Assembly (NCBI RefSeq): GCF_014205635.1
Contig: NZ_JACIIV010000005.1
Coordinates: 1-64,000 of the forward strand
From: Polymorphobacter multimanifer
GTDB lineage: Bacteria; Pseudomonadota; Alphaproteobacteria; Sphingomonadales; Sphingomonadaceae
Direction: 5' to 3'
DNA: 64,000 nucleotides
In this document: piece by piece, positions 1 to 64,000 of the stretch
How positions within the stretch are numbered: the stretch's first letter is position 1
Layout of the letters: every line of letters starts with the position of its first letter
Notes under the pieces: generated by a model
What the model was told of the DNA's origin: nothing
Databases searched by the model: none
What the model saw: only the letters and a program-made list of their open reading frames with translations
Position numbers and translations under genes: made by a program

Positions 1-178
1 CAAACCGGCAGCAGCGCCTGAGCCAAACCACGATCTCAAGAACCAGGGGCCTGACAAGCTGCTGCTGCCGCGACCAAGGCTAACCCAGATCGTCCGGCCA
101 ATATACAGGGCCTGCGGCCCCAGCCGCCGGAGGCTTTGTTTCTTTTCCTTGGGCGCTCGGTCCCCGGCGGGGCCATGG

Positions 179-198
179 ATGCCGGCGTGCGCCGGCAT
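179..198. repeat. perfect 9-bp inverted repeat, REP-like
   Basis: Two arms, ATGCCGGCG (179-187) and CGCCGGCAT (190-198), form a perfect inverted repeat with a 2-nt spacer just beyond the 3' end of the IclR gene. No T-tract follows on either strand, so it is not a standard intrinsic terminator. The wording GGATGCCGGC...GCCGGCATGAC resembles short palindromes often scattered between genes in alphaproteobacteria; that likeness is from memory and copy number cannot be counted here. The rest of 1-221 shows no gene; a stop codon in frame 1 at 19-21 could be the end of a gene entering from the left. Confidence 0.5.
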
Positions 199-221
199 GA
201 CAGGTGGTGGGCTGGCTGGGC

Positions 222-1010
222 CTAGAGCCCGCGGGTGACGGCCTGGGCGGCGATCATCAGTTGGGGGAGGATGTGTTTTTGCATGTCTTCGGTGGTCATG
301 CGGGCGGAGGGGCAGCAGACGTTTAGGGCGGCGAGGACGCGGCCTTCTCCGTTGCGGATGGGGACCGAGATTGAGCCGAGGCCGATTTCGAGTTCCTGGT
401 CGACGATCGAGAAGCCGTCGATGCGGGCGGAATCGATGGCGGCGCGGAGCTTGACCTTGGAGGTGATGGTGTTGGGAGTGAGCTTTTCGAGCGAGACGCG
501 GTCGAGATAACGGTGGAGCATCTCGTCGGGCTCGGCGGCGAGGAGGACGCGGCCGGTGGAGACGGCGTGTGCCGGGGTGCGACTGCCGACGGTGATCGAG
601 ACATTGACCAGCCGCTCCGAGGTGGCGCGGGCGATATAGGTCACATAGTCGCCGGTGAGGACCGCGACAAAGGCCGATTCCTGCAGATTGCGCGACAGGT
701 CGTTCATGATCGGCTGCACGACATCGAGAATGCCCATCGAGGAGAGGGCGGAGTAGCCCAGTTCGAGAATCTTGGGCTTGAGGCTGAACATCTTCTCGTC
801 TTTTTCGGCATAGCCTTCGCGGACCAGCGTGAGCAGGAAGCGGCGCACGGTGGCGCGGGTCATGCCGGTGGCGCGAGCGATTTCCGAAAGCGTCATTTTC
901 GGGCGCGAGCGGGTGAAGGCGCAGATGACTTCGAGGCCGCGGGCCAGCGAGTTGACGTAATCGCGGTCGCTGCCCTCACCGGCATCGAGATCGGCTAGCT
1001 CGGTTTTCAT
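222..1010 (-). CDS. IclR-family transcriptional regulator (PcaR/PobR-like)
   Basis: A 262-residue protein with the two-domain IclR layout: an N-terminal winged helix-turn-helix at about residues 20-85 (SLARGLEVI, then MTLSEIARATGMTRATVRRF) and a C-terminal effector-binding domain ending with SISVPIRN and ALNVCCPS. Family members sense aromatic or other small acids and control neighbouring catabolic genes. It lies 45 nt downstream of, and on the same strand as, the semialdehyde dehydrogenase, so the two may be co-transcribed, and it is a natural candidate to regulate the divergent dehydrogenase/aminotransferase promoter. The ligand cannot be read from sequence. The family call is firm; the pathway link is inference. 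Confidence 0.9.
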   Translation of the reverse strand: MKTELADLDAGEGSDRDYVNSLARGLEVICAFTRSRPKMTLSEIARATGMTRATVRRFLLTLVREGYAEKDEKMFSLKPKILELGYSALSSMGILDVVQPIMNDLSRNLQESAFVAVLTGDYVTYIARATSERLVNVSITVGSRTPAHAVSTGRVLLAAEPDEMLHRYLDRVSLEKLTPNTITSKVKLRAAIDSARIDGFSIVDQELEIGLGSISVPIRNGEGRVLAALNVCCPSARMTTEDMQKHILPQLMIAAQAVTRGL

Positions 1011-1055
1011 GCGATCGACTGTCCCAACCTGTTCAGCACTGCTTTGTTCTAAACG

Positions 1056-2495
1056 TTACAACCCTGCAATACACAGATATTTCGTCTCCAGAAACTCGGT
1101 GATGCCTTCGTGCCCGCCTTCACGGCCGAGGCCCGACGCCTTCCAGCCGCCGAAGGGAGCGCCTTCATAGCTGGTGGCGCCGGTGTTGACGCCGACGATG
1201 CCATATTCGAGCGCCTCGCCGAACCGCCAGATGCGGGCGGCATCGCGGGTGAAGAAATAGGCGGCGAGGCCGAATTCGGTGTCGTTGGCGGCTGCCAGCG
1301 CCTCGGCCTCGGTTTCGAAGCGGAACACGGGCGCCACCGGCCCGAAGGTCTCTTCATGGGCGATGAGCATGTCCGCCGTGGCGCCGGTGAGGACGGTGGG
1401 GTCGAAGAAACTGCCGCCGAGCGCGTGGCGGCCGCCGCCGGTGGCGACATGCGCGCCGTGCTCCAGCGCATCGGCGATATGGGCCTCGCATTTGGCGACG
1501 GCAGCCATGTCGATGAGCGGGCCCTGCTGGATGCCATCGGCCATGCCATCGCCAAGCGGCATGGCTTCGACCGCCTTGACCAGGGCGGCGACGAAGCGAT
1601 CATGGATGCCGGCCTGCACATAGATGCGGTTGGCGCACACGCAGGTCTGGCCCATGTTGCGAAATTTCGTGGCGATGGTGCCGGCGACGGCGGCTTCGAG
1701 GTCGGCATCGTCGAAGACGACGACAGGAGCGTTTCCACCCAGCTCGAGGCTGAGCTTCTTGATGGTGTCCGCCGCGCGCGCCATCAGCTTGCGGCCGACT
1801 TCGGTAGAGCCGGTGAAGGTGAGCTTGCGGACGAGCGGATGGGTGGCGAGACGATCCCCGACGGCACCGGCGGCACCGGGGACGACGTTGAAGACGCCGG
1901 CGGGGACGCCGGCGCGCGCACCCAGCTCGGCAAGGGCGAGCGCCGAAAGCGGCGTGGCCGACGCGGGCTTGAGCACCATGGTGCAGCCCGCGGCGAGGGC
2001 CGGGGCGGCCTTGCGCGGGATCATCGCCATCGGGAAATTCCACGGCGTGATGGCGGCGACGACGCCGATCGGCTGGCGCAGCGCGAACAGCCGGCGATCG
2101 GGGGCGTTGCTGGGGATGATATCGCCATAGATGCGCTTGGCTTCATCGGCGTACCAATCGAAGAAGGCGGCGCCATAGGCGATCTCGCCGCGGGCTTCGG
2201 CGATGGGCTTGCCCTGCTCGGCGGTGAGCAGCTGGGCGAGCTCCTCCTGATTCTCCATGATGAGATCGTGCCAGCGGCGCAAGATCGTGGCGCGTGCCTT
2301 GGCGGTGAGCGCCGACCAGGCAGGGAGAGCGGCATTGGCGGCGTGGATGGCGGCATCGGCTTCGGCCTCGCCGCCCTTGGGGACTTCGGCGAGCAGGGCG
2401 CCGGTGCTGGGGTTGCGGACTTCGATCGTGCCCAGGCCCTCGGGGCGAACCCATTCGCCGGCAATGAACAGGTCGGTTTTCATCAGGCTTGTCAC
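1056..2495 (-). CDS. gabD: NAD(P)-dependent succinate-semialdehyde dehydrogenase-like aldehyde dehydrogenase
   Basis: An aldehyde dehydrogenase of the GabD type that would oxidise succinate semialdehyde (or a similar omega-semialdehyde) to the acid. Family landmarks: ITPWNFPMAM, the coenzyme-binding FTGSTEVGR, general-base Glu in LELGGNAPVV (about residue 251) and catalytic Cys in GQTCVCANR (about 285). The start chosen is GTG at 2495, which has GGGAG at 2501-2505 five bases upstream and gives about 479 residues; ATG at 2483 or 2525 would be alternatives without that spacing. It is divergent from a class-III aminotransferase, so together they could turn an omega-amine or GABA into succinate. 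Substrate assignment is inferred from family and context. Confidence 0.85.
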   Translation of the reverse strand: MTSLMKTDLFIAGEWVRPEGLGTIEVRNPSTGALLAEVPKGGEAEADAAIHAANAALPAWSALTAKARATILRRWHDLIMENQEELAQLLTAEQGKPIAEARGEIAYGAAFFDWYADEAKRIYGDIIPSNAPDRRLFALRQPIGVVAAITPWNFPMAMIPRKAAPALAAGCTMVLKPASATPLSALALAELGARAGVPAGVFNVVPGAAGAVGDRLATHPLVRKLTFTGSTEVGRKLMARAADTIKKLSLELGGNAPVVVFDDADLEAAVAGTIATKFRNMGQTCVCANRIYVQAGIHDRFVAALVKAVEAMPLGDGMADGIQQGPLIDMAAVAKCEAHIADALEHGAHVATGGGRHALGGSFFDPTVLTGATADMLIAHEETFGPVAPVFRFETEAEALAAANDTEFGLAAYFFTRDAARIWRFGEALEYGIVGVNTGATSYEGAPFGGWKASGLGREGGHEGITEFLETKYLCIAGL

Positions 2496-2522
2496 GGTAG
2501 CTCCCAAGGCGGTTTGGGGCAG

Positions 2523-2609
2523 CATAGCGCACAGAAAGACGCAATGCGAACAAAATGCCCTGCTTGTCGGCAGCTTTTCCGCCGCTTATTGTCGGCCACA
2601 TAGCGCACA
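2523..2609. promoter_or_regulatory. divergent promoter region with 11-bp direct repeats
   Basis: The identical 11-mer CATAGCGCACA occurs at 2523-2533 and again at 2599-2609 in the gap between the divergent dehydrogenase and aminotransferase genes. The copies are 76 bp apart start to start, close to seven helical turns, so a protein bound at both would lie on nearly the same face. An exact 11-mer twice in a 100-bp control region is unlikely by chance. The nearby IclR regulator is the obvious candidate binder, but that is inference. Confidence 0.4.
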
Positions 2610-2633
2610 AACGTTCGTAAAAAGGCTTGAACC

Positions 2634-4046
2634 ATGACCTTGCAGCCGCCGACGCACAATTTCGAGAACGACTATGCCGAGCTCGACCGGCGCTATGCGT
2701 TTCATCCGTTCACGGCACTTGCCGACCATGAGAAAAATGGCCCGGCGTTCGTGCTGAGCCATGGCGAGGGCAGCACGCTGACCGACACGCAAGGGCGGCG
2801 CTATATCGATGCGCTGGCGGGGCTGTGGTGCGTGAACATCGGCTATGGGCGTGCCGAGATGGGTGAGGCGATGGCCGAGCAGGCGCGAACGCTTTCCTAT
2901 GCGCATGCGTTTTCGTCGATGGCGGCGGACAAGCCGGCGATGCTCTCGGCGCGGCTGATCAACATGGCGCCGGTGCCGATGTCGAAAGTGTTCTTCGGCA
3001 ATTCGGGCTCGGATGCCAATGACACGCAGGTCAAGCTGGCCTGGCTCTACAACAATGCGCTGGGGCGGGTGCACAAGAAGAAGATCATCGCGCGGCAGCG
3101 GGGTTATCATGGCGTGACGCTGATGACCGCGGGTATGACCGGGCTGCCGGGGCTGCATGCCGGGTTCGACCTGCCGCTGCCGATGATCCGCCACACGACC
3201 GCACCGCGGCGGCTGTGGGAAGGCCATGGGCTGAGCGATGCCGAGTTTGCAGCGTCGCTGGCAGCCGACCTGGAAGCGCTGATCGAAGCGGAAGGGGCAG
3301 ACACGATTGCGGCGATGATCATGGAGCCGCTGATGGGGGCGGGGGGCGTGATTGCGCCGCCCGAAGGCTATTATGCGGCGATCCAGCCGATCTTGCGGCG
3401 GCATGACATTCTGCTGATTGCCGATGAGGTGATCTGCGGGTTCGGCCGGCTGGGGCAGAATTTCGGCAGCAGCGTGTTCGGGATGGAGCCTGATCTCATC
3501 ACCATCGCCAAGGGGCTGACCTCGGCGTATTTTCCGCTCTCGGCGTGCCTGGTGTCGGACAAGGTGTGGCAGGTGCTGGCGGGGCCGGCGCATGCGAAAT
3601 TCGGCGCCTTTGGCCATGGCTATACCTATTCGAGCCACCCGATCGGCGCGGCGGCCGCACTTGCGAACCTCGATATCATCGAGCGCGAGGGGCTGGTGGC
3701 GATGGCTGGGGACACCGGGGCGTACATGCAGGCAAAGTTGCGTGCGGCGTTTGGCGACCATCCGCTGGTGGGCGAGGTGCGCGGCCAGGCGCTGATTGCG
3801 GCGGTGGAGTTCGTGAAGGACAAGGCGGCACCGCTGGCGTTCGACCCGGGGTTGAAGGTGGCACCACGAGTGATTGCGGCGGCACGGGCGCGCGGGGTGA
3901 TCGGGCGGGCGCTGCCCAATGCCGATACTGTGGCGTTCTCGCCGCCGTTCGTGATCAGCCGCGAGGAGATCGACACGGTGGTGGCGGCGTTCCGCGATGC
4001 GGTCGATGAGGTGATGGGGGAGCTGCGGGCTTCGGGGGATTTTTGA
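2634..4046 (+). CDS. class-III PLP aminotransferase (omega-aminotransferase family)
   Basis: A 470-residue fold-type I aminotransferase that moves an amino group from an omega-amine or omega-amino acid to a keto acid. Visible motifs: phosphate-binding FGNSGSDAND (121-130), GYHGVTLMTAGMTG, cofactor Asp264 in LLIADEVICGFGR and the Schiff-base Lys293 in ITIAKGLTSAY. Length and motifs match the beta-alanine/putrescine-pyruvate type group. It is divergent from the GabD-like dehydrogenase, which would oxidise the aldehyde it makes. The Shine-Dalgarno sequence is weak (AAAAGG near 2621). It runs convergently into the ThDP enzyme, with only 9 nt between them. Confidence 0.88.
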   Translation: MTLQPPTHNFENDYAELDRRYAFHPFTALADHEKNGPAFVLSHGEGSTLTDTQGRRYIDALAGLWCVNIGYGRAEMGEAMAEQARTLSYAHAFSSMAADKPAMLSARLINMAPVPMSKVFFGNSGSDANDTQVKLAWLYNNALGRVHKKKIIARQRGYHGVTLMTAGMTGLPGLHAGFDLPLPMIRHTTAPRRLWEGHGLSDAEFAASLAADLEALIEAEGADTIAAMIMEPLMGAGGVIAPPEGYYAAIQPILRRHDILLIADEVICGFGRLGQNFGSSVFGMEPDLITIAKGLTSAYFPLSACLVSDKVWQVLAGPAHAKFGAFGHGYTYSSHPIGAAAALANLDIIEREGLVAMAGDTGAYMQAKLRAAFGDHPLVGEVRGQALIAAVEFVKDKAAPLAFDPGLKVAPRVIAAARARGVIGRALPNADTVAFSPPFVISREEIDTVVAAFRDAVDEVMGELRASGDF

Positions 4047-4055
4047 GGCTTCGCT

Positions 4056-5696
4056 TCAGAAGTCCTTGCTGATCGTCACTTCGATCAGGGTGGGCGCCTT
4101 TGCTTCAAGGGCCTTGGTGAAAAGGGCCGTGACTTCGGCATGGGTTTCGGCGCGTTCGGCGTGGACTCCGTGGGCGGCGGCGAGGGCCTGGAAGTCGATG
4201 GCGGGGGCAGCAATGTCCATGGCGACATAGGTGCCGCTGGCCGCACTATGGCCGCCGATGGCGCGGGTGCGCGCCTTGAGGATGCTGTAGCCGGCGTTGT
4301 TGAAGACCAGGATGACGCAGGGGAGCTTGTAATGCGCCAGCGTCCAGAGGGCGGCGGCGGAGTAGAGCAGGCTGCCATCGCCGGAGAGGACGATGAGGGG
4401 GCGGCCGGGTTTGGCGAGCGCCATGCCGGCGGCCCATGGCAGCGCCACGCCGATGCCGCCGCCGCGCATGCCGAACCAGCTGTCCAACTGGGTGGCAGGA
4501 AGCAGGTGGCGGACGGTGTTCATGCCCGAGGACAAGAGCTCCTCGATGATGATGGCCTGCGCGGGGATGAGCGGGCGCAGCGTTTCGAGGACGGCGAGCG
4601 GGTGGAGCGGGGACGCGCTGGCGAGGCTTTGGGCGCGGGCCTGGAGTGCTGCGCGGGCGGTGGCGATCTTGGCTTCGGTGGCATTGCGGGCTTGCGGGCG
4701 GGCAGGGCCGAGCAGGGCGGTGAGATGGGGCAGGGTGGCTGACAGATCGCCGAGAATGGCGGCCTGGGCGGGGAAATTCTTGCCGATTTCGTGGGGGTTG
4801 TCGTCGATGTGGACGAGGGGGATGCCGGGGGGCAGTGCTTCGATGCCGGCGGCCTGGCTCTGGGTGAGGAGGTCGGCGCCGAGCGAGATGATGAGATCAT
4901 GGCCTTCGAGCAAGGTGCGGAAGGCGGGGGCCATGCGGGGCACGCTGCCGGCATAGAGCGGATGATCGGAGGGGAAGGCGGCGGTGTTGGCCATGCCTTC
5001 GAGATGGACGGGCGCGCCGAGAAGCTCGGCGAGGGCGGCAACTTGCGGGTGCGCGGTGCGGGCGGCGTCGCCGGCGAGGATGAGGGGGGTTTGCGAGGCG
5101 GCGATGAGGCGGGCGGCTTGCGCCAGGCTGGCGTGATCGCCGGTGATGCGGGGGCCGATGCGGGTGGGGGCGCCTTCGTCGAGGCCTTCGGGCACGGGGG
5201 CTTCGAGGATATCGCCGGGGATGGAGAGGAAGACCGGGCCCATGGGCGGGGTGAGGGCGATCTTGACGGCGCGGCGGACGGCGCGGGGGAGTTCGTGGAT
5301 GCTGCTGATTTCGTATGACCATTTGACGAGCGGGCGCGCCATGGTGGCGAGATCGTCCCACAGCAGGGGCTCGGTGAGGCGGATGCTGGTATCCTGCTGG
5401 CCGGCAGTGACGAGGATGGGGGCACCGGCGCGGGCGGCGTTGTAGAGCATGCCACAAGCATTGCCGAGGCCCGGCGCTGCGTGGAGGTTGCAGACGGCGA
5501 TCTGCTGGCTCGCCTGGGCGAAGCCATCGGCCATGCCCATCACCACGACCTCGTTGAGGCCGAGGATGTATTGCAGCGCCTGCTCTTCGGCGAGGGCATC
5601 GAGCAGCGGCAGCTCGGTGGTGCCGGGATTGCCGAAGATGTGCGCGACGCCCTCCGAGCGGAGGATGTCGAGCAGGAGATGCTTGCCTCTCCTCAT
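4056..5696 (-). CDS. thiamine diphosphate-dependent decarboxylase (benzoylformate decarboxylase/acetolactate synthase-like)
   Basis: A 546-residue ThDP enzyme with the usual three domains. The N-terminal part has FGNPGTTELP with the cofactor-activating Glu49 (LGLNEVV) and His72 in NLHAAPG; the C-terminal part has the ThDP motif beginning LSGDGSLLYS and ending VFNNAGYSI. Stretches such as VTAGQQ and RPLVKWSYE resemble benzoylformate decarboxylase more than biosynthetic acetolactate synthase, so decarboxylation of a 2-oxo acid is the likelier role; the substrate is unknown. A Thr (GNPGTTE) sits where benzoylformate decarboxylase has its active-site Ser. Its ATG overlaps the stop of the upstream DUF1254 gene as TGATG, implying translational coupling. 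Confidence 0.82.
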   Translation of the reverse strand: MRRGKHLLLDILRSEGVAHIFGNPGTTELPLLDALAEEQALQYILGLNEVVVMGMADGFAQASQQIAVCNLHAAPGLGNACGMLYNAARAGAPILVTAGQQDTSIRLTEPLLWDDLATMARPLVKWSYEISSIHELPRAVRRAVKIALTPPMGPVFLSIPGDILEAPVPEGLDEGAPTRIGPRITGDHASLAQAARLIAASQTPLILAGDAARTAHPQVAALAELLGAPVHLEGMANTAAFPSDHPLYAGSVPRMAPAFRTLLEGHDLIISLGADLLTQSQAAGIEALPPGIPLVHIDDNPHEIGKNFPAQAAILGDLSATLPHLTALLGPARPQARNATEAKIATARAALQARAQSLASASPLHPLAVLETLRPLIPAQAIIIEELLSSGMNTVRHLLPATQLDSWFGMRGGGIGVALPWAAGMALAKPGRPLIVLSGDGSLLYSAAALWTLAHYKLPCVILVFNNAGYSILKARTRAIGGHSAASGTYVAMDIAAPAIDFQALAAAHGVHAERAETHAEVTALFTKALEAKAPTLIEVTISKDF

Positions 5697-6994
5697 CAGG
5701 GGATGCGCTCGGATTCGGTGACGGGGGGGAGGCGGAAGCTGCCGTCGAGCAGCTCGGCCTTGGGGAGATAGGCGCGGAAGACGAGCACGAAGGGCCCGGT
5801 GGGGGAGGGGAGCCAGTTGACGACGCGCTCGCCCTCGGGGCGGTTCGCCTGGATGAAGATATCGGTGCTGCCGTCGCGCTCGGCGCGGAGGTGCTTCGAG
5901 CGATCGCCGACGGCGAAGCGGCTGAGCGCGTTGCCGACGAAGAACAGCCGGCCGTCGCTTTCCTGGGTGTACATGGTGAGCGACCAGAAGCCGCCGATCG
6001 GCATGTTGTAGGGCAGGCGCAGCGTATAGGCCTTGGCGCCGCTCAGGGGTGCGCCGGCGGCGTCGGTGCGGGCGGAGAGATACATCGCCTCGACACGGGG
6101 CAGGGCGCCGAGGCCGCCGAGCGCGATCTGCGATCGGAGCAGGTGATCGTCTTCGTACGTGCCGATGCCGAACTTGGGGTAGGACCAGCCGTTCACGAGA
6201 TCACCGGCGTCGGCGAGGCCGCTGCGCAGCTCGAGGGTGAGGGGGACGAGGGCTTTCGACCATTCGGCAGGGTCGGCCTCCAGGGCTGTGAAGCTGGCGG
6301 CTTGCTGGGCGAGCGTCGAGCTTGGGCCGGCGCGGGCGATGACCTCCTTGACTGCGGCGAGGAAGGCGGCGCCATCGGGGCGGGCCGGGGTGGGGCTGGC
6401 GAAGGCGGTGAGCTCGGTAGCGGGGGCTTCGATGGTGATGCCCTTGAGGGCTTCGCTGGCGGGGCCCAGGTCTTCGGCGCCATTGACGATGACGCGGGCC
6501 AGCAGCCAGCAGTCGCGGCAGGCGAGGCGGAGCGGGATGGTGTCGGCGGGCACGGGGCCGGTGTAGTCGGTGCTCATCAGCGCATAGCGGCCGCCCTGGC
6601 TGCCGGTGCGGGTGCCGAGGATGGCGAGATTGTCGGTCGCCATGCTCATGACGGCGACCGAGTGATAGCGGCCGGGGAGGGCTGGCAGGGTGAGGATGAC
6701 CGGGCCGGCGGCGAGATCGAGAAAGCCCGAGGCGTAGAGCGTATCGTTGTTGGGGGTGGTGACATCCCGGCTTTTTTCGTCGGCGAGGGCGGTGCGATAG
6801 GTGAGGGTGTTGATGGCGGGCATCAGGCTGCGGGTGCGCGCCATGGTGTAAAGCGGGAAGGCGAAGTGATAGGCGTTGAGAAGCGCTGCAGCTTCGGGGC
6901 TTTCGGCGGCGGCTTCGGTGGCGGGCGTCTGGCCGGCGCTGATCGGGCTGGCGGTGGCCAGCAGGGCTGCGGCGGCGATGGCGTAGCGTATCAT
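5696..6994 (-). CDS. secreted DUF1254/DUF1214 domain protein
   Basis: A 432-residue exported protein. A signal peptide is evident (MIRYAIAAAALLATASPISA). The first half carries DUF1254 features (TRSLMPAINTLTYR, TTPNNDTLYASGFLDL) and the C-terminal hundred or so residues DUF1214 features (LPYNMPIGGFWSLTMY, ending WLPSPTGPFVLVFRAYLP). The biochemical function of this widespread family is not established. It is the first gene of a two-gene unit with the ThDP decarboxylase (stop and start overlap). A periplasmic role in handling an organic acid or aromatic compound is only a guess from that neighbour. Confidence 0.85.
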   Translation of the reverse strand: MIRYAIAAAALLATASPISAGQTPATEAAAESPEAAALLNAYHFAFPLYTMARTRSLMPAINTLTYRTALADEKSRDVTTPNNDTLYASGFLDLAAGPVILTLPALPGRYHSVAVMSMATDNLAILGTRTGSQGGRYALMSTDYTGPVPADTIPLRLACRDCWLLARVIVNGAEDLGPASEALKGITIEAPATELTAFASPTPARPDGAAFLAAVKEVIARAGPSSTLAQQAASFTALEADPAEWSKALVPLTLELRSGLADAGDLVNGWSYPKFGIGTYEDDHLLRSQIALGGLGALPRVEAMYLSARTDAAGAPLSGAKAYTLRLPYNMPIGGFWSLTMYTQESDGRLFFVGNALSRFAVGDRSKHLRAERDGSTDIFIQANRPEGERVVNWLPSPTGPFVLVFRAYLPKAELLDGSFRLPPVTESERIP

Positions 6995-7104
6995 TCACGA
7001 TCCTCCCGGGCGTTCGCCCCGTGGCATATCCTGTCACTTGTCGGCGTTAGTGGCGTGTGCGGGCTTTGGCGTAAAGTGCGATTGAAATGCGACAGGAGTT
7101 TGCG

Positions 7105-8013
7105 ATGACCGGGTTCACACAGATTGCGCTGGAGATGGACGGGCCGGTGGCGACGATCACGCTCGATCGCGAGGCGAAGCTCAATGCCTTTACCGCGACG
7201 ATGATGGGCGAGCTGATCGAGGCGTTCGACCGGACCGATGCCGATGATGCGGTGCGCGCGGTGATCGTGACCGGGCGGGGGCGGGCCTTTTGTGCCGGCG
7301 CCGACCTGAGCGCCGGGGCTGCGACCTTCGATTACGACAACCGCGCCGATGCGCCGCGCGGGGGGGAATCGCCGGTGCGCGCGGACGGATCGGTCGATTA
7401 TGGCCATGACGCGGTGCGCGATGGCGGCGGGCGGGTGACCTTGCGGATCTTCGAATCGTTGAAGCCGGTGATTGCGGCAGTCAATGGCCCGGCGGTGGGG
7501 ATTGGCGCCACGATGCAGCTGGCGATGGATGTGCGGATGGCGAGCGAGACGGCGCGGTTCGGCTTCGTGTTCGCGCGGCGGGGGATTGTGCCCGAGGCGG
7601 CATCGAGCTGGTTCCTGCCGCGGCTGGTGGGGATTTCGCAGGCGCTGGAATGGTGTTTTTCGGGACGGGTGTTCGGCGCCGATGAGGCGCTGAAGGGCGG
7701 GCTGGTGCGATCGGTGCATGCAGCCGCCGATCTGCTGCCGGCGGCGCGGGCGCTGGCGCAGGAGATTGCCGAGAATACCGCGCCGGTGTCGGTGGCGCTG
7801 ACGCGGCAGATGCTGTGGCGGATGCTGGGGGCGGCGAGCCCCTGGGACGCGCACCGGCTCGACAGCCGGGCGATCTGGGCGCGCGGGCGCTCGGGGGATG
7901 CCAAGGAGGGGGTGGTGTCGTTCCTCGAGAAGCGCGTGCCGAGCTATCCGGACCGGGTGAGCGAGAACATGCCGGACTTCTTTCCGTGGTGGGAGGAAGA
8001 GCAGTATAAATAA
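7105..8013 (+). CDS. enoyl-CoA hydratase/isomerase family protein (crotonase)
   Basis: A 302-residue crotonase-fold enzyme acting on acyl-CoA thioesters. The oxyanion-hole segments are seen as FCAGADLSAG (62-71) and AVNGPAVGIGATM (125-137), and a catalytic-type Glu at 164 in RRGIVPEAASSW. An acidic loop at about residues 72-108 is longer than in classical hydratases. The start at 7105 has AGGAG at 7094-7098 with 6-nt spacing; the upstream ATG at 7087 lacks one. It stands alone between the ThDP/DUF1254 pair and the GTA cluster. Whether it hydrates, isomerises or does something else to the CoA ester cannot be told. Confidence 0.88.
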   Translation: MTGFTQIALEMDGPVATITLDREAKLNAFTATMMGELIEAFDRTDADDAVRAVIVTGRGRAFCAGADLSAGAATFDYDNRADAPRGGESPVRADGSVDYGHDAVRDGGGRVTLRIFESLKPVIAAVNGPAVGIGATMQLAMDVRMASETARFGFVFARRGIVPEAASSWFLPRLVGISQALEWCFSGRVFGADEALKGGLVRSVHAAADLLPAARALAQEIAENTAPVSVALTRQMLWRMLGAASPWDAHRLDSRAIWARGRSGDAKEGVVSFLEKRVPSYPDRVSENMPDFFPWWEEEQYK

Positions 8014-8032
8014 CCTATATGGATAATTATGA

Positions 8033-8061
8033 TTGACAAGCGTCACGCTTTAGGATAGAGA
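8033..8061 (+). promoter_or_regulatory. possible promoter upstream of the GTA cluster
   Basis: An AT-rich island (about 8008-8038) in otherwise GC-rich DNA contains a perfect TTGACA at 8033-8038. With 17-bp spacing the -10 would be TAGAGA (8056-8061), a weak match. It lies about 75 nt upstream of the first GTA gene and after the crotonase stop. The -35 is convincing and the -10 is not. Confidence 0.35.
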
Positions 8062-8091
8062 TTCGGCATGCTTCAGAAATCCGCCGAAAGG

Positions 8092-8115
8092 GGCCGCCGG
8101 GATCGACCGGCGGCC
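8092..8115 (+). other. leader hairpin before terS
   Basis: GGCCGCCGG (8092-8100) and CCGGCGGCC (8107-8115) form a perfect 9-bp stem with a GATCGA loop in the untranslated leader of the GTA cluster, ending 9 nt before the GGGAGG ribosome-binding site of terS (8125-8130). There is no T-tract, so it is not a classical terminator; it could stabilise the mRNA or tune translation. Confidence 0.4.
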
Positions 8116-8134
8116 ACGGCGGTCGGGAGGTGCC

Positions 8135-8572
8135 ATGGTAAAACGACAGTCGGACTGGCGGTTGGTGGACCGCCGGCGGTTTCTGGCCGCGCTCGCTGAA
8201 CATGGGGATGCGCTGAAGGGGGTGCAGGCGATCGGGCGGCCGTTGCAGGAGGCGTATGACCTGCGCGCTGCCGACAAGAGTTTTGCCGGCAGCTGGACGC
8301 GGGCCGTGGCGATGGCCTGGGACCGGGTGGAGGCGCGGCTGCTGGAACGGCTGCTCGCCACGCCCGAGCCCGATGCGAAGGATGCGCCGGGGCTGGCGCG
8401 CTTGCTCGACACCAAGTTGGTGATGGCCTTGGTGCAGCAGCGGCTGGAGCCGGTGCGGACGTCGGGCCGGGCGGCCAGGGTGCAGCGGCCTGCCAATGCC
8501 GAGGTGACCAGGCTCCGCGCCGAGATCCGCGCGCTGGGCGGATCGCTGCCCGACGACTGGCAGCCGGAATGA
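8135..8572 (+). CDS. GTA-associated small protein, probable small terminase subunit (gp1-like)
   Basis: A 145-residue, basic, helix-rich protein, with GGGAGG at 8125-8130 four bases before the ATG. It has no catalytic motif. Its C-terminal part (PANAEVTRLRAEIRALGG) looks like a short coiled coil. It sits immediately before the large terminase, where GTA clusters carry gp1/TerS, the subunit that binds DNA and presents it to the packaging motor. The TerS call rests mainly on position and size and is inference. Confidence 0.6.
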   Translation: MVKRQSDWRLVDRRRFLAALAEHGDALKGVQAIGRPLQEAYDLRAADKSFAGSWTRAVAMAWDRVEARLLERLLATPEPDAKDAPGLARLLDTKLVMALVQQRLEPVRTSGRAARVQRPANAEVTRLRAEIRALGGSLPDDWQPE

Positions 8573-8593
8573 CTCTTGTGATGCGAGGTGCCG

Positions 8594-9928
8594 ATGACGT
8601 CAGCGGGGGGCGATCTGCGGGCGCAGGCTTCGGTGCGGCAGCTGTTTTCGGCGCTTGGGGAAGCACAGCGGATCGAATTGCTCGACCGCTTCGGTGCGGA
8701 CGCGGTGATTTCGGCACTGAGCGGCACTGGCACGTTGCGGATGGCGCAGTTGCCGCCGCCGGGCGCGTGGACGATCTGGACGATTCTCGCCGGGCGCGGC
8801 TTCGGCAAGACGCGTGCCGGGGCGGAGTGGGTGCATGGGCTGGCGGCGGAGAGGCCACGGCGGTTCGCGTTGGTGGGGGCCAGCCTCGAAGCAGCGCGCA
8901 CGGTGATGGTGGAAGGCGAATCCGGCCTCTTGGCGCGGGCACCCGAGGGGCTGGGCGTCGAATTTTTGCCGAGCCTGCACCAGTTGAACTGGGAGAATGG
9001 CAGCCAGGCGCGGTTGTTTTCGGGGGGTGACCCCGATGGCCTGCGCGGCGGGCAGTTTGATTTTGCCTGGGGAGACGAGTTTGCGCACTGGCCGCGCGCC
9101 GAGGCGGCACTGACCAATCTGCGGCTGGCGACGCGGCTGGGCGAGCATCCGCAACTGCTGCTGACGACGACGCCGCTGCCGCTGCCCTGGCTGCGGGCCT
9201 TGCTGAGCGAGCCGGGGGTGGTGGTGACGCGGGGGCGGATGCGCGACAACCGCGCCAATTTGCCCGAGGGTTTTCTGGCGGCGCTGCAGGCGCGGTACGG
9301 CGGCACTGCGGTGGGGCGGCAGGAAATCGATGGCGAGATCATCGACTCGCTCGAAGGGGCGCTGTGGAGCCGGGGGCTGCTCGAACGCCAGCGGCGGCAG
9401 GTGGGTGACCTGCCACCGCTGGTGCGGGTGGTGGTGGCGGTCGATCCGCCGGCGGGCGGCGTGGCGGCGGTGTGCGGGATCGTGGTGGCGGGGCTCGATG
9501 GCGAGGGCCGCGGCTGGGTGCTGGAAGATGCCAGTCTGGCGGGTGCTCGGCCGGAGCTCTGGGCGCAGGCGGTGGTGGAGGCGGCCGAGCGGCATGGCGC
9601 CGACCGGGTGATTGCCGAGATCAACAATGGCGGCGACATGGTGACGTCGGTGCTGCGCGCGGTGGATGCGGTGCTGCCGATCCAGACGGTGCGGGCAGCG
9701 CGTGGCAAGGTGGCGCGGGCCGAGCCGGTGGCGAGCCTTTATGCGCAGGGGCGGGTGTTCCACATGGGTTCGTTTCCGGACCTTGAGGACCAGCTCTGCG
9801 GGCTGATGGCGAATGGTATTTACGGTGGTCCGGGCGCCTCGCCCGACCGGGCCGATGCACTGGTGTGGGCGCTGACGGCGCTGCTGCTGGGGCCGCGGCG
9901 CGAGAGGCCGGGCATCCGCTCGCTCTGA
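8594..9928 (+). CDS. GTA large terminase subunit (TerL, gp2-like)
   Basis: A packaging ATPase/nuclease of about 444 residues. The ATPase domain has Walker A GRGFGKT (67-73) and Walker B FAWGDE (157-162), followed by a coupling-type TTTPLPLPWL. The RNase H-like nuclease domain keeps acidic residues in VVAVDPPAG, IAEINNGGD and DRADALVWAL. The gene looks intact and under coding constraint. ATG 8594 has GAGG five bases upstream; GTG 8588 would add two residues. It is followed by a portal gene reduced to a stub, so as the locus stands this motor has no encoded portal or capsid to fill. Confidence 0.92.
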   Translation: MTSAGGDLRAQASVRQLFSALGEAQRIELLDRFGADAVISALSGTGTLRMAQLPPPGAWTIWTILAGRGFGKTRAGAEWVHGLAAERPRRFALVGASLEAARTVMVEGESGLLARAPEGLGVEFLPSLHQLNWENGSQARLFSGGDPDGLRGGQFDFAWGDEFAHWPRAEAALTNLRLATRLGEHPQLLLTTTPLPLPWLRALLSEPGVVVTRGRMRDNRANLPEGFLAALQARYGGTAVGRQEIDGEIIDSLEGALWSRGLLERQRRQVGDLPPLVRVVVAVDPPAGGVAAVCGIVVAGLDGEGRGWVLEDASLAGARPELWAQAVVEAAERHGADRVIAEINNGGDMVTSVLRAVDAVLPIQTVRAARGKVARAEPVASLYAQGRVFHMGSFPDLEDQLCGLMANGIYGGPGASPDRADALVWALTALLLGPRRERPGIRSL

Positions 9929-9943
9929 CAACAGGAGACAGGC

Positions 9944-10282
9944 ATGAATCTGGCGTTCTGGCGGACGAAGAGCCGCTTTGGCAGCCGCTCCGGGCAAACG
10001 CGTCTTGTGGGGGCGCCCAGCTGGGCGACCCCCTGGGCGGGGGGCGAGAGTTCGGCGAGCCCGCCGCGGAGCTATGAAGCGCAGGTGCGCGCGGCCTATC
10101 TGGCCAATCCGGTCGCGGCGCGCGCAGTGAAGATGGTAAGCGAGAGCGTGGGCGGGGCGCCGGTGGTGTCCGACCCCGGAGGGCACCCAGCGTTGCGGCT
10201 GCGGGTGCTTGGGCTCGCGGCTTCGGCCACTCGATCCGCGGCTTGCGTGGCTGGCGATGTGGCTGCAGGCGGGAGGCAGGTG
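9944..10282 (+). pseudogene. 5' remnant of GTA portal gene (gp3) joined to a scar
   Basis: The first 85 or so codons look like the start of a GTA portal protein (MNLAFWRTKS, then RSYEAQVRAAYLANPVAARA and VSESVGGAPVV), which is normally near 400 residues. After about 10200 portal similarity stops and the frame reads unrelated sequence up to the DUF3168 start. In a different frame the last 60 nt read PLDPRLAWLAMWLQAGGR and then a stop at 10282-10284, plausibly the C-terminus of a head-tail gene that once preceded DUF3168. The simplest reading is one deletion removing most of gp3 together with gp4 (protease), gp5 (capsid) and the connector genes. The frame stays open into DUF3168, so a fusion product is possible. 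Confidence 0.75.
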
Positions 10283-10669
10283 ATGGATGCAGGCCTGGCG
10301 ATGCAGCGGCTGATGGTGGCGGCGCTGGTGGGAATCGACGGCCTTTCGGGGGTGTTCGATGCGCCGCCCGCCGATGCCGCGCCGCCCTATCTGGTGATCG
10401 GCCCCGAGCTGATCATCGACTGGAGCACCAAGACCGAGACCGGCCATGAGCACCGCGTGCAGCTGCGGCTGTGGGATGAGGGGCGCTCGGCGGCGCGGAT
10501 CAAGCCGCTGCTGGGGCGGGTGGAGGCAGCGCTCGCGGGGCTTTCCGGCAGCGCCGATGGGCATCGGATAGTGTCGAGCCGGCTGGTGCGGACGCTGGTG
10601 CTGACCGGCGACGATGGCTGGACGCAGGGGCTGATCGAATTCCGGTTGCGGAGCGTCGCAACGGGCTGA
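10283..10669 (+). CDS. DUF3168 tail-completion protein (GTA gp8-like)
   Basis: A 128-residue DUF3168 protein, the tail terminator family of GTAs and related siphophages. Typical features are VFDAPPADAAPPYLVIGPE, DWSTKTETGHEHR and the end GWTQGLIEFRLRSVA. It has its own ribosome-binding site (GGGAGG from 10271) in front of the ATG at 10283, so it is translated independently even though the portal scar is in frame with it. It marks where the intact tail module resumes after the missing head genes. Confidence 0.85.
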   Translation: MDAGLAMQRLMVAALVGIDGLSGVFDAPPADAAPPYLVIGPELIIDWSTKTETGHEHRVQLRLWDEGRSAARIKPLLGRVEAALAGLSGSADGHRIVSSRLVRTLVLTGDDGWTQGLIEFRLRSVATG

Positions 10670-10687
10670 GCGAAGGGATCGGACGAC

Positions 10688-11095
10688 ATGGCGATGGAAA
10701 AGGGCAGTGCCTTTTTGCTGAAGGTGGGCAATGGCGCGGAGCCGCCGGGCTTTGCCACGGTGGCGGGGCTGCGGACGACGCAGCTGACGGTGAATGCCGA
10801 GACGGTGGTGGTGACCAACCAGGGCTCGGGCGGGTGGCGCGAGCTGCTGTCGGGGGCGGGGGTGCGCTCGGTGTCGTTGAGCGGGGCGGGGGTGTTCACC
10901 GGCTCGGGTGCGGAAGTGCGGGTGAAGGGCAATGCGCTCGCCGGGGTGATCGACGATTACCAGGTGGTTTTCGAGAGCGGCGAGACGGTGACGGGGCGGT
11001 TCCTGATCACCCGGCTCGACTATGCCGGCGATTACAATGGCGAGCGCACCTACACCATGGCGCTGGAAAGCTCCGGGCCAGTGGTGACCGCGTGA
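10688..11095 (+). CDS. phage major tail tube protein, TP901-1 type (GTA gp9-like)
   Basis: A 135-residue tail-tube subunit. Family features include an N-terminal KGSAFLLKVGN, the central NQGSGGWRELLSGAGVRS and the end YTMALESSGPVV. Tail tube proteins stack as rings to form the conduit of a non-contractile tail. Length is normal and there are no disruptions. The stop overlaps the GTG of the next gene (GTGA), typical of the tightly coupled tail operon. The ATG at 10694 is an equally possible start. Confidence 0.9.
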   Translation: MAMEKGSAFLLKVGNGAEPPGFATVAGLRTTQLTVNAETVVVTNQGSGGWRELLSGAGVRSVSLSGAGVFTGSGAEVRVKGNALAGVIDDYQVVFESGETVTGRFLITRLDYAGDYNGERTYTMALESSGPVVTA

Positions 11096-11397
11096 GGCCG
11101 GCGAATTCGGTGCGCGGCGAAGTGGCGCTGGCGCTTGGGGAACGGTCGCTGGTGCTGCGGCCGAGCTTCGAGGCGCTGGTGGCGGCCGAGGCTGAGCTGG
11201 GGCCGCTGTTTGCGCTGGTCGAGCGCGCGGCGGCGGGCGGGCTGACGCTGGCGGAGATGGCGGGGCTGTTCTGGCATTGCCTCGCTGAACGCGGCGAGGA
11301 CCGCGCGCATTTCGGCGAGGCGTTGGTGGCGGGTGGGCTGGCGAAGGCGACGCCGGCGCTGCGGGCGCTGCTCGAACAGATCCTTGCCGGGCGCTGA
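11092..11397 (+). CDS. gene transfer agent family protein (gp10-like)
   Basis: A 101-residue protein of the GTA gp10 family: RGEVALALGERSLVLRPSFEALVAAE, then ALVERAAAGGLTLAEMAGLFWHCL, and a C-terminal ALVAGGLAKATPALRALLEQIL. The start is GTG at 11092, overlapping the previous stop as GTGA; any upstream extension in this frame only reads across the tail-tube gene. In phage terms it occupies the first position of the tail-assembly-chaperone pair. Its stop overlaps the next ATG (TGATG). Confidence 0.85.
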   Translation: MRPANSVRGEVALALGERSLVLRPSFEALVAAEAELGPLFALVERAAAGGLTLAEMAGLFWHCLAERGEDRAHFGEALVAGGLAKATPALRALLEQILAGR

Positions 11398-11627
11398 TGG
11401 GCGTTACCTTTGCCGATGCAGCGCGGCGCGCTGCGACGTTTGCCGATGCAGCGCGGCGCGCTGCGGGGCTGGCAGCAGCGCAGCTCGGCTGGCGACCTGT
11501 GGAGTTCTGGGCGGCGACGCCGGCGGAGCTGGTGGTGGCGCTAGGGCTTGAGACCGACGACCCGGCGACAGCGCTGGATGGCGACCGGCTGGCGCGATTG
11601 ATGGAGGCATTTCCCGATGGACGGTGA
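11397..11627 (+). CDS. phage tail assembly chaperone (GTA type)
   Basis: A 76-residue protein with the short signature of GTA chaperones, GWRPVEFWAATPAELVVAL. Such proteins coat or recruit the tape measure before tube assembly. Near the N-terminus the ten-residue unit TFADAARRAA is present twice in tandem, encoded by a 30-bp near-identical DNA duplication; the unduplicated protein would be about 66 residues. The ATG overlaps the gp10 stop, and the 3' end overlaps the tape measure by 11 nt. Confidence 0.8.
   Translation: MGVTFADAARRAATFADAARRAAGLAAAQLGWRPVEFWAATPAELVVALGLETDDPATALDGDRLARLMEAFPDGR
11406..11465 (+). repeat. 30-bp tandem duplication inside the chaperone gene
   Basis: Two adjacent 30-bp copies, 11406-11435 and 11436-11465, match at 29 of 30 positions (third base C versus G). 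Because 30 is a multiple of three the reading frame is kept and ten residues are duplicated. The near identity implies a recent slippage or unequal recombination event. Confidence 0.9.
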
Positions 11628-12180
11628 TCTCGAAGACCTGGTGATCCGCGTGCGCGCCGACACCAGCGGCTTTCTGGCCGGGGTGGCGGGGATGCGGCGC
11701 GAGCTCGATGGCCCGCTGGCTTCGGGCGTGGAACGGGCAGGGGGCTCGATCGAGCGGTCGCTTTCGCGCGCGGTGGCGAGCGGGCGATTGGGGTTCGAGG
11801 ATTTGCGGCGGGTGGCGCTGCGATCTTTGAGCGATATTGCCGAGGGGGCGCTGCGATCCGACTTTGCCGGGCTGCTGGGCGGCGGCGGTGGCGCGGGACT
11901 GCTGGGGCAGCTCGGCAGCCTGCTGGGAGGCGCGCCGGGGCGGGCGACGGGGGGACCGGTGACGGCGGGGCGGGCCTACAGGGTGGGCGAACGTGGACCG
12001 GAGCTGTTCGTGCCGCAGGCGGCGGGGCGGATCGAGGCGGGTGCGCCTGCTGCAAGAGGCCCGGTGCAGGTGACGGTGAACGTGGCGGCTCCGCCCGATG
12101 CCGGGCCGGCGGTGATGGCGCAGACGGGAGCGCAGGTGGCGCGCGCGGTGCGCCGGGCGCTGATGAGGGCCGAGGCATGA
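11617..12180 (+). CDS. short tail tape measure protein (GTA gp11-like)
   Basis: A 187-residue protein that would set tail length. It begins DLVIRVRADTSGFLAGV, has a helical middle and a Gly-rich stretch (LLGGGGGAGLLGQLGSLLGG), and ends with the common phage sequence GGPVTAGRAYRVGERGPELF. GTA tape measures are short because the tail is short, so the length fits. A GGAGG at 11603-11607 precedes the ATG and lies inside the chaperone gene. Its stop overlaps the next gene as ATGA. Confidence 0.85.
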   Translation: MDGDLEDLVIRVRADTSGFLAGVAGMRRELDGPLASGVERAGGSIERSLSRAVASGRLGFEDLRRVALRSLSDIAEGALRSDFAGLLGGGGGAGLLGQLGSLLGGAPGRATGGPVTAGRAYRVGERGPELFVPQAAGRIEAGAPAARGPVQVTVNVAAPPDAGPAVMAQTGAQVARAVRRALMRAEA

Positions 12181-14513
12181 TGCAGCATTGGCTGGCGGGC
12201 AAGGCCGACCAGGTGCGGCAGCAATGGGTGAAGCGCTTCGACCCGCGCTTCTGGACGGTGGATTTTCCGCGCCCGATGATGGCTGCGGTGATGACCGCGG
12301 GAAGCGACGGCCTGGTGGTGGAGGCGGAGTTTTTGCGGCGCGCCGACCTGGCGGGGCTGATCTGGGAGGCGGAGGACCGGTGGAGCCATCCGCTGCTTGC
12401 GCTGGCGACATCGCGGGATTTCAGGGGGCTGCGGCTGGCGTTTCATTGGCGGCAGACGGGTGGTGCGCTTCCGCTCGATGCCGTGAACGGTCCGGTGCTG
12501 ACGATCGAGGGGCGTGATGCGGCCGGGGCGGCGCGCAGCTGGTATGTGCGGCTGTGGAACTATGCGCAGGGCAGCGGCAACGATGCGGCGATTGCGCTCG
12601 ATTTCGATGCGCTCGATGCCGGCTTCAACCTGGCCGATGGCGCCGAGCGGGTTTGGACGGGGGACATCGACCGGATGTTCATCTCGCTGGTCGCCGAGGG
12701 TTTCGATGGCAGCGATGCGCCATTGCCGGCACCGGTGGCGGCGCGGCTGGAGCTGAGCGGGATTCGCGCTGAAGGGCCGGGCTCGATGGTGCGGATGGGC
12801 GATGCCTTTGTGCCGCCGCATGGCCTGCGGATGTGCGGTGGCTATGACGACAGCTACAACCAGACGCCCGAGCGGCTGATCGAGGCGATGCTGGCGCTCG
12901 GCTACCGCGGTACGCTGGTGCATTATGTCGGGATGAGCCATTTTCCCGCGTTGCGCTGGGATGAAGCGGCGGGGGCGTATCTGGCGCAGCCGGATGTGCC
13001 GTTGTGCGCGCCGGCGCGGGCCTGGCACGCGGATTTTCTGGCGCGCGCGGTGGCGTTGGGGTTCTCGACGATCCTGTCGCTGTCGTTCGAACTGCTTGAC
13101 CAGAACTGCCCGGCGGATTGGGCGCAGCGCAATGCCGGGGGCGGGCGCGGGCTGACGGGCTATGTGCCGCCTTCGGCCTTGCTTTCACCGGCACATCCGG
13201 TGGCGATGGCGTGGCTGCAGGCGGTGGCGATGGATTTCGTGGCGCTCGCACAGGCTGCAGGGGATAGGCCGCGATTCCAGATCGGCGAGCCCTGGTGGTG
13301 GGTGGGGCCGGACCTGGCGCCCTGCCTTTATGATGCGGCGACGCTGGCGCTGCACGAAGCCGAGACGGGGCTGGTGGCGCCGCGGATCGACAATGTGCGG
13401 GCGGTGACGCTGGCGGAAGAGCGCGAATGGCTCGACTGGTGCGGGGCGCTGCTCGGACGGGCGACGCTGGCGCTGCGCGATGCGGTGCGCGCGGTGGCAG
13501 CGGATGCCGAGGTGTCGCTGCTCTTCTATGCGCCGCAGGTGCTCGATGCAGCGGCGCCCGAGCTGGTGCGGGCGAATGTGCCGCTCGGCTGGGCGTGGCC
13601 GGCGTTCGATGTGCTGCAGCTCGAGGATTATGAGTTCGTGACCCGGCAGGATGCGGCGGGGCAGCGGAGGGCGCGGGCGGTGGTGAGCGAGCGGCTCGGT
13701 TATCCGCTGGCGGCGCAGCATTACTTTGCGGGCTTTGCAACGCGCGACGCCGATTGGCTGCCGATCCTGGAAGCCGCCGATGCGGCGATGGCGCGTGGTG
13801 TGGCGGAGACGTTCGTCTGGGCCTGGCCGCAGGTGGCGCGGGACGGGTTCGTGGCGTTTGCGAGCGGTGAGGAGGATGATTCGATGCCGGCGTTTCATGA
13901 TGTGCTGTTTCCGCTGCAGCTTGGCTATGGAGCGCTCGGCGGCCCCAGCTTTTCGACGCAGGTGGTGGTCACGGGATCGGGGCATGAGCAGCGCAACAGC
14001 CAATGGGCGGATGCGCGGCAGAGCTATGATGCCGGGTTGGGGGTGCGCTCCGAGGCCGACCTGGCGCTGCTGCTCGGGTTCTTTCGGGCGCGGCGGGGGC
14101 AGGCGCATGGCTTTCGGTTCAGCGATCCGCTCGACAATGGCTCGGCCGCGCATGGGGCGGCGCTGACGCCGTTCGACCAGCCGCAGGGCATGGGCGATGG
14201 TGTGCAGACGCATTTCCGGTTGGTGAAGACCTATGGCGACGAGCCCGAGGCGCAGGTGCGGCGGATCAGCCGGCCGCTCGTGGAGTCGGTGCGGGTGGCG
14301 GTCGATGGCAGCGAGGTGACGCAGGGGTGGAACGTCTCGGCCGATGGCTGGCTCGATTTCGATGCCGCACCGGTGGCGGGAGCGGAGGTGCGCGCGGGCT
14401 ATCGCTTCGATGTGCCGGTGCGCTTTGCCGCCGACCGGATCGATGTGTCGATTGCAGGATGGCGGGCGGGCGAGCTGCCTTCGGTGCCGCTTGTCGAGAT
14501 CCGGGAGGATTGA
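12177..14513 (+). CDS. fusion of TIM-barrel-like N-terminal region with DUF2460 tail protein (gp12-like)
   Basis: A 778-residue protein. The last 210 residues or so (from about 570, FPLQLGYGALGGPSFSTQV, then GLGVRSEADLALLLGFFRAR) are DUF2460, the distal-tail protein gp12 of GTAs, which alone is about 210 residues. The first 570 residues are an extra region that looks like a beta-sandwich followed by a glycoside-hydrolase-like barrel: GYRGTLVHYVGMSHFP, FSTILSLSFELL, FQIGEPWWW with Glu371, and DVLQLEDYEF with Glu483/Asp484/Glu486. Glu371 and the second acidic cluster occupy strand ends as a retaining hydrolase pair would. Enzymatic activity is inference; a purely structural (tail sheath-like) role is equally possible. 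Confidence 0.75.
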   Translation: MMQHWLAGKADQVRQQWVKRFDPRFWTVDFPRPMMAAVMTAGSDGLVVEAEFLRRADLAGLIWEAEDRWSHPLLALATSRDFRGLRLAFHWRQTGGALPLDAVNGPVLTIEGRDAAGAARSWYVRLWNYAQGSGNDAAIALDFDALDAGFNLADGAERVWTGDIDRMFISLVAEGFDGSDAPLPAPVAARLELSGIRAEGPGSMVRMGDAFVPPHGLRMCGGYDDSYNQTPERLIEAMLALGYRGTLVHYVGMSHFPALRWDEAAGAYLAQPDVPLCAPARAWHADFLARAVALGFSTILSLSFELLDQNCPADWAQRNAGGGRGLTGYVPPSALLSPAHPVAMAWLQAVAMDFVALAQAAGDRPRFQIGEPWWWVGPDLAPCLYDAATLALHEAETGLVAPRIDNVRAVTLAEEREWLDWCGALLGRATLALRDAVRAVAADAEVSLLFYAPQVLDAAAPELVRANVPLGWAWPAFDVLQLEDYEFVTRQDAAGQRRARAVVSERLGYPLAAQHYFAGFATRDADWLPILEAADAAMARGVAETFVWAWPQVARDGFVAFASGEEDDSMPAFHDVLFPLQLGYGALGGPSFSTQVVVTGSGHEQRNSQWADARQSYDAGLGVRSEADLALLLGFFRARRGQAHGFRFSDPLDNGSAAHGAALTPFDQPQGMGDGVQTHFRLVKTYGDEPEAQVRRISRPLVESVRVAVDGSEVTQGWNVSADGWLDFDAAPVAGAEVRAGYRFDVPVRFAADRIDVSIAGWRAGELPSVPLVEIRED

Positions 14514-14516
14514 GCG

Positions 14517-15350
14517 ATGGATTCCGAACGGCTGGCAGGCGAGGTGACGACGCTGGCGCTGTGCTGGCGGATCGTGCGCGCCGATGGCGTGGCGCTGGGG
14601 TTCACCAGCCACGACGAGCCGCTGATGGTGGCGGGGCTGCGCCATGCCAGTGCGCCGGGGATGAGCCCTTCGGCGGTTGTGCAGGGGGACACCACCGAGG
14701 TCGATACACTCGATGTCGCGGGGGCGCTGTCGGCGACGGCGATCACCGCCGATGATCTGCTGGCGGGGCGGTATGACGGCGCTGCGGTGTCGTTGTTTCT
14801 CGTTGACTGGACGGCGCCGGATGCGGGGCGTCATGTGCTGGCGCGGGGGCATCTGGGTGCGGTCGAGGCCGGGGACGGGCCGGACGCGGGCTTTGTGGCG
14901 ACGCTGCTGGGGCCGACGGCGGCACTGCAGGCGACGCTGGTCGAACGCTATTCGTCGGAATGCCGCGCCACCTTGGGGGATGCGCGGTGCCGGGTGGATA
15001 TGCGCGGGCGGCGCCATCTGGCGACGGCGATGGTGACGGCGAGCGACGGGACGATGCTGGCGCTGGCGGGGGTGGAGGCGGGCGTGCCGCTGGCCGCGCT
15101 TGTGGAAGGGCGATTGCGGGTTCTCGATGGTGGTGCTGCCGGACTGGAGCGGCGGATCATGGGGGTTGTGGGGGACGAGCTGGTGCTGGCCGAGCCGCTG
15201 GCGATCGACCCCGGCGCGCGGCTGTGGCTGTGGGAGGGATGCGACCGCCGGTTTGCCACCTGTTCGGGCCGCTTCGGCAATGGACGCTTGTTTCGGGGTG
15301 AGCCGCATGTGCCGGGCAATGACATGCTGATGCAGGTCGCGGGGCTGTGA
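14517..15350 (+). CDS. DUF2163 tail hub protein (GTA gp13-like)
   Basis: A 277-residue protein of the DUF2163/BR0599 family that forms the hub at the end of GTA tails. The N-terminal half has LALCWRIVRADGVALGFTSH and the C-terminal half YSSECRATLGDARCRVDM and EGCDRRFATCSGRFGNG, ending FRGEPHVPGND. Four cysteines, 149, 158, 242 and 249, are placed as two pairs and could bind a metal or iron-sulfur cluster as described for the Rhodobacter capsulatus GTA hub. Coding sequence is intact; it lies 3 nt after gp12 and overlaps the peptidase gene by 4 nt (GTGA). Confidence 0.88.
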   Translation: MDSERLAGEVTTLALCWRIVRADGVALGFTSHDEPLMVAGLRHASAPGMSPSAVVQGDTTEVDTLDVAGALSATAITADDLLAGRYDGAAVSLFLVDWTAPDAGRHVLARGHLGAVEAGDGPDAGFVATLLGPTAALQATLVERYSSECRATLGDARCRVDMRGRRHLATAMVTASDGTMLALAGVEAGVPLAALVEGRLRVLDGGAAGLERRIMGVVGDELVLAEPLAIDPGARLWLWEGCDRRFATCSGRFGNGRLFRGEPHVPGNDMLMQVAGL

Positions 15351-15751
15351 CGCTGGCAGCGGATGCGGTGGTGGCCGCGGCGCGCCTCTGCCTGGGCACC
15401 GCCTTCCGGCCGCAGGGACGGGTGCCGGGGCTCGGCCTCGACTGCGTCGGTGTGGTTCTGGCTGCGGCGGCGGCGCTGGGGCTTCGGCCCGAGGTGCCGG
15501 CGTATCGGTTGGGGGGCGACCATGCGGGGCTGGCTGAAACGGTGATTGCGGCGGCGGGCGCTCGGCGAATCCGGACGGCACATCCTGGCGACATCGTGCT
15601 GATGGCGCCGAGGGTGCGCTTGCGGCACCTTGGCATTCTTGTGGCGGGCGGGCTGGTGCATGCGCATGCCGGGGTGGGGCGGGTGATCGAGGGGCCGGTC
15701 GATCCGGCATGGCAATGGCTGGGCGCCTGGCGCCTGCCGGGAGTGGATTGA
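15347..15751 (+). CDS. NlpC/P60-family peptidase (GTA gp14-like)
   Basis: A 134-residue cysteine peptidase expected to cut peptidoglycan peptide cross-bridges during tail assembly or cell entry. The nucleophile is Cys33 in GLGLDCVGVVL; His94 in RLRHLGIL and the following HAH (105-107) supply the rest of the catalytic set. The start is GTG at 15347, overlapping the hub-protein stop. Preserved active-site residues show this part of the cluster is still under selection or decayed only recently. Confidence 0.88.
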   Translation: MTLAADAVVAAARLCLGTAFRPQGRVPGLGLDCVGVVLAAAAALGLRPEVPAYRLGGDHAGLAETVIAAAGARRIRTAHPGDIVLMAPRVRLRHLGILVAGGLVHAHAGVGRVIEGPVDPAWQWLGAWRLPGVD

Positions 15752-15754
15752 GCA

Positions 15755-17914
15755 ATGGCGACCCTGGTTCTTGGCACGGTGGGCCGCGCCATCGGCGGAC
15801 CGATCGGCGGCATCGTCGGATCGCTCGCCGGCAGCGTGATCGACCGCGGGTTGTTCGGCGGTGCCCGCGGCAGGGCCGAGGTGCCGCTGGTGCAGAGTGC
15901 GGCCTATGGCGAGCCGGTCCCGCGTGTTTTCGGGCGCATGCGGGTAGCTGGCAATCTGATCTGGAGCAGCGAGATTGCCGAGCAGGCGAGTGCTGGGGGC
16001 AAGGGGGGCGGCTACAGCTATTCGGCATCGTTTGCCGTGGGGCTGTCGGCGCGCCGGCTGACGGGCGTGGGGCGCATCTGGGCGGATGGCCGTTTGCTGC
16101 GCGACGGTGAGGGGCGGTGGTTGTTGCCGGTGGTGATGCGCTTGCACCTCGGCGATGAAGACCAGCCGATCGATGTGCTGATGGCAGCGGCGGAGGGCGA
16201 TTGCCCGGCCTATGCGGGGCTTGCCTATGCCGTGTTCGAGGACCTGCCGCTTGCCGACTTTGGCAACCGAATTCCGGGTCTCAACTTCGAGGTGATTGCC
16301 GACACCGGTTTGCTGCTCGATCTCGGCGGGGCTGCGCGGGAACTTTGCGAAGGCCGAATATCCGTGGAAGGCGACTTTGCCGGGGTTGACGGGATGGTGG
16401 CTGCACAGCCGGGCAGAATTGCCGATACGCTCGACCTGCTGCTCGATTCGACCGACGCCGCGCTGGTGGATGACCAGGGCCGGCTGGTGATGCGCATTCC
16501 GGCTGGCACCCCCGAGATCTTGCGGCTGGCCGACTGTCGCTCGTCCGATGCGGCGGGGCGCTCGGCGCCGACACGCCGGCGACTGGCCGCTTCCACGGCG
16601 GTGGACAGCATCGAGATCGGCTTTGTCGACCCTGAGCGGGACTTTCAGCCGGGGTTGCAACGCGTACAGCGCAGCGCTGGTCACCGGATCGAAACGCTGT
16701 CTCTCCCAGTGGCGATGACGCCGATGGCGGCGAAGGCTTTGGCTGCTTCGCGGCTCGCGCAGCGCCATGCGGCGCGGCTTACCCGGTCGGTTCGGCTGCC
16801 CTGGCGCCACCTTGGCATCATGCCGGGCGCGGTGGTGCGAACCGAGGATTCGGACGCCGTCTGGCGTGTGCGCGAGCGCCTTTTCGAGGGCTTTCTGCTG
16901 ACGCTGTCGCTTGAGCGGATGGCGGCGCCAGTGGGCGTTGCGGTTGCGAGCGATGGAGGACGCGCACCGGCCGGGCGCGCGGAGCCGATGGGCCCGACCG
17001 TGCTGCATCTCCTCGATCTGCCGTCGCTGGGGCCAGTTGCCGATATGGCGCCCCGGCTGCTCGTGGCAGGCGCGGGTGCCGGTCCGGGGTGGCGCCGCGC
17101 GCCGGTGCTGGTCAGCGACAATGGTGGACTGGACTATGCGGCTGCGGGCACGATCGCGCAGGCTTCCATGATGGGTATTGCCATCAACGCGCTGCCAGCA
17201 GGCCATGCCACGATCTGGAATCGCAGCACATGCCTCGAGGTCGAGCTGATTGCCGATGGCATGTGGCTGCAGGGGCTGCCCGAGGCGGCAGTTCTGCAGG
17301 GTGGCAATCTGGCGCTGGTGGGTGATGAGCTGGTGCAATTTGCACAGGCCGAGGCGATTGCGCCGCGCCGTTTCCGGTTGCGGGGGCTGCTCCGTGGTCG
17401 TCGCGGGACCGAGGCGGCGATTGGGGGGCACCGCGCAGGTGAGCGGTTCATTATGCTGGAGAGCGCAGCCTTGTTGCCGCTCGATCATGCGCTCGATCGC
17501 ATCGGGCAGTCGCTGCTGGTTCGCCCGGCTGGTGGCGATGATGCCGATGCGGCTGCGATGGCGGCCGTGGTGGGCGGGCGAGGGCTTCGCCCGCTTGCAC
17601 CGGTTCATCTGCGGGCCCGGCCCATGGGCGATGGCTGGCAGCTGACATGGGTCCGCCGCAGCCGGGCAGGTTTTGGCTGGGCGGACTTTGTCGATGTGCC
17701 GCTGGCCGAAGCCTTTGAGGCGTGGACAATCGAGGTGTGGAGTGGTGACAGGCTGTGCCGGACATCGATGAGCGAGACCTCCGGCTTCGACTATGGCGCC
17801 GCCGAGCAGATTGCCGATGGCTGCGGTGAGACGCTGATCTTCCGCGTGGCACAGCTGAGCGAGGCTGTCGGGCCGGGTGAATTTGCCGAACTGGCCGTCA
17901 CCCGCCGGCCTTGA
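15755..17914 (+). CDS. GTA host-specificity/tail tip protein (gp15-like, short form)
   Basis: A 719-residue tail-tip protein. The N-terminus (LGTVGRAIGGPIGGIVGSLAG, then YGEPVPRVFGRMRVAGNLIW) and later blocks (RLRGLLRGRRGTEAAIGGHR, PVHLRARPMGDGWQLTWVRR) match the gp15 family. Rhodobacter gp15 is much longer, around 1,300 residues, and carries an internal TIM-barrel domain that is not apparent here. A barrel-like domain is instead found on the gp12 fusion of this locus. The gene is uninterrupted. It probably forms the fibre or baseplate that contacts recipient cells. Confidence 0.85.
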   Translation: MATLVLGTVGRAIGGPIGGIVGSLAGSVIDRGLFGGARGRAEVPLVQSAAYGEPVPRVFGRMRVAGNLIWSSEIAEQASAGGKGGGYSYSASFAVGLSARRLTGVGRIWADGRLLRDGEGRWLLPVVMRLHLGDEDQPIDVLMAAAEGDCPAYAGLAYAVFEDLPLADFGNRIPGLNFEVIADTGLLLDLGGAARELCEGRISVEGDFAGVDGMVAAQPGRIADTLDLLLDSTDAALVDDQGRLVMRIPAGTPEILRLADCRSSDAAGRSAPTRRRLAASTAVDSIEIGFVDPERDFQPGLQRVQRSAGHRIETLSLPVAMTPMAAKALAASRLAQRHAARLTRSVRLPWRHLGIMPGAVVRTEDSDAVWRVRERLFEGFLLTLSLERMAAPVGVAVASDGGRAPAGRAEPMGPTVLHLLDLPSLGPVADMAPRLLVAGAGAGPGWRRAPVLVSDNGGLDYAAAGTIAQASMMGIAINALPAGHATIWNRSTCLEVELIADGMWLQGLPEAAVLQGGNLALVGDELVQFAQAEAIAPRRFRLRGLLRGRRGTEAAIGGHRAGERFIMLESAALLPLDHALDRIGQSLLVRPAGGDDADAAAMAAVVGGRGLRPLAPVHLRARPMGDGWQLTWVRRSRAGFGWADFVDVPLAEAFEAWTIEVWSGDRLCRTSMSETSGFDYGAAEQIADGCGETLIFRVAQLSEAVGPGEFAELAVTRRP

Positions 17915-17938
17915 TGATCATCGGGAAGGGGCAAGAGC

Positions 17939-18427
17939 ATGCATGAGACGATCCGGCACCGGCTGCCGCTGATGGCGGCCGCACAGGCGCAGAAGGAGAT
18001 CACCCACAATGAGGCGTTGATGCTGGTCGACCGGCTGCTGCACCCGGTCGTTGAATCGCGCGCGCTGGCAGTGCCACCGGCCATGGCATCACCTGGCGCG
18101 GCCTGGATTGTGGCGGCTGGCGCAGCGGACGCCTGGGCGGGTGCCGAAGGGCGACTTGCCGTCCATGATGGCGAAGCGTGGCACTTTGCGGAGCCGTTCG
18201 CGGGCCTTGCAACATGGGTGCGCGATGAACACTGCTTCGTCGCATGGGACGATGGCTGGAGCGACACATGGCCCGTCGGCGGACTTTCGATCCGCGGTCG
18301 GCGGGTGCTTGACGCGGCCCCGGCAGCCATGGCGCCTGCCGTCGGCGGGACTGTTGTGGATGCAGAATTGCGGGCCGTGACAGCAACGCTGATCGAGGCT
18401 CTGCGCGCGCAGGGAATCGTTACCTAG
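17939..18427 (+). CDS. DUF2793 protein at the end of the GTA cluster
   Basis: A 162-residue DUF2793 protein, a family found after gp15 in GTA loci and in some prophage tails. Typical features are LPLMAAAQAQKEITHNEALM at the N-terminus, AWHFAEPFAGL in the middle and a C-terminal helix VDAELRAVTATLIEALRAQG. A strong ribosome-binding site (AAGGGG near 17925) precedes the ATG. It may be a small tail-fibre or head-spike component; the function is not known. Nothing GTA-like follows it. Confidence 0.82.
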   Translation: MHETIRHRLPLMAAAQAQKEITHNEALMLVDRLLHPVVESRALAVPPAMASPGAAWIVAAGAADAWAGAEGRLAVHDGEAWHFAEPFAGLATWVRDEHCFVAWDDGWSDTWPVGGLSIRGRRVLDAAPAAMAPAVGGTVVDAELRAVTATLIEALRAQGIVT

Positions 18428-18611
18428 TGTGAACATAATCTGGCGTTTTCCTGCCACTTATGAGCAAGGTGCACCCTGATCTATGCATTCGGATTCCGAT
18501 TGTGTCTTGCATGCAACAACCTGCGTCATTCCGTGCTTGCTTTGCAAACGGAGGCTGCGGTAGAGCAGCCGGGCAGTCTGAACATGCGCAATGACCATAA
18601 AGGGGAACACT

Positions 18612-19796
18612 ATGCGGAAAATGATTGTTGGGGTGGCGCTTTGCTCGACCATCCTGGCTGGACCCGCCCTTGCAAAGGACCAGTCCTGGTACATCGGCCT
18701 GGAAGCTGGTGCCATTCTTGCCCAGCAGCAGCAGTTTGATATCCGCAATGCCGCGGGTACGACTGTTACGACCGAGGCTTTCAAGACCAAGTATGAAATC
18801 GGCTATGATGTCGGTGGCAACATCGGCTATGATTTCGGTCCGTTCCGGGCTGAATTCGAAGTGGCTTACAAGGACAACAACCTTGACGCCGTGACCTTCG
18901 ACAAGGTTACGCCGCCGATCCGCCTGTTCTCGGGCTCGCCGCGTTCGCCGCAGATCGGTGTGAACCCGAATGCTGACGGCAACACCCGCGTGCTGTCGTT
19001 CATGGGCAACGGCCTCGTCGACTTCGGCGGCGAAGACAACAACGTCGGCGGTTTCGTCGGTGGTGGTGTCGGTATCGCCCGCGTGCAGCACTCGCAGCAC
19101 CAGGTTGCCAAGTTCGGTCAGGCTTTCATCAATGACAGCGACACCGGCTTTGCGTGGCAGGTGCTGGCTGGCGTTTACAAGCCGCTCAGCAACAATGTCG
19201 ATCTCGGCCTGAAGTATCGCTACTTCAACGTTCCGAATGTCACGACCTTCACGACCAACGGTCTGGAGACGGAAAGCAAGTATCGCAGCCACAGCCTGAT
19301 GCTGACGCTGGCATACAACTTCTTCACCGAAGAGCCTGCTGCTCCGCCGCCGCCGCCGCCCCCGCCGCCTGCTCCGGCACCGGCGCCGGTCGAACTGCCG
19401 CCTTGCCCGCCCGCCGCTGTGACACCTGGGCCGTTCCTGGTGTTCTTCGACTGGGATCGTTCGGTGGTCACTGCTGAAGCTGCTGCGATCCTCGATCGTG
19501 CTGCCGAGCAGTACATGGCGACTGGCCAGACCAGCGTTGCGCTTGCCGGCCACGCCGACAAGTCGGGTGCTGACGACTACAACGTCCGCCTGTCGCAGCG
19601 CCGCGCTGACGCCGTGAAGGCTTACCTTGCTGGCAAGGGCGTGCCCGAATCGGCGATGGTGACCGAAGCCTTCGGTGAAAGCCGTCCGCTGGTCGATACT
19701 GCCGATGGTGTGCGCGAACCGCAGAACCGTCGTGTGGAAATCACCTTCAGCGGTGCTCCGGCTCCGGCCAACACTGGTCCTTGCCGTCCGATGTAA
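18612..19796 (+). CDS. OmpA-family outer membrane protein
   Basis: A 394-residue precursor with a signal peptide (MRKMIVGVALCSTILAGPAL, cleaved after ALA), an eight-strand barrel-type region (about 25-245), a proline/alanine linker at about 250-265 and a C-terminal OmpA peptidoglycan-binding domain (VFFDWDRSVVTAEA, AGHADKSGADDYNVRLSQRR, ESRPLVDT). It anchors the outer membrane to the cell wall. The start at 18612 has AAAGGGGA just upstream. Codon usage is more even than in neighbouring genes (many GCT, GGT, GTT), as expected of a highly expressed gene. It is closed by a strong terminator. Confidence 0.92.
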   Translation: MRKMIVGVALCSTILAGPALAKDQSWYIGLEAGAILAQQQQFDIRNAAGTTVTTEAFKTKYEIGYDVGGNIGYDFGPFRAEFEVAYKDNNLDAVTFDKVTPPIRLFSGSPRSPQIGVNPNADGNTRVLSFMGNGLVDFGGEDNNVGGFVGGGVGIARVQHSQHQVAKFGQAFINDSDTGFAWQVLAGVYKPLSNNVDLGLKYRYFNVPNVTTFTTNGLETESKYRSHSLMLTLAYNFFTEEPAAPPPPPPPPPAPAPAPVELPPCPPAAVTPGPFLVFFDWDRSVVTAEAAAILDRAAEQYMATGQTSVALAGHADKSGADDYNVRLSQRRADAVKAYLAGKGVPESAMVTEAFGESRPLVDTADGVREPQNRRVEITFSGAPAPANTGPCRPM

Positions 19797-19820
19797 TCGG
19801 GCCGCATGGCAAAGGATTGA

Positions 19821-19850
19821 GGGCCGCCCTTCGGGGCGGCCCTTTTTCTT
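19821..19850 (+). terminator. intrinsic terminator after ompA
   Basis: GGGCCGCCC (19821-19829), TTCG loop, GGGCGGCCC (19834-19842), then a T-rich tail CCTTTTTCTT to 19850. It is a 9-bp perfect GC stem with a stable tetraloop 25 nt after the ompA stop. Confidence 0.95.
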
Positions 19851-20002
19851 TGTATGAGGGTCAGGATGTCTGGTCTGCGATGGCCAGGCGTGGGGCAATG
19901 ACCGCCGAGGCGCCCGCTCGCACACGGCATGTCATCACTGCGCGCGGATGCCGCCGCCGTTATTGGACTGCAGAGAGTGCCAATGTCTATTGAACGCAGC
20001 GG

Positions 20003-20725
20003 TTATCGCCGGCGACGACGGCGTTCTTCGACCTCGGGTTCCATGACCAAAATCGGGACAGCATAGCCGTTGAGGACACTCAGGTCGAACGCAGGCAAAG
20101 GGGGAGGCTGGGACAGCGCCGCACGCAGCGCCGGGTTGAGCTCGACAGCAGCGTCCCCGAGCGTGCCGCGCTGCTTGAGCAGCAATTTGCGTCCGGCCGA
20201 GCCAACCGCTTCGCAAAAGCTGTACTGGGCATCGAGTGTCGAGAAGCTGTTGTAGGTGCGCGTGGTATACTGATCGAAGCTGTTCAATGCGCGCGCGCCG
20301 TCATGGCGACGGAAATGCCCGACCATGGTCGATTGCGCTCGCGCAAGATCACCCGAGTGATGGCGCAACATTTCGTTGTAATTCTTCACAGTGCGCAGGA
20401 AGGGCGAATACTGACACTGCAACGCGCCGACGTTGAGCGCCGCTCGCAATGTCCAGATTGCATGGGCGCTCGCCTCTGCGGGAGTGGTCTTCCGCAATAT
20501 CACCGACTTGGGCACCATGAAGCCGCCCTTCGGCCTTGCAAGCTCTGAACCGGCGGCTGGAACGGTGCCGGACGGTGCGGCCACCGGAACTGGCTGCGCC
20601 GCGACGGCGCTGGCAGACGCGAGGAGCACGGCCGTGAGCGCCGTGACTGCACTGCGCGTGGCAGCGGGCTGGGCGACAATGGAAACACCGGGCCGAAGCC
20701 CGGTGTGATAACACTGAGTTTGCAT
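20003..20725 (-). CDS. secreted protein of unknown function
   Basis: A 240-residue protein I do not recognise. It has a signal-peptide-like N-terminus (hydrophobic stretch AVTALTAVLLASASAVAA ending at about residue 43), a proline/alanine-rich segment, a mainly helical body with an Asn/Tyr/Arg-rich middle (FLRTVKNYNEMLRHHSGD), two cysteines (CQYSPF, SFCEAVG) that could pair, and a C-terminal run of arginines (EERRRRRR). No ribosome-binding site is seen before ATG 20725, and a hairpin lies within codons 7-14, so the start is uncertain; no other start would keep the whole signal peptide. Confidence 0.6.
   Translation of the reverse strand: MQTQCYHTGLRPGVSIVAQPAATRSAVTALTAVLLASASAVAAQPVPVAAPSGTVPAAGSELARPKGGFMVPKSVILRKTTPAEASAHAIWTLRAALNVGALQCQYSPFLRTVKNYNEMLRHHSGDLARAQSTMVGHFRRHDGARALNSFDQYTTRTYNSFSTLDAQYSFCEAVGSAGRKLLLKQRGTLGDAAVELNPALRAALSQPPPLPAFDLSVLNGYAVPILVMEPEVEERRRRRR
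20681..20706 (-). terminator. probable terminator of the SCP2 gene, inside the next ORF
   Basis: On the minus strand ACACCGGGC, a TTCG loop and GCCCGGTGT form a perfect 9-bp stem (20685-20706), followed by only a short T-run. It lies 34 nt after the SCP2 stop and within the first codons of the secreted unknown, so it may terminate or attenuate read-through between the two. Confidence 0.5.
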
Positions 20726-20739
20726 GGCGTGTTTGATGA

Positions 20740-21039
20740 TCAGCCGAGGATACTGCCGAGCTGCAGGGCGACGGACATATCGCCATCAACCTTCAGCTTG
20801 CCCATCATGAACGCCATCTGGGCGTTCTGCTTGCCGTTGGCGATGTCCATGAAATCCGCCATCGAAACCTTGACGGTGCAATCGACCGGGCCATCCTCGT
20901 TCGTAACGATTGCGGGCGAAACCTTGTCGTCAATCCGCACCAGGCCATCATCGCCAAAATCGAACTTCACGGATTTCTTGAAGCTGCCGCCATTGCCGAT
21001 CCGGCTCTTCATCTGCTCGGTGATCGCATCGAGGCTCAT
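20740..21039 (-). CDS. SCP2 sterol-binding domain protein
   Basis: A 99-residue single-domain SCP2-like protein, a small lipid or acyl-CoA carrier fold. Features: SLDAITEQMKSRIGNGG at the start, VRIDDKVSPAIV and DCTVKVSMADFMDIANGK in the middle, and AFMMGKLKVDGDMSVALQL at the end, the region that closes the hydrophobic tunnel. It is expected in the cytoplasm. It lies between the small lipoprotein gene and the secreted unknown, all on the minus strand, with terminator-like hairpins on either side. Confidence 0.88.
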   Translation of the reverse strand: MSLDAITEQMKSRIGNGGSFKKSVKFDFGDDGLVRIDDKVSPAIVTNEDGPVDCTVKVSMADFMDIANGKQNAQMAFMMGKLKVDGDMSVALQLGSILG

Positions 21040-21083
21040 TGCATCATCCTTCCCAAAACATATCTTTAGCTGAACGACAGACC

Positions 21084-21110
21084 AAAAAAAGGGCCGCCTT
21101 TCGGCGGCCC
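21084..21110 (-). terminator. intrinsic terminator after the small lipoprotein gene
   Basis: Read on the minus strand, GGGCCGCC, a short loop and GGCGGCCC (21110 down to 21091) are followed by seven T residues (complement of the A-run 21084-21090). It is placed 31 nt past the lipoprotein stop. Confidence 0.93.
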
Positions 21111-21140
21111 TTTCTACACGGCATTGCGGCCGTGTCGAGC

Positions 21141-21410
21141 TTACTGAGCCGGAGCGGCGTCAGGAGCCGGAGCAGCCGTGGTGTCGGCCGGAGCGGCTTC
21201 CATGGTGCCGTCGGTCGGAGCCATCGGATCAACCGGAGCGGCTTCCATGGTGGCGGCGTCAGCGACAGGAGCTTCGACAGCAGCCGGAGCTTCTTCAGTG
21301 GTGGTCACGTCGACGTTGGTGTCGGCAGCCTTTTCGCCGCAAGCGACGACGAACAGTGCGGTGCCGGCAACGAGCGCGGCGGTCTTCAGCTTGGAAACGA
21401 TGTCAGCCAT
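21141..21410 (-). CDS. small Ala/Pro-rich lipoprotein
   Basis: An 89-residue protein with a lipoprotein signal: MADIVSKLKTAALVAGTALF followed by the lipobox VVAC. The mature part is a low-complexity acidic Ala/Pro/Thr chain containing the repeated phrase TMEAAP. ATG 21410 is preceded by AAGGAG with 6-nt spacing. Such short membrane-anchored disordered proteins are common in sphingomonads but have no known function. A strong terminator follows. Confidence 0.75.
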   Translation of the reverse strand: MADIVSKLKTAALVAGTALFVVACGEKAADTNVDVTTTEEAPAAVEAPVADAATMEAAPVDPMAPTDGTMEAAPADTTAAPAPDAAPAQ

Positions 21411-21600
21411 TTCATGCTCCTTGATTGTGTCCCCGTGCCAGCGTGACCTCACGCCAGTCTCGAAGAGGCGTTGGACCGGTTCGCCCTAATCCCCCAACCT
21501 GAGTAGGGTATTAGCACATTCCGTGCCGCACTCAAGCGCAATGCTGGCAGGCTGTTCAGAATTGGCGAGGAACGGAGGCCGAACCCGCCTCCAACTGTGT

Positions 21601-22242
21601 TCAGGGTGCAATACCGGTCCGCCGAAGCATGTCGCCAAGGCGATTTTGAAGCGCCGAATCAATTTCGTTCATCGTGGTTTCACGTCCAAGTGTGGCCAAA
21701 CTCGTGACGGGGTCGTGCAGCCCGCACGGCAGGATCCCGGCGAAATGCTCGAGATCGGGTGCAACATTGATAGCCAGACCGTGCAGGCTCACCCATTGTC
21801 GCAATCGCACACCGAGTGCCGCAATCTTTGCGGGGCCGGTGTCGCCATCGACCCACACGCCGACCTTGCCGCAAATGATCCGGCTCTCGACTCCAAAGTC
21901 CGCCAGCGCGTCGATCACCCAATGCTCGAGCGCAGCCACGAATCGCCGTACGTCGCGGCCGCGTGCTGCGAGATCCAGCATCACATAGACAACACGTTGC
22001 CCTGGCCCGTGATAGGTGTAGCGGCCGCCGCGGCCGGTGGTCATCACCGGAAAGCGGTCAGGTTGCAACAGCTCGTCGGCGCGGGCGCTGGTGCCGCCAG
22101 TATAGACCGGAGGGTGCTCGACGAGCCAGATCGCCTCGCTCGCATTGCCGGCACGGATATCGAAAGCGCGCTGCTCCATCGCCGCGAGGGTTTCGGCGTA
22201 GTCCGCCAACCCGGGCAGCACGCACCATTGCGGCAAGGCCAT
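21601..22242 (-). CDS. lipB: lipoyl(octanoyl) transferase
   Basis: A 213-residue LipB, which moves octanoate from acyl carrier protein to the lipoyl domains of 2-oxo acid dehydrogenases, the first step of lipoate synthesis. Catalytic-site features: [12 protein letters not shown] (71-82), Lys139 in GPAKIAALG and the acyl-thioester Cys173 in [12 protein letters not shown]. The start at 22242 gives the family length and lies 11 nt after the epoxide hydrolase stop, so it may be last in that minus-strand unit. No lipA is seen in the window. Confidence 0.93.
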
Positions 22243-22253
22243 CGCCGGGCCGG

Positions 22254-23384
22254 TCAAAGGCCGGCCGCGAAGCCGCGCAGATCGGCCAGGAACAGCTCCG
22301 GCTCCTCGAGACTGGCAAAATGGCCGCCGCGCGGCATCGGCGTGTAGCGGACGACATTGTAGCCGCGCTCGACCATCGGCCGTGGCGGAAAGGCAAGAAG
22401 ATCGTGCGGGAACGCCGCCACACCGGTCGGCACCTCGACCCGCCGGCCCTCGGGCATCGCGAACCCGCCTTCCAGAAACATGCCGCGATAGATCCACGTC
22501 GCGGTCAGGAAGCTGCGCGTCGTGAGATACACCATGATGTTCGCGAGCATCCAGTCGAGGCTGTACGGCGGATCGACAACCCCCGCCTTCACATCGGACC
22601 AGCCGACAAATTTCTCGGCGAACCAGGCCGCCACGCCCATCGGCGAATCCATCATCGCAAAGCCGAGGCTCTGCGGCTTGGTGCCCTGCAGCTGCAGATA
22701 CGCCGTCTCGCGCTCGCGCACCGCCATCGCCTTCTGCAGCCAGGCGATGTCTTCGGGCGTCTCGGGGTGCAGGTCGGCGCTGCGCAGGCCATAGCCGTTG
22801 AGGTGGATCGCTTCCACCCGGGCGCTGTCGATGCCGATCCAGCCGCCGATCACGCTCCCCCAGTCTCCGCCCTGGTAGAGATAGCGGTCATAGCCCAGCG
22901 CCGGCATCAGCCGGTCATACAGCCCGGCCACCGCGCGCGGCCCGAGCATTGTCTTCGGCCGGTCCGACCAGGCGTAGCCGGGCAGGGACGGTGCCACGAC
23001 ATGGAACGCCGGCTGGTCGGGCGATTCGGGCTCGGCGAGCCGGTCGAGAATCGCTTCGAACTCGAGCACCGAACCCGGCCAGCCATGCGCGATCAGCAGC
23101 GGCCGGGCATCGGCGCGCGACGAGCGCTTGTGGATGGCGTGCAGCCGGAACCCGTCCCCCACATCCACGCGCACATGGGCGTGGCGGTTCAACCGCGCCA
23201 CCGCCGCCGGCCAGTCGAAGCCCTCAAGCCAATAGTCGCGCAGCTTTTCCATGTAATCGCGGTTGGCGCCGTGCGCCCAGCCGGCACCTTCGGGCTCCTC
23301 GAAGAAGCGGAAGGCGGCCACGCGCTCGCGAATCCACGCCGCCTCCTCGGCGGCTTCGGGAATGGTGAAGGCGTCGATGCTCAT
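22254..23384 (-). CDS. epoxide hydrolase family alpha/beta hydrolase
   Basis: A 376-residue epoxide hydrolase of the type with an N-terminal meander (about residues 1-95) before the alpha/beta core. HGWPGS (100-105) forms the oxyanion hole, Asp174 in [10 protein letters not shown] is the nucleophile and His355 in [13 protein letters not shown] the base. It opens an epoxide to a diol or hydrolyses an ester. It overlaps the upstream GMC oxidoreductase by 4 nt (ATGA), implying a joint pathway for a hydrophobic alcohol or epoxide. The natural substrate is unknown. Confidence 0.9.
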
Positions 23385-25045
23385 GCCGCCAGCCCCAGCT
23401 TGCGCTCGAGCTTGATCCGCTCGCCGATCAGGTCGCTCGCCTTTTCGGCGATCATGATCGTCGGCGCATTGGTGTTTCCCGACACCAGATAGGGCATCAC
23501 CGACGCGTCGATCACGCGCAGCCCTTCGACGCCGTTCACCCGCAGATGCCCATCGACCACGGCATCATCGTCGACTCCCATCCGGCAGGTGCCGACGGGA
23601 TGGTAGATGGTTTCGCCCCAGGTCCGCATCGCCGCCACCAGCGCTTCGGGATCATCGATCGCATCGCCGGGCCAGGCTTCGCCGGCACGGTAGCGGTCGA
23701 ACGCCGGCTGCCGGCCGATGGTGCGCGCAATCTCCACGCCGCGCCGAAGCGTTTCCACATCCTCGGGCGCCGAAAGATAACGCGGGTCGATCGCCGGCGC
23801 CGCCAGCGGATCGGGCGATGCCAGCCGCACGGTGCCGCGACTTTCCGGGCGCAGCTGGCAGACGTGCATCTGGTAGCCATGCTCGGGGTTCATCTCGCCA
23901 CGGCCGTGCGGCTCGCCCTTGTACGGCATGAAATGGATCTGCAGGTCGGGCGCCACCTGCCCTTCACGGCTCGGCAGAAAGGCGCCGGTCGGAGTCGGCA
24001 TATGCGCGCCATTGCCTGTGCGGCCGAACACCCATTGGCCCAGCGCCTTGATCTTGTTGAAAAGCTTCGAATTGGCATTGAGCGTGATCGGCTCCTTGCA
24101 CGCCCATTGCACGATCACATCGAGGTGATCCTGCAGATTGCCGCCGACATTCGGGCTGTCGTGCACCACCGGAATGCCCATGGCGCGCAGATGCACGGCG
24201 GGGCCGATGCCCGAGAGCATGAGCAGCTGCGGCGAGTTGACCGCGCCGCCGCACAGGATGATCTCGCGGCCGCGCAGGGTAATGGTGCGCCCGGCACGCA
24301 CTGCCGAAACGCCGGTGGCGCGGCGCCCCTCGAACAGCACCCGCTCCACCTGAACCCCGGTCACGATCGACAGATTGGGACGCTTCTGCACCGCATCGGT
24401 CAGATAGCCCTTCGACGCCGAGAAGCGCTCGCCATCCTTGATCGTGGCATCGAAGAAGCCCGCCCCTTCGAACTGCGGCCCGTTGAAATCGCGCGTGCGC
24501 GGGTATCCGGCTTCGGCGCAGGCGGCGAGAAACGCATCGTTGAGCACGTGCGGCAACGCGCCCTTGCGCGACGTGTGCAGCGGCCCGCCGGCACCGTGGA
24601 ACTCGTCCTCGCCACGCTCGCTGTCTTCGGCGCGGCGGAAATAGGGCAGCACGTCGGACCAGCCCCAGCCGGTCAGCCCCAGCTGCGCCCATCGGTCATA
24701 GTCGCTGGCATGCCCCCGAACATAGACCATGCCGTTGATCGACGAGCAGCCGCCGAGCACGCGGCCGCGCGGCCAGTACATCTTGCGGCCGCCCATCTCG
24801 CGTTGCGGCACGGTCCAATAGCCCCAGTCGAACGGGCTGTCCTTCTCGGGCGGGATGATCTGCGCAATGCCGCCGGGCATCTGGATCATCATCGAATTGT
24901 CGCGCCCGCCGGCCTCCAGCAGCAGCACCCGCGTGCCCGGATTGGCGGTGAGACGGTTGGCCAGCACGCAGCCCGCCGAGCCCGCGCCGACGATGACGAA
25001 GTCCCAGATATCCGATTCCGAACTGGTCACCGGCGCACTCCCCAA
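23381..25045 (-). CDS. GMC-family FAD-dependent alcohol/choline dehydrogenase
   Basis: A 554-residue glucose-methanol-choline oxidoreductase. The FAD-binding motif is FVIVGAGSAGCVLANRL, followed by the GMC signatures PRGRVLGGCSSINGMVYVRG and LCGGAVNSPQLLMLSGIGP; the active-site His/Asn pair is in YHPVGTCRMG and SGNTNAPTIMIAEK. It oxidises a primary alcohol. The combination with an overlapping epoxide hydrolase fits catabolism of a plant or hydrocarbon-type compound, which is inference. A start a few codons inside the first Met is also possible. Confidence 0.92.
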   Translation of the reverse strand: MGSAPVTSSESDIWDFVIVGAGSAGCVLANRLTANPGTRVLLLEAGGRDNSMMIQMPGGIAQIIPPEKDSPFDWGYWTVPQREMGGRKMYWPRGRVLGGCSSINGMVYVRGHASDYDRWAQLGLTGWGWSDVLPYFRRAEDSERGEDEFHGAGGPLHTSRKGALPHVLNDAFLAACAEAGYPRTRDFNGPQFEGAGFFDATIKDGERFSASKGYLTDAVQKRPNLSIVTGVQVERVLFEGRRATGVSAVRAGRTITLRGREIILCGGAVNSPQLLMLSGIGPAVHLRAMGIPVVHDSPNVGGNLQDHLDVIVQWACKEPITLNANSKLFNKIKALGQWVFGRTGNGAHMPTPTGAFLPSREGQVAPDLQIHFMPYKGEPHGRGEMNPEHGYQMHVCQLRPESRGTVRLASPDPLAAPAIDPRYLSAPEDVETLRRGVEIARTIGRQPAFDRYRAGEAWPGDAIDDPEALVAAMRTWGETIYHPVGTCRMGVDDDAVVDGHLRVNGVEGLRVIDASVMPYLVSGNTNAPTIMIAEKASDLIGERIKLERKLGLAA

Positions 25046-25122
25046 ATCGCGAGGCTCCTAGCTAGCGGACTGCCGGGCAGGTGGGAATGCCGCAAACTGT
25101 CAGGTCGCACGTCGCTGCAAGC

Positions 25123-26382
25123 TCAGGCGAGGCCGGCCCGCACCAGCGGGTCGGCAACCGGATGGTGCATCTTCAGCGGCACCGTCACATCGGCGAGCAT
25201 CGCAGGGTCGATCCGGCTTCCGGCTTCCACCAGCGCCTTGCCCTGCACATAGTCGCGCGCTGCATTCACACAATCGAGCGCCACCACCCGGCCGTCCTTC
25301 AGATAGACAAGGCTGAACGCCCGTGCCGCAGGGTCGCCGCGCAGCACCGTGGCATCATGGCCGGTGGAAAGCCCCACCGTCTGCAGCCGCAGGTCATACT
25401 GGTTGGACCAGAACCAGGGCACTGCATGATAGGGCTTGGGATTGCCGGTGAGCACCCGCGCCACCGTGGTGGCCATGTCATTGGCGTTCTGCACCGATTC
25501 GAGCCGGATCAGGGCATCATCGGCAAAGCTGTTGATGTGCGCCGCACAATCCCCGATCGCGAAGATGTGCGGCAGCGAAGTGCGGCACAGTGCGTCCACC
25601 TCCACGCCCATTGTGCCCGCCGCCCCCGCGGCGAGCAGCGGCGCCACCGCCGGCACGATGCCTATGCCGACGATCACCAGATCGGCAGCAATCCGCTCGC
25701 CGCCCTCCAGCACCACGCCATCCGCCCGGCCATCGGTGCCGCTGACGGCGGTGACGAACACGCCGGTGCGCACCTCGACGCCGTGTGCGCGATGCTCCGC
25801 CTCGTAGAAGTGCGAGAGCGGCGGCCCGGCCACGCGCGCCAGCACCCGGTCGAGCGCCTCCAGCACGATCACCTGCTTGCCGCGCTTGGCGAGCACCGCC
25901 GCGGCCTCCAGCCCGATATAGCCGCCGCCGACAATCACGACTCGCATCGCGGTGCCGAGCTCAGCCTTCAGCGCCTCGACATCGGCATGGGTGCGGATGG
26001 CGTGGATGCCGCCCAGGTCGTGGCCTTCGCACGCCAGCCGGCGTGCCGCTCCGCCGGCCGCCCAGATCAACTCCCCATAGCCGATCCGCTCTCCCGCCGA
26101 GGTGGTCGCTACCTGCCCGGCGGCGTCCACGCCATCGATCCGGCAGCTGGTCAGCATCGTCACACTCCGGTCCGCCCAGAAGCTTTCGGGCCGGATCAGC
26201 ATCCGCTCGAAGCTCTTTTCGCCCGCGAGAAAGTCCTTGGAAAGCGGCGGCCGCTCGTAAGGCAGCTCGGGCTCCTCGCCGGCAATGGCAATGGTGCCGG
26301 CAAATCCCTGCTGGCGCAGCGCGATCGCCGCCGCTGCCCCGGCATGGCCCGCACCCACGATCAGCACATCGAAGTGTTGCAT
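25123..26382 (-). CDS. FAD-dependent NAD(P)H oxidoreductase, ferredoxin/rubredoxin reductase type
   Basis: A 419-residue flavoprotein that passes electrons from NAD(P)H to a ferredoxin or rubredoxin. Motifs: FAD-binding VLIVGAGHAGAAAA near the N-terminus, YERPPLSKDFLAG, NAD-binding VVIVGGGYIGLEAAAVLA and the flavin-contact IFAIGDCAAH. ATG 26382 has GAGGAGG eight bases upstream; the Met 13 codons earlier has no such site. Partners are often a cytochrome P450 or Rieske oxygenase; none is in the window. Its nearness to the GMC/epoxide hydrolase pair suggests one oxidative catabolic group. Confidence 0.9.
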   Translation of the reverse strand: MQHFDVLIVGAGHAGAAAAIALRQQGFAGTIAIAGEEPELPYERPPLSKDFLAGEKSFERMLIRPESFWADRSVTMLTSCRIDGVDAAGQVATTSAGERIGYGELIWAAGGAARRLACEGHDLGGIHAIRTHADVEALKAELGTAMRVVIVGGGYIGLEAAAVLAKRGKQVIVLEALDRVLARVAGPPLSHFYEAEHRAHGVEVRTGVFVTAVSGTDGRADGVVLEGGERIAADLVIVGIGIVPAVAPLLAAGAAGTMGVEVDALCRTSLPHIFAIGDCAAHINSFADDALIRLESVQNANDMATTVARVLTGNPKPYHAVPWFWSNQYDLRLQTVGLSTGHDATVLRGDPAARAFSLVYLKDGRVVALDCVNAARDYVQGKALVEAGSRIDPAMLADVTVPLKMHHPVADPLVRAGLA

Positions 26383-26468
26383 TGCAATTGCCTCCTCGCG
26401 CCCTGCTAAGCTGCCGCACAAGGGGTCGCAAGCTTCCCAACACCGCTGGCGCCTGTCACAAGGCGCGC

Positions 26469-27341
26469 ATGGACCTTGCAGCCCATCCCGATTCCGCCGC
26501 CTGGGGTCATCTCGTGCCGCGCACGCCGCTGGTGCGCCGGCTGCTGGCGCGCAATCCCTCGCCCTTCACCTTCACCGGCACCGGCACCTTTGTCGTGGGC
26601 CATGGCACGGTGGCGGTCATCGATCCTGGCCCTGCCGATCCGGCGCACATCGCCGCCCTGCTCGAAGGGCTGGCGGGTGAAACGGTGAGCCATATCCTCG
26701 TCACCCACACGCATATGGACCACAGCCCTGCAGCGCCCGCCATCAAGGCCGCCACCGGGGCGCAGATCATCGGCTGCGCGCCGCTGGTGCTCGCCGATGA
26801 CGGCCCGCGTGCCGATGCCGGCTTCGACCCGAGCTACGCCCCCGATGCGGTGATGGCCGAAGGCGACAGCGTCTCCGGCCCCGGCTGGACGCTCACTGCC
26901 GTCGCCACGCCGGGCCACACCAGCAACCACCTCTGCTTCGCGCTGGCGGAAGAATCCGCCCTTTTCACGGGCGATCATGTCATGGGCTGGTCCACCACCG
27001 TGGTGGCGCCGCCCGATGGCAACATGACCGCCTATATGGCCAGCCTGCGCAAGCTGCTCGAGCGCGAGGACCGCATCTACCATCCCACGCACGGCGAAGC
27101 GGTCACCGATCCGCAGCGCTTCGTTCGCGGCCTCATCACCCACCGCAAGCAGCGCGAGACGCAGATACTGAAGCATCTCGCAGGCGGCCCGCAGGCGATC
27201 CCGGTGATGGTCGCAGCCATGTATTCGGGCGTCGACAAGCGCCTTCACCCCGCCGCCGGCCGCTCGGTGCTGGCGCATCTTTTCGATCTGCAGGCGCGCG
27301 GCCTTGTCGTGCCTGCAGATGACCATTGGACCCTCGCATGA
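26469..27341 (+). CDS. MBL-fold metallo-hydrolase (LACTB2-like)
   Basis: A 290-residue metallo-beta-lactamase-fold hydrolase. The metal site is His80-Thr-His82-Met-Asp84-His85, with further ligands in ATPGHTSNHLCF and FTGDHVMGW. The C-terminal 80 residues (HRKQRETQILKHLAGGPQ and onward) form the winged-helix extension of the LACTB2/glyoxalase II-like group. The start is Met at 26469; the frame stays open far upstream but that part only mirrors the divergent flavoprotein gene. It overlaps the DUF4230 gene by 4 nt (ATGA). Substrate unknown. Confidence 0.88.
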   Translation: MDLAAHPDSAAWGHLVPRTPLVRRLLARNPSPFTFTGTGTFVVGHGTVAVIDPGPADPAHIAALLEGLAGETVSHILVTHTHMDHSPAAPAIKAATGAQIIGCAPLVLADDGPRADAGFDPSYAPDAVMAEGDSVSGPGWTLTAVATPGHTSNHLCFALAEESALFTGDHVMGWSTTVVAPPDGNMTAYMASLRKLLEREDRIYHPTHGEAVTDPQRFVRGLITHRKQRETQILKHLAGGPQAIPVMVAAMYSGVDKRLHPAAGRSVLAHLFDLQARGLVVPADDHWTLA

Positions 27342-27991
27342 TTCGTGTTCTCCTCGGCCTCGTGGCTGGCCTGGTGCTGGCGTTCGCCGCCGTCACCCTC
27401 ATCCCCGAATATTTGCCCTCCTGGCTCGGTGGCCGCGCGCCGGTGCTCAGCGTTGCCGACACCACGCTGCAGGCGATCCAGCGCCAGCAGCGGCTGACGG
27501 TGATGACCGCGCGGCTCAACAGCACCATCACTTCGCGCCAGCAGCGGCTCGGCGGGCTGCTCTCGGCTTCGAAGACGCTCATCATCCCCGGTACCATCCG
27601 CTATGAGGTCGATCTGTCGGCGCTCAAGCTGGAAACGATGCGGTGGAACAAGGAAGAGCAAACGCTGACCATCTTCGCACCGCGCCCGGTCATCGCCGGC
27701 CCCGAGGTCGATCTCACCCGCACCACCGAATACAAGGATGGCGCGCTGCTGCTCGCCTTCACCGATGTCGAAAAGGCGTTCGACACCGCCAACCGCGCCG
27801 CCGTCGCCGCCAACATGCGCGCGCAGGGTGCAAGCCGGGGATTGGTCGATCTCGCCGACGAGGCCGCGCGGGACACGATCGGCCGGCTTTTCCTGCTGCC
27901 GCTCATCACCGCGGGCCATGCCGATGCCAGGGTCAAGGTCACCTTCGTGACCCCGCCCAGGCCCGACCTCACCACCCCGCCACAGGAATAG
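27338..27991 (+). CDS. DUF4230 membrane-anchored protein
   Basis: A 217-residue protein with one N-terminal transmembrane helix ([19 protein letters not shown]) and a periplasmic DUF4230 domain: [14 protein letters not shown], then [15 protein letters not shown] and a C-terminal helical part. The function of the family is not known. It is translationally coupled to the MBL hydrolase and precedes nadA by 2 nt, so it probably shares the nad transcript. Confidence 0.82.
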
Positions 27992-27993
27992 CC

Positions 27994-29004
27994 ATGGACG
28001 CTCGCTTGAACCCGCTTGGGGGTATCCCGCAAAACGCTTCCGGCACCCAGCTCGACCTGAAGGCCGAGATCAGGCGGCTGGCAAAGGAGAAGAACGCCGT
28101 CATCCTGGCGCATTATTACCAGGACCCGGAAATCCAGGACCTTGCCGATTTCGTCGGCGACAGCCTCGATCTCAGCCGCAAGGCCGCTGCCACCGATGCC
28201 GATGTCATCGCCTTTTGCGGCGTCAAGTTCATGGCCGAAGTGGCGAAGATCCTCAGTCCGCAGAAGATCGTGGTGCTGCCCGACCTCAAGGCCGGTTGCA
28301 GCCTCGAAGACAGTTGCCCGCCCGAGGACTTTGCGCGCTTCCGCCGCGCCCACCCCGATCACATCAGCCTCACCTACATCAACTGCTCGGCGGCGGTGAA
28401 GGCGGAGAGCGACATCATCGTCACCTCGAGCTCGGCCGAAAAGATCATCAACCAGCTGCCGCGCGACCAGAAGATCCTGTTCGCCCCCGACAAGCACCTC
28501 GGCGCCTGGCTCAACCGCAAGACCGGCCGCGACATGCTGCTCTGGGACGGCAGCTGCATCGTCCATGAGCGATTCTCGGTGACCGAGTTGCTCAAGCTCA
28601 AGGCGCTGCACCCCGCCGCCCCGGTGCTGGCGCACCCCGAATGCCCCGAAGCGATCCTCGATCTGGCGCATTACGTCGGCGCCACCAGCGGCATCCTCAA
28701 CTATGCGCTGAATTCGCCCGAGCCGGTCGTCATCGTCGCCACCGAGCCCAACATCATTCACCAGATGCAGCTGAAGGCCCCGCACAAGACCTTCATCGGC
28801 GCACCGGGAGCGGACGGCAATTGCGGCTGCAACATGTGCCCGTACATGGCGCTCAACACGCTGCAAAAGCTGCATCTCGCACTCCGTGACCTCAAGCCGG
28901 AGATCACCGTGCCCGAAGATGTTCGCGTGAAGGCAAAGATCAGCCTCGACCGGATGCTCGAGATGGCGTCGGCAGTCTCGGACGTGCCCGTTCGTGGTGA
29001 TTGA
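27994..29004 (+). CDS. nadA: quinolinate synthase A
   Basis: A 336-residue iron-sulfur enzyme that condenses iminoaspartate with dihydroxyacetone phosphate to quinolinate in NAD synthesis. Cluster ligands are Cys102 ([10 protein letters not shown]), Cys217 (HPECPEAI) and one of the cysteines in [10 protein letters not shown] (277, 279, 282). The early [19 protein letters not shown] is also diagnostic. AGGA precedes the start. It overlaps nadC by 11 nt. The nadB or aspartate dehydrogenase that would feed it is not in the window. Confidence 0.96.
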
Positions 29005-29827
29005 GGATTTCGACCTGCCCGGCTTCATCGCCGCCACGCTCGCCGAGGATCTGGGGCAGGGGGGCGACATCACGTCGGCCGCCACCATCCCCGCCGATGC
29101 CATGCTCACCGCGGTGATGAACAGCCGCGATGCCGTGACCGTCGCCGGCCTTCCCGTCGCCGCGATGTTTTTCCAGGCGCTCGATCCGGATGCCGAGATC
29201 ACCACCCATGCCGCGGAGGGCACCGCCGTTCCCCCCGGCACCGTGCTGATGACGATTCGCGGCAACGCCCGAGCCGTGCTGGCGGCGGAACGCAGCGCGC
29301 TGAACACCGCCCAGCATCTGACCGGAATCGCCACGCTCACCCGCGCGCATGTCGATGCGATCGCCGGCACCGGCGCCACGCTGCTCGACACGCGCAAGAC
29401 GCTGCCCGGGATGCGAATGCTCGAGAAATACGCCACACGCATGGGCGGCGCCACCAACCACCGGCTGCGGCTCGATGATGGCGTGCTCATCAAGGACAAT
29501 CACATCGCCGTCGCCGGTTCGGTCGAAGCTGCCGTCAGCGCCGCCAAGGCCGCCGGGCTGAGCGGCATCGTCGTCGAAGTCGATACGCTCGACCAGATCG
29601 AGCCTGCGCTGGCCGCCGGCGCTGACCGGCTGCTGCTCGACAACATGCCGCCGCCGGTGCTGCGCCAGGCGCTCGCGATCATTGCCGGCCGCGTCCCGTC
29701 GGAAGCGTCGGGCGGCGTCAACCTGCAGACCATCCGCGCCATCGCCGAAACCGGCGTCACCTATATCAGCGTCGGCCGCATCACCCAGAGCGCGCCCGCC
29801 GCCGATATCGGGCTGGACTTCGCCTAA
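28994..29827 (+). CDS. nadC: nicotinate-nucleotide diphosphorylase (carboxylating)
   Basis: A 277-residue quinolinate phosphoribosyltransferase that makes nicotinate mononucleotide from the NadA product and PRPP. Motifs: [50 protein letters not shown] and [12 protein letters not shown]. It starts at GTG 28994 (or the adjacent GTG 28997) inside the nadA 3' end, so the two are coupled. Its end overlaps the convergent DUF4112 gene by 4 nt. Confidence 0.95.
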
Positions 29828-30249
29828 AGGGCGTCGATGACCGCAGTGCCGGGGTGGTGCTTGTCGAGGTGCCGCTTGATCAGCCGCAAATTCTTCGTGT
29901 TCGAGCGGAACAGCACATCGAAGGCGTCGCCCACCAGCGGCACCGCACCCACCATCGTGTCGAAGCCGACATTCGCCAGCATTCGCGCGATCGTCCAGCG
30001 CGGCAGCCCGAGGTTGCGCGCCTCCCACACGATGTAAAGCCCCATCGCCCCGGCGGCGAGATCGCCGATCACCGGGATAAACCCCATCAATGCATCGAGC
30101 CCGACCGGAATGCGCGTGCCCGGGATCACCGTCACCCGCTCGAGCAGCCGCTCGGCCGCCTCGACACGCCGCCGCACTGCCGCAGGCTCACGCCCGGCCC
30201 ACTCCGCCAGCTGCACGTTCGAAAACATCGCAGTCGCCAACGCCGTCAC
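29824..30249 (-). CDS. DUF4112 small membrane protein
   Basis: A 141-residue protein of the DUF4112 family. The body shows RIPVGLDALMGFIPVIGD, which begins the first hydrophobic segment, and a second segment around FDTMVGAVPLVGDAFDVLF followed by a basic tail. The alternation of hydrophobic stretches and PVIGD/PLVGD motifs is characteristic. The function is unknown. It is convergent with nadC, sharing 4 nt at the stop codons, and lies downstream of purL on the minus strand. Confidence 0.82.
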   Translation of the reverse strand: MTALATAMFSNVQLAEWAGREPAAVRRRVEAAERLLERVTVIPGTRIPVGLDALMGFIPVIGDLAAGAMGLYIVWEARNLGLPRWTIARMLANVGFDTMVGAVPLVGDAFDVLFRSNTKNLRLIKRHLDKHHPGTAVIDAL

Positions 30250-30300
30250 TCCCGCAGCGCCATGCTGCCACCTGGAAATGTGGCCCTGCCGAGCCGTGAT

Positions 30301-32469
30301 TCAAGTGGCGCCGTGCAGCATCGCCGGCAGCGCCTCGCGGTGTGCCGCCCGCAGCGCCGCCAGCGCGATTCCCGCCACCAGCGCGCCGCCCGTCCGCCCG
30401 ATCCGCCGCACCGGAACAGCACCCGCCGGCAACTCCGTTCCGGCTGCCACCGTCACGAGATACCGCCCCTGGTCTTCGCCGAACGCAGCACCCGCGTTCA
30501 TCGCCTCCACCTCCGCACCGATGCCACCAGCCAGCGCCATCTCCGCCAGCGCCACCAGCAGCCCGCCATCCGAAAGGTCATGCACCGCCGTCACAAGATC
30601 GTCGGCGATAAGCCCCGCCACATAATCTCCCGCCGCGCGCTCGGCCGCCAGGTCGACCGCCGGCGGCGTCCCCTCCTCGCGGCCATGCAATTCGCGCAGC
30701 CACAGGGACTGGCCCAGATGCCCGCCGTCCTCGCCCACCAGCCAGATGTCCTCGCCCTCGGCCTTGAACCCGAGCGTCATCACCCTGGTCCAGTCGGCGA
30801 TCAGCCCCACCCCGCCGATCGCCGGGGTGGGCATGATCGCCGCCCCGCCGCCGGTTGCACGGCTTTCGTTGTAAAGGCTCACATTGCCCGACACGACCGG
30901 ATAGTCGAGCGCCCTGCACGCCTCGGCCATCCCCTCGATGCACCCCACCAGCTGCCCCATCACCACCGGGTTCTGCGGGCTGGCGAAGTTGAGGCAGTTG
31001 GTGATCGCCAATGGCCTTGCCCCCACCGAAATCAGGTTGCGCCAGCTCTCCGCCACCGCCTGCTTGCCGCCCTCCACAGGGTCGGCAAAGCAGTAGCGCG
31101 GCGTGCAATCGGTGGTCAGCGCCAGCGCCTTGGCCGTGCCGTGCACGCGCACCACCGCGGCATCGCCGCCCGGCCGCTGCACCGTGTCGGCGCCGACCAT
31201 ATGGTCATATTGCTCCCAGATCCACGCCCGCGAGCAAAGGTCCGCACTGCCCATCAGCCGCAGCAGGTCCCCCCCCACATCGTCGCCCCCGGGCACATCG
31301 CCGAGCAGCGCGCGCGGCGGCGTGCGCACCCAGGGCCGGTCATATTTCGGCGCGGCGTCGGCCAGCGGCTCGAGCGGAATCCGCCCCACTTCCTCGCCGT
31401 GGAAGGTCATCGTCAGGTCGCCACCGGCCACCACTTCGCCGATCACCGCGAAATCCAGCCCCCATTTGGCGAAAATGGCTTCGGCAAAATCCTCGCGCCC
31501 GGGCTTCAGCACCATCAGCATCCGCTCCTGGCTCTCCGAAAGCATCATCTCATAGGGCGTCATCCTCGCCTCGCGGCACGGCACGCGGTCGAGATCGAGC
31601 CGGAGGCCCACCCCGCCCTTCGACGCCATCTCCACGCTCGACGAGGTCAGCCCCGCTGCCCCCATGTCCTGAATCGCCACGATCGCATCCGATGCCATCA
31701 GTTCGAGGCACGCCTCGATCAGCAGCTTCTCGGTAAACGGGTCGCCCACCTGCACGGTGGGGCGCTTCTCGTCGCTGTTCTCGTCGAACTCGGCCGAGGC
31801 CATTGTCGCGCCATGGATGCCGTCGCGGCCGGTCCTGGAGCCGACATAGATGACCGGATTGCCGATGCCCGCTGCCGCCGAGTAGAAAATCTTGTCGGCC
31901 TTCGCGATCCCCACGGTCATCGCGTTGACGATGATGTTGCCATTGTAGCTCGGGTGGAAGATCGTTTCTCCCCCCACCGTCGGCACACCGACGCAATTGC
32001 CATAGCCGCCGATGCCGGCCACCACGCCCTTCACCAGATGCCGCATCCGCGGCGCATCGATGGCGCCGAAGCGCAGCGCGTTCATGTTGGCGATCGGCCG
32101 CGCCCCCATGGTGAACACATCGCGCAAGATGCCGCCCACGCCGGTCGCCGCCCCCTGATAGGGCTCGATGAAGCTCGGATGGTTGTGGCTTTCCATCTTG
32201 AAGATGGCAGCATCACCATCGCCGATGTCGATCACGCCGGCATTCTCGCCCGGCCCGCAGATCACCCAGGGTGCTTGCGTGGGCAGCTTCGCCAGATGCA
32301 TCCGCGAAGACTTGTAGCTGCAATGTTCGGACCACATCACCGAAAAGATGCCCAGCTCGAGCATGTTGGGCTCGCGGCCCATCGCGGCGAGCACCCGCTC
32401 GTATTCCTCGGGCGTGAAGCCATGGTCGGCGACGATCTGCGGGGTGATGGCGGGTTCGGCTGGGCTCAT
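30301..32469 (-). CDS. purL: phosphoribosylformylglycinamidine synthase subunit PurL
   Basis: A 722-residue small-type PurL, the ATP-dependent synthetase of the fourth step of purine synthesis; it needs PurS and the glutaminase PurQ, both encoded at 38.5-39.4 kb. Diagnostic sequence: [12 protein letters not shown] near the N-terminus, [18 protein letters not shown], and [12 protein letters not shown]. Both AIRS-like halves are present, so the protein is full length. In many alphaproteobacteria purL directly follows purQ; here 6.7 kb of unrelated genes lie between. Confidence 0.96.
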
Positions 32470-32500
32470 GCGGCGCGGATAGCGGCTCGCCCGCCGCTTG

Positions 32501-32812
32501 TCATGTGGTGATGCCCGCCACCCCTACCGCAGCACCGCCGGCAACCAGCAACACCACCAGCCCGATGAGCAACGGCTTGTTCCGCTCGGCATGGACGAAG
32601 CGGCTGATGACGGAATCATTCTTCTTGCCACCCACCGCCCAGACCAGCAGCGCCGCCCAGAGCAGCAACGACAGCAGCGAAAGGATGTTGAGCCGCGCCA
32701 GCATCCGCCGATCGGGATGCCGCCGCGCAAAGGCAATGACAGAAGGAATGAAGTTGAAGATCAATACCCCGAGCGTCACCCAGGCAATCAACGTCCAATC
32801 GAGCGTCCCCAT
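32501..32812 (-). CDS. small membrane protein resembling superinfection-immunity (Imm) family
   Basis: A 103-residue protein with about three membrane segments. The first two hairpin helices match the phage T4 Imm-like pattern: [16 protein letters not shown], a short loop with Asn ([10 protein letters not shown]), then [18 protein letters not shown]; a third helix ([18 protein letters not shown]) ends the protein. ATG 32812 has GGGAGG with about 5-nt spacing, which rules out the longer upstream extension. The family name comes from blocking phage DNA entry, but chromosomal members are mostly uncharacterised and a household role is possible. Confidence 0.6.
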
Positions 32813-32839
32813 TCTCGCCTCCCGACATGCCGTATTGCC

Positions 32840-32867
32840 GATATAATACACAATCGCGTCTTGGCAA
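32840..32867 (-). promoter_or_regulatory. promoter for the Imm-like gene
   Basis: On the minus strand TTGCCA (complement of 32862-32867), a 16-bp spacer and TATATC (complement of 32840-32845) form a sigma-70-like promoter about 27 nt before the gene start. It sits in a short AT-rich island between divergent genes. Confidence 0.45.
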
Positions 32868-32917
32868 TTCCCCATCGGGCGCTATGGGTTAGGATCCCAG
32901 CTGAACAAGGTGCACGC

Positions 32918-34249
32918 ATGCCCCGCACCCGGCCCGACGGCCGCAAGACCCAGATCGTGATCGTCGGCGGCGGTGCCGGCGGCCTCGAACTCGTGCGCAA
33001 GCTCGCCAGCCACTATGATGCGCAGGATTTCGACATCATCCTCGTCGATCGCAACACCAGCCATATCTGGAAGCCGCTGCTCCACGAGGTCGCCGCCGGC
33101 TCGCTCGATGCCAATCTCGACGAGGTGGGCTATCGCGCCCATGCCTTCCGCTGGGGCTATCGCTATTTCGACGGCGCGCTGGAAAGCATCGATCGCGATG
33201 CCCAGCAGATCGTCATCGCCCCGATCATGGACGAGGATGGCTCGGAAGTGATCGGCCGCCACCGCATCCGCTATGATTATCTGGTGCTGGCGGTCGGCTC
33301 GGTGTCCAATGATTTCGGCACGCCGGGCGTCAAGGAACATTGCCTCAGCCTCGAAAGCCGCAAGGACGCCGATCGCTTTCGCCGCAAGCTGCTCAACCAG
33401 TGCCTGCGCGTGTCCCGGCAGATGACGCTCGATCCGGCGTCGGATGCCTTTGCCCGTGTCGCCATCGTCGGCGGCGGCGCCACCGGCGTGGAGCTTGCCG
33501 CCGAGCTTTATTCCGCCGCCACCGCACTCGGCTATTACGGCCTCGAAGTCTTCGACGAGAAGCGCCTGCAGGTCACCCTCATCGAAGCCGGCCCGCGAAT
33601 CCTGCCAGCCCTTCCTGACAAGCTGGCCGCGTCCGCCACTGCCGAACTCGAAGCGCTGGGCGTCCGCGTGCTCGCCGGCACCAAGGTCACCGCCGCCACC
33701 GAAGCCGGGATCGAGACCGCCGGCGGCGAGATGATCCCCGCCGACATCAAGGTCTGGGCCGCCGGGGTGAAGGGGGCGGACTTCCTCGCGCACATCGGCG
33801 GGCTGGAGACAACGCGAAACAACCAGCTCGTCGTCCACCCAACGCTGCAGACCAGCCGCGACGACCGTGTGTTCGCGATCGGCGATTGCGCCCATTTCGT
33901 TCCCGAAGAAGGCGGCAAGCCGATCCCGCCGCGTGCCCAGGCCGCGCACCAGATGGCCACCACCGCCTATCGCAACATCCGCGCGATGATCGAGGGCCGC
34001 GATCTCAAGCCTTTCATCTACAAGGACAATGGCTCACTCGTCAGCCTCGCGCGCTACACCACCGTTGGCAGCCTGATGGGCAATCTCGTCGGCGGTCGCA
34101 TGGCGATCGAGGGCCGGCTGGCGCGCTTCGTCTATGTCAGCCTCTACCGGATGCACCTCTTCGCCATCCATGGCTGGATCAAGGGCATGAGCCTGCTCGT
34201 CATCGGCCATGTCAACCAGGTGGTGCGGCCCAAGCTGAAGCTGCACTGA
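32918..34249 (+). CDS. type II NADH dehydrogenase / FAD-dependent oxidoreductase
   Basis: A 443-residue two-dinucleotide-domain flavoprotein of the NDH-2 family, which passes electrons from NADH to quinone without pumping protons. FAD motif VIVGGGAGGLELVRKLAS; NDH-2-like HIWKPLLHEVAAGSLD; NAD motif VAIVGGGATGVELAAELY; IFAIGDCAHF-like sequence near residue 320 and AAHQMATTAYRNI. The C-terminal 60 residues would form the amphipathic membrane anchor. The ATG is preceded by AAGGTG. The membrane-bound quinone reductase role is inferred from the family. Confidence 0.88.
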   Translation: MPRTRPDGRKTQIVIVGGGAGGLELVRKLASHYDAQDFDIILVDRNTSHIWKPLLHEVAAGSLDANLDEVGYRAHAFRWGYRYFDGALESIDRDAQQIVIAPIMDEDGSEVIGRHRIRYDYLVLAVGSVSNDFGTPGVKEHCLSLESRKDADRFRRKLLNQCLRVSRQMTLDPASDAFARVAIVGGGATGVELAAELYSAATALGYYGLEVFDEKRLQVTLIEAGPRILPALPDKLAASATAELEALGVRVLAGTKVTAATEAGIETAGGEMIPADIKVWAAGVKGADFLAHIGGLETTRNNQLVVHPTLQTSRDDRVFAIGDCAHFVPEEGGKPIPPRAQAAHQMATTAYRNIRAMIEGRDLKPFIYKDNGSLVSLARYTTVGSLMGNLVGGRMAIEGRLARFVYVSLYRMHLFAIHGWIKGMSLLVIGHVNQVVRPKLKLH

Positions 34250-34258
34250 CGTCGGTTA

Positions 34259-35146
34259 TCAGTCCCAACTGAAGCGATAGCCGTAGCTCATCCCCACCGC
34301 AGTTTGCCCGCGCTGGCCACGCTGCCGGATGAGCGACGAATCGGCGACCGTATCGGCGAGCCAATCCTGGCTTGCGAACAGTGTCAACGCGCCGTCACGA
34401 CCCCGCGGGCCGAGGATGCGCGTCACCGAGCCGTTCAGCCCCGCCGAAACCAGCCCGCTGCCGGTGCGAAAGCGCGGCAGGCCGGTGGCTGCCGCCTGGC
34501 GGGCATTGACGCCGAAATACGTGTTGGTGAACGCCGAATCGCCCCAGGCGGCACGGGTACCAAGGCCGTAGCGCCACCCCGAACGCTGCCCGCCGATGGC
34601 GTCGGACCAGGCAAACAGCGTGTCGGCGACCAGACCATCGTGCCCGCCGAATCCCTGCCGAACCTCGGCGCGCAACCTTGCACGACCCTTGGCGAAGCCG
34701 AGCTGCGCAAAGCCCCCGGCCTCGCCCGCCACGCCGATATCGCCCATGCCGCGCAGCGCCGTGCTGCCGCCGCTCACGAGAAACGGCGAGCCGCCGTTGC
34801 TCTCCTGCCGCCCGAAGCGGAGCTTCACCAGCGGGCCGAGCTTCCACCCGCCTCCCTGACCGTCGCGAACATTCACGGCGTTCCAGCCCAGACCATCGGG
34901 CACCGACAGAAAAACATCATCCCGGTAGTTCAACCGCAGATCGGGAAAGACCGACAGCGCCTGATCGCGGCTGCCCTGCCAGGCCGGGCCGTAAAGGGGT
35001 GCGACGCCAATCCCAAGCACCCAGTCCGGCTGCCGCGGCGGTGCAGAAGCGCTGCGCTGGGCGGTGGCGGGCACGCCGGGCGCCGGCTGCGCCATGGCAG
35101 CAGTAGATGTACCGAGGAGGAGCAGTACGAGAAAACCATAGGCCAT
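34259..35146 (-). CDS. MipA/OmpV family outer membrane protein
   Basis: A 295-residue outer-membrane protein with a signal peptide (MAYGFLVLLLLGTSTAAMA) and an alternating beta-strand pattern typical of MipA/OmpV barrels: DWVLGIGVAPLYGPAWQGS at the mature N-terminus, AEVRQGFGGHDGLVADT, and the C-terminal aromatic end VGMSYGYRFSWD. Members are scaffolds or channels for murein enzymes or small solutes; which applies here is unclear. It is convergent with the NDH-2-like gene, 9 nt between stops. Confidence 0.88.
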   Translation of the reverse strand: MAYGFLVLLLLGTSTAAMAQPAPGVPATAQRSASAPPRQPDWVLGIGVAPLYGPAWQGSRDQALSVFPDLRLNYRDDVFLSVPDGLGWNAVNVRDGQGGGWKLGPLVKLRFGRQESNGGSPFLVSGGSTALRGMGDIGVAGEAGGFAQLGFAKGRARLRAEVRQGFGGHDGLVADTLFAWSDAIGGQRSGWRYGLGTRAAWGDSAFTNTYFGVNARQAAATGLPRFRTGSGLVSAGLNGSVTRILGPRGRDGALTLFASQDWLADTVADSSLIRQRGQRGQTAVGMSYGYRFSWD

Positions 35147-35216
35147 GAAACTGTCCTTGCAGAAACTTGGCGCGCCTCATGGAACAATATCGCGTCTCCG
35201 ACAAGTGGAGAGAGGT

Positions 35217-36488
35217 TCACTCCCTGAATTCGGCAAGTTCGGGAATGCGGGTGAACGCAATCCGCGGCCCTGATGACTTTACCGCTCCCATGCGGTCGTG
35301 GCCCATCGTCACCGCATCGCGGCCGAAGCGGGCGTTGACCTTGTCCATCGCCTGGCTCAACGCCAGCGCCCGGCGTTCGTCGCGCACCGCCCCGGCGTCG
35401 AAGAGCCCCGGCTGCACGGCATCGGCGGCAGTCAGGTCCGCGAGCACCACGCCCACCTGGAGCAGCCGCCGGGCCGCGAGTTCACCCGTCATGCGGTTCC
35501 ACAACCCTTCGAGCGCATGGAGCAGGGCAGGGGTGTCCATCACCGGCGGCAGCCGAACCTCCGCGCTCCATTTCAACGGCTTCTCGCCGCGCGCCGCCTC
35601 CAGCTTCACGCTCAGCCCCAGCCGGCTGCAGCGCTTCTCCGCGCGCCGCAGACGTGTCGCCGCCTTGGCGAGCAGCCGCCGCGTCACCAGCCGCGCGGCA
35701 GCCAGGGGTCGCTTGTCCGGCCCAAGCACATGGCTGTGGCCGATCGAGCGGTTGACCGTCTCCAGCTCGGGCAGCTCCTGGCCCTGCAGCAACCAGAACA
35801 TCCGCTCGCCCCACACGCTGCCCCAGGCCTGCCGCGCCTGGCGGGCATCAAGCTGCAACAGCCGCTCCATCGTCACCACGCCGGCGGCCGCCAGCCGAGC
35901 TTCCATGTTGCGTCCCACGCCGGGAATATCGTTCAGCTTGAGCGCCTTCAGCCGGCCGTCGATGGCCTCGGCGGGGACGATCGTCAGCCCGTCGGGTTTC
36001 TGCATGTCGGCAGCCATCTTCGCCAGCAGCCGGTTGGGCGCCACGCCGATCGACGAGGTGAGGCATTCGCCGACATTGGCGCGGATGCCGGCCTTGATCG
36101 CTGCCGCGATGCGCCGCACCGCCGCCTCGCTGTTCTCATTGTCGAGCAGCCGGCACGCCACCTCGTCGATCGAGCAGACGGCATAGACGGGCACATGCCG
36201 CCCCACTTCCTCGATGATCCGGTGGTGGAAGCGCACATAGTGCTCATGCTGTCCCGGCACCACGATGAGATCACGGCACTTTGCCTTGGCCTCCCAGATC
36301 TTGGTGCCGGTGCGGATGCCATAGGCCTTGGCTTCATAGCTTGCCGCGATCGCCGAGGTGCTGTCGGTGTCCACCGGCGCCACCACCACGGGGCGGCCGC
36401 GCAGCCGCGGGTCGAGCTGCTGCTCCACGCTGGCGAAATAGCTGTTGAGATCGAGATACAACCAGCGAAGAGGCCGCGAATCGTCCAT
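35217..36488 (-). CDS. Y-family translesion DNA polymerase (DinB-like)
   Basis: A 423-residue Y-family polymerase. Catalytic carboxylates are Asp13 (YLDLNSYFASVE) and Asp108/Glu109 (CSIDEVACR); Phe18 takes the steric-gate position. The second acidic residue of the usual DMDAFF motif is Asn here. Also present are SSIGVAPNRLLAKMAAD and the helix-hairpin-helix DIPGVGRNMEARLAAAG. It copies damaged DNA with low fidelity. It is divergent from a topoisomerase IB and has a LexA box in its promoter, so it is probably SOS induced. It is longer than DinB and separate from any imuA/dnaE2 cassette in the window. Confidence 0.9.
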   Translation of the reverse strand: MDDSRPLRWLYLDLNSYFASVEQQLDPRLRGRPVVVAPVDTDSTSAIAASYEAKAYGIRTGTKIWEAKAKCRDLIVVPGQHEHYVRFHHRIIEEVGRHVPVYAVCSIDEVACRLLDNENSEAAVRRIAAAIKAGIRANVGECLTSSIGVAPNRLLAKMAADMQKPDGLTIVPAEAIDGRLKALKLNDIPGVGRNMEARLAAAGVVTMERLLQLDARQARQAWGSVWGERMFWLLQGQELPELETVNRSIGHSHVLGPDKRPLAAARLVTRRLLAKAATRLRRAEKRCSRLGLSVKLEAARGEKPLKWSAEVRLPPVMDTPALLHALEGLWNRMTGELAARRLLQVGVVLADLTAADAVQPGLFDAGAVRDERRALALSQAMDKVNARFGRDAVTMGHDRMGAVKSSGPRIAFTRIPELAEFRE

Positions 36489-36494
36489 GGGTCG

Positions 36495-36524
36495 AGTATA
36501 TCAGAAGCGGAACATAAAAAGAAC
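36495..36524 (-). promoter_or_regulatory. LexA (SOS) box and promoter of the Y-family polymerase
   Basis: GAAC-ATAAAAA-GAAC at 36510-36524 is the exact inverse of GTTC-N7-GTTC, the LexA operator of alphaproteobacteria. On the minus strand it overlaps the -35 region; TATACT (complement of 36495-36500) is a good -10 and the ATG at 36488 follows. The operator could also affect the divergent topoisomerase gene. Confidence 0.82.
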
Positions 36525-36559
36525 GTGGAACCGATGCCGGCACGCCCGGTTGGGCGATC

Positions 36560-37585
36560 ATGGCATTCGCCACACCCCCGTCCGATAACGCCGCCGCGGC
36601 GCGCGAGGCCGGCCTGCATTATTCGACCGACGAAGAGCCGGGCATAGCCCGAATCGGGAAACCCGGCCGCTTTCGTTACACCAATCCCGATGGCAGCAAG
36701 CTTGCCGACACGTCGACGCTGGCGCGCATCACCGCCCTCGTCCTGCCGCCTGCCTGGCAGCAGGTCTGGATATGCCCCGATCCGCGCGGCCACATCCAGG
36801 CGACCGGGCGCGATGCGCGCGGCCGCAAGCAGTATCGCTACCATGCTGACTGGCATGCGCATCAGACGGTCGCCAAATTTGCGCAGATGGCCGCCTTCGG
36901 CCGTGCGCTGCCGGCAATCCGCGCTGCGGTCGATCATGATCTGGCGCGGCGCAACCTTTCGCGCGAACTGGTGCTCGCGACCATCGTGCGGCTGCTCGAA
37001 ACCACGCTCATTCGTATCGGCAACGAGGATTATGCCCGCACCAACAAGAGCTTCGGCCTTACCACGCTGCGCTCCCGCCATCTGAAGAAGGATGGTGCCG
37101 CACTATTGTTCGATTTTCGCGGCAAGAGCGGCGTGCGCCACCGCACGCGAATCACCGATCGCCGCGCCCGCACCGTCATCAAGCGGCTGCGCGAACTGCC
37201 CGGCCAGCGGTTGTTCCGCTATGAGGACGAGGATGGCACCCCGCACGCCATCGGCTCGGGCGATGTGAACGACTATCTGCGCCAGATTTCCGGCGCGGAC
37301 ATCACTGCCAAGGATTTCCGCACCTGGGCCGCCACCCTGGCCGCGGCGCGCACCCTCGCCGTGGCCGATCCACCACTGAGCGACACGGCAGCCAAGCGCG
37401 CGATCGCGGCCTGCGTGAAGACCACCGCCACGGCGCTCGGCAACACGCCGGCGGTCTGCCGCGCCGCCTATATCCACCCGCAGGTCTTCGAAGGCTGGCG
37501 TGCCGGCGCCTTGCACGGCAGCTTCGAAGGCGCGCTCGAAGCCGATGAGAAGGCGCTCATCGACTTTCTCGACTCGGTGGCCTGA
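36560..37585 (+). CDS. DNA topoisomerase IB (poxvirus-like)
   Basis: A 341-residue type IB topoisomerase that relaxes supercoils through a 3'-phosphotyrosine. The nucleophile is Tyr304 in CRAAYIHPQVF; supporting residues are in GRDARGRKQYRYHADW, LLFDFRGKSGVRH and DFRTWAATLAAA. Bacterial members are small single-subunit enzymes of this size. Divergent placement beside an SOS-controlled polymerase suggests a DNA repair setting, but the gene has no visible LexA box of its own beyond the shared intergenic one. Confidence 0.93.
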   Translation: MAFATPPSDNAAAAREAGLHYSTDEEPGIARIGKPGRFRYTNPDGSKLADTSTLARITALVLPPAWQQVWICPDPRGHIQATGRDARGRKQYRYHADWHAHQTVAKFAQMAAFGRALPAIRAAVDHDLARRNLSRELVLATIVRLLETTLIRIGNEDYARTNKSFGLTTLRSRHLKKDGAALLFDFRGKSGVRHRTRITDRRARTVIKRLRELPGQRLFRYEDEDGTPHAIGSGDVNDYLRQISGADITAKDFRTWAATLAAARTLAVADPPLSDTAAKRAIAACVKTTATALGNTPAVCRAAYIHPQVFEGWRAGALHGSFEGALEADEKALIDFLDSVA

Positions 37586-37596
37586 TCCGGCCGGCT

Positions 37597-37648
37597 GCGG
37601 CGTTTGCGCCGCCCTCTTGCGCAGCGCCCAAGGCAGCGCGACAAGAGG
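37597..37648 (+). promoter_or_regulatory. two-hairpin leader that sequesters the yhhQ ribosome-binding site
   Basis: Hairpin 1 is GCGGCG/CGCCGC (37597-37602 and 37607-37612). Directly next to it, CCTCTTG (37613-37619) pairs with CAAGAGG (37642-37648), extended inward by CGC/GCG and GC/GC around a small loop. The second arm contains the only Shine-Dalgarno sequence (AAGAGG) of the queuosine-precursor transporter, 4 nt before its ATG. The gene family is often under preQ1 riboswitches, but I do not see a clean preQ1 consensus. Confidence 0.55.
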
Positions 37649-37652
37649 CAAC

Positions 37653-38390
37653 ATGAACAAAGAAACCGCCATCACGCCGATCGATGCCGAAGCGCTGCAC
37701 GGTCGGCCGCTGCGTTACTATGATTTCGCCATGGCAGCCTTCGCGGTCATCCTCATCTGCTCCAACCTCATCGGCGCCGCCAAGCCCGCGCAAGTCGAGC
37801 TGCCCTTCTACGGCCCGCTGGTCTTCGGAGCGGGCATCCTGTTCTTCCCGCTGAGCTATGTGCTGGGAGACGTGCTCACCGAAGTCTATGGCTTCGCCCG
37901 CGCCCGCCGCGTCGTCTGGGTCGGCTTCGGCGCCTCGATCTTCGCCGCCGCGATGAGCTGGTTCGTCGTCACCCTGCCTCCCGCTCCCGGCTATGAGGGC
38001 CAGGCCGCGCTGGCAACGGTGTTCGGCCAGGTGCCGCGCATCTTCTTCGCCTCCATCCTCGCCTTCTGGGCCGGCGAAATGGCCAACGCCTTCGTCATGG
38101 CGCGGATGAAGCTGCTCACCGGCGGCAAGCACCTCTGGACCCGCACCATCGGCAGCACCGTGGTGGGGCAGGGGGTGGACAGCCTGATCTTCTATCCGCT
38201 GGCCTTCTGGGGTGTGTGGGAGAACAGCCTCGTCTTCCAGGTCCTGCTCACCAACTATGCGCTGAAGGTGGCGTGGGAAGCTGCGCTCACACCGGTCACC
38301 TACCGCGTGGTCGGCTGGTTCAAGCGCGCCGAAGGGCTGGACGTTTTCGATACGCGAACTGACTTCACGCCCTTCAAGACCAGAATCTGA
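37653..38390 (+). CDS. yhhQ: queuosine precursor transporter (YhhQ family)
   Basis: A 245-residue membrane protein with about six transmembrane helices, of the VUT/COG1738 family that imports queuosine precursors such as preQ0/preQ1 or queuine. Features: YYDFAMAAFAVILICSNLI, LFFPLSYVLGDVLTEVYGFARAR, FWAGEMANAFVMARMK and TIGSTVVGQGVDSLIFYPLAF. The ATG follows AAGAGG, which lies in a leader hairpin. tgt, the enzyme inserting the precursor into tRNA, is at the right end of the window. The specific ligand form is not determinable. Confidence 0.92.
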   Translation: MNKETAITPIDAEALHGRPLRYYDFAMAAFAVILICSNLIGAAKPAQVELPFYGPLVFGAGILFFPLSYVLGDVLTEVYGFARARRVVWVGFGASIFAAAMSWFVVTLPPAPGYEGQAALATVFGQVPRIFFASILAFWAGEMANAFVMARMKLLTGGKHLWTRTIGSTVVGQGVDSLIFYPLAFWGVWENSLVFQVLLTNYALKVAWEAALTPVTYRVVGWFKRAEGLDVFDTRTDFTPFKTRI

Positions 38391-38457
38391 TACCGAAAAG
38401 ACCCTTTGATGCGCCTATTCTGGCCGTCGAGCACCCTCAACCGACCCGCCTTGCCCC

Positions 38458-39129
38458 TCAGGCCGCCGCCAGCGCCCCGACGAGTCCTTCGAACAGCCGG
38501 CGCCCATCGGTCCCGCCATGTGCTGCTTCGACCACGCGCTCGGGATGCGGCATCAGCCCCAGAACATTGCCGCGATCGTTGATGATGCCGGCAATGTCGC
38601 GCGCCGAGCCGTTGACGTTCTCGCCGTAGCGGAACACCACCCGGCCTTCGCCTTCCAGCCGGTCGAGCGTGGTGGCATCGGCGAAGTAATTGCCGTCATG
38701 GTGTGCGACGGGAATGCTGATCCGCTCGCCCGCACCGTAAAGGCTGGTAAACGCCGTCTGGCTGTTGACGACATCGAGCGCCACGTCGCGGCAGACGAAA
38801 TCCAGCCCGGCGTTGCGCATCAGCGCGCCGGGCAGCAACCCCGCCTCGGTAAGCACTTGAAAACCATTGCAAACGCCGAGCACCATCCGCCCTTCGTCTG
38901 CTGCATCCGCAACTGCACGCATGATCGCCGAGCGCGCACTCATCGCACCCGAGCGCAGATAATCCCCGAACGAGAAGCCGCCCGGCAGCGCCACAAGGTC
39001 AGTGCCATTCGGAAGCTCGGTCTCGGCATGCCAGACCATCGCCGGCTTGACGCCGGTCACCAGCTCGATCGCCACCGCCAGATCGCGGTCGCAGTTGGAA
39101 CCGGGAAAGACGATGACGGCGCTCTTCAC
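38458..39129 (-). CDS. purQ: phosphoribosylformylglycinamidine synthase glutaminase subunit PurQ
   Basis: A 223-residue class-I glutamine amidotransferase that supplies ammonia to PurL. Motifs: [17 protein letters not shown] at the start, [16 protein letters not shown], nucleophile Cys in [18 protein letters not shown], and His/Glu in [10 protein letters not shown]. The start is GTG at 39129 with GGAG five bases upstream, overlapping the purS stop as GTGA. The complex needs PurL and PurS. Confidence 0.96.
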
Positions 39130-39356
39130 AGCAGCTCCACCCGGTAATTCTCCATCACCGTGTTGGCGAGCAGCTGCCGGCACATGGCATCGATAGTTTC
39201 TGGCGGTGTTCCCTCTGCGAGCTCGAGCTCGATCACCTTGCCGGCACGCACATCCCCCACGCCGTCAAACCCCAGCCCACCAAGGGCTGCCTGGATGGCG
39301 CGCCCCTGCGGATCGAGAACGCCGGATTTGAGGGTGATGGTGAGACGGGCTTTCAT
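39126..39356 (-). CDS. purS: phosphoribosylformylglycinamidine synthase subunit PurS
   Basis: A 76-residue PurS, the small subunit that joins PurQ to PurL and helps channel ammonia. [38 protein letters not shown] and a C-terminal [13 protein letters not shown] are diagnostic. The frame is open far upstream of the Met at 39356 but that part only mirrors the divergent transporter gene. It is coupled to purQ by a 4-nt overlap. Confidence 0.95.
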
Positions 39357-39431
39357 GGCATGCGCCTTAATCCCCTGCTGCTGTCCCCGCAAGCAATTGA
39401 CGCGCGCCGCCGCTCCGCCCAATCTCGCATC

Positions 39432-40643
39432 ATGGGGGCCACACGACCGATCGCACCGAGCCGCAGCCTCATCTGGCTGATCGGCCTGTCGATCGCGCTC
39501 AACTATATCGATCGCGGCGCCGTTTCTGTGGCCGCCCCTCTCATCCAGTCCGAGCTCAAGCTCTCTGCCACCGGCTATGGCGTCATCGTCTCGGCCTTCT
39601 ACTGGACCTATGTGCCGTGCCTCGCACTCGCCGGCTGGCTTGCCGATCGCGGCTCGGTGCACCGGCTGATGGCGGCCGGGGTCGCAGTCTGGGCGCTCGC
39701 CACCGCCGCCATCGGTCTGGCGGGGTCGGTCACGGTGCTCATCATCCTGCGGCTGATGATGGGGTTGGGCGAGGGCGTGGCCTTCCCCTGCGGCTCGAAG
39801 ATCATCGCCCGCACGCCCGAGGCGGGGCGCGGCCGTGCCAATATCTCGCTCGGGCTGGGCATCGCACTCGGCCCGTTCATCGGCACCCTCGCCGGCGGCT
39901 TCATCCTCGCGCGCTATGGCTGGCGGCCGATGTTCATCGTCTTCGGCCTTGCCACGCTGCTGTGGCTGGTGCCCTGGGCCGGGCGCCGTTCCGAGGTCGA
40001 CCAACCGGGCGCCGCACAACCGCTGCCCACCATGTCGTGGCTGCGGCTGGTGCAACTCCCGCAGCTCTGGGCGATGACGGTGCTCCACATCTGCGCCAGC
40101 CACGGCATTTATTTCCTCATCGCGTGGCTGCCGCTGTGGCTGGTGCGCGTGCGCGGGTTCGACATCACCGACATGGCGCTGATCACCGGGCTTTTCTACC
40201 TGGTGCAGGCAGTCAGCGGCTGGGTTGCGGCAGTCGTGTCCGACCGGATGATCACACAGGGTCGCGATGCCTCGACCATCCGCAAGACGCTACTTTTGCT
40301 CTGCATGGCAATCGCCACCACCGCCGTGCTGGCGCTGCCCGGCACTGCCAGCACGCCGCTGCTTATCATCTGGCTGGTAGTGGCGAGCATCGGCTTCGGG
40401 CCGCTGCCCAACCTGCTCTTCACCGCCGGCCAGACCCTCGCCGGCCCCGAATCCGCCGGGCGCTGGGTAGGGCTGCAAGCGGGTGTGGGCAACCTCTCGG
40501 GCGTCATCGGCCCGGTAATGGTTGGCATGATCGTCGACGCCGCCGGCTATGCGCCTGCCTTTTGGGCCACCGCCGCCATCATGGTGACGGGCGCCATCGC
40601 CTTTGCCGCGGGGGTCCCGCGCTTGAAGCCGATCGCGGCCTGA
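39432..40643 (+). CDS. MFS transporter, anion:cation symporter-like
   Basis: A major-facilitator permease of about 403 residues with 12 predicted helices. Diagnostic stretches: LNYIDRGAVSVAAPLIQSEL in helix 1, the loop GWLADRGSVHRLM, and MGLGEGVAFPCGSKIIA in helix 4, as in the ACS (sialate/tartrate/glucarate-type) group that imports organic anions. The start at 39432 leaves room for a promoter between it and purS; ATG 39360 would lie 3 nt from purS. No clear ribosome-binding site. It separates purC from purS/purQ but faces the other way. Substrate unknown. Confidence 0.85.
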   Translation: MGATRPIAPSRSLIWLIGLSIALNYIDRGAVSVAAPLIQSELKLSATGYGVIVSAFYWTYVPCLALAGWLADRGSVHRLMAAGVAVWALATAAIGLAGSVTVLIILRLMMGLGEGVAFPCGSKIIARTPEAGRGRANISLGLGIALGPFIGTLAGGFILARYGWRPMFIVFGLATLLWLVPWAGRRSEVDQPGAAQPLPTMSWLRLVQLPQLWAMTVLHICASHGIYFLIAWLPLWLVRVRGFDITDMALITGLFYLVQAVSGWVAAVVSDRMITQGRDASTIRKTLLLLCMAIATTAVLALPGTASTPLLIIWLVVASIGFGPLPNLLFTAGQTLAGPESAGRWVGLQAGVGNLSGVIGPVMVGMIVDAAGYAPAFWATAAIMVTGAIAFAAGVPRLKPIAA

Positions 40644-40649
40644 ACCGCG

Positions 40650-41426
40650 TTACTTGCCGCGCGACTTGCGATGCTCGTCGAGGTCGAGCACCGAAGCGTC
40701 GTCCTCGGGCATCAGCCCCAGCCGCCGCGCCACTTCCTGATAGGCCTCGGCCTCACCGCCCATGTCCCGGCGGAACCGGTCCTTGTCCAGCTTCTCGTTG
40801 GTCTTCAGGTCCCACAGCCGGCAGCCGTCGGGGCTAATCTCGTCGGCCAGGATCACCCGCGCATATTCGCCGTCAAAAAGCCGGCCGAACTCAAGCTTGA
40901 AATCGACCAGCCGGATACCGACGCCGGCGAACAGCCCCGCCATGAAGTCGTTCACCCGGATCGCCATGTCGGCGATATCGTGCATCTCCTCCTGGCTCGC
41001 CCAGCCGAAAGCGGCGATGTGCTCCTCGGTGACCATCGGGTCATTGAGCGCATCGTCCTTGTAATAATATTCGATGATCGTGCGGGGCAGGGTAGTGCCC
41101 TCCTCGATCCCGAAGCGCTTGGCGAGGCTGCCGGCGGCCACATTGCGGATCACCACCTCGATCGGGATGATCTCGACCTGCCGCACCAGCTGTTCGCGCA
41201 TGTTGAGGCGGCGGATGAAGTGGGTGGGAATACCGATCGTGGCCAGCAGCGTGAACAGATGCTCGGAAATGCGGTTGTTGAGCACCCCCTTGCCCGAGAT
41301 GGTGCCCTTCTTCTGGGCGTTGAAAGCAGTAGCATCATCCTTGAAATACTGGATGATCGTGCCGGGCTCCGGCCCTTCGTAAAGGATCTTGGCCTTGCCC
41401 TCGTAAATCTGGCGACGCCGGGTCAT
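40650..41426 (-). CDS. purC: phosphoribosylaminoimidazole-succinocarboxamide synthase
   Basis: A 258-residue SAICAR synthetase, step eight of purine synthesis, joining CAIR and aspartate with ATP. Motifs: [54 protein letters not shown] and [19 protein letters not shown] 41426 lies six bases after AGGAGG; the Met two codons earlier would touch it. The neighbouring minus-strand purS and purQ suggest an ancestral purC-purS-purQ order now interrupted by the transporter gene. Confidence 0.96.
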
Positions 41427-41631
41427 GGCCATCCTCCTGATGGTCCGCATGCGGGCGGGCGGACCTTGGTTGAAACTTGGCCCCGAAACCGCAGGGCAGA
41501 AACGTTGCGGAAAACTCAAAGCCCCGGAGCTGGCCGAAATGGCGCACCCCGGGGCAACACCTCTCTCATAGCGCGGCGCTTGCAGCGCTGCAATGCCGGC
41601 CCTATCTGGAGTACCATATCAGGAGTGCTTC

Positions 41632-41946
41632 ATGACCAGCTTCGACGACCGCAAGGACGCCTACGAAAACAAGTTCGCCCATGATGCCGAAACGCTGTTT
41701 CGCGTCCTGGCGCGGCGCGACCGGCTGGTGGGCGAATGGGCCGCCGGCTTTCTCGGCCTCGATGCGACCGAAACCGAAGCCTATGCCAAATCGGTGGTGA
41801 TTGCCGATCTGGAAGAAGCCGGTGACGAAGACGTCGTCCGCAAGCTGGTCGCCGATCTGGCGCCGGCTGGCGTCGATGAGACGACGATCCGTGCCAAGCT
41901 GCTGGAGACGGCCGAGGTTGCCCGCCAGCAGATCACGAACGGCTGA
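41632..41946 (+). CDS. DUF1476 protein, F1-ATPase inhibitor zeta subunit
   Basis: A 104-residue alphaproteobacterial zeta subunit, which binds the F1 sector and blocks ATP hydrolysis in the wrong direction. TSFDDRKDAYENKFAHDAET and FRVLARRDRLVGEWAAGFLG are signature sequences, and the rest is a four-helix bundle. AGGAG sits just upstream of the ATG at 41632. It is followed by bolA and grxD on the same strand, an arrangement common near pur genes in this class. Confidence 0.92.
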   Translation: MTSFDDRKDAYENKFAHDAETLFRVLARRDRLVGEWAAGFLGLDATETEAYAKSVVIADLEEAGDEDVVRKLVADLAPAGVDETTIRAKLLETAEVARQQITNG

Positions 41947-41949
41947 TCG

Positions 41950-42180
41950 ATGCCGATGGCCGCCCATGAAATCGACGCAGCGATTCGCGATGCCTTGCCG
42001 GGAGCCGATGTGGCGCTCACCGATCTTGCCGGCGATGGCGATCATTGGGCGGCGGTCGTCACCGCCCCGCAGTTCCAGGGGCTGAGTCGCGTAAGGCAGC
42101 ACCAGCTCGTGTACAATGCGCTGGGCGGGCGCATGGGCGGCGTGCTCCACGCGCTCAAACTCACCACCATTCCCGCTTGA
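41950..42180 (+). CDS. BolA family protein
   Basis: A 76-residue BolA-like protein, a partner of CGFS glutaredoxins in handling [2Fe-2S] clusters. The conserved core is visible: [37 protein letters not shown] and [17 protein letters not shown], including the C-terminal H (HALKL) usual in BolA. It lies 3 nt after the zeta-subunit gene and 11 nt before the glutaredoxin, so the three probably form one transcript. Confidence 0.92.
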
Positions 42181-42191
42181 GGAGCCAGTTG

Positions 42192-42527
42192 ATGACCGAT
42201 CCTGTTCACGCCCGTATATCCGAAATCGTCACTGCCAATCCGGTGGTGCTTTTCATGAAGGGCACCCCCTTCTTCCCGCAGTGCGGCTTTTCGAGCACTG
42301 CCATCGCCATCCTCGAGCGGCTCGGCGTCGCTTTTGAGACGGTCGATGTGCTCGCCGACATGGAGATTCGCCAGGGCATCAAGAGCTATTCGGAGTGGCC
42401 GACCATCCCGCAGCTCTACATCGGCGGCGAATTTGTCGGCGGGTCGGACATCATGATGGAAATGTACCAGGCGGGCGAACTGACCGACCTGCTAAAGGAA
42501 GCTGGCGCGCAACCGTCAGCCAGCTGA
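42192..42527 (+). CDS. grxD: Grx4-family monothiol glutaredoxin
   Basis: A 111-residue monothiol glutaredoxin with the CGFS active site at 31-34 ([12 protein letters not shown]). Other features: [32 protein letters not shown] with the cis-proline TIPQ. These proteins carry glutathione-ligated [2Fe-2S] clusters and work with BolA, which is the preceding gene. The start has GAGGAG about 8 nt upstream. Confidence 0.95.
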
Positions 42528-42534
42528 ATTTTTC

Positions 42535-43245
42535 GTGAGCACGGTCCGCTTCGGCGGCATCTGGCAGGGGATGACGGCGCCGCTCGGCGGTCGCATGTCC
42601 GAACTGTTTGCGGTGGCGGCGCCGTTCACGCTGCTTGTCGACATAGCCCTTCGCACCTTCGGCCCCACCCCGCCTGCGGATGCCGATGGTATCACAACAA
42701 CAACGCTGTTCTGGCTGGTCCTGGTGCCGACGATCATTGCCAGCCTTGGCCAGCTGGCGGTGGTTCACCTGCTGCTCCGGCCCGGCGCCCCGCCCCGCGC
42801 GGCGCTGGCCGGCGCCTTCGCCGCCTGGCCGGTCTATCTGGCAGCGCTTGCGCTCGCGGCCATCCCGACCGGCGTCGCCATGCTGCTGCTTGTGCTCCCC
42901 GGCCTGTACGTGGCATCACGGTTGCTGTTGGTGATGCCGCTCGCCATTGTCAGCCCGCGCGGCAGCCCGGTGGCAATGGTCCGGCGCAGCTGGGAGCTCA
43001 CGCGTCCGGCGGGTTGGGCGATCTTCGGCTTTTTCCTGGTGGCGATCCTGGGCATCTTCGGCCTCAGCCTCATTGCCGGCGGCGTCGGCAGTGCCGTGGG
43101 CTCGGTGCTCACATTGTTCGGATTGGCCGCGTTGGGCAAGTTCGCCGCCGGGCTGGTGGCAGCCGTTGCGTCGACCTTTGTCAGCATCGGCAATGCAGCC
43201 CTTGCTGCCTATCTCTACCGCAGCCTCGCCACCGCCCAGGATTGA
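42535..43245 (+). CDS. multi-pass membrane protein of unknown function
   Basis: A protein of up to 236 residues with about six hydrophobic segments: VAAPFTLLVDIAL, LFWLVLVPTIIASLGQLAVV, VYLAALALAAIPTGVAMLLL, then PLAIVSPRGSPVAMVRRSWEL and GWAIFGFFLVAILGIFGLSL and a final Ala/Gly-rich pair. The loop VSPRGSPVAMVRRSWELTR resembles that in membrane domains of glycerophosphodiester-phosphodiesterase-like and related permease-associated proteins, but I cannot name the family. The GTG at 42535 has no clear ribosome-binding site; Met codons at 42571 or 42595 are alternatives. Confidence 0.7.
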   Translation: MSTVRFGGIWQGMTAPLGGRMSELFAVAAPFTLLVDIALRTFGPTPPADADGITTTTLFWLVLVPTIIASLGQLAVVHLLLRPGAPPRAALAGAFAAWPVYLAALALAAIPTGVAMLLLVLPGLYVASRLLLVMPLAIVSPRGSPVAMVRRSWELTRPAGWAIFGFFLVAILGIFGLSLIAGGVGSAVGSVLTLFGLAALGKFAAGLVAAVASTFVSIGNAALAAYLYRSLATAQD

Positions 43246-43258
43246 GGTTGAGGAAGCG

Positions 43259-44140
43259 TCAGTCCCAACGGGCCAGCGGCGGCAGGCTCATCAGGATCGC
43301 CTCGATATTGCCGCCCGTCTTGAGCCCGAAAACCGTGCCGCGATCGTGCACGAGGTTGAACTCGGCATAGAGTCCGCGGTAGCGCAGCTGCTCGGCGCGC
43401 TGCTCCTCGGTGAACGGCAGGGCCATCTTCTCGCGAACCAGTCGCGGGTAGAGCTCGGCAAAGGTCCGCCCAACATCCTGCGTATAGGCGAAGTCGCGCT
43501 CCCAGTCGCCGCTGTCGAGATGATCGTAGAAAATGCCGCCCACGCCGCGATGGCGGCCACGGTGCGGCACCCAGAAATACTCCTCGGCCCATTTGCTATG
43601 CGCCGGATAATAGCTCGCGTCATGGCGGTCGCACATCACCTTCAGCGCGGCGTGGAAGTCACTGGTCTGCGCATCGTCGGCAATGGCGGGGTTGAGATCC
43701 ATGCCGCCGCCGAACCAGCGCTTGGTGGTGACGAGGTAGCGCGTGTTGAGGTGCACCGCCGGCACCAGCGGGTTGCGCGGGTGGATGACAAGGCTGATCC
43801 CGGTTGCGAAGAAGCGCGGGTCCTCGGCGGCGCCGTTGATCTGCTTGGCAAATTCGGGTGCGAAGACGCCGTGGACCGTGGAGATGTTGACGCCGGCCTT
43901 TTCGAAGACCCGCCCCTTCATCACGCTCATCACGCCGCCGCCGCCTTCGCCGTCTCCTCCGAAGCCTGAAGTATCCTCGTTCGACGCAGGGTTGCGGTTC
44001 CAGGCGACGCGCTCGAAGCGGCCGGCGGGGCCTTCGCCCCGGCCATCGTCTTCCACCGATTCAAGTGCTGCGCAGATGCGGTCGCGCGCCTCCCGGAACC
44101 AGGTCTGGGCAGCGGTCTGTCGATCATCGAGCGTGTACAT
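43259..44140 (-). CDS. hemF: oxygen-dependent coproporphyrinogen III oxidase
   Basis: A 293-residue HemF that decarboxylates coproporphyrinogen III to protoporphyrinogen IX using oxygen, a late step in heme synthesis. Motifs: GGGVMSVMKGRVFEKAGVN, the substrate-binding ISLVIHPRNPLVPAVHLNTR, RWFGGGMDLNP, and HRGRHRGVGGIFYDHLD. The Met at 44140 is the usual N-terminus; a Met ten codons earlier is possible. It is divergent from the cytochrome bc1 operon, whose cytochromes need its product. Confidence 0.95.
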   Translation of the reverse strand: MYTLDDRQTAAQTWFREARDRICAALESVEDDGRGEGPAGRFERVAWNRNPASNEDTSGFGGDGEGGGGVMSVMKGRVFEKAGVNISTVHGVFAPEFAKQINGAAEDPRFFATGISLVIHPRNPLVPAVHLNTRYLVTTKRWFGGGMDLNPAIADDAQTSDFHAALKVMCDRHDASYYPAHSKWAEEYFWVPHRGRHRGVGGIFYDHLDSGDWERDFAYTQDVGRTFAELYPRLVREKMALPFTEEQRAEQLRYRGLYAEFNLVHDRGTVFGLKTGGNIEAILMSLPPLARWD

Positions 44141-44364
44141 GATCCGGTCCCTAGCGCCAAAAGCAGCCACTGCAAAAGGCCAATTCGGCAGCCACGCCGT
44201 CGAAGTTCAAGCCGCGACAGGCGGAACCACCGCGCCAAAATGTCCACAAAAAGGCCGTTGCCATCAGGGGAGTGTCATGGCTATTGGACACAGAGTTGAA
44301 TGGCGGGGCCTCGCGGTGCTGCCGGCTCGCAATTTCTGTTCATGCAGCTTCGAAAGGTGGCTTG

Positions 44365-44931
44365 ATGGCAAGCGGTACCCAGGCTCCCGTCGCAGACAAT
44401 CCTGCACCGCAGGGTGAGACGCGTCGCGATTTTCTCTACATCGCCACCGGCGCCACCGCCGCTGTCGGTGTCGGTGCAGTGGTGTGGCCGCTGGTCAACC
44501 AGATGAACCCGTCGGCCGACGTGCTGGCACTCGCCTCGATCGAGCTGGATTTGGCGTCGATCGAGGAAGGCATGGCGATCAAGACCAGCTGGCGCGGCAA
44601 GCCGGTGTTTGCCCGGCACCTGACCGCTGCGGAAATCGCGACGGCCAATCAGGTGGATGTCAGCGGTCTTCGCGACCCGCAGTCGCTGGCCGATCGCACC
44701 AAGGAGGGCAATGCCAAGTGGCTGATCACGCTCGGCGTCTGCACCCATCTCGGCTGCGTGCCGCTGGGTGCCGGCCAGGGCGAAAGCCGCGGTGATTTTG
44801 GCGGCTACTTCTGCCCGTGCCATGGTTCGCACTATGATACGGCGGGTCGCATCCGCAAGGGACCGGCGCCGCTCAATCTTGAAGTTCCGCCATATGTCTT
44901 CAAGTCCGCGACCGCGGTCACCATCGGCTAA
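44365..44931 (+). CDS. petA: ubiquinol-cytochrome c reductase iron-sulfur (Rieske) subunit
   Basis: A 188-residue Rieske protein. The cluster-binding boxes are CTHLGC (126-131) and CPCHGS (150-155). A twin-arginine signal anchor follows residue 20 ([17 protein letters not shown] and the hydrophobic [10 protein letters not shown]). The start is the Met at 44365 after AAGGTGG; the longer frame lacks a site. It accepts electrons from ubiquinol and passes them to cytochrome c1. It is the first gene of the petABC operon. Confidence 0.95.
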
Positions 44932-44942
44932 CGGAGGATTCC

Positions 44943-46256
44943 ATGAGCTTTCCCTGGGCCAAGCAGTATCAGCCGACGACCGAGATCGGCAAATTCATGG
45001 ACAGCCGGCTGCCCTTGCCGCGCTTCGTCTACGGCGCTCTCGGTGCGGGGTATCCCACGCCGAAGAACCTCAACTATTTCTACAATTTCGGTGTGCTCGC
45101 CGGTGTGGCGCTGGTCATCCAGATCATCACCGGTGTCGTGCTCGGCATGCATTATGCCGCGGACACCAGCGTTGCCTTTGACTCGGTCGAGCACATCATG
45201 CGCGACGTCAATGGTGGCTGGATGCTTCGCTACATGCACGCCGTGGGTGCGTCCTTCTTCTTCGCCGTCGTCTACATTCACATCTTCCGTGGCCTTTATT
45301 ACGGCTCGTACAAGCCGCCGCGTGAGGTGCTCTGGATGCTCGGCCTCGTCATCTTCCTGCTGATGATGGCGACCGCTTTCATGGGTTACGTGCTCGTCTG
45401 GGGCCAGATGAGCTTCTGGGGTGCTGCAGTCATCACCGGTCTTTTCTCCGCTCTGCCGCTCGTCGGCGAAGCGATCCAGACCTGGCTGCTCGGCGGCTTC
45501 TCGCCGGACAATGCGACCCTCAACCGCTTCTTCTCGCTCCATTATCTGCTGCCGTTCGTGATCTTCGGCGTGATCATTCTTCACGTCTGGTCGCTGCACA
45601 TTCCGGGCTCCAACAACCCGACCGGCCTCGATGTGAAGAGCGAGCAGGATACCGTGCCCTTCCACCCCTATTACACCTCGAAGGATTTCTTCGGGCTGGG
45701 CGTGTACCTGATCATCTTCTCGGCGTTCGTGTTCTTCATGCCGAACTCGCTTGGTGAGCCGGACAATTACATCCCCGCCAACCCGCTCAGCACGCCGGCG
45801 CACATCGTTCCAGAATGGTATTTCTGGCCATTCTACGCGATCCTGCGTGCCTTCACGACCGACTTCCTGTTCATTCCCGCCAAGCTCTGGGGCGTGATCG
45901 CGATGTTTGCCTCGATCCTGCTGTTGTTCTTCCTGCCCTGGCTGGACACGTCGCCGGTGCGCTCGAACAAGTATCGTCCGCTCAACCGGATCCTGTTCTG
46001 GGTGTTCGTGGCGGTCTGCGTCGGGCTGGGCGTGGCAGGCGGCAAGCCGGCCGAGGAGCCGTGGGTCATCATCAGCCAATTGCTGACTGCCTATTACTTC
46101 GCCCATTTCCTCATCATCCTGCCGCTGGTCAGCCGCCTGGAAAAGCCGTTGCCGCTGCCCAACTCGATTTCGGAAGCTGTGCTCTCGAAGTTCGGCGGAA
46201 GTACGCTTGGTGATGGAAGCAGGCCGGGCGGCGCGGTCGCGCAGCCTGCCGAATAA
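44943..46256 (+). CDS. petB: cytochrome b subunit of the bc1 complex
   Basis: A 437-residue, eight-helix cytochrome b. Heme ligands are His99/His113 ([17 protein letters not shown]) and His200/His214 ([17 protein letters not shown]), each pair 14 apart. The quinol-site PEWY is in [12 protein letters not shown]. It is a full-length fused cytochrome b, not split into b6 plus subunit IV. It has 11-nt gaps on both sides and codon use typical of high expression. Confidence 0.97.
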
Positions 46257-46267
46257 GGACCCGATCA

Positions 46268-47137
46268 ATGGCTAAATCCGGCATTGTTGCCGCCCTCACT
46301 GGCGCTTCCCTCGTGCAGAAGGGTGCGATCGCTGCTGGCGCACTCTTCTGCGTCACCGTGCTCTGGGGCGCCGTGCAGCCTCGCGAAGAGGTGCCTTACG
46401 ACCCCGTCAAGGCGCACCACGAGCACCCAGAGCAGATTGTCTGGTCGCACAACGGCATCGGCAATATCGGCATCACCGGCACCTTCGACCGTGGCCAGCT
46501 CCAGCGCGGCTTCAAGGTCTACAAGGAAGTGTGCGCGGCGTGCCACTCGATCAGCCGCGTCGCGTTCCGCGATCTGCTGGCTCTGGGCTTCAGCGAAGGC
46601 CAGGCGAAGGCGATTGCAGCGGAATACACCGTCCCGTCGATCGACGAGAGTGGCGAGCCGACCACGCGGCCGGCAACGCTGGCCGACAAGTTCCCGCCGG
46701 TCTATGCCAATGAAGTTGCTGCCCGCGCTGCCCAGAACGGTGCCTATCCGCCCGATCTTTCGCTCATCACCAAGGCTCGGCACGATGGCACCAACTATGT
46801 CCGGTCGCTGCTGCTCGGCTACCGCGACGAGGTGCCGACGGATTTCCAGAAGGCCGACACGCTCTGGTACAACCCATGGTTCGCGTCGCTCGCCATTGCC
46901 ATGCCGCCGCCGCTCGCTTCCGATGAGCAGGTGGAATATACCGACGGCACGGCCCCGACGATCAACAACTACGCGACCGACGTCTCCGCGTTCCTCGCCT
47001 GGACTGCGGAGCCCAAGCTCGACAACCGCAAGGAAACCGGAGTGGCGGCGATCGCCTTCCTCCTCATCCTCACCATCCTGGGCTATCTGAGCTACAAGAA
47101 GGTGTGGCGGGACGTGAAGAAGCCAAAGTCGGCGTAA
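46268..47137 (+). CDS. petC: cytochrome c1 subunit of the bc1 complex
   Basis: A 289-residue cytochrome c1. The covalent heme site is CAACH (89-93) in YKEVCAACHSISRVAF; the axial Met is in LAIAMPPPLA. An N-terminal hydrophobic segment (AIAAGALFCVTVLWGAV) directs export and a C-terminal helix (AIAFLLILTILGYLSYKKVW) anchors the head domain. Last gene of the operon, closed by a strong terminator. Confidence 0.96.
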   Translation: MAKSGIVAALTGASLVQKGAIAAGALFCVTVLWGAVQPREEVPYDPVKAHHEHPEQIVWSHNGIGNIGITGTFDRGQLQRGFKVYKEVCAACHSISRVAFRDLLALGFSEGQAKAIAAEYTVPSIDESGEPTTRPATLADKFPPVYANEVAARAAQNGAYPPDLSLITKARHDGTNYVRSLLLGYRDEVPTDFQKADTLWYNPWFASLAIAMPPPLASDEQVEYTDGTAPTINNYATDVSAFLAWTAEPKLDNRKETGVAAIAFLLILTILGYLSYKKVWRDVKKPKSA

Positions 47138-47160
47138 CGCCTGGACTGGCGGATGCAATC

Positions 47161-47195
47161 GGGGCAGTGGCCATGGGCCGCTGCCCCTTTTGTTT
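47161..47195 (+). terminator. intrinsic terminator of the petABC operon
   Basis: GGGGCAGTGGCC (47161-47172) and GGCCGCTGCCCC (47176-47187) pair over 12 positions with one G-T pair around a 3-nt loop, followed by TTTTGTTT. It lies 24 nt after petC. Confidence 0.95.
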
Positions 47196-47222
47196 GGGGC
47201 TGGTCTCGCCTAGCGTCTGCGC

Positions 47223-47756
47223 ATGAAGAACGCCGATCTCGCCGCCCTCATCCGGACGATTCCGGACTATCCCAAGCCTGGAATTCAATTCCGCGATATC
47301 ACGACGCTGCTGCTGGATGGCCCGGGCTTTGCACTGTCGATCGAGCGGATGGCAGCTGAAATCGCATCACCGCCCGATCTCATCGCCGGCATCGAGGCGC
47401 GAGGCTTTCTGTTCGGGGCGGCACTTGCACATCGGCTCGGTTGCGGAATTCTGTTGCTGCGTAAGCAGAACAAGCTTCCGGGCCGGGTGACCGGCATCAA
47501 CTATGCGTTGGAATACGGGCACGACCGCATCGAGATGCACGCCGATGCCGTGCAGCCGGGCCAATCGGTGTTGCTCGTCGATGATCTGATCGCGACAGGT
47601 GGGACCGCACTGGCCGGCACCGAATTGCTGCGATCGGCGGGTGCGAAGGTGGCGCACGCCGCGTTCGCCATCGATCTTCCCGATCTCGGTGGAGCTGCCC
47701 GTTTGCGCGCAAATGGCGTCGACGTGACCGCACTCATGGCTTTTGAAGGCGACTGA
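47223..47756 (+). CDS. apt: adenine phosphoribosyltransferase
   Basis: A 177-residue purine-salvage enzyme making AMP from adenine and PRPP. The N-terminal IPDYPKPGIQFRDITTLLLD, the IEARGFLFGAALAHRLG and the PRPP-binding VLLVDDLIATGGTALAG are diagnostic. It is a monocistronic gene right after the bc1 terminator, with no link to that operon. Confidence 0.96.
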   Translation: MKNADLAALIRTIPDYPKPGIQFRDITTLLLDGPGFALSIERMAAEIASPPDLIAGIEARGFLFGAALAHRLGCGILLLRKQNKLPGRVTGINYALEYGHDRIEMHADAVQPGQSVLLVDDLIATGGTALAGTELLRSAGAKVAHAAFAIDLPDLGGAARLRANGVDVTALMAFEGD

Positions 47757-47782
47757 GATGCTCGGCCGCCCAATAAGCCAGC

Positions 47783-48115
47783 CTATTTGATCTTGGACTT
47801 TCGTGCCGCATAGCGCGCATCGCGTGCTGCCTTTTGTGCAGCCTCGCGGGCGATCGATTCAAGCCGCGCCTGTTCGACCTTGACGGCCGACTCGGCCTCC
47901 TTGGCAATACGAGCTTCTTCCGCCAACCGGGCCCTTTCGGCCCGCTCGAGCTTGCGCTGTTCCTCGCGCTCGGACCGCTTTTCGGCAGCGCGGGCGCGCG
48001 CCGCAAGGCTCTCTTCGGCGGGCGGCGGGGCCGCCTTGAACTTGTCGAGCTTGGCCTTGCGGGCTTCGGCCGCAGCTTTGGCGCGGTCGGTGAAGTCGGG
48101 GAGTTTGAATGCCAT
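47783..48115 (-). CDS. DUF6481 family protein, highly charged and helical
   Basis: A 110-residue protein beginning MAFKLPDFTDRAKAAAEARK and then almost wholly Ala/Glu/Arg/Lys coiled-coil-like sequence, ending KAARDARYAARKSKIK. The ends match the DUF6481 family common in sphingomonads. The basic character suggests a nucleic-acid or ribosome-associated protein, which is inference. ATG 48115 begins the conserved MAFKLP; the frame is open 13 codons further with no support. Confidence 0.8.
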   Translation of the reverse strand: MAFKLPDFTDRAKAAAEARKAKLDKFKAAPPPAEESLAARARAAEKRSEREEQRKLERAERARLAEEARIAKEAESAVKVEQARLESIAREAAQKAARDARYAARKSKIK

Positions 48116-48275
48116 ATTGGCAAGGCCTTTAGCCGCCCCTTCGACGCTTCGCAACCGTCATGCGGTGTGAAATTGCTGCGTCGCACTTCGGCGGCGTTTC
48201 GCGGCCTATGCCAAGTGCGGGGTGGGCAGTGCGCGCGGCAGCATGGTAGCTGCCAGCAAACGAAAGGGTTCCATC

Positions 48276-49796
48276 ATGCATCCCCATGTCCATGCTGCTG
48301 CCATGCCGGATACACCAGCCGTCATCATGGCGGGGTCGGGTGCCAGCCTGAGCTATGCCGAGCTCGAGGCCCGGTCGAACCGCGTGGCGCACCTCCTGCG
48401 AAGCCTTGGGCTGGTGCGGGGGGATACGGTGGCGCTGATGCTCCCCAACAGCCTCGACTTTATGGCCCTGGTCTGGGGTGCCCAGCGAGCCGGGCTGGTG
48501 TTCGTCGCGATGAGCACGAAGCTGACCGCCGACGAGGCCGGCTATATCCTTGCCGATTCCGGGGCGCGGGTGCTGTTTGCCGATCCCGGCCTGGCGGCGG
48601 TGGCAGCCCCCGCGGCGGCGCATCTGCCGGCCGAGGCCAGGATCGCGGTGGGCGGCGACATCCCCGGCTTCGTGCCGCTCGACGCAGCCCTGGCGCCGCA
48701 TCCGGTGAGCCGAATTGCCGACGAATCCCCCGGCCGCGACATGCTTTATTCGAGTGGCACCACCGGCCGGCCGAAGGGCGTGCGCGGGCCGCTGCCGGAA
48801 GGCGAACTGGCGGCGCCCGACGCGCTGCTCGGGCTGGTGGCCCACCTCTACGGCTTCAGGCCGGGCATGCGTTACCTGTCCCCGGCGCCCCTCTATCACG
48901 CCGCCCCCTTGCGCTACTGCATGGCGGTGCACCGCTTCGGCGGCACGGTGATCGTGATGGAGCGCTTCGAGCCCGAAACCTATCTGGAAGCTGTTGCGCG
49001 CTACCAGGCGACGCACAGCCAGCTCGTGCCCACCGTGTTCGTGCGGCTTCTCAAGTTGCCGGAAGCAGCGCGGTCGGCGCATGACCTTTCGTCGCTCAAG
49101 GTCGCCATCCATGCCGCCGCACCCTGCCCGGTGGACGTCAAGCACGCGATGATCAACTGGTGGGGGCCGATCATCCATGAATATTACAGCGCCACCGAAG
49201 GCGCAGGCTTCACCGCGCTCGATTCGGTGGAATGGCTGGCGCACCCCGGCTCGGTCGGCAAGTCGCTGCTCGGCGAGATCCGCGTGCTCGGAGATGGCGA
49301 CGAGCCGCTGCCGCCGGGCCAGACCGGCCGCATCTATTTCCATGGCGGCCCCGGCTTTTCCTACCACAATGACGAGGCGAAGACCGCCAGCGTGCGGAAC
49401 GACCATGGCGTCACCTTCGGGGACATCGGCCATGTCGATGCCGATGGCTATCTCTACCTCACCGACCGGGCGGCGTTCATGATCATCTCGGGTGGGGTCA
49501 ACGTCTATCCGCAGGAAGCGGAGAATGTGCTGACGATGCACCCGGAAGTGGCCGATGTGGCGGTGTTCGGCGTGCCCGATGCCGAAATGGGGGAGGCGGT
49601 GAAGGCGGTTGTGCAGCCGCGCGACATGGCGCTCGCCGGCCCGGCACTGGAAGCCGAGCTGCTGGCCTTTGTCCGTTCACGGCTGAGCCATGTCAAATGC
49701 CCGAAATCGGTCGACTTCCTGCCCGAGTTGCCGCGCCATGATACCGGCAAACTCTACAAGCGACTGTTGAAGGACAGCTATTGGCCGCCAAAATGA
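48276..49796 (+). CDS. acyl-CoA synthetase / AMP-dependent CoA ligase
   Basis: A 506-residue adenylate-forming enzyme that activates a carboxylic acid to its CoA ester. Motifs: phosphate loop MLYSSGTTGRPKGV, EYYSATEGAG, GDIGHVDADGYLYLTDR with the adenylate-binding Asp, and the catalytic Lys in RHDTGKLYKR. ATG 48276 lies 8 nt after AAAGGG; the frame open to 48222 lacks support. The acid substrate cannot be deduced; a crotonase and ThDP decarboxylase occur in the window but 40 kb away. Confidence 0.9.
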   Translation: MHPHVHAAAMPDTPAVIMAGSGASLSYAELEARSNRVAHLLRSLGLVRGDTVALMLPNSLDFMALVWGAQRAGLVFVAMSTKLTADEAGYILADSGARVLFADPGLAAVAAPAAAHLPAEARIAVGGDIPGFVPLDAALAPHPVSRIADESPGRDMLYSSGTTGRPKGVRGPLPEGELAAPDALLGLVAHLYGFRPGMRYLSPAPLYHAAPLRYCMAVHRFGGTVIVMERFEPETYLEAVARYQATHSQLVPTVFVRLLKLPEAARSAHDLSSLKVAIHAAAPCPVDVKHAMINWWGPIIHEYYSATEGAGFTALDSVEWLAHPGSVGKSLLGEIRVLGDGDEPLPPGQTGRIYFHGGPGFSYHNDEAKTASVRNDHGVTFGDIGHVDADGYLYLTDRAAFMIISGGVNVYPQEAENVLTMHPEVADVAVFGVPDAEMGEAVKAVVQPRDMALAGPALEAELLAFVRSRLSHVKCPKSVDFLPELPRHDTGKLYKRLLKDSYWPPK

Positions 49797-49806
49797 TCGA
49801 ACGGGC

Positions 49807-50724
49807 ATGATCCGATTGCTGCTTGCCTTGCTGCTGCTGCTGGCAGCCCCGATCAGCGCGCAACCTGCCGTCCCGCCACCTGCCAGGGCCCAGCCGCCGG
49901 TCTGGGTGATCCGCGATGCCGATACCGAGCTGACGCTGTTCGCCACTGTCCATGCGCTGCCGGCCGGCGTCGACTGGTTTTCGCCCGAGGCCCAGCGGCG
50001 CTTCGATGCGGCCGGTCGGCTGATCGTGGAAACCAAGCTTCCCGATGATCGTTTCGCGTTGGCCCCGATCATCGAGCAGCTCGGCATCGATGCCAATCTT
50101 CCGCCTCTCAAGGAGCGGCTCGATGCAGCAACCTATGCGACACTGGCAAAGACCGCCGCTGAGCTGCGCATTCCGATGCCTGCGCTCGACCGGATGCGGC
50201 CATGGCTGGTGTCGATCACGCTCGGCGAAGCGGTGCTCACCCGCGCCGGCGTTTCAGCCGGAGCCGGTGTGGAAGTGGCGTTGCTGGCGCGGGCGGCGAA
50301 ACAGGACAAGCCGCTGGTGGCACTCGAATCGGCGCAGGAGCAGCTCGGTTTCTTTGCCGGACTGCCCGAAGCAGACCAGAAGGCTATGTTGACCTCCACG
50401 CTCACTGACATTCCCGAGGCGCGCGCCGAAGTGGCTGCGATGGTGGCGCTCTGGCAGAAGGGGGACATGGACGGCATCGCCCGCGATTTCGCCAGCGAAG
50501 CCAAGGCCTCGCCGAAGCTCCATGAGGTGCTGCTTGCCGGGCGCAACCGTCGCTGGGCGCATTTCCTGGTGTCCGAGATGGCACGGCCCGGCAAGAGCTT
50601 CCTTGCGGTGGGTGCGGGGCATTTCGGTGGGCCCGATGGCCTGCTGGCGCTGCTTGCCGCGCGCGGCTTCCCGGCCCAGCGCTTGCCGCTCCCGACGCCG
50701 CCGCCAAAGTCGAGGCGCAGATAG
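49807..50724 (+). CDS. TraB/GumN family secreted protein
   Basis: A 305-residue exported protein (signal MIRLLLALLLLLAAPISA) of the TraB/GumN/TIKI family, a putative metalloprotease fold. The two characteristic ends are visible: LTLFATVHALPAGVDWF near the N-terminus with the conserved His and FLAVGAGHFGGPDGLLALL near the C-terminus with the second His. The function in bacteria is unsettled. It follows the ligase gene by 10 nt and may be co-transcribed with it. Confidence 0.85.
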   Translation: MIRLLLALLLLLAAPISAQPAVPPPARAQPPVWVIRDADTELTLFATVHALPAGVDWFSPEAQRRFDAAGRLIVETKLPDDRFALAPIIEQLGIDANLPPLKERLDAATYATLAKTAAELRIPMPALDRMRPWLVSITLGEAVLTRAGVSAGAGVEVALLARAAKQDKPLVALESAQEQLGFFAGLPEADQKAMLTSTLTDIPEARAEVAAMVALWQKGDMDGIARDFASEAKASPKLHEVLLAGRNRRWAHFLVSEMARPGKSFLAVGAGHFGGPDGLLALLAARGFPAQRLPLPTPPPKSRRR

Positions 50725-50847
50725 GGGTGCGAGGGCAGCCCATGCTTGCCTTTCGCCCCCCTTTCCCTTAAGGCCGCCGCTTCGTCGCACACCCCGATCT
50801 GCATCCCTGGAGGCTGGGGGCGGCGAGCAACAACTGGAGAAGCGAGC

Positions 50848-51474
50848 ATGAGTGAAGTTCTGAAGCTCGCGGCTGAACCTCGGGATCGGGCAGGCAAGGG
50901 AGCCTCCCGCGCCATCCGTCGTACAGGCCGCGTGCCCGCCGTCATCTATGGTGCCGGCTCGGCTGCAACCCCCATCCATCTGGAAGAGAAGATCCTGGTC
51001 CGCCAGCTCTCGACCGGCCATTTCATGAATTCGGTTGTCGAGATCGAAGTCGATGGCAAGATCACGCGCACGCTGCCGCGCGATGTGCAGTTCCACCCCG
51101 TGTCCGATCGGCCGATCCACGTCGATTTCTTCCGGCTGACCGGCAATGAGTCGGTGACGGTCGCTGTGCCGGTGCACTTCGTCGACGAGGAAATGTCGCC
51201 CGGCATGAAGCGTGGCGCGGTGCTCAACATCGTCCGCCACGAACTGCAGCTCGATTGCGCGCCTTCGGACATTCCGGATCGGATCGACATCAGCCTCGAC
51301 GGCCTCGATGTCGGCGATTCGATCCATATCAGTGCCGTCAAGCTGCCCAAGGGCGTCGAGTCGCACATCCATGACCGCGATTTCACCATCGCCACCATGG
51401 TTGCGCCGTCCGCGCTCAAGAGCGAGCATGGCGAAGCCGACGCCGAAGCGGCGACCGAAGAAACCGCCGCTTAA
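50848..51474 (+). CDS. rplY: 50S ribosomal protein L25/general stress protein Ctc
   Basis: A 208-residue L25 of the long Ctc form: the 5S rRNA-binding N-domain ([20 protein letters not shown], then GRVPAVIYG) and a C-terminal TL5 domain ([20 protein letters not shown] and on). The tail is acidic, Ala/Glu-rich. GGAG lies upstream of the ATG. It heads the conserved rplY-pth-ychF set. Confidence 0.96.
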
Positions 51475-51489
51475 GCTCGGACGACCGCC

Positions 51490-52068
51490 GTGCAACTGCT
51501 GGTCGGCCTGGGCAACCCGGGCGCAGCCTATGCCCGGCATCGCCACAACATTGGGTTCATGGCCGTGGACTGCATCGCTGCAGTCCACGGCTTTGGCCCG
51601 TGGCGCTCCGCTTTTCAGGCCCTGGTGAGCGAAGGTCGCTGCGGCGACCACAAGCTTGTCCTGCTCAAGCCGATGACCTTCATGAACGAAAGCGGCCGCA
51701 GCGTCGGCGAGGCGGTGCGCTTCTGGAAGCTCGATGCTGCCACGCAACTCAGCGTCTTCTATGACGAGCTCGACCTCGATCCGTTCCGCATGAAGGTCAA
51801 GTTCGGCGGCGGGGCGGCAGGCCATAACGGCATTCGCTCGATCAGCGCGCATCTCTCTCCCGATTTCCGCCGCGTGCGGCTCGGCATCGGCCATCCCGGC
51901 CACAAGGATGCCGTCACCCCGCACGTGCTCGGCAATTTCAGCGGTGCCGAAGTGGCGCCGCGCGATGATCTGCTTGGCGCCGTCGCACGCAGCCTGCCAT
52001 GGCATCTTGACGGGGACGATGTCCGGTTCATGAGCGAAGTTGCCCGCCTTACCTTGCCCCAACGATAG
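51490..52068 (+). CDS. pth: peptidyl-tRNA hydrolase
   Basis: A 192-residue esterase that recycles peptidyl-tRNA released from stalled ribosomes. Active-site features: VGLGNPGAAYARHRHNIGFM with the catalytic His, TFMNESGRSVG with Asn, YDELDLDPFRMKVKFGGG and AGHNGIRSI. It starts with GTG at 51490, 15 nt after rplY. Length and motifs are typical. Confidence 0.96.
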   Translation: MQLLVGLGNPGAAYARHRHNIGFMAVDCIAAVHGFGPWRSAFQALVSEGRCGDHKLVLLKPMTFMNESGRSVGEAVRFWKLDAATQLSVFYDELDLDPFRMKVKFGGGAAGHNGIRSISAHLSPDFRRVRLGIGHPGHKDAVTPHVLGNFSGAEVAPRDDLLGAVARSLPWHLDGDDVRFMSEVARLTLPQR

Positions 52069-52076
52069 GATTCACA

Positions 52077-53177
52077 ATGCCCGTCACCTGCGGAATCGTC
52101 GGTCTGCCCAATGTCGGCAAGTCCACCCTGTTCAACGCGCTCACCGAGACGGCAGCGGCGGCGGCTGCCAATTACCCCTTCTGCACGATCGAGCCCAATG
52201 TGGGCGCGGTGCCGGTGCCCGATCCTCGTTTGCAGCAGCTCGCCACAATTGGCGGCTCGGCCAAGGTGATCGAGACACAGCTCGGCTTCACCGACATTGC
52301 CGGGCTGGTGCGCGGCGCCTCGAAGGGGGAGGGGCTCGGCAACCAGTTTCTCGCCAATATCCGTGAGACCGATGCCATCGTGCATGTGCTGCGCTGCTTC
52401 ATCGATGACGATGTCACCCATGTCGAAGGCCGGGTCGATCCGGTCGCCGATGCGGAGACGGTGGAAACCGAGCTGATGCTCGCCGACCTGGAATCGCTCG
52501 AAAAGCGCGTGCCCGCCCTGCTCAAAAAGGCGCAACAGGGGGACAAGGAGGCCAAGGTGCAGGCCGCCGTTCTCGGCCAGGCGCTCGAACTGCTCCGCCA
52601 AGGCAAGCCGGCGCGGCTGACCGACCCCAAGGACGAGGAGGAGGCGCGCGCGCTCAAGCTCGCGCAGCTGCTCACCTCAAAGCCGGTGCTCTATGTGTGC
52701 AACGTCGAGGAAGCGTCAGCCTCGAGCGGCAACGCGCTGAGCTCTGCAGTCGAGGCGATGGCGGCGAGCGTGGGGGCGGCCTCGGTGGTGGTATCTGCGG
52801 CAATCGAAGCCGAGATCGCCACCATACCGCCGACGGACCGCGTGGAGTATCTGGAGAGCCTCGGCCTGCACGAGACCGGCCTCGCCCGGGTGGTGCGCGC
52901 GGCCTATGGCCTGCTCGGGCTGCAGACCTTCTTCACCGTCGGCCCCAAGGAAGCGCGCGCCTGGACGATCAAGCGCGGCACCAAGGCCCCGGCGGCGGCC
53001 GGCGAAATCCATGGCGATTTCGAAAAGAAGTTCATCCGCGCCGAAACAATCGCGTTCGACGATTTCGTGTCTCACAATGGCGAGGCCGGCGCCAAGGAGC
53101 ACGGTCGGCTGCGCGCCGAGGGCAAGGATTATGTGGTGAAGGACGGCGATGTTCTGCATTTCCTCACCAACGCCTGA
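52077..53177 (+). CDS. ychF: redox-regulated ATPase YchF
   Basis: A 366-residue Obg-like P-loop ATPase associated with ribosomes. G1 is GLPNVGKSTLFNALT; the G4 position reads CNVEE, the Asn-x-x-Glu form that makes YchF prefer ATP over GTP. The C-terminal TGS domain includes LQTFFTVGPKEARAWTIKRG. AGGA lies just ahead of the ATG, and it follows pth by 8 nt. Confidence 0.96.
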   Translation: MPVTCGIVGLPNVGKSTLFNALTETAAAAAANYPFCTIEPNVGAVPVPDPRLQQLATIGGSAKVIETQLGFTDIAGLVRGASKGEGLGNQFLANIRETDAIVHVLRCFIDDDVTHVEGRVDPVADAETVETELMLADLESLEKRVPALLKKAQQGDKEAKVQAAVLGQALELLRQGKPARLTDPKDEEEARALKLAQLLTSKPVLYVCNVEEASASSGNALSSAVEAMAASVGAASVVVSAAIEAEIATIPPTDRVEYLESLGLHETGLARVVRAAYGLLGLQTFFTVGPKEARAWTIKRGTKAPAAAGEIHGDFEKKFIRAETIAFDDFVSHNGEAGAKEHGRLRAEGKDYVVKDGDVLHFLTNA

Positions 53178-53193
53178 CGCCTAGGGTGGCGGC

Positions 53194-54384
53194 ATGATCT
53201 CGCGCCGCCACCTGCTTTCAGTCCTCGCCGCGAGCCCGGCGGCGGCGGCGCCCGTCGATCTCGGGCTCGGCATCGCTTCCACGCGGCCGCTGGCCGATCC
53301 GTTCGAGGGCAAGCGCGCGATGATCGTGCAGCGCTCGCTGCCGCCGCTGCTCGAAACCCCGCTGGCGGCGTTCGATGCGGACAGCCTCGCAGCCAGCACG
53401 CTCACCCCCACCGAGCGCTTTTTCGTGCGCTGGCACTACCCTTTCCCGACCGATATCGACCCTTCGGCGCACCGTATTTCGGTCAGCGGCCATGTCGCGA
53501 AGCCCCTCAGCCTGTCCCTCGAAGACCTTGCGCGCCTGCCGCAAACCGAAGTGATCGCCATCAACCAATGTGCCGGCAACGGCCGCGGGCTGTTCGCGCC
53601 GCGCGTGCCCGGCGCACAATGGGCCAATGGCGCGATGGGCAACGCACGCTGGCGAGGCCCGCGATTGCGTGACGTGCTGGCACTGGCAAACCCGAACACC
53701 GGCGCCCTTGCTGTTCGCGCGTCAGGGCTCGACGCGCCGCCGTTCGAGGGTGCCCCGGCTTTCGCCAAGTCGCTGGCGCTGGATCATGCCATGGACGACG
53801 AGGTGATGCTCGCCACCCATATGAACGACGTCGCGCTTCCGCTCATCCATGGCGCACCGATCCGCTTGGTCGTGCCCGGCTGGTACAGCACCTATTGGGT
53901 CAAGATGCTGGACAAGCTCGAAATTCTGGCCACGCCCGATGACGGCTATTGGATGGCCAAGGCCTATCGCGCCCCGGCCACGCCGCACGCGTCGGTCATC
54001 CCCGGCGCCAGCGGCTTCGCCACGCGCCCGGTCACCGCCATGGTGCCGCGCAGTGTGATCACCAACCTCGCACCCGGCGCCCGCCAGCCCTGGACACAGC
54101 GCCTCCCCGTTCGCGGCGTCGCCATGGGCGGGGACACGCATGTGGCCGCAGTCCATATCAGCGCCGACGATGGCCGCAGCTGGCAGCCCGCCACGCTCGG
54201 CCCCGACCATGGCCGCCACAGCTTCCGCCGCTTCGAAGCGGCGCTGGAGTTGCCGCGCGGCGCCCATGTGCTGCGCACCCGCGCCACCAACAGCCGTGGC
54301 GAGAGCCAGGCGATGGAGGCCAACTGGAACCCCGGCGGCTTCTATCGAGGGGTGAGCGAAGCCGTGCCCATGGAGCTTGTCTGA
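53194..54384 (+). CDS. sulfite dehydrogenase molybdopterin subunit (SorA-like)
   Basis: A 396-residue sulfite oxidase-family molybdoenzyme. A twin-arginine-type leader (MISRRHLLSVLAASPAAAA) exports the folded protein. The molybdenum-ligating Cys is Cys126 in AINQCAGNGRG; VPGWYSTYWVKMLDKLEI and the C-terminal dimerisation domain (VAAVHISADDGRSWQ) complete the fold. It would oxidise sulfite to sulfate in the periplasm. It overlaps the cytochrome subunit gene (TGATG), the layout of sorAB. Other substrates cannot be excluded. Confidence 0.85.
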   Translation: MISRRHLLSVLAASPAAAAPVDLGLGIASTRPLADPFEGKRAMIVQRSLPPLLETPLAAFDADSLAASTLTPTERFFVRWHYPFPTDIDPSAHRISVSGHVAKPLSLSLEDLARLPQTEVIAINQCAGNGRGLFAPRVPGAQWANGAMGNARWRGPRLRDVLALANPNTGALAVRASGLDAPPFEGAPAFAKSLALDHAMDDEVMLATHMNDVALPLIHGAPIRLVVPGWYSTYWVKMLDKLEILATPDDGYWMAKAYRAPATPHASVIPGASGFATRPVTAMVPRSVITNLAPGARQPWTQRLPVRGVAMGGDTHVAAVHISADDGRSWQPATLGPDHGRHSFRRFEAALELPRGAHVLRTRATNSRGESQAMEANWNPGGFYRGVSEAVPMELV

Positions 54385-54689
54385 TGCGCGCCCTCTTCAT
54401 CCTGCCTGCCCTGCTGCTCATCGCCGCCGCCCCGCAATCGCTGGTGCTGTCGGATGAGGATGGCGCGTTCGAGGACATCGCCCGCAACAGCGCCGATGCA
54501 ATGAACGCCAACTGCCTCGCCTGCCACTCGTCAGCGATGGTCACCCACCAGCCGGCGCTCACACCGATGCAGTGGCGCGAGACGATCACCAAGATGAAAA
54601 CGGTCTACAAGGCGCCGATCGAAGCCGCCGACGAGCCGGCGCTGATCGCCTGGCTCACTGCGCACAGCGCCCGCCAAAAGCCCGATTGA
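54384..54689 (+). CDS. c-type cytochrome subunit of sulfite dehydrogenase (SorB-like)
   Basis: A 101-residue exported monoheme cytochrome with a signal peptide (MRALFILPALLLIAAAP), heme site CLACH (44-48) in MNANCLACHSSAM, and Met residues near QWRETITKMKTVYKAP as axial ligand candidates. It is coupled to the molybdopterin subunit by a stop/start overlap and would take the electrons to cytochrome c oxidase. Confidence 0.85.
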   Translation: MRALFILPALLLIAAAPQSLVLSDEDGAFEDIARNSADAMNANCLACHSSAMVTHQPALTPMQWRETITKMKTVYKAPIEAADEPALIAWLTAHSARQKPD

Positions 54690-54766
54690 CCGACCTAGCG
54701 CATTGACCCTCGCGGCACCCCGCCGCTAGAGGGCATGCACACCGCATCGCAGCAAGGGCCTCAGTT

Positions 54767-55621
54767 CTGACCGGTCTCGCATTTCAGGATATCATCCTCA
54801 CGCTCCAGCGTTACTGGGGCGAGCGCGGCTGCGTCATCCTGCAACCGCATGATCTGGAGATGGGCGCCGGCACCTTCCACCCCGCCACGACGCTGCGCGC
54901 CCTCGGCCCCGACGCCTGGAACGCTGCTTTCGTGCAGCCCAGCCGCCGCCCGAGCGATGGCCGCTATGGGGAAAACCCCAACCGCCTCCAGCATTATTAC
55001 CAGTTTCAGGTGATCCTGAAGCCGAGCCCCGATGATCTGATCGACCTGTATCTGGGCAGCCTCGACGCCATCGGCATCGACCGCGCCAGGCACGACATCC
55101 GCTTTGTGGAGGATGATTGGGAGAGCCCCACGCTCGGCGCCTGGGGCCTTGGCTGGGAAGTGTGGTGCGACGGCATGGAGGTGACGCAATTCACCTATTT
55201 CCAGCAGGTTGCCGGCTATGATTGCACGCCGGTCGCGGGCGAGCTGACCTATGGCCTCGAGCGGCTGGCGATGTATGTGCAGGGCGTCGAGAATGTCTAC
55301 GATCTCGCTTACAACAGCTCCGGCGTGAGCTATGGCGATGTGTTCAAGAAAAACGAGCAGCAGTTCAGCGCCTATAATTTCGAGCACGCCAACACCGAGC
55401 GGCTGTTCCAGCATTTCAAGGATGTGAGCGAGGAATGCCGGGCGCTGGTGGCGGCCGACCTGCCGCTGCCAGCCTATGATCAGGCGATCAAGGCGAGCCA
55501 TATCTTCAACCTGCTCAACGCCCGCGGCGTCATCTCGGTCGCCGAGCGCCAGGCTTATATCGGCCGGGTGCGCGATCTCGTGAAAGCGGTGGCGGATTGC
55601 CAGATGGCCAAGATCATATGA
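54767..55621 (+). CDS. glyQ: glycine-tRNA ligase alpha subunit, probable CTG start
   Basis: The 284-residue catalytic subunit of the alpha2beta2 glycyl-tRNA synthetase. Motifs: [59 protein letters not shown] and [14 protein letters not shown]. The first in-frame ATG, at 54860, lies after the conserved N-terminal block and would delete about 31 residues. No in-frame ATG, GTG or TTG precedes it. CTG at 54767 has AAGGG at 54754-54758 eight bases upstream and gives the expected [10 protein letters not shown]-terminus, so CTG initiation is proposed. It is coupled to glyS (ATGA). Confidence 0.88.
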
Positions 55622-57767
55622 GCCGTTTTCTCCTCGAAATCGGCTCGGAAGAGATCCCTGCGCGCATGCAGGCGGCCGCAGCCGCCCAGCTGGCCAAGCG
55701 CTTCACCGAGGCCTGTGCCGCTGCCGGGCTGGCGCACGGCCATGTCAGCGCCGACGCCACCCCGCGCCGGCTATGGTTGATTGCCGACAGCCTGGCCGAT
55801 GCCAGCGCCGCCACCAGTGAGGAGCGGCGTGGCCCGCGCGCCGATGCCCCCGACGCAGCACTGCAGGGCTTCCTCCGCAGCACCGGCATGGCGCGCGACC
55901 AGCTCGAAGAGCGTGACACCGGAAAGGGCGTGTTCCTGTTCGCGGTGATCAAGCGCGAAGGCCGCTCCGCCGCCGACATTCTGGCCGAGATCGTGCCCGC
56001 GATCATCACCGCCTTCGATTGGCCCAAGTCGATGCGCTGGGGCAGTGCTTCCGCCAGCACCGCAAGCCCGCGTTGGGTGCGCCCGCTCACCCATATCGTG
56101 GCGCTGCTCGGCGATGCCGTGGTGCCCGCCACGGTGCACGGCATCACCACCGGCCGCACCAGCCGCGGCCATCGCATCCACGCGCCCGGCCCGCTGGAGA
56201 TCATCAGCGCCGATACCTACGCCGCCCAGCTTCGCGCCGCTTATGTCTATGTCAGCAGTTTCGTGCGCCGCACACTCATCGCCAACCGCGCCGCCGCCCT
56301 TGCCGAGGCGGCAGGGCTGACGGTCATCCCCGACGAGGGGCTGGAAATCGAGAACGCCGGCCTCACCGAATGGCCGGTGCCGCTGCTCGGCCACTTCGAC
56401 CCGGCGTTCCTCGCGGTGCCGCGCGAAGTGATCCAGCTGACGATGCGCACCAACCAGAAGTACTTTTCGTTGGCCGATGCGGAGGGCGCACTGGCGCCAG
56501 CCTTCATCTGCGTCGCCAACATGGACGCGAATGACGGCGGCACGGCAGTGGTCGCCGGCAATGAGCGGGTGCTGAGCGCGCGGCTGAGCGACGCCAAATT
56601 CTTCTGGGATCAGGATTTGGCGGTGGTGAAGGCCGGCGGGCTGGAAGCGTTTCTTCCGAAGCTGAAGGACATCGTTTTCCACGAGAAGCTTGGGACCGTC
56701 GCCGACAAGGTCGAGCGCGTTGCCAAGCTTGCTCGCTGGCTGGTCGATAGCGGCGCCGTCCCTTCTTCTTCCCCGCCTCTCATGGAGGGGCCGGGGGAGG
56801 TTCCACAGGCCAGCGGCGTAGCTGAGTTAGCAGAGCGCGCCGCGCGCCTCTGCAAGGCTGATCTGGTTAGCGCGACCGTCGGCGAGTTTCCTGAAGTGCA
56901 GGGGATTGCAGGACGCTACTTGGCGGTGGCAAACGGCGAGTCCAAGGCCCTCGCGAATGCAATTTCCGAGCATTACAAGCCAACCGGCCAAGGCGACGAC
57001 GCCCCATTGGCGCCGCTCAGTGTTGCAGTCGCGCTTGCCGACAAGCTGGATACGATCACTGCATTCTTCATGATTGGCGAGCCGCCAACAGGGTCGAAAG
57101 ACCCTTTCGCGCTTCGACGGGCGGCACTTGGCGTTATTGCGATCATCCTTGCCAATGGTCTTCGCTTCCGGATGGAGCGAGTGCTGCTGGCCGCTGCCGG
57201 CGAAGATCTTGCGAAGTTCGAGCGTGTTTTTGAGGGCAATTTGGAAAAAGCAGTCGCGGCCTTCTTTGCGGACCGACTCAAGGTCCAGCAGCGCGAAGCT
57301 GGTGTCCGCCCGGACATTATCGATGCCGTGTTCGCGCTTGGCGGCGAAGACGATCTCGTGCGCCTCCTTGCCCGCGTTCGAGCGTTACAAGCCTTCATCA
57401 TCGGTGAAGACGGCACAAATCTGCTCGCCGGCTACAAGCGCGCCGCAAACATCCTGAAAGCCGAGGATGCAAAGGACGGTCCCCACACCGCCTCAGCCCT
57501 CGACGCGGCCACGCTCAGCGCGCCTGCCGAACAAGCCCTCGCCCAAGCGCTCGACGCCGCCCTGCCCACCGCCGCCGCCGCAGTCGCAGCGGAAGACTTC
57601 ACCGCTGCCATGGCCGCCCTCGCCAGCCTGCGCGGGCCGGTTGACGCCTTCTTCACCGATCTGATGGTCAATGCGCCCGAGCCTGTGGTGCGTGCCAATC
57701 GTCTTGCCCTGCTGGCGCGCTTCCGCGATGCCGTTCATACCGTTGCAGACTTTTCGAGGATCGAAGG

Positions 57768-57771
<4 letters not shown>
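55618..57771 (+). CDS. glyS: glycine-tRNA ligase beta subunit, with internal insertion
   Basis: The 717-residue beta subunit, which binds tRNA-Gly and supports the catalytic alpha subunit. Motifs: [69 protein letters not shown] and [16 protein letters not shown]. Residues about 382-404 ([19 protein letters not shown]) interrupt the usual sequence between the WLVD helix and [12 protein letters not shown], and look like a repeat element read in frame. From there to about 57480 codon use is less C-biased than on either side. The reading frame is otherwise intact and the protein is probably functional. Confidence 0.95.
56761..56829 (+). repeat. repeat-like element inserted in frame in glyS
   Basis: The tract contains CCCCGCCTCTCATGGAGGGG and GGGGGAGGTTCC, a pyrimidine/purine-rich wording like the small intergenic repeats scattered in alphaproteobacterial genomes. 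It adds roughly 20 residues absent from the family between two conserved helices. Boundaries are approximate and copy number elsewhere cannot be tested here. Confidence 0.5.
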
Positions 57772-60430
<2,659 letters not shown>

Positions 60431-60434
<4 letters not shown>

Positions 60435-60964
60435 GCGAGCTTGCCGAAGCGCGTCTCATATTCCGTGAGGCGCCCTTCGTGCAGCAGCCGGGCCTGCTCG
60501 ATGATCTGGTCGCTCGCGATGCGGCCCTTGAATTCGCCCATCTGGCCGTCGATCACCTGGGCATCGACTTCGGTCCAGCCGGCGATCTGATCGATGCGGG
60601 TGATTCCGGCGGCGGCGAGCTTGTCGGCAAACTTGGGGCCGATGCCCTTGATCTGCTTGAGATCCTCGGGGTTGACCGGCCGACCCTCGGCCACCGCCTC
60701 ATTACCGCTGGACCGGGCGAAATCGCGGCGCAGCTTGTCGAGCTCGTCGGAGAGCGGGCGGATCTGGGCATCGCGCGCCTTGACCTCGCCGAGCAGGCGA
60801 TCGCGGTCGGTGGCGAGGGTGGCGCGTTCGCGCTCCAGCCCGGTGATGCGCTCGCCGAGCACGGCGGCGCGGCGCTTCAGCGGCGCACGGATGGCGAAGC
60901 CGATGAAAAGCCCCAGGAACAGGGCTATGATGGCGACGGCGATGAGGGTCGAATCGATTGTCAT
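60431..60964 (-). CDS. membrane-anchored coiled-coil protein with helix-hairpin-helix domain
   Basis: A 177-residue protein with an N-terminal transmembrane helix (LIAVAIIALFLGLFIGFAI, about 8-25), a charged coiled coil (about 32-83, with heptad Leu/Arg pattern) and a C-terminal helix-hairpin-helix-type domain, LKQIKGIGPKFADKLAAAG (102-120). The last domain resembles the NADH-quinone oxidoreductase E-like or 50S L21-like HHH extension found in many small proteins. It may tether DNA or another partner to the membrane; the function is unknown. It is convergent with ppdK. Confidence 0.75.
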
Positions 60965-61043
60965 GACTGTTCCATGGCCCGAGGCGAGGCAGCGTGGCAA
61001 GGCCGGATTGGCAAAACCCCGGGCATCCGGCTAAGCCCGTCGC

Positions 61044-61943
61044 ATGGCCGCGGACTCCGAAGCCCTGAAACGGCGGCGCAGCTTGCCGGCCGGAGGCGTG
61101 GTGGCGCCGCTGGTGATGGCCGATGGCTGGGTGCTGCGGACTGCGCGCTGGGAAGGTCGGCGGGGGTCGATCCTGTTCATCACCGGACGGGGGGATTTCT
61201 TCGAGAAATATTGCGAGTCGCTGCATGACTGGACCGAGGCCGGCTGGGGCGTGGCGACGTTCGACTGGCGAGGGCAGGGCGGATCGGGGCGGCTGGGCAG
61301 GACGCCGGGGCATGGGCATCTCGATGACTTTGAGCCGCTTCGGGCTGATCTGGCGGTGGTTTTCGAGTGGTTTCACAAGGTGATGCCGGGGCCGCACTTC
61401 GCCGTGGCGCATTCGATGGGTGGGCATCTGCTGCTGCGGCATCTGGCGGAGCAGCCGCAGGCGGTGGCGCGGGCGGTGCTGCTCGCACCCATGATCGGGA
61501 TCAGCGCGGCCCCGCTCGGGCCGGGGGCGGCGGGGCGGCTGGCGCGGCTGATGGTGCGGTTGGGGCGGGGTGGTGAGTGGGTGATGGGGGCCGGGCCTTA
61601 TGGGCAGGGGGCGGACAAGCGGCAGCCGCTGCTGACCTCGGATGCGGCGCGATATGCCGATGAGAAATGGTGGGTGGCGCAGCATCCGGAGCTTGCAATC
61701 GGCGGCATTACCTGGGGGTGGCTGGCGGCGGCGTTGCGGTCGATTGCAGTTTTGCGGCCGGTCCAGACGCCGCTTCTGGTGTTGATGGCAGAGACCGAGG
61801 CGCTGGTGGACAATGCGGCGACGCGGCGGCTTTTTGCCGATGCGCAGATTGTGGCAGGGGCGGCACATGAGTTGCTTCGGGAACGGCATGTGGTGCGGCA
61901 GAGAGTGATGAAAATGATCAAGGGCTTTCTTTCAACCCCATGA
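61044..61943 (+). CDS. alpha/beta hydrolase (lysophospholipase-like)
   Basis: A 299-residue serine hydrolase of the PldB/monoacylglycerol lipase type. The nucleophile is Ser124 in AVAHSMGGHLLLRHL; FDWRGQGGSGR (74-83) precedes it; Asp in LMAETEALVDN and His in GAAHELLRERHVV complete the triad. It is cytoplasmic, with no signal peptide. It overlaps the following flavin oxidase gene by 4 nt (ATGA). It probably cleaves a lysophospholipid or a monoacylglycerol. Confidence 0.88.
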   Translation: MAADSEALKRRRSLPAGGVVAPLVMADGWVLRTARWEGRRGSILFITGRGDFFEKYCESLHDWTEAGWGVATFDWRGQGGSGRLGRTPGHGHLDDFEPLRADLAVVFEWFHKVMPGPHFAVAHSMGGHLLLRHLAEQPQAVARAVLLAPMIGISAAPLGPGAAGRLARLMVRLGRGGEWVMGAGPYGQGADKRQPLLTSDAARYADEKWWVAQHPELAIGGITWGWLAAALRSIAVLRPVQTPLLVLMAETEALVDNAATRRLFADAQIVAGAAHELLRERHVVRQRVMKMIKGFLSTP

Positions 61944-63004
61944 AACAGTTCGATATTGCCATCATCGGTGCCGGGATTGCCGGGGCAAGCCTGGGCTGGG
62001 AATTGCGGCGTCGCGGGCTCAAGGTGGTGCTGCTCGAGGCTGAGTCGCAGCCGGGGTATCATACCACCGGCCGCTCGGCGGCGTTCTGGGTGGAGAGCTA
62101 TGGCGGGCCTTCGATCGTGCCGCTGAGCAAGGCTTCCCGGGGGTTTTTCATGGACCCGCCGGCGGGATTCGGGACGCTGCTGACCTTGCGGCCGGCGCTG
62201 CATCTGGCGCCGCCGGATATGCCGGGGGCTCTGGACGCTGTGGCGGCGGAATTCGATGAAGGGGGCGTTGAATATCAATGGGTTGATGCTGATTGGTTGG
62301 CTCGGTACCCGATGCTGCGGGCGGAATGGCGGTCTGCGGGAATTCTCGAGCCGGATTGCCATGATATCGATGTGGCGGCGTTGCATCAGGGGTATTTGCG
62401 GGGGGCGGAGGTGATTCCGGACTTCCGGGTGGAAAAAGTGGAGCGTTTCGAAGGGTTTTGGCGGCTGAATGATGCTGTGGAAGCGCCGGTGGTCGTGAAT
62501 GCGGCGGGGGCCTGGGCGGATGCTGTGGGGGCGGTTTTCGGTTGTGAAACCAAGGGGTTGACGCCGCTTCGGCGGACGATGGCGGTGTTGCGGCTCGATC
62601 CGCCGCCGCCGGCGGATCTGCCGGTGGTAATGGATGCTGCCGGGCGGTTCTACTTCAAGCCCGATGGTGACCGGCTGTGGCTCTCCCCGCATGACGAGAC
62701 GCCCGATGTGGCGCATGACGTGCGGCCCGACGAGCTGGACATTGCGGTCGTGATCGACCGTTTCGAACGCGCCAGCACGTCGAAAGTGCTCAAGCTGGAG
62801 ACGAGCTGGGCGGGTTTGCGGACGTTTTCGGGTGATCGAAGGCCGGTTTTGGGGCGTGATGGGGTCGTCGAGGGGCTTTTCTGGTGTGCAGGACAGGGTG
62901 GTTTCGGCATCCAGACGGCGCCGGCGGTGGCGGCGCTGTGCGCCGATGTGCTGACGGGAGTGCGGGCCGATGCGGGCATCTATGATGCGTCGCGGTTCTT
63001 GTAG
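61940..63004 (+). CDS. FAD-dependent oxidoreductase, D-amino acid oxidase family
   Basis: A 354-residue DAO-type flavoenzyme. The FAD motif is [41 protein letters not shown] binds the isoalloxazine, and the C-terminal [20 protein letters not shown] closes the cofactor site. It could oxidise a D-amino acid, glycine or N-methyl amino acid. It is coupled to the upstream hydrolase. Its last 25 nt overlap the end of the convergent tgt gene. Confidence 0.88.
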
Positions 63005-64000
63005 CGGCCGAGGAAACTGGCTGCGAAGCTGGTGAGGGTGCCGGCGGCGATGGCGGCGCGCAGATTGGCCATCAGCTCCTGGTAAAACCAGATGTTGTGC
63101 TCGGTCATCAGGATGGCGCCGAGCATCTCGCCCGATTTGACGAGGTGGTGGAGATAGGCGCGGCTCACTCCGGTGCGGCAGCTCGGGCAGCCGCATTCGG
63201 CGTCGAGGGGGGCCTGGTCCTCATTGTGGCGGGCGTTGCGCAGATTGAGGGGGCCTGACCGGGTGAAAGCCTGGCCGTTGCGGCCCGAACGGGTGGGCAA
63301 CACGCAATCGAACATGTCCACGCCGCGCTGGACCGCACCCACGATGTCGTCGGGCTTGCCAACACCCATCAGATAGCGCGGGGCGGCTTCGGGGAGCTGG
63401 CCGGGGGCATGGTCGAGGCAGCCGAACATGGCCTCCTGGCCTTCGCCGACGGCGAGGCCGCCGATGGCATAGCCATCGAAGCCGATCTCCTGGAGGTGGC
63501 TTGCGGATTCGGCGCGAAGACGCTCGTCGAGGCCGCCTTGCTGGATGCCGAACAGGGCGGCGGCTTCGGCATGTTCCCCGCCGGCATCGAAAGCGTCGCG
63601 GGAACGCCGGGCCCAGCGCATCGAGCGGTGCATGGCGGCCTCCACGGCTTCGCGGGGTGCTGGGAGAGCGACCAGCTCGTCGAAGGCCATGACGATATCG
63701 GAGCCGAGCAGACGCTGGATTTCCATGCTGCGCTCGGGCGACATCATGTGGCGGGTGCCATCGAGGTGGCTGGCGAAGCTCACCCCTTCCTCCGAGCGTT
63801 TGGTGAGCGCGGAGAGCGACATGACCTGATAGCCGCCGCTGTCGGTAAGGATGGGGCCGTGCCAGCCCATGAAATTGTGGAGGCCGCCCAATCGGGCGAT
63901 GCGCTCGGCGGAGGGGCGGAGCATGAGGTGATAGGTGTTGCCGAGGATGATGTCCGCCCCCGCGGCGGCAACTTCGGAAGCGCGCAGCGCCTTGACCGTG
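62980..64000 (-). CDS. tgt: queuine tRNA-ribosyltransferase, 5' end beyond the window
   Basis: The C-terminal 339 residues of Tgt, which exchanges guanine 34 of certain tRNAs for a queuosine precursor. The catalytic acids are in [13 protein letters not shown] and [18 protein letters not shown]; the zinc site is [19 protein letters not shown]. The frame continues open to the right edge ([21 protein letters not shown]), so about the first 35-40 codons lie outside. It shares the pathway with the YhhQ transporter at 37.6 kb. Confidence 0.95.

What the first reader, a model, noticed from the sequence alone, without database searches (positions are those of the whole stretch)
9944..10669. GTA cluster has lost its head module: portal stub joined directly to the tail genes
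An intact terminase is followed by only about 85 codons of portal protein, then a short scar, then DUF3168 with its own ribosome-binding site. No prohead protease, major capsid, connector or rest of the portal is present, although all downstream tail genes are open and keep their active-site residues. In known GTAs gp3-gp7 occupy this interval. In a second frame 10226-10284 reads as the possible C-terminus of the gene once before DUF3168. Either this is a recent deletion in a dying GTA or a tail-only particle (tailocin-like device) has been kept.
Basis: partly seen in the sequence, partly recalled or inferred. Interest (0 to 1): 0.8.

Follow-up and report, generated by a model that had tools for sequence, protein, structure and literature searches.

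The report
Gene transfer agent missing its head
A bacterium's domesticated phage-like DNA-transfer machine has lost its head genes in one clean deletion, and relatives carry many different deletions in the same machine, so this looks like one of many copies being lost rather than a new headless device.

Summary
In this Sandarakinorhabdus-group sphingomonad the GTA cluster keeps TerS, TerL and the tail genes. Between TerL and gp9 only portal codons 1-86, a scar with about 25 last codons of the gp7-position gene, and DUF3168 remain; portal start and DUF3168 are in frame (241 aa). In 12 of 12 fetched congeners the interval is 6.6-8.2 kb longer and holds portal, protease, capsid, an ~890-aa gene and further head genes. 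No second GTA head was found in the genome; the only other portal and capsid belong to a separate prophage. Tail genes show no GTA-specific loss of constraint, so the deletion is young or the tail is still used. Clusters that cannot build a particle also keep leftover genes open, so open tail genes are no evidence for a tailocin. Of 20 inspected family clusters with deletions no two share both endpoints; a lost head with an open tail recurs in G191 and G230, not clearly above chance. Five other species of the genus (one 78% complete) gave no full TerL. Best reading: recent deletion in a GTA being lost; a tail-only particle is possible but unsupported.

The parts
8135..8572 (+). small terminase gene, open
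   Evidence: PHROG terminase small subunit E 1.8e-5; homologue in the same place in 11 of 12 fetched congeners, the twelfth stretch begins inside TerL
8588..9928 (+). large terminase gene (gp2), complete
   Evidence: Pfam PF03237 and PF17289; 63-73% identity to 12 fetched congeners
9944..10201 (+). portal stub, codons 1-86 of about 375
   Evidence: tblastn and alignment with congener portals
9944..10669 (+). 241-aa open frame: portal start + scar + DUF3168, in frame by the deletion
10202..10283 (+). scar; from about 10205 in a second frame the C-terminal end of the gp7-position gene, stop TGA 10281-10283
   Evidence: alignment with congeners, translation
10283..10669 (+). DUF3168 / tail completion protein, complete, own start with GGGAGG upstream
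   Evidence: PF11367 E 3e-18
10688..11095 (+). gp9 major tail protein, open
   Evidence: PF06199, 80-87% identity to congeners
11092..11397 (+). gp10, open
   Evidence: PF11836
11397..11627 (+). gp10.1-like gene (76 aa) with a private in-frame 30-bp tandem duplication (copies matched from 11409 and 11439)
   Evidence: the name gp10.1 is recalled, by position
11617..12180 (+). gp11, short tape-measure-like protein, open
   Evidence: PHROG 30701 and weaker tape-measure families
12177..14513 (+). gp12, tail sheath-like domains + DUF2460, open
   Evidence: PF23844, PF23845, PF09343
14517..15350 (+). gp13, baseplate hub-like, open
   Evidence: PF09931, PF09356
15347..15751 (+). gp14, NlpC/P60-like, open
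   Evidence: PF00877 E 0.005, below cut-off; position and congener homology
15755..17914 (+). gp15, tail tip protein, open
   Evidence: PF13550, PF23666
17939..18427 (+). gene after gp15 found at the end of the congener clusters (called gp16 here)

Best explanation
A once complete RcGTA-type cluster, inherited within the genus, has recently suffered an internal deletion of about 6.6-8.2 kb from portal codon ~86 to the 3' end of the gp7-position gene. Capsid, protease and most of the portal are gone, so no DNA can be packaged and no transfer can occur. The remaining TerS, TerL and tail genes are leftovers that have not had time to decay. The cell is a GTA non-producer, one step on the road to the loss seen in other species of the genus. 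Shown: the missing stretch, its presence in the fetched congeners, no head found elsewhere in the genome, openness of the rest, the recurrence of such deletions. Inferred: that it was one event, that it is recent, that it abolishes transfer, and that nothing keeps the tail.
For: 12 of 12 fetched congeners have portal, protease, capsid, the ~890-aa gene and the gp7-position gene between portal start and DUF3168, over 6.9-8.6 kb against 339 bases here. 0 of 80 named loci show the loss (74 have the capsid gene, 6 run off a contig). The 7.4-kb missing stretch of congener G011 finds only two ~70-bp matches in the own genome, and the only PF04860 and PF05065 matches are in a separate prophage on contig C18. 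In the genus, G004, G006, G009 and G013 (78% complete) give no TerL and G007 only a 58-residue scrap; G003 has gp12 and gp15 in several frames and no gp6 match. In the family, 20 inspected clusters (the window's included) have deletions and no two share both endpoints. G000 tail proteins are not accelerated: distance to the outer clade 1.08 versus 1.00-1.14 in six congeners.
Against: The ten remaining genes TerS, TerL, DUF3168 and gp9-gp15, and gp10.1, are open, and pairwise dN/dS of the tail is 0.30-0.43, which a tail still in use would also give. The deletion spares just DUF3168 through gp15, the set a free tail would need. Two other species, G191 and G230, also lack a usable head and keep an open tail. 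No conspecific strain was available to date the event, and no reads to prove it.
Confidence: 0.85

Rival explanations
1. Tail-only particle: the head was lost and the tail kept as a free tail (tailocin-like killer, or an injector or binder of sister cells).
For: DUF3168 and gp9-gp15 complete and open; no clear excess of changes at conserved tail positions, 38 of 794 against 17-33 of 588-789 in six congeners, while G000 also leads in rpoB, 13 of 1141 against 0-9; two similar cases, G191 and G230.
Against: TerS and TerL kept although useless to a tail; clusters without capsid, tube or tape measure keep open leftovers as well (G027, G083), so openness does not discriminate; 3 of 20 head-only deletions against 6.6% expected for random endpoints, P = 0.14, or 0.39 if G230 is not counted; a private 30-bp duplication in gp10.1; the deletion is not shared with any of 12 fetched congeners.
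Confidence: 0.08
2. Assembly error: the head genes exist and the contig was wrongly joined.
For: Draft genome of 72 contigs; reads could not be inspected.
Against: The head genes were found in no other contig, nor any capsid or portal but the prophage's; the junction lies inside a 168-kb contig, the scar holds the expected gp7 remnant in the right place, and no direct repeat of 12 bases or more spans the junction within 9700-10900. The lost sequence itself cannot be searched for repeats.
Confidence: 0.05
3. Chimeric particle: the GTA tail joins the head of the resident C18 prophage.
For: A prophage with its own portal, protease-like gene and capsid is present.
Against: By my reading of its translations that prophage has its own terminase, tape measure, tail and endolysin-like genes; nothing suggests that its connector fits the GTA tail; of the other head-only cases, G230 has a single capsid match, of the strength of its GTA remnant.
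Confidence: 0.02

Closest known systems
RcGTA-type head-tail clusters of Alphaproteobacteria (Sphingomonadales branch)
   Same: Gene order TerS-TerL-portal-(head)-DUF3168-gp9-gp10-gp11-gp12-gp13-gp14-gp15, as in the fetched congeners
   Different: Portal reduced to 86 codons; protease, capsid, connector and most of the gp7-position gene missing
Incomplete or pseudogenised GTA clusters and 'cheater' lineages (Kogay and Zhaxybayeva 2024, PMC10883770, passages read; PMC9765227, 2022, passages read)
   Same: Loss of part of a GTA cluster; the first names pseudogenisation, complete loss and deletion bias in several lineages, the second calls incomplete clusters abundant
   Different: The passages I saw give no catalogue of deletion endpoints and no headless, tail-complete case; I saw neither whole text nor supplements
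F-type tailocins (flexible phage-tail bacteriocins; recalled, no call)
   Same: Siphophage tail genes without head genes
   Different: Terminase genes kept, no bactericidal role known, private deletion rather than a conserved locus

Membership tests
RcGTA-type gene transfer agent | Homologous head-tail cluster in conserved order | tested here: met
   TerS, TerL, portal start, DUF3168, gp9-gp15 collinear with congeners; the RcGTA order itself is recalled
RcGTA-type gene transfer agent | Head genes present (portal, prohead protease, major capsid) | tested here: not met
   Not found in the cluster or elsewhere in the genome except in a separate prophage
RcGTA-type gene transfer agent | Packages random host DNA and transfers it | not testable with these tools
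   Needs culture work; not expected without a capsid
Decaying GTA cluster | Private lesion relative to intact relatives, no replacement elsewhere | tested here: met
Decaying GTA cluster | Relaxed selection on the rest | tested here: inconclusive
   No GTA-specific acceleration; no close sister genome to date the deletion
Tailocin (F-type) | Complete tail genes without head genes | tested here: met
Tailocin (F-type) | Packaging genes lost, locus conserved headless across strains or species | tested here: not met
   TerS and TerL kept; headless state not shared by any of 12 fetched congeners
Tailocin (F-type) | Free tails that kill relatives | not testable with these tools
   needs microscopy and killing assays

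The most novel reading that the evidence does not exclude
A GTA that has turned into a free tail: head lost, DUF3168-gp15 kept by selection and released to kill or contact sister cells. The headless, tail-complete clusters in G191 and G230, with unlike lesions, would then be parallel cases of the same change.
Probability: 0.07. Interest if true: 0.8.

Novelty: new member of a known kind. Interest (0 to 1): 0.33.

Why it matters
A clean, probably young deletion shows how GTA production may be lost, which bears on the open question of how a lethal shared trait survives non-producers. The wider result is more useful than the single case: within one family 20 inspected clusters carry deletions with different endpoints, leaving head-side, tail-side and end-only remnants. 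Judging a lineage by one marker gene, for example capsid presence as in PMC9836097 (passage), can therefore miss which lineages still could make particles.

Tried and rejected
Head genes elsewhere in the genome: not found. Prophage on C18 as a displaced GTA head: rejected, its terminase and protease-like gene differ in length and it has its own tail. Headless state as a family trait: rejected (0 of 80 loci; 12 of 12 congeners have the head). Exact breakpoint and microhomology: not resolvable, since the best DNA matches of relatives in the terminase are only 68-77% identical. Relaxed-selection tests: protein distances, unique changes at otherwise invariant columns, unique N/S counts in trios and pairwise dN/dS gave no GTA-specific signal. 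Against 'no change', the G000 tail N/S (0.81) is above the other six (0.53-0.69), but its rpoB N/S is high too (0.318; five others 0.08-0.39). The rpoB codon row of G015 was misaligned and is to be ignored. Sister tests on other deleted clusters: G027 against G112, tail 0.49 v 0.35 (p 0.15), early genes 0.59 v 0.27 (p 0.025); G194 against G145 0.59 v 0.34 (p 0.016); G060 against G187 0.70 v 0.82 (p 0.40); G191 against G230 0.74 v 0.46 (p 0.0045). Trios of G191 and G230 against G070/G141 have an unsuitable topology (p down to 1.7e-21) and are not used. Rows dropped from the table: G042 (L127) and G180 (L165), because a contig end cuts the cluster. Three more genomes with partial capsid matches, G057, G059 and G151, were not fetched. 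The 20 clusters were picked because a marker was missing, so they are not a random sample; the random-endpoint figure models that only roughly. Literature: listings; passages in PMC6821227, PMC9836097, PMC9765227, PMC10883770 (abstract of the last); Viswanathan 2017 (PMC5381585) is not held, so a report of such deletions there cannot be excluded.

Full report
What is there. The window is the first 64 kb of a 168-kb contig (C5) of a 3.92-Mb genome in 72 contigs, rated 100% complete. Named relatives found by the tail protein gp9 include Polymorphobacter glacialis, Sandarakinorhabdus cyanobacteriorum, S. oryzae and sphingomonad MAGs, so this is a Sandarakinorhabdus-group sphingomonad (inference). 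From 8135 to 18427 it has a GTA cluster: TerS, TerL, portal start, DUF3168, gp9, gp10, gp10.1, gp11, gp12 (tail sheath-like domains plus DUF2460), gp13, gp14, gp15 and one further gene found in the congener clusters. The gp numbers follow RcGTA usage as recalled.

The gap. Portal homology stops after codon 86 (10201). From about 10205 the sequence matches, in a second frame, the C-terminal end of the gene that precedes DUF3168 in congeners; its stop (10281-10283) overlaps the DUF3168 start (10283), which keeps GGGAGG upstream. The portal start is in frame with DUF3168, so a 241-aa fusion could be made from the portal's start besides DUF3168 from its own. This needs no selection: one deletion in three would be in frame. 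No direct repeat of 12 bases or more spans the junction within 9700-10900.

What is missing. In 12 of 12 fetched congeners (L025-L036) the stretch from portal start to DUF3168 start is 6946-8581 bases against 339 here, and holds portal, S78-type protease, capsid, an open frame of 884-944 codons, a 122-aa gene and the gp7-position gene; a connector (gp6) matches in 11 of 12, not in L027, where the Gp77-like gene is also cut (families of L026). A 7.4-kb piece of this stretch from G011 finds only two matches of about 70 bases in the own genome. The only Pfam portal and capsid of the genome lie on contig C18 in a separate prophage with integrase-like gene, 606-aa terminase, portal, protease-like gene, capsid, tape-measure-like and endolysin-like genes (apart from portal and capsid these names are my reading of the translations, not a family search).

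How widespread. Of 80 named loci with gp9, 74 have the capsid gene upstream and 6 (L042, L047, L048, L074, L079, L085) end at a contig edge before it; none shows this loss (the 80 best of 105). In the genus (24 genomes) a DNA search finds cluster matches in 19 (21 have any match, but G004 and G009 only short ones of about 20-40 bases). TerL by protein search: none in G004, G006, G009 and G013 (G013 is 78% complete), a 58-residue scrap in G007; G004 and G007 also lack the gp12 domain (the other three were not in its listed rows). G003, whose contig has the length of a Polymorphobacter glacialis contig, has gp12 and gp15 split over frames and no gp6 match. So loss or decay of GTA recurs in this genus.

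Family survey. A joined TerL-capsid-gp13 query hit 102 of 119 genomes of at least 95% completeness (its match list was cut off). In a draw of 219, the gp12 TIM-barrel domain was in 143 and a capsid query matched in 153, prophage capsids included. Comparing the two lists by eye, ten gp12-bearing genomes had no capsid match of GTA strength beside it: G000, G027, G037, G093, G116, G169, G180, G191, G194, G230; G057, G059 and G151 have partial capsid matches and were not followed up. I fetched the nine others of the ten, some genomes with a capsid but no gp12, and some with TerL alone, and mapped 20 clusters with deletions, the window's included; G042 and G180 were dropped for contig ends. No two share both endpoints: for example TerL, portal and protease then gp12 (G027); TerL and portal then gp12 (G169) or late gp9 (G194); the first quarter or so of the TerL query then gp10 (G116); TerL then gp15 (G066, G135); only gp12 and the start of gp13 lost (G060); TerL to capsid kept and the tail lost (G161, where the connector is cut; G203, where the capsid lacks its last residues). 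Head unusable with DUF3168-gp15 nearly full and in one open stretch each: G000, G191 (portal 1-56, protease 4-57, no capsid; two lesions) and G230 (capsid from residue 231 only; no TerL match in the 2.8 kb fetched upstream). G093 has lost everything before capsid residue 307 and has gp13 in two frames.

Is the tail kept for use? Three observations speak against needing that. First, leftovers remain open where nothing can be built: G083 keeps TerL, portal, gp14 and gp15 open, and G027 keeps gp12-gp15 open, both without capsid, tube or tape measure. In all, 8 of 20 clusters show a stop or a frame change in a leftover gene besides the deletion (G113, G066, G099, G116, G169, G194, G093, G037); the window is among the 12 that do not. 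Second, under random endpoints on an intact cluster 6.6% of detectable deletions would fall within the head; 3 of 20 is no clear excess (P 0.14; for 2 of 20, should G230 not count, 0.39). Third, TerS and TerL are kept here although a tail needs neither, and gp10.1 has a private in-frame 30-bp duplication that a pattern scan of the loci then held found only in this genome.

Selection. On protein trees the tail of G000 lies 1.08 from the outer clade against 1.00-1.14 for six congeners; TerL 1.26 against 1.01-1.15; rpoB 0.325 against 0.28-0.325. Changes at otherwise invariant columns: tail 38 of 794 (congeners 17-33 of 588-789), TerL 6 of 173 (2-9 of 164-176), rpoB 13 of 1141 (0-9 of 1128-1137). 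Pairwise dN/dS of the tail is 0.30-0.43 with G000 and 0.24-0.38 without, at dS of 0.67-1.15, where saturation is a worry. TerL, at the high end, is the only hint of faster change, and it is weak. So most of the G000 branch passed under purifying selection; the deletion is either recent or harmless to the tail's use. No conspecific genome was at hand to tell these apart. N/S tests on other deleted clusters were mixed, and a control pair of intact genomes differed more strongly than any test pair of sound topology, so I draw nothing from them.

Comparison with the literature. Kogay and Zhaxybayeva 2024 (PMC10883770, passages) state that pseudogenisation and complete loss of GTAs occur in several alphaproteobacterial lineages, may mark cheater lineages, and invoke deletion bias. 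PMC9765227 (2022, passages) calls incomplete clusters abundant and warns that some genes may be replaced by analogues; here no capsid, portal or protease stands in the interval at all. I saw no paper on GTA-derived free tails in the listings; these listings show titles and openings of abstracts only. Viswanathan 2017 on the Sphingomonadales 'ancient prophage' is not held.

Verdict. Observation confirmed; ordinary in kind. The most likely story is a young deletion in a GTA that is being lost. A free-tail device remains possible at low probability, and the genus of G191 and G230 is the better place to test it.

Noticed in passing
L026:6620-9289 and the same place in L025, L027-L036 (between capsid and connector genes): All 12 fetched GTA clusters of this genus carry an 884-944-aa open frame there. 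The two tested (L026, L029) have no PHROG match, and the L026 one no Pfam match. A 122-aa gene and a Gp77-like fibre-adaptor protein follow, so possibly a GTA head or neck fibre.
   Followed up: partly
L023:11776-12480 (own prophage, contig C18) and L029:6496-6951: A 234-aa prophage protein and a 151-aa GTA-cluster protein, both soon after the capsid gene, look alike at their starts by eye; prophage and GTA of one genus may share a post-capsid module.
   Followed up: no
window 11397-11627: gp10.1-like gene with a 30-bp in-frame tandem duplication found by pattern scan in no other locus then held, save the own genome's copy.
   Followed up: yes
L166 (G191) and L168 (G230): Two species of one other genus lack a usable GTA head through different lesions and keep DUF3168-gp15 open.
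   Followed up: partly
L172 (G161) and L174 (G203): The mirror case: TerL to capsid kept, tail genes deleted down to the last gene of the cluster.
   Followed up: partly
   Followed up: partly
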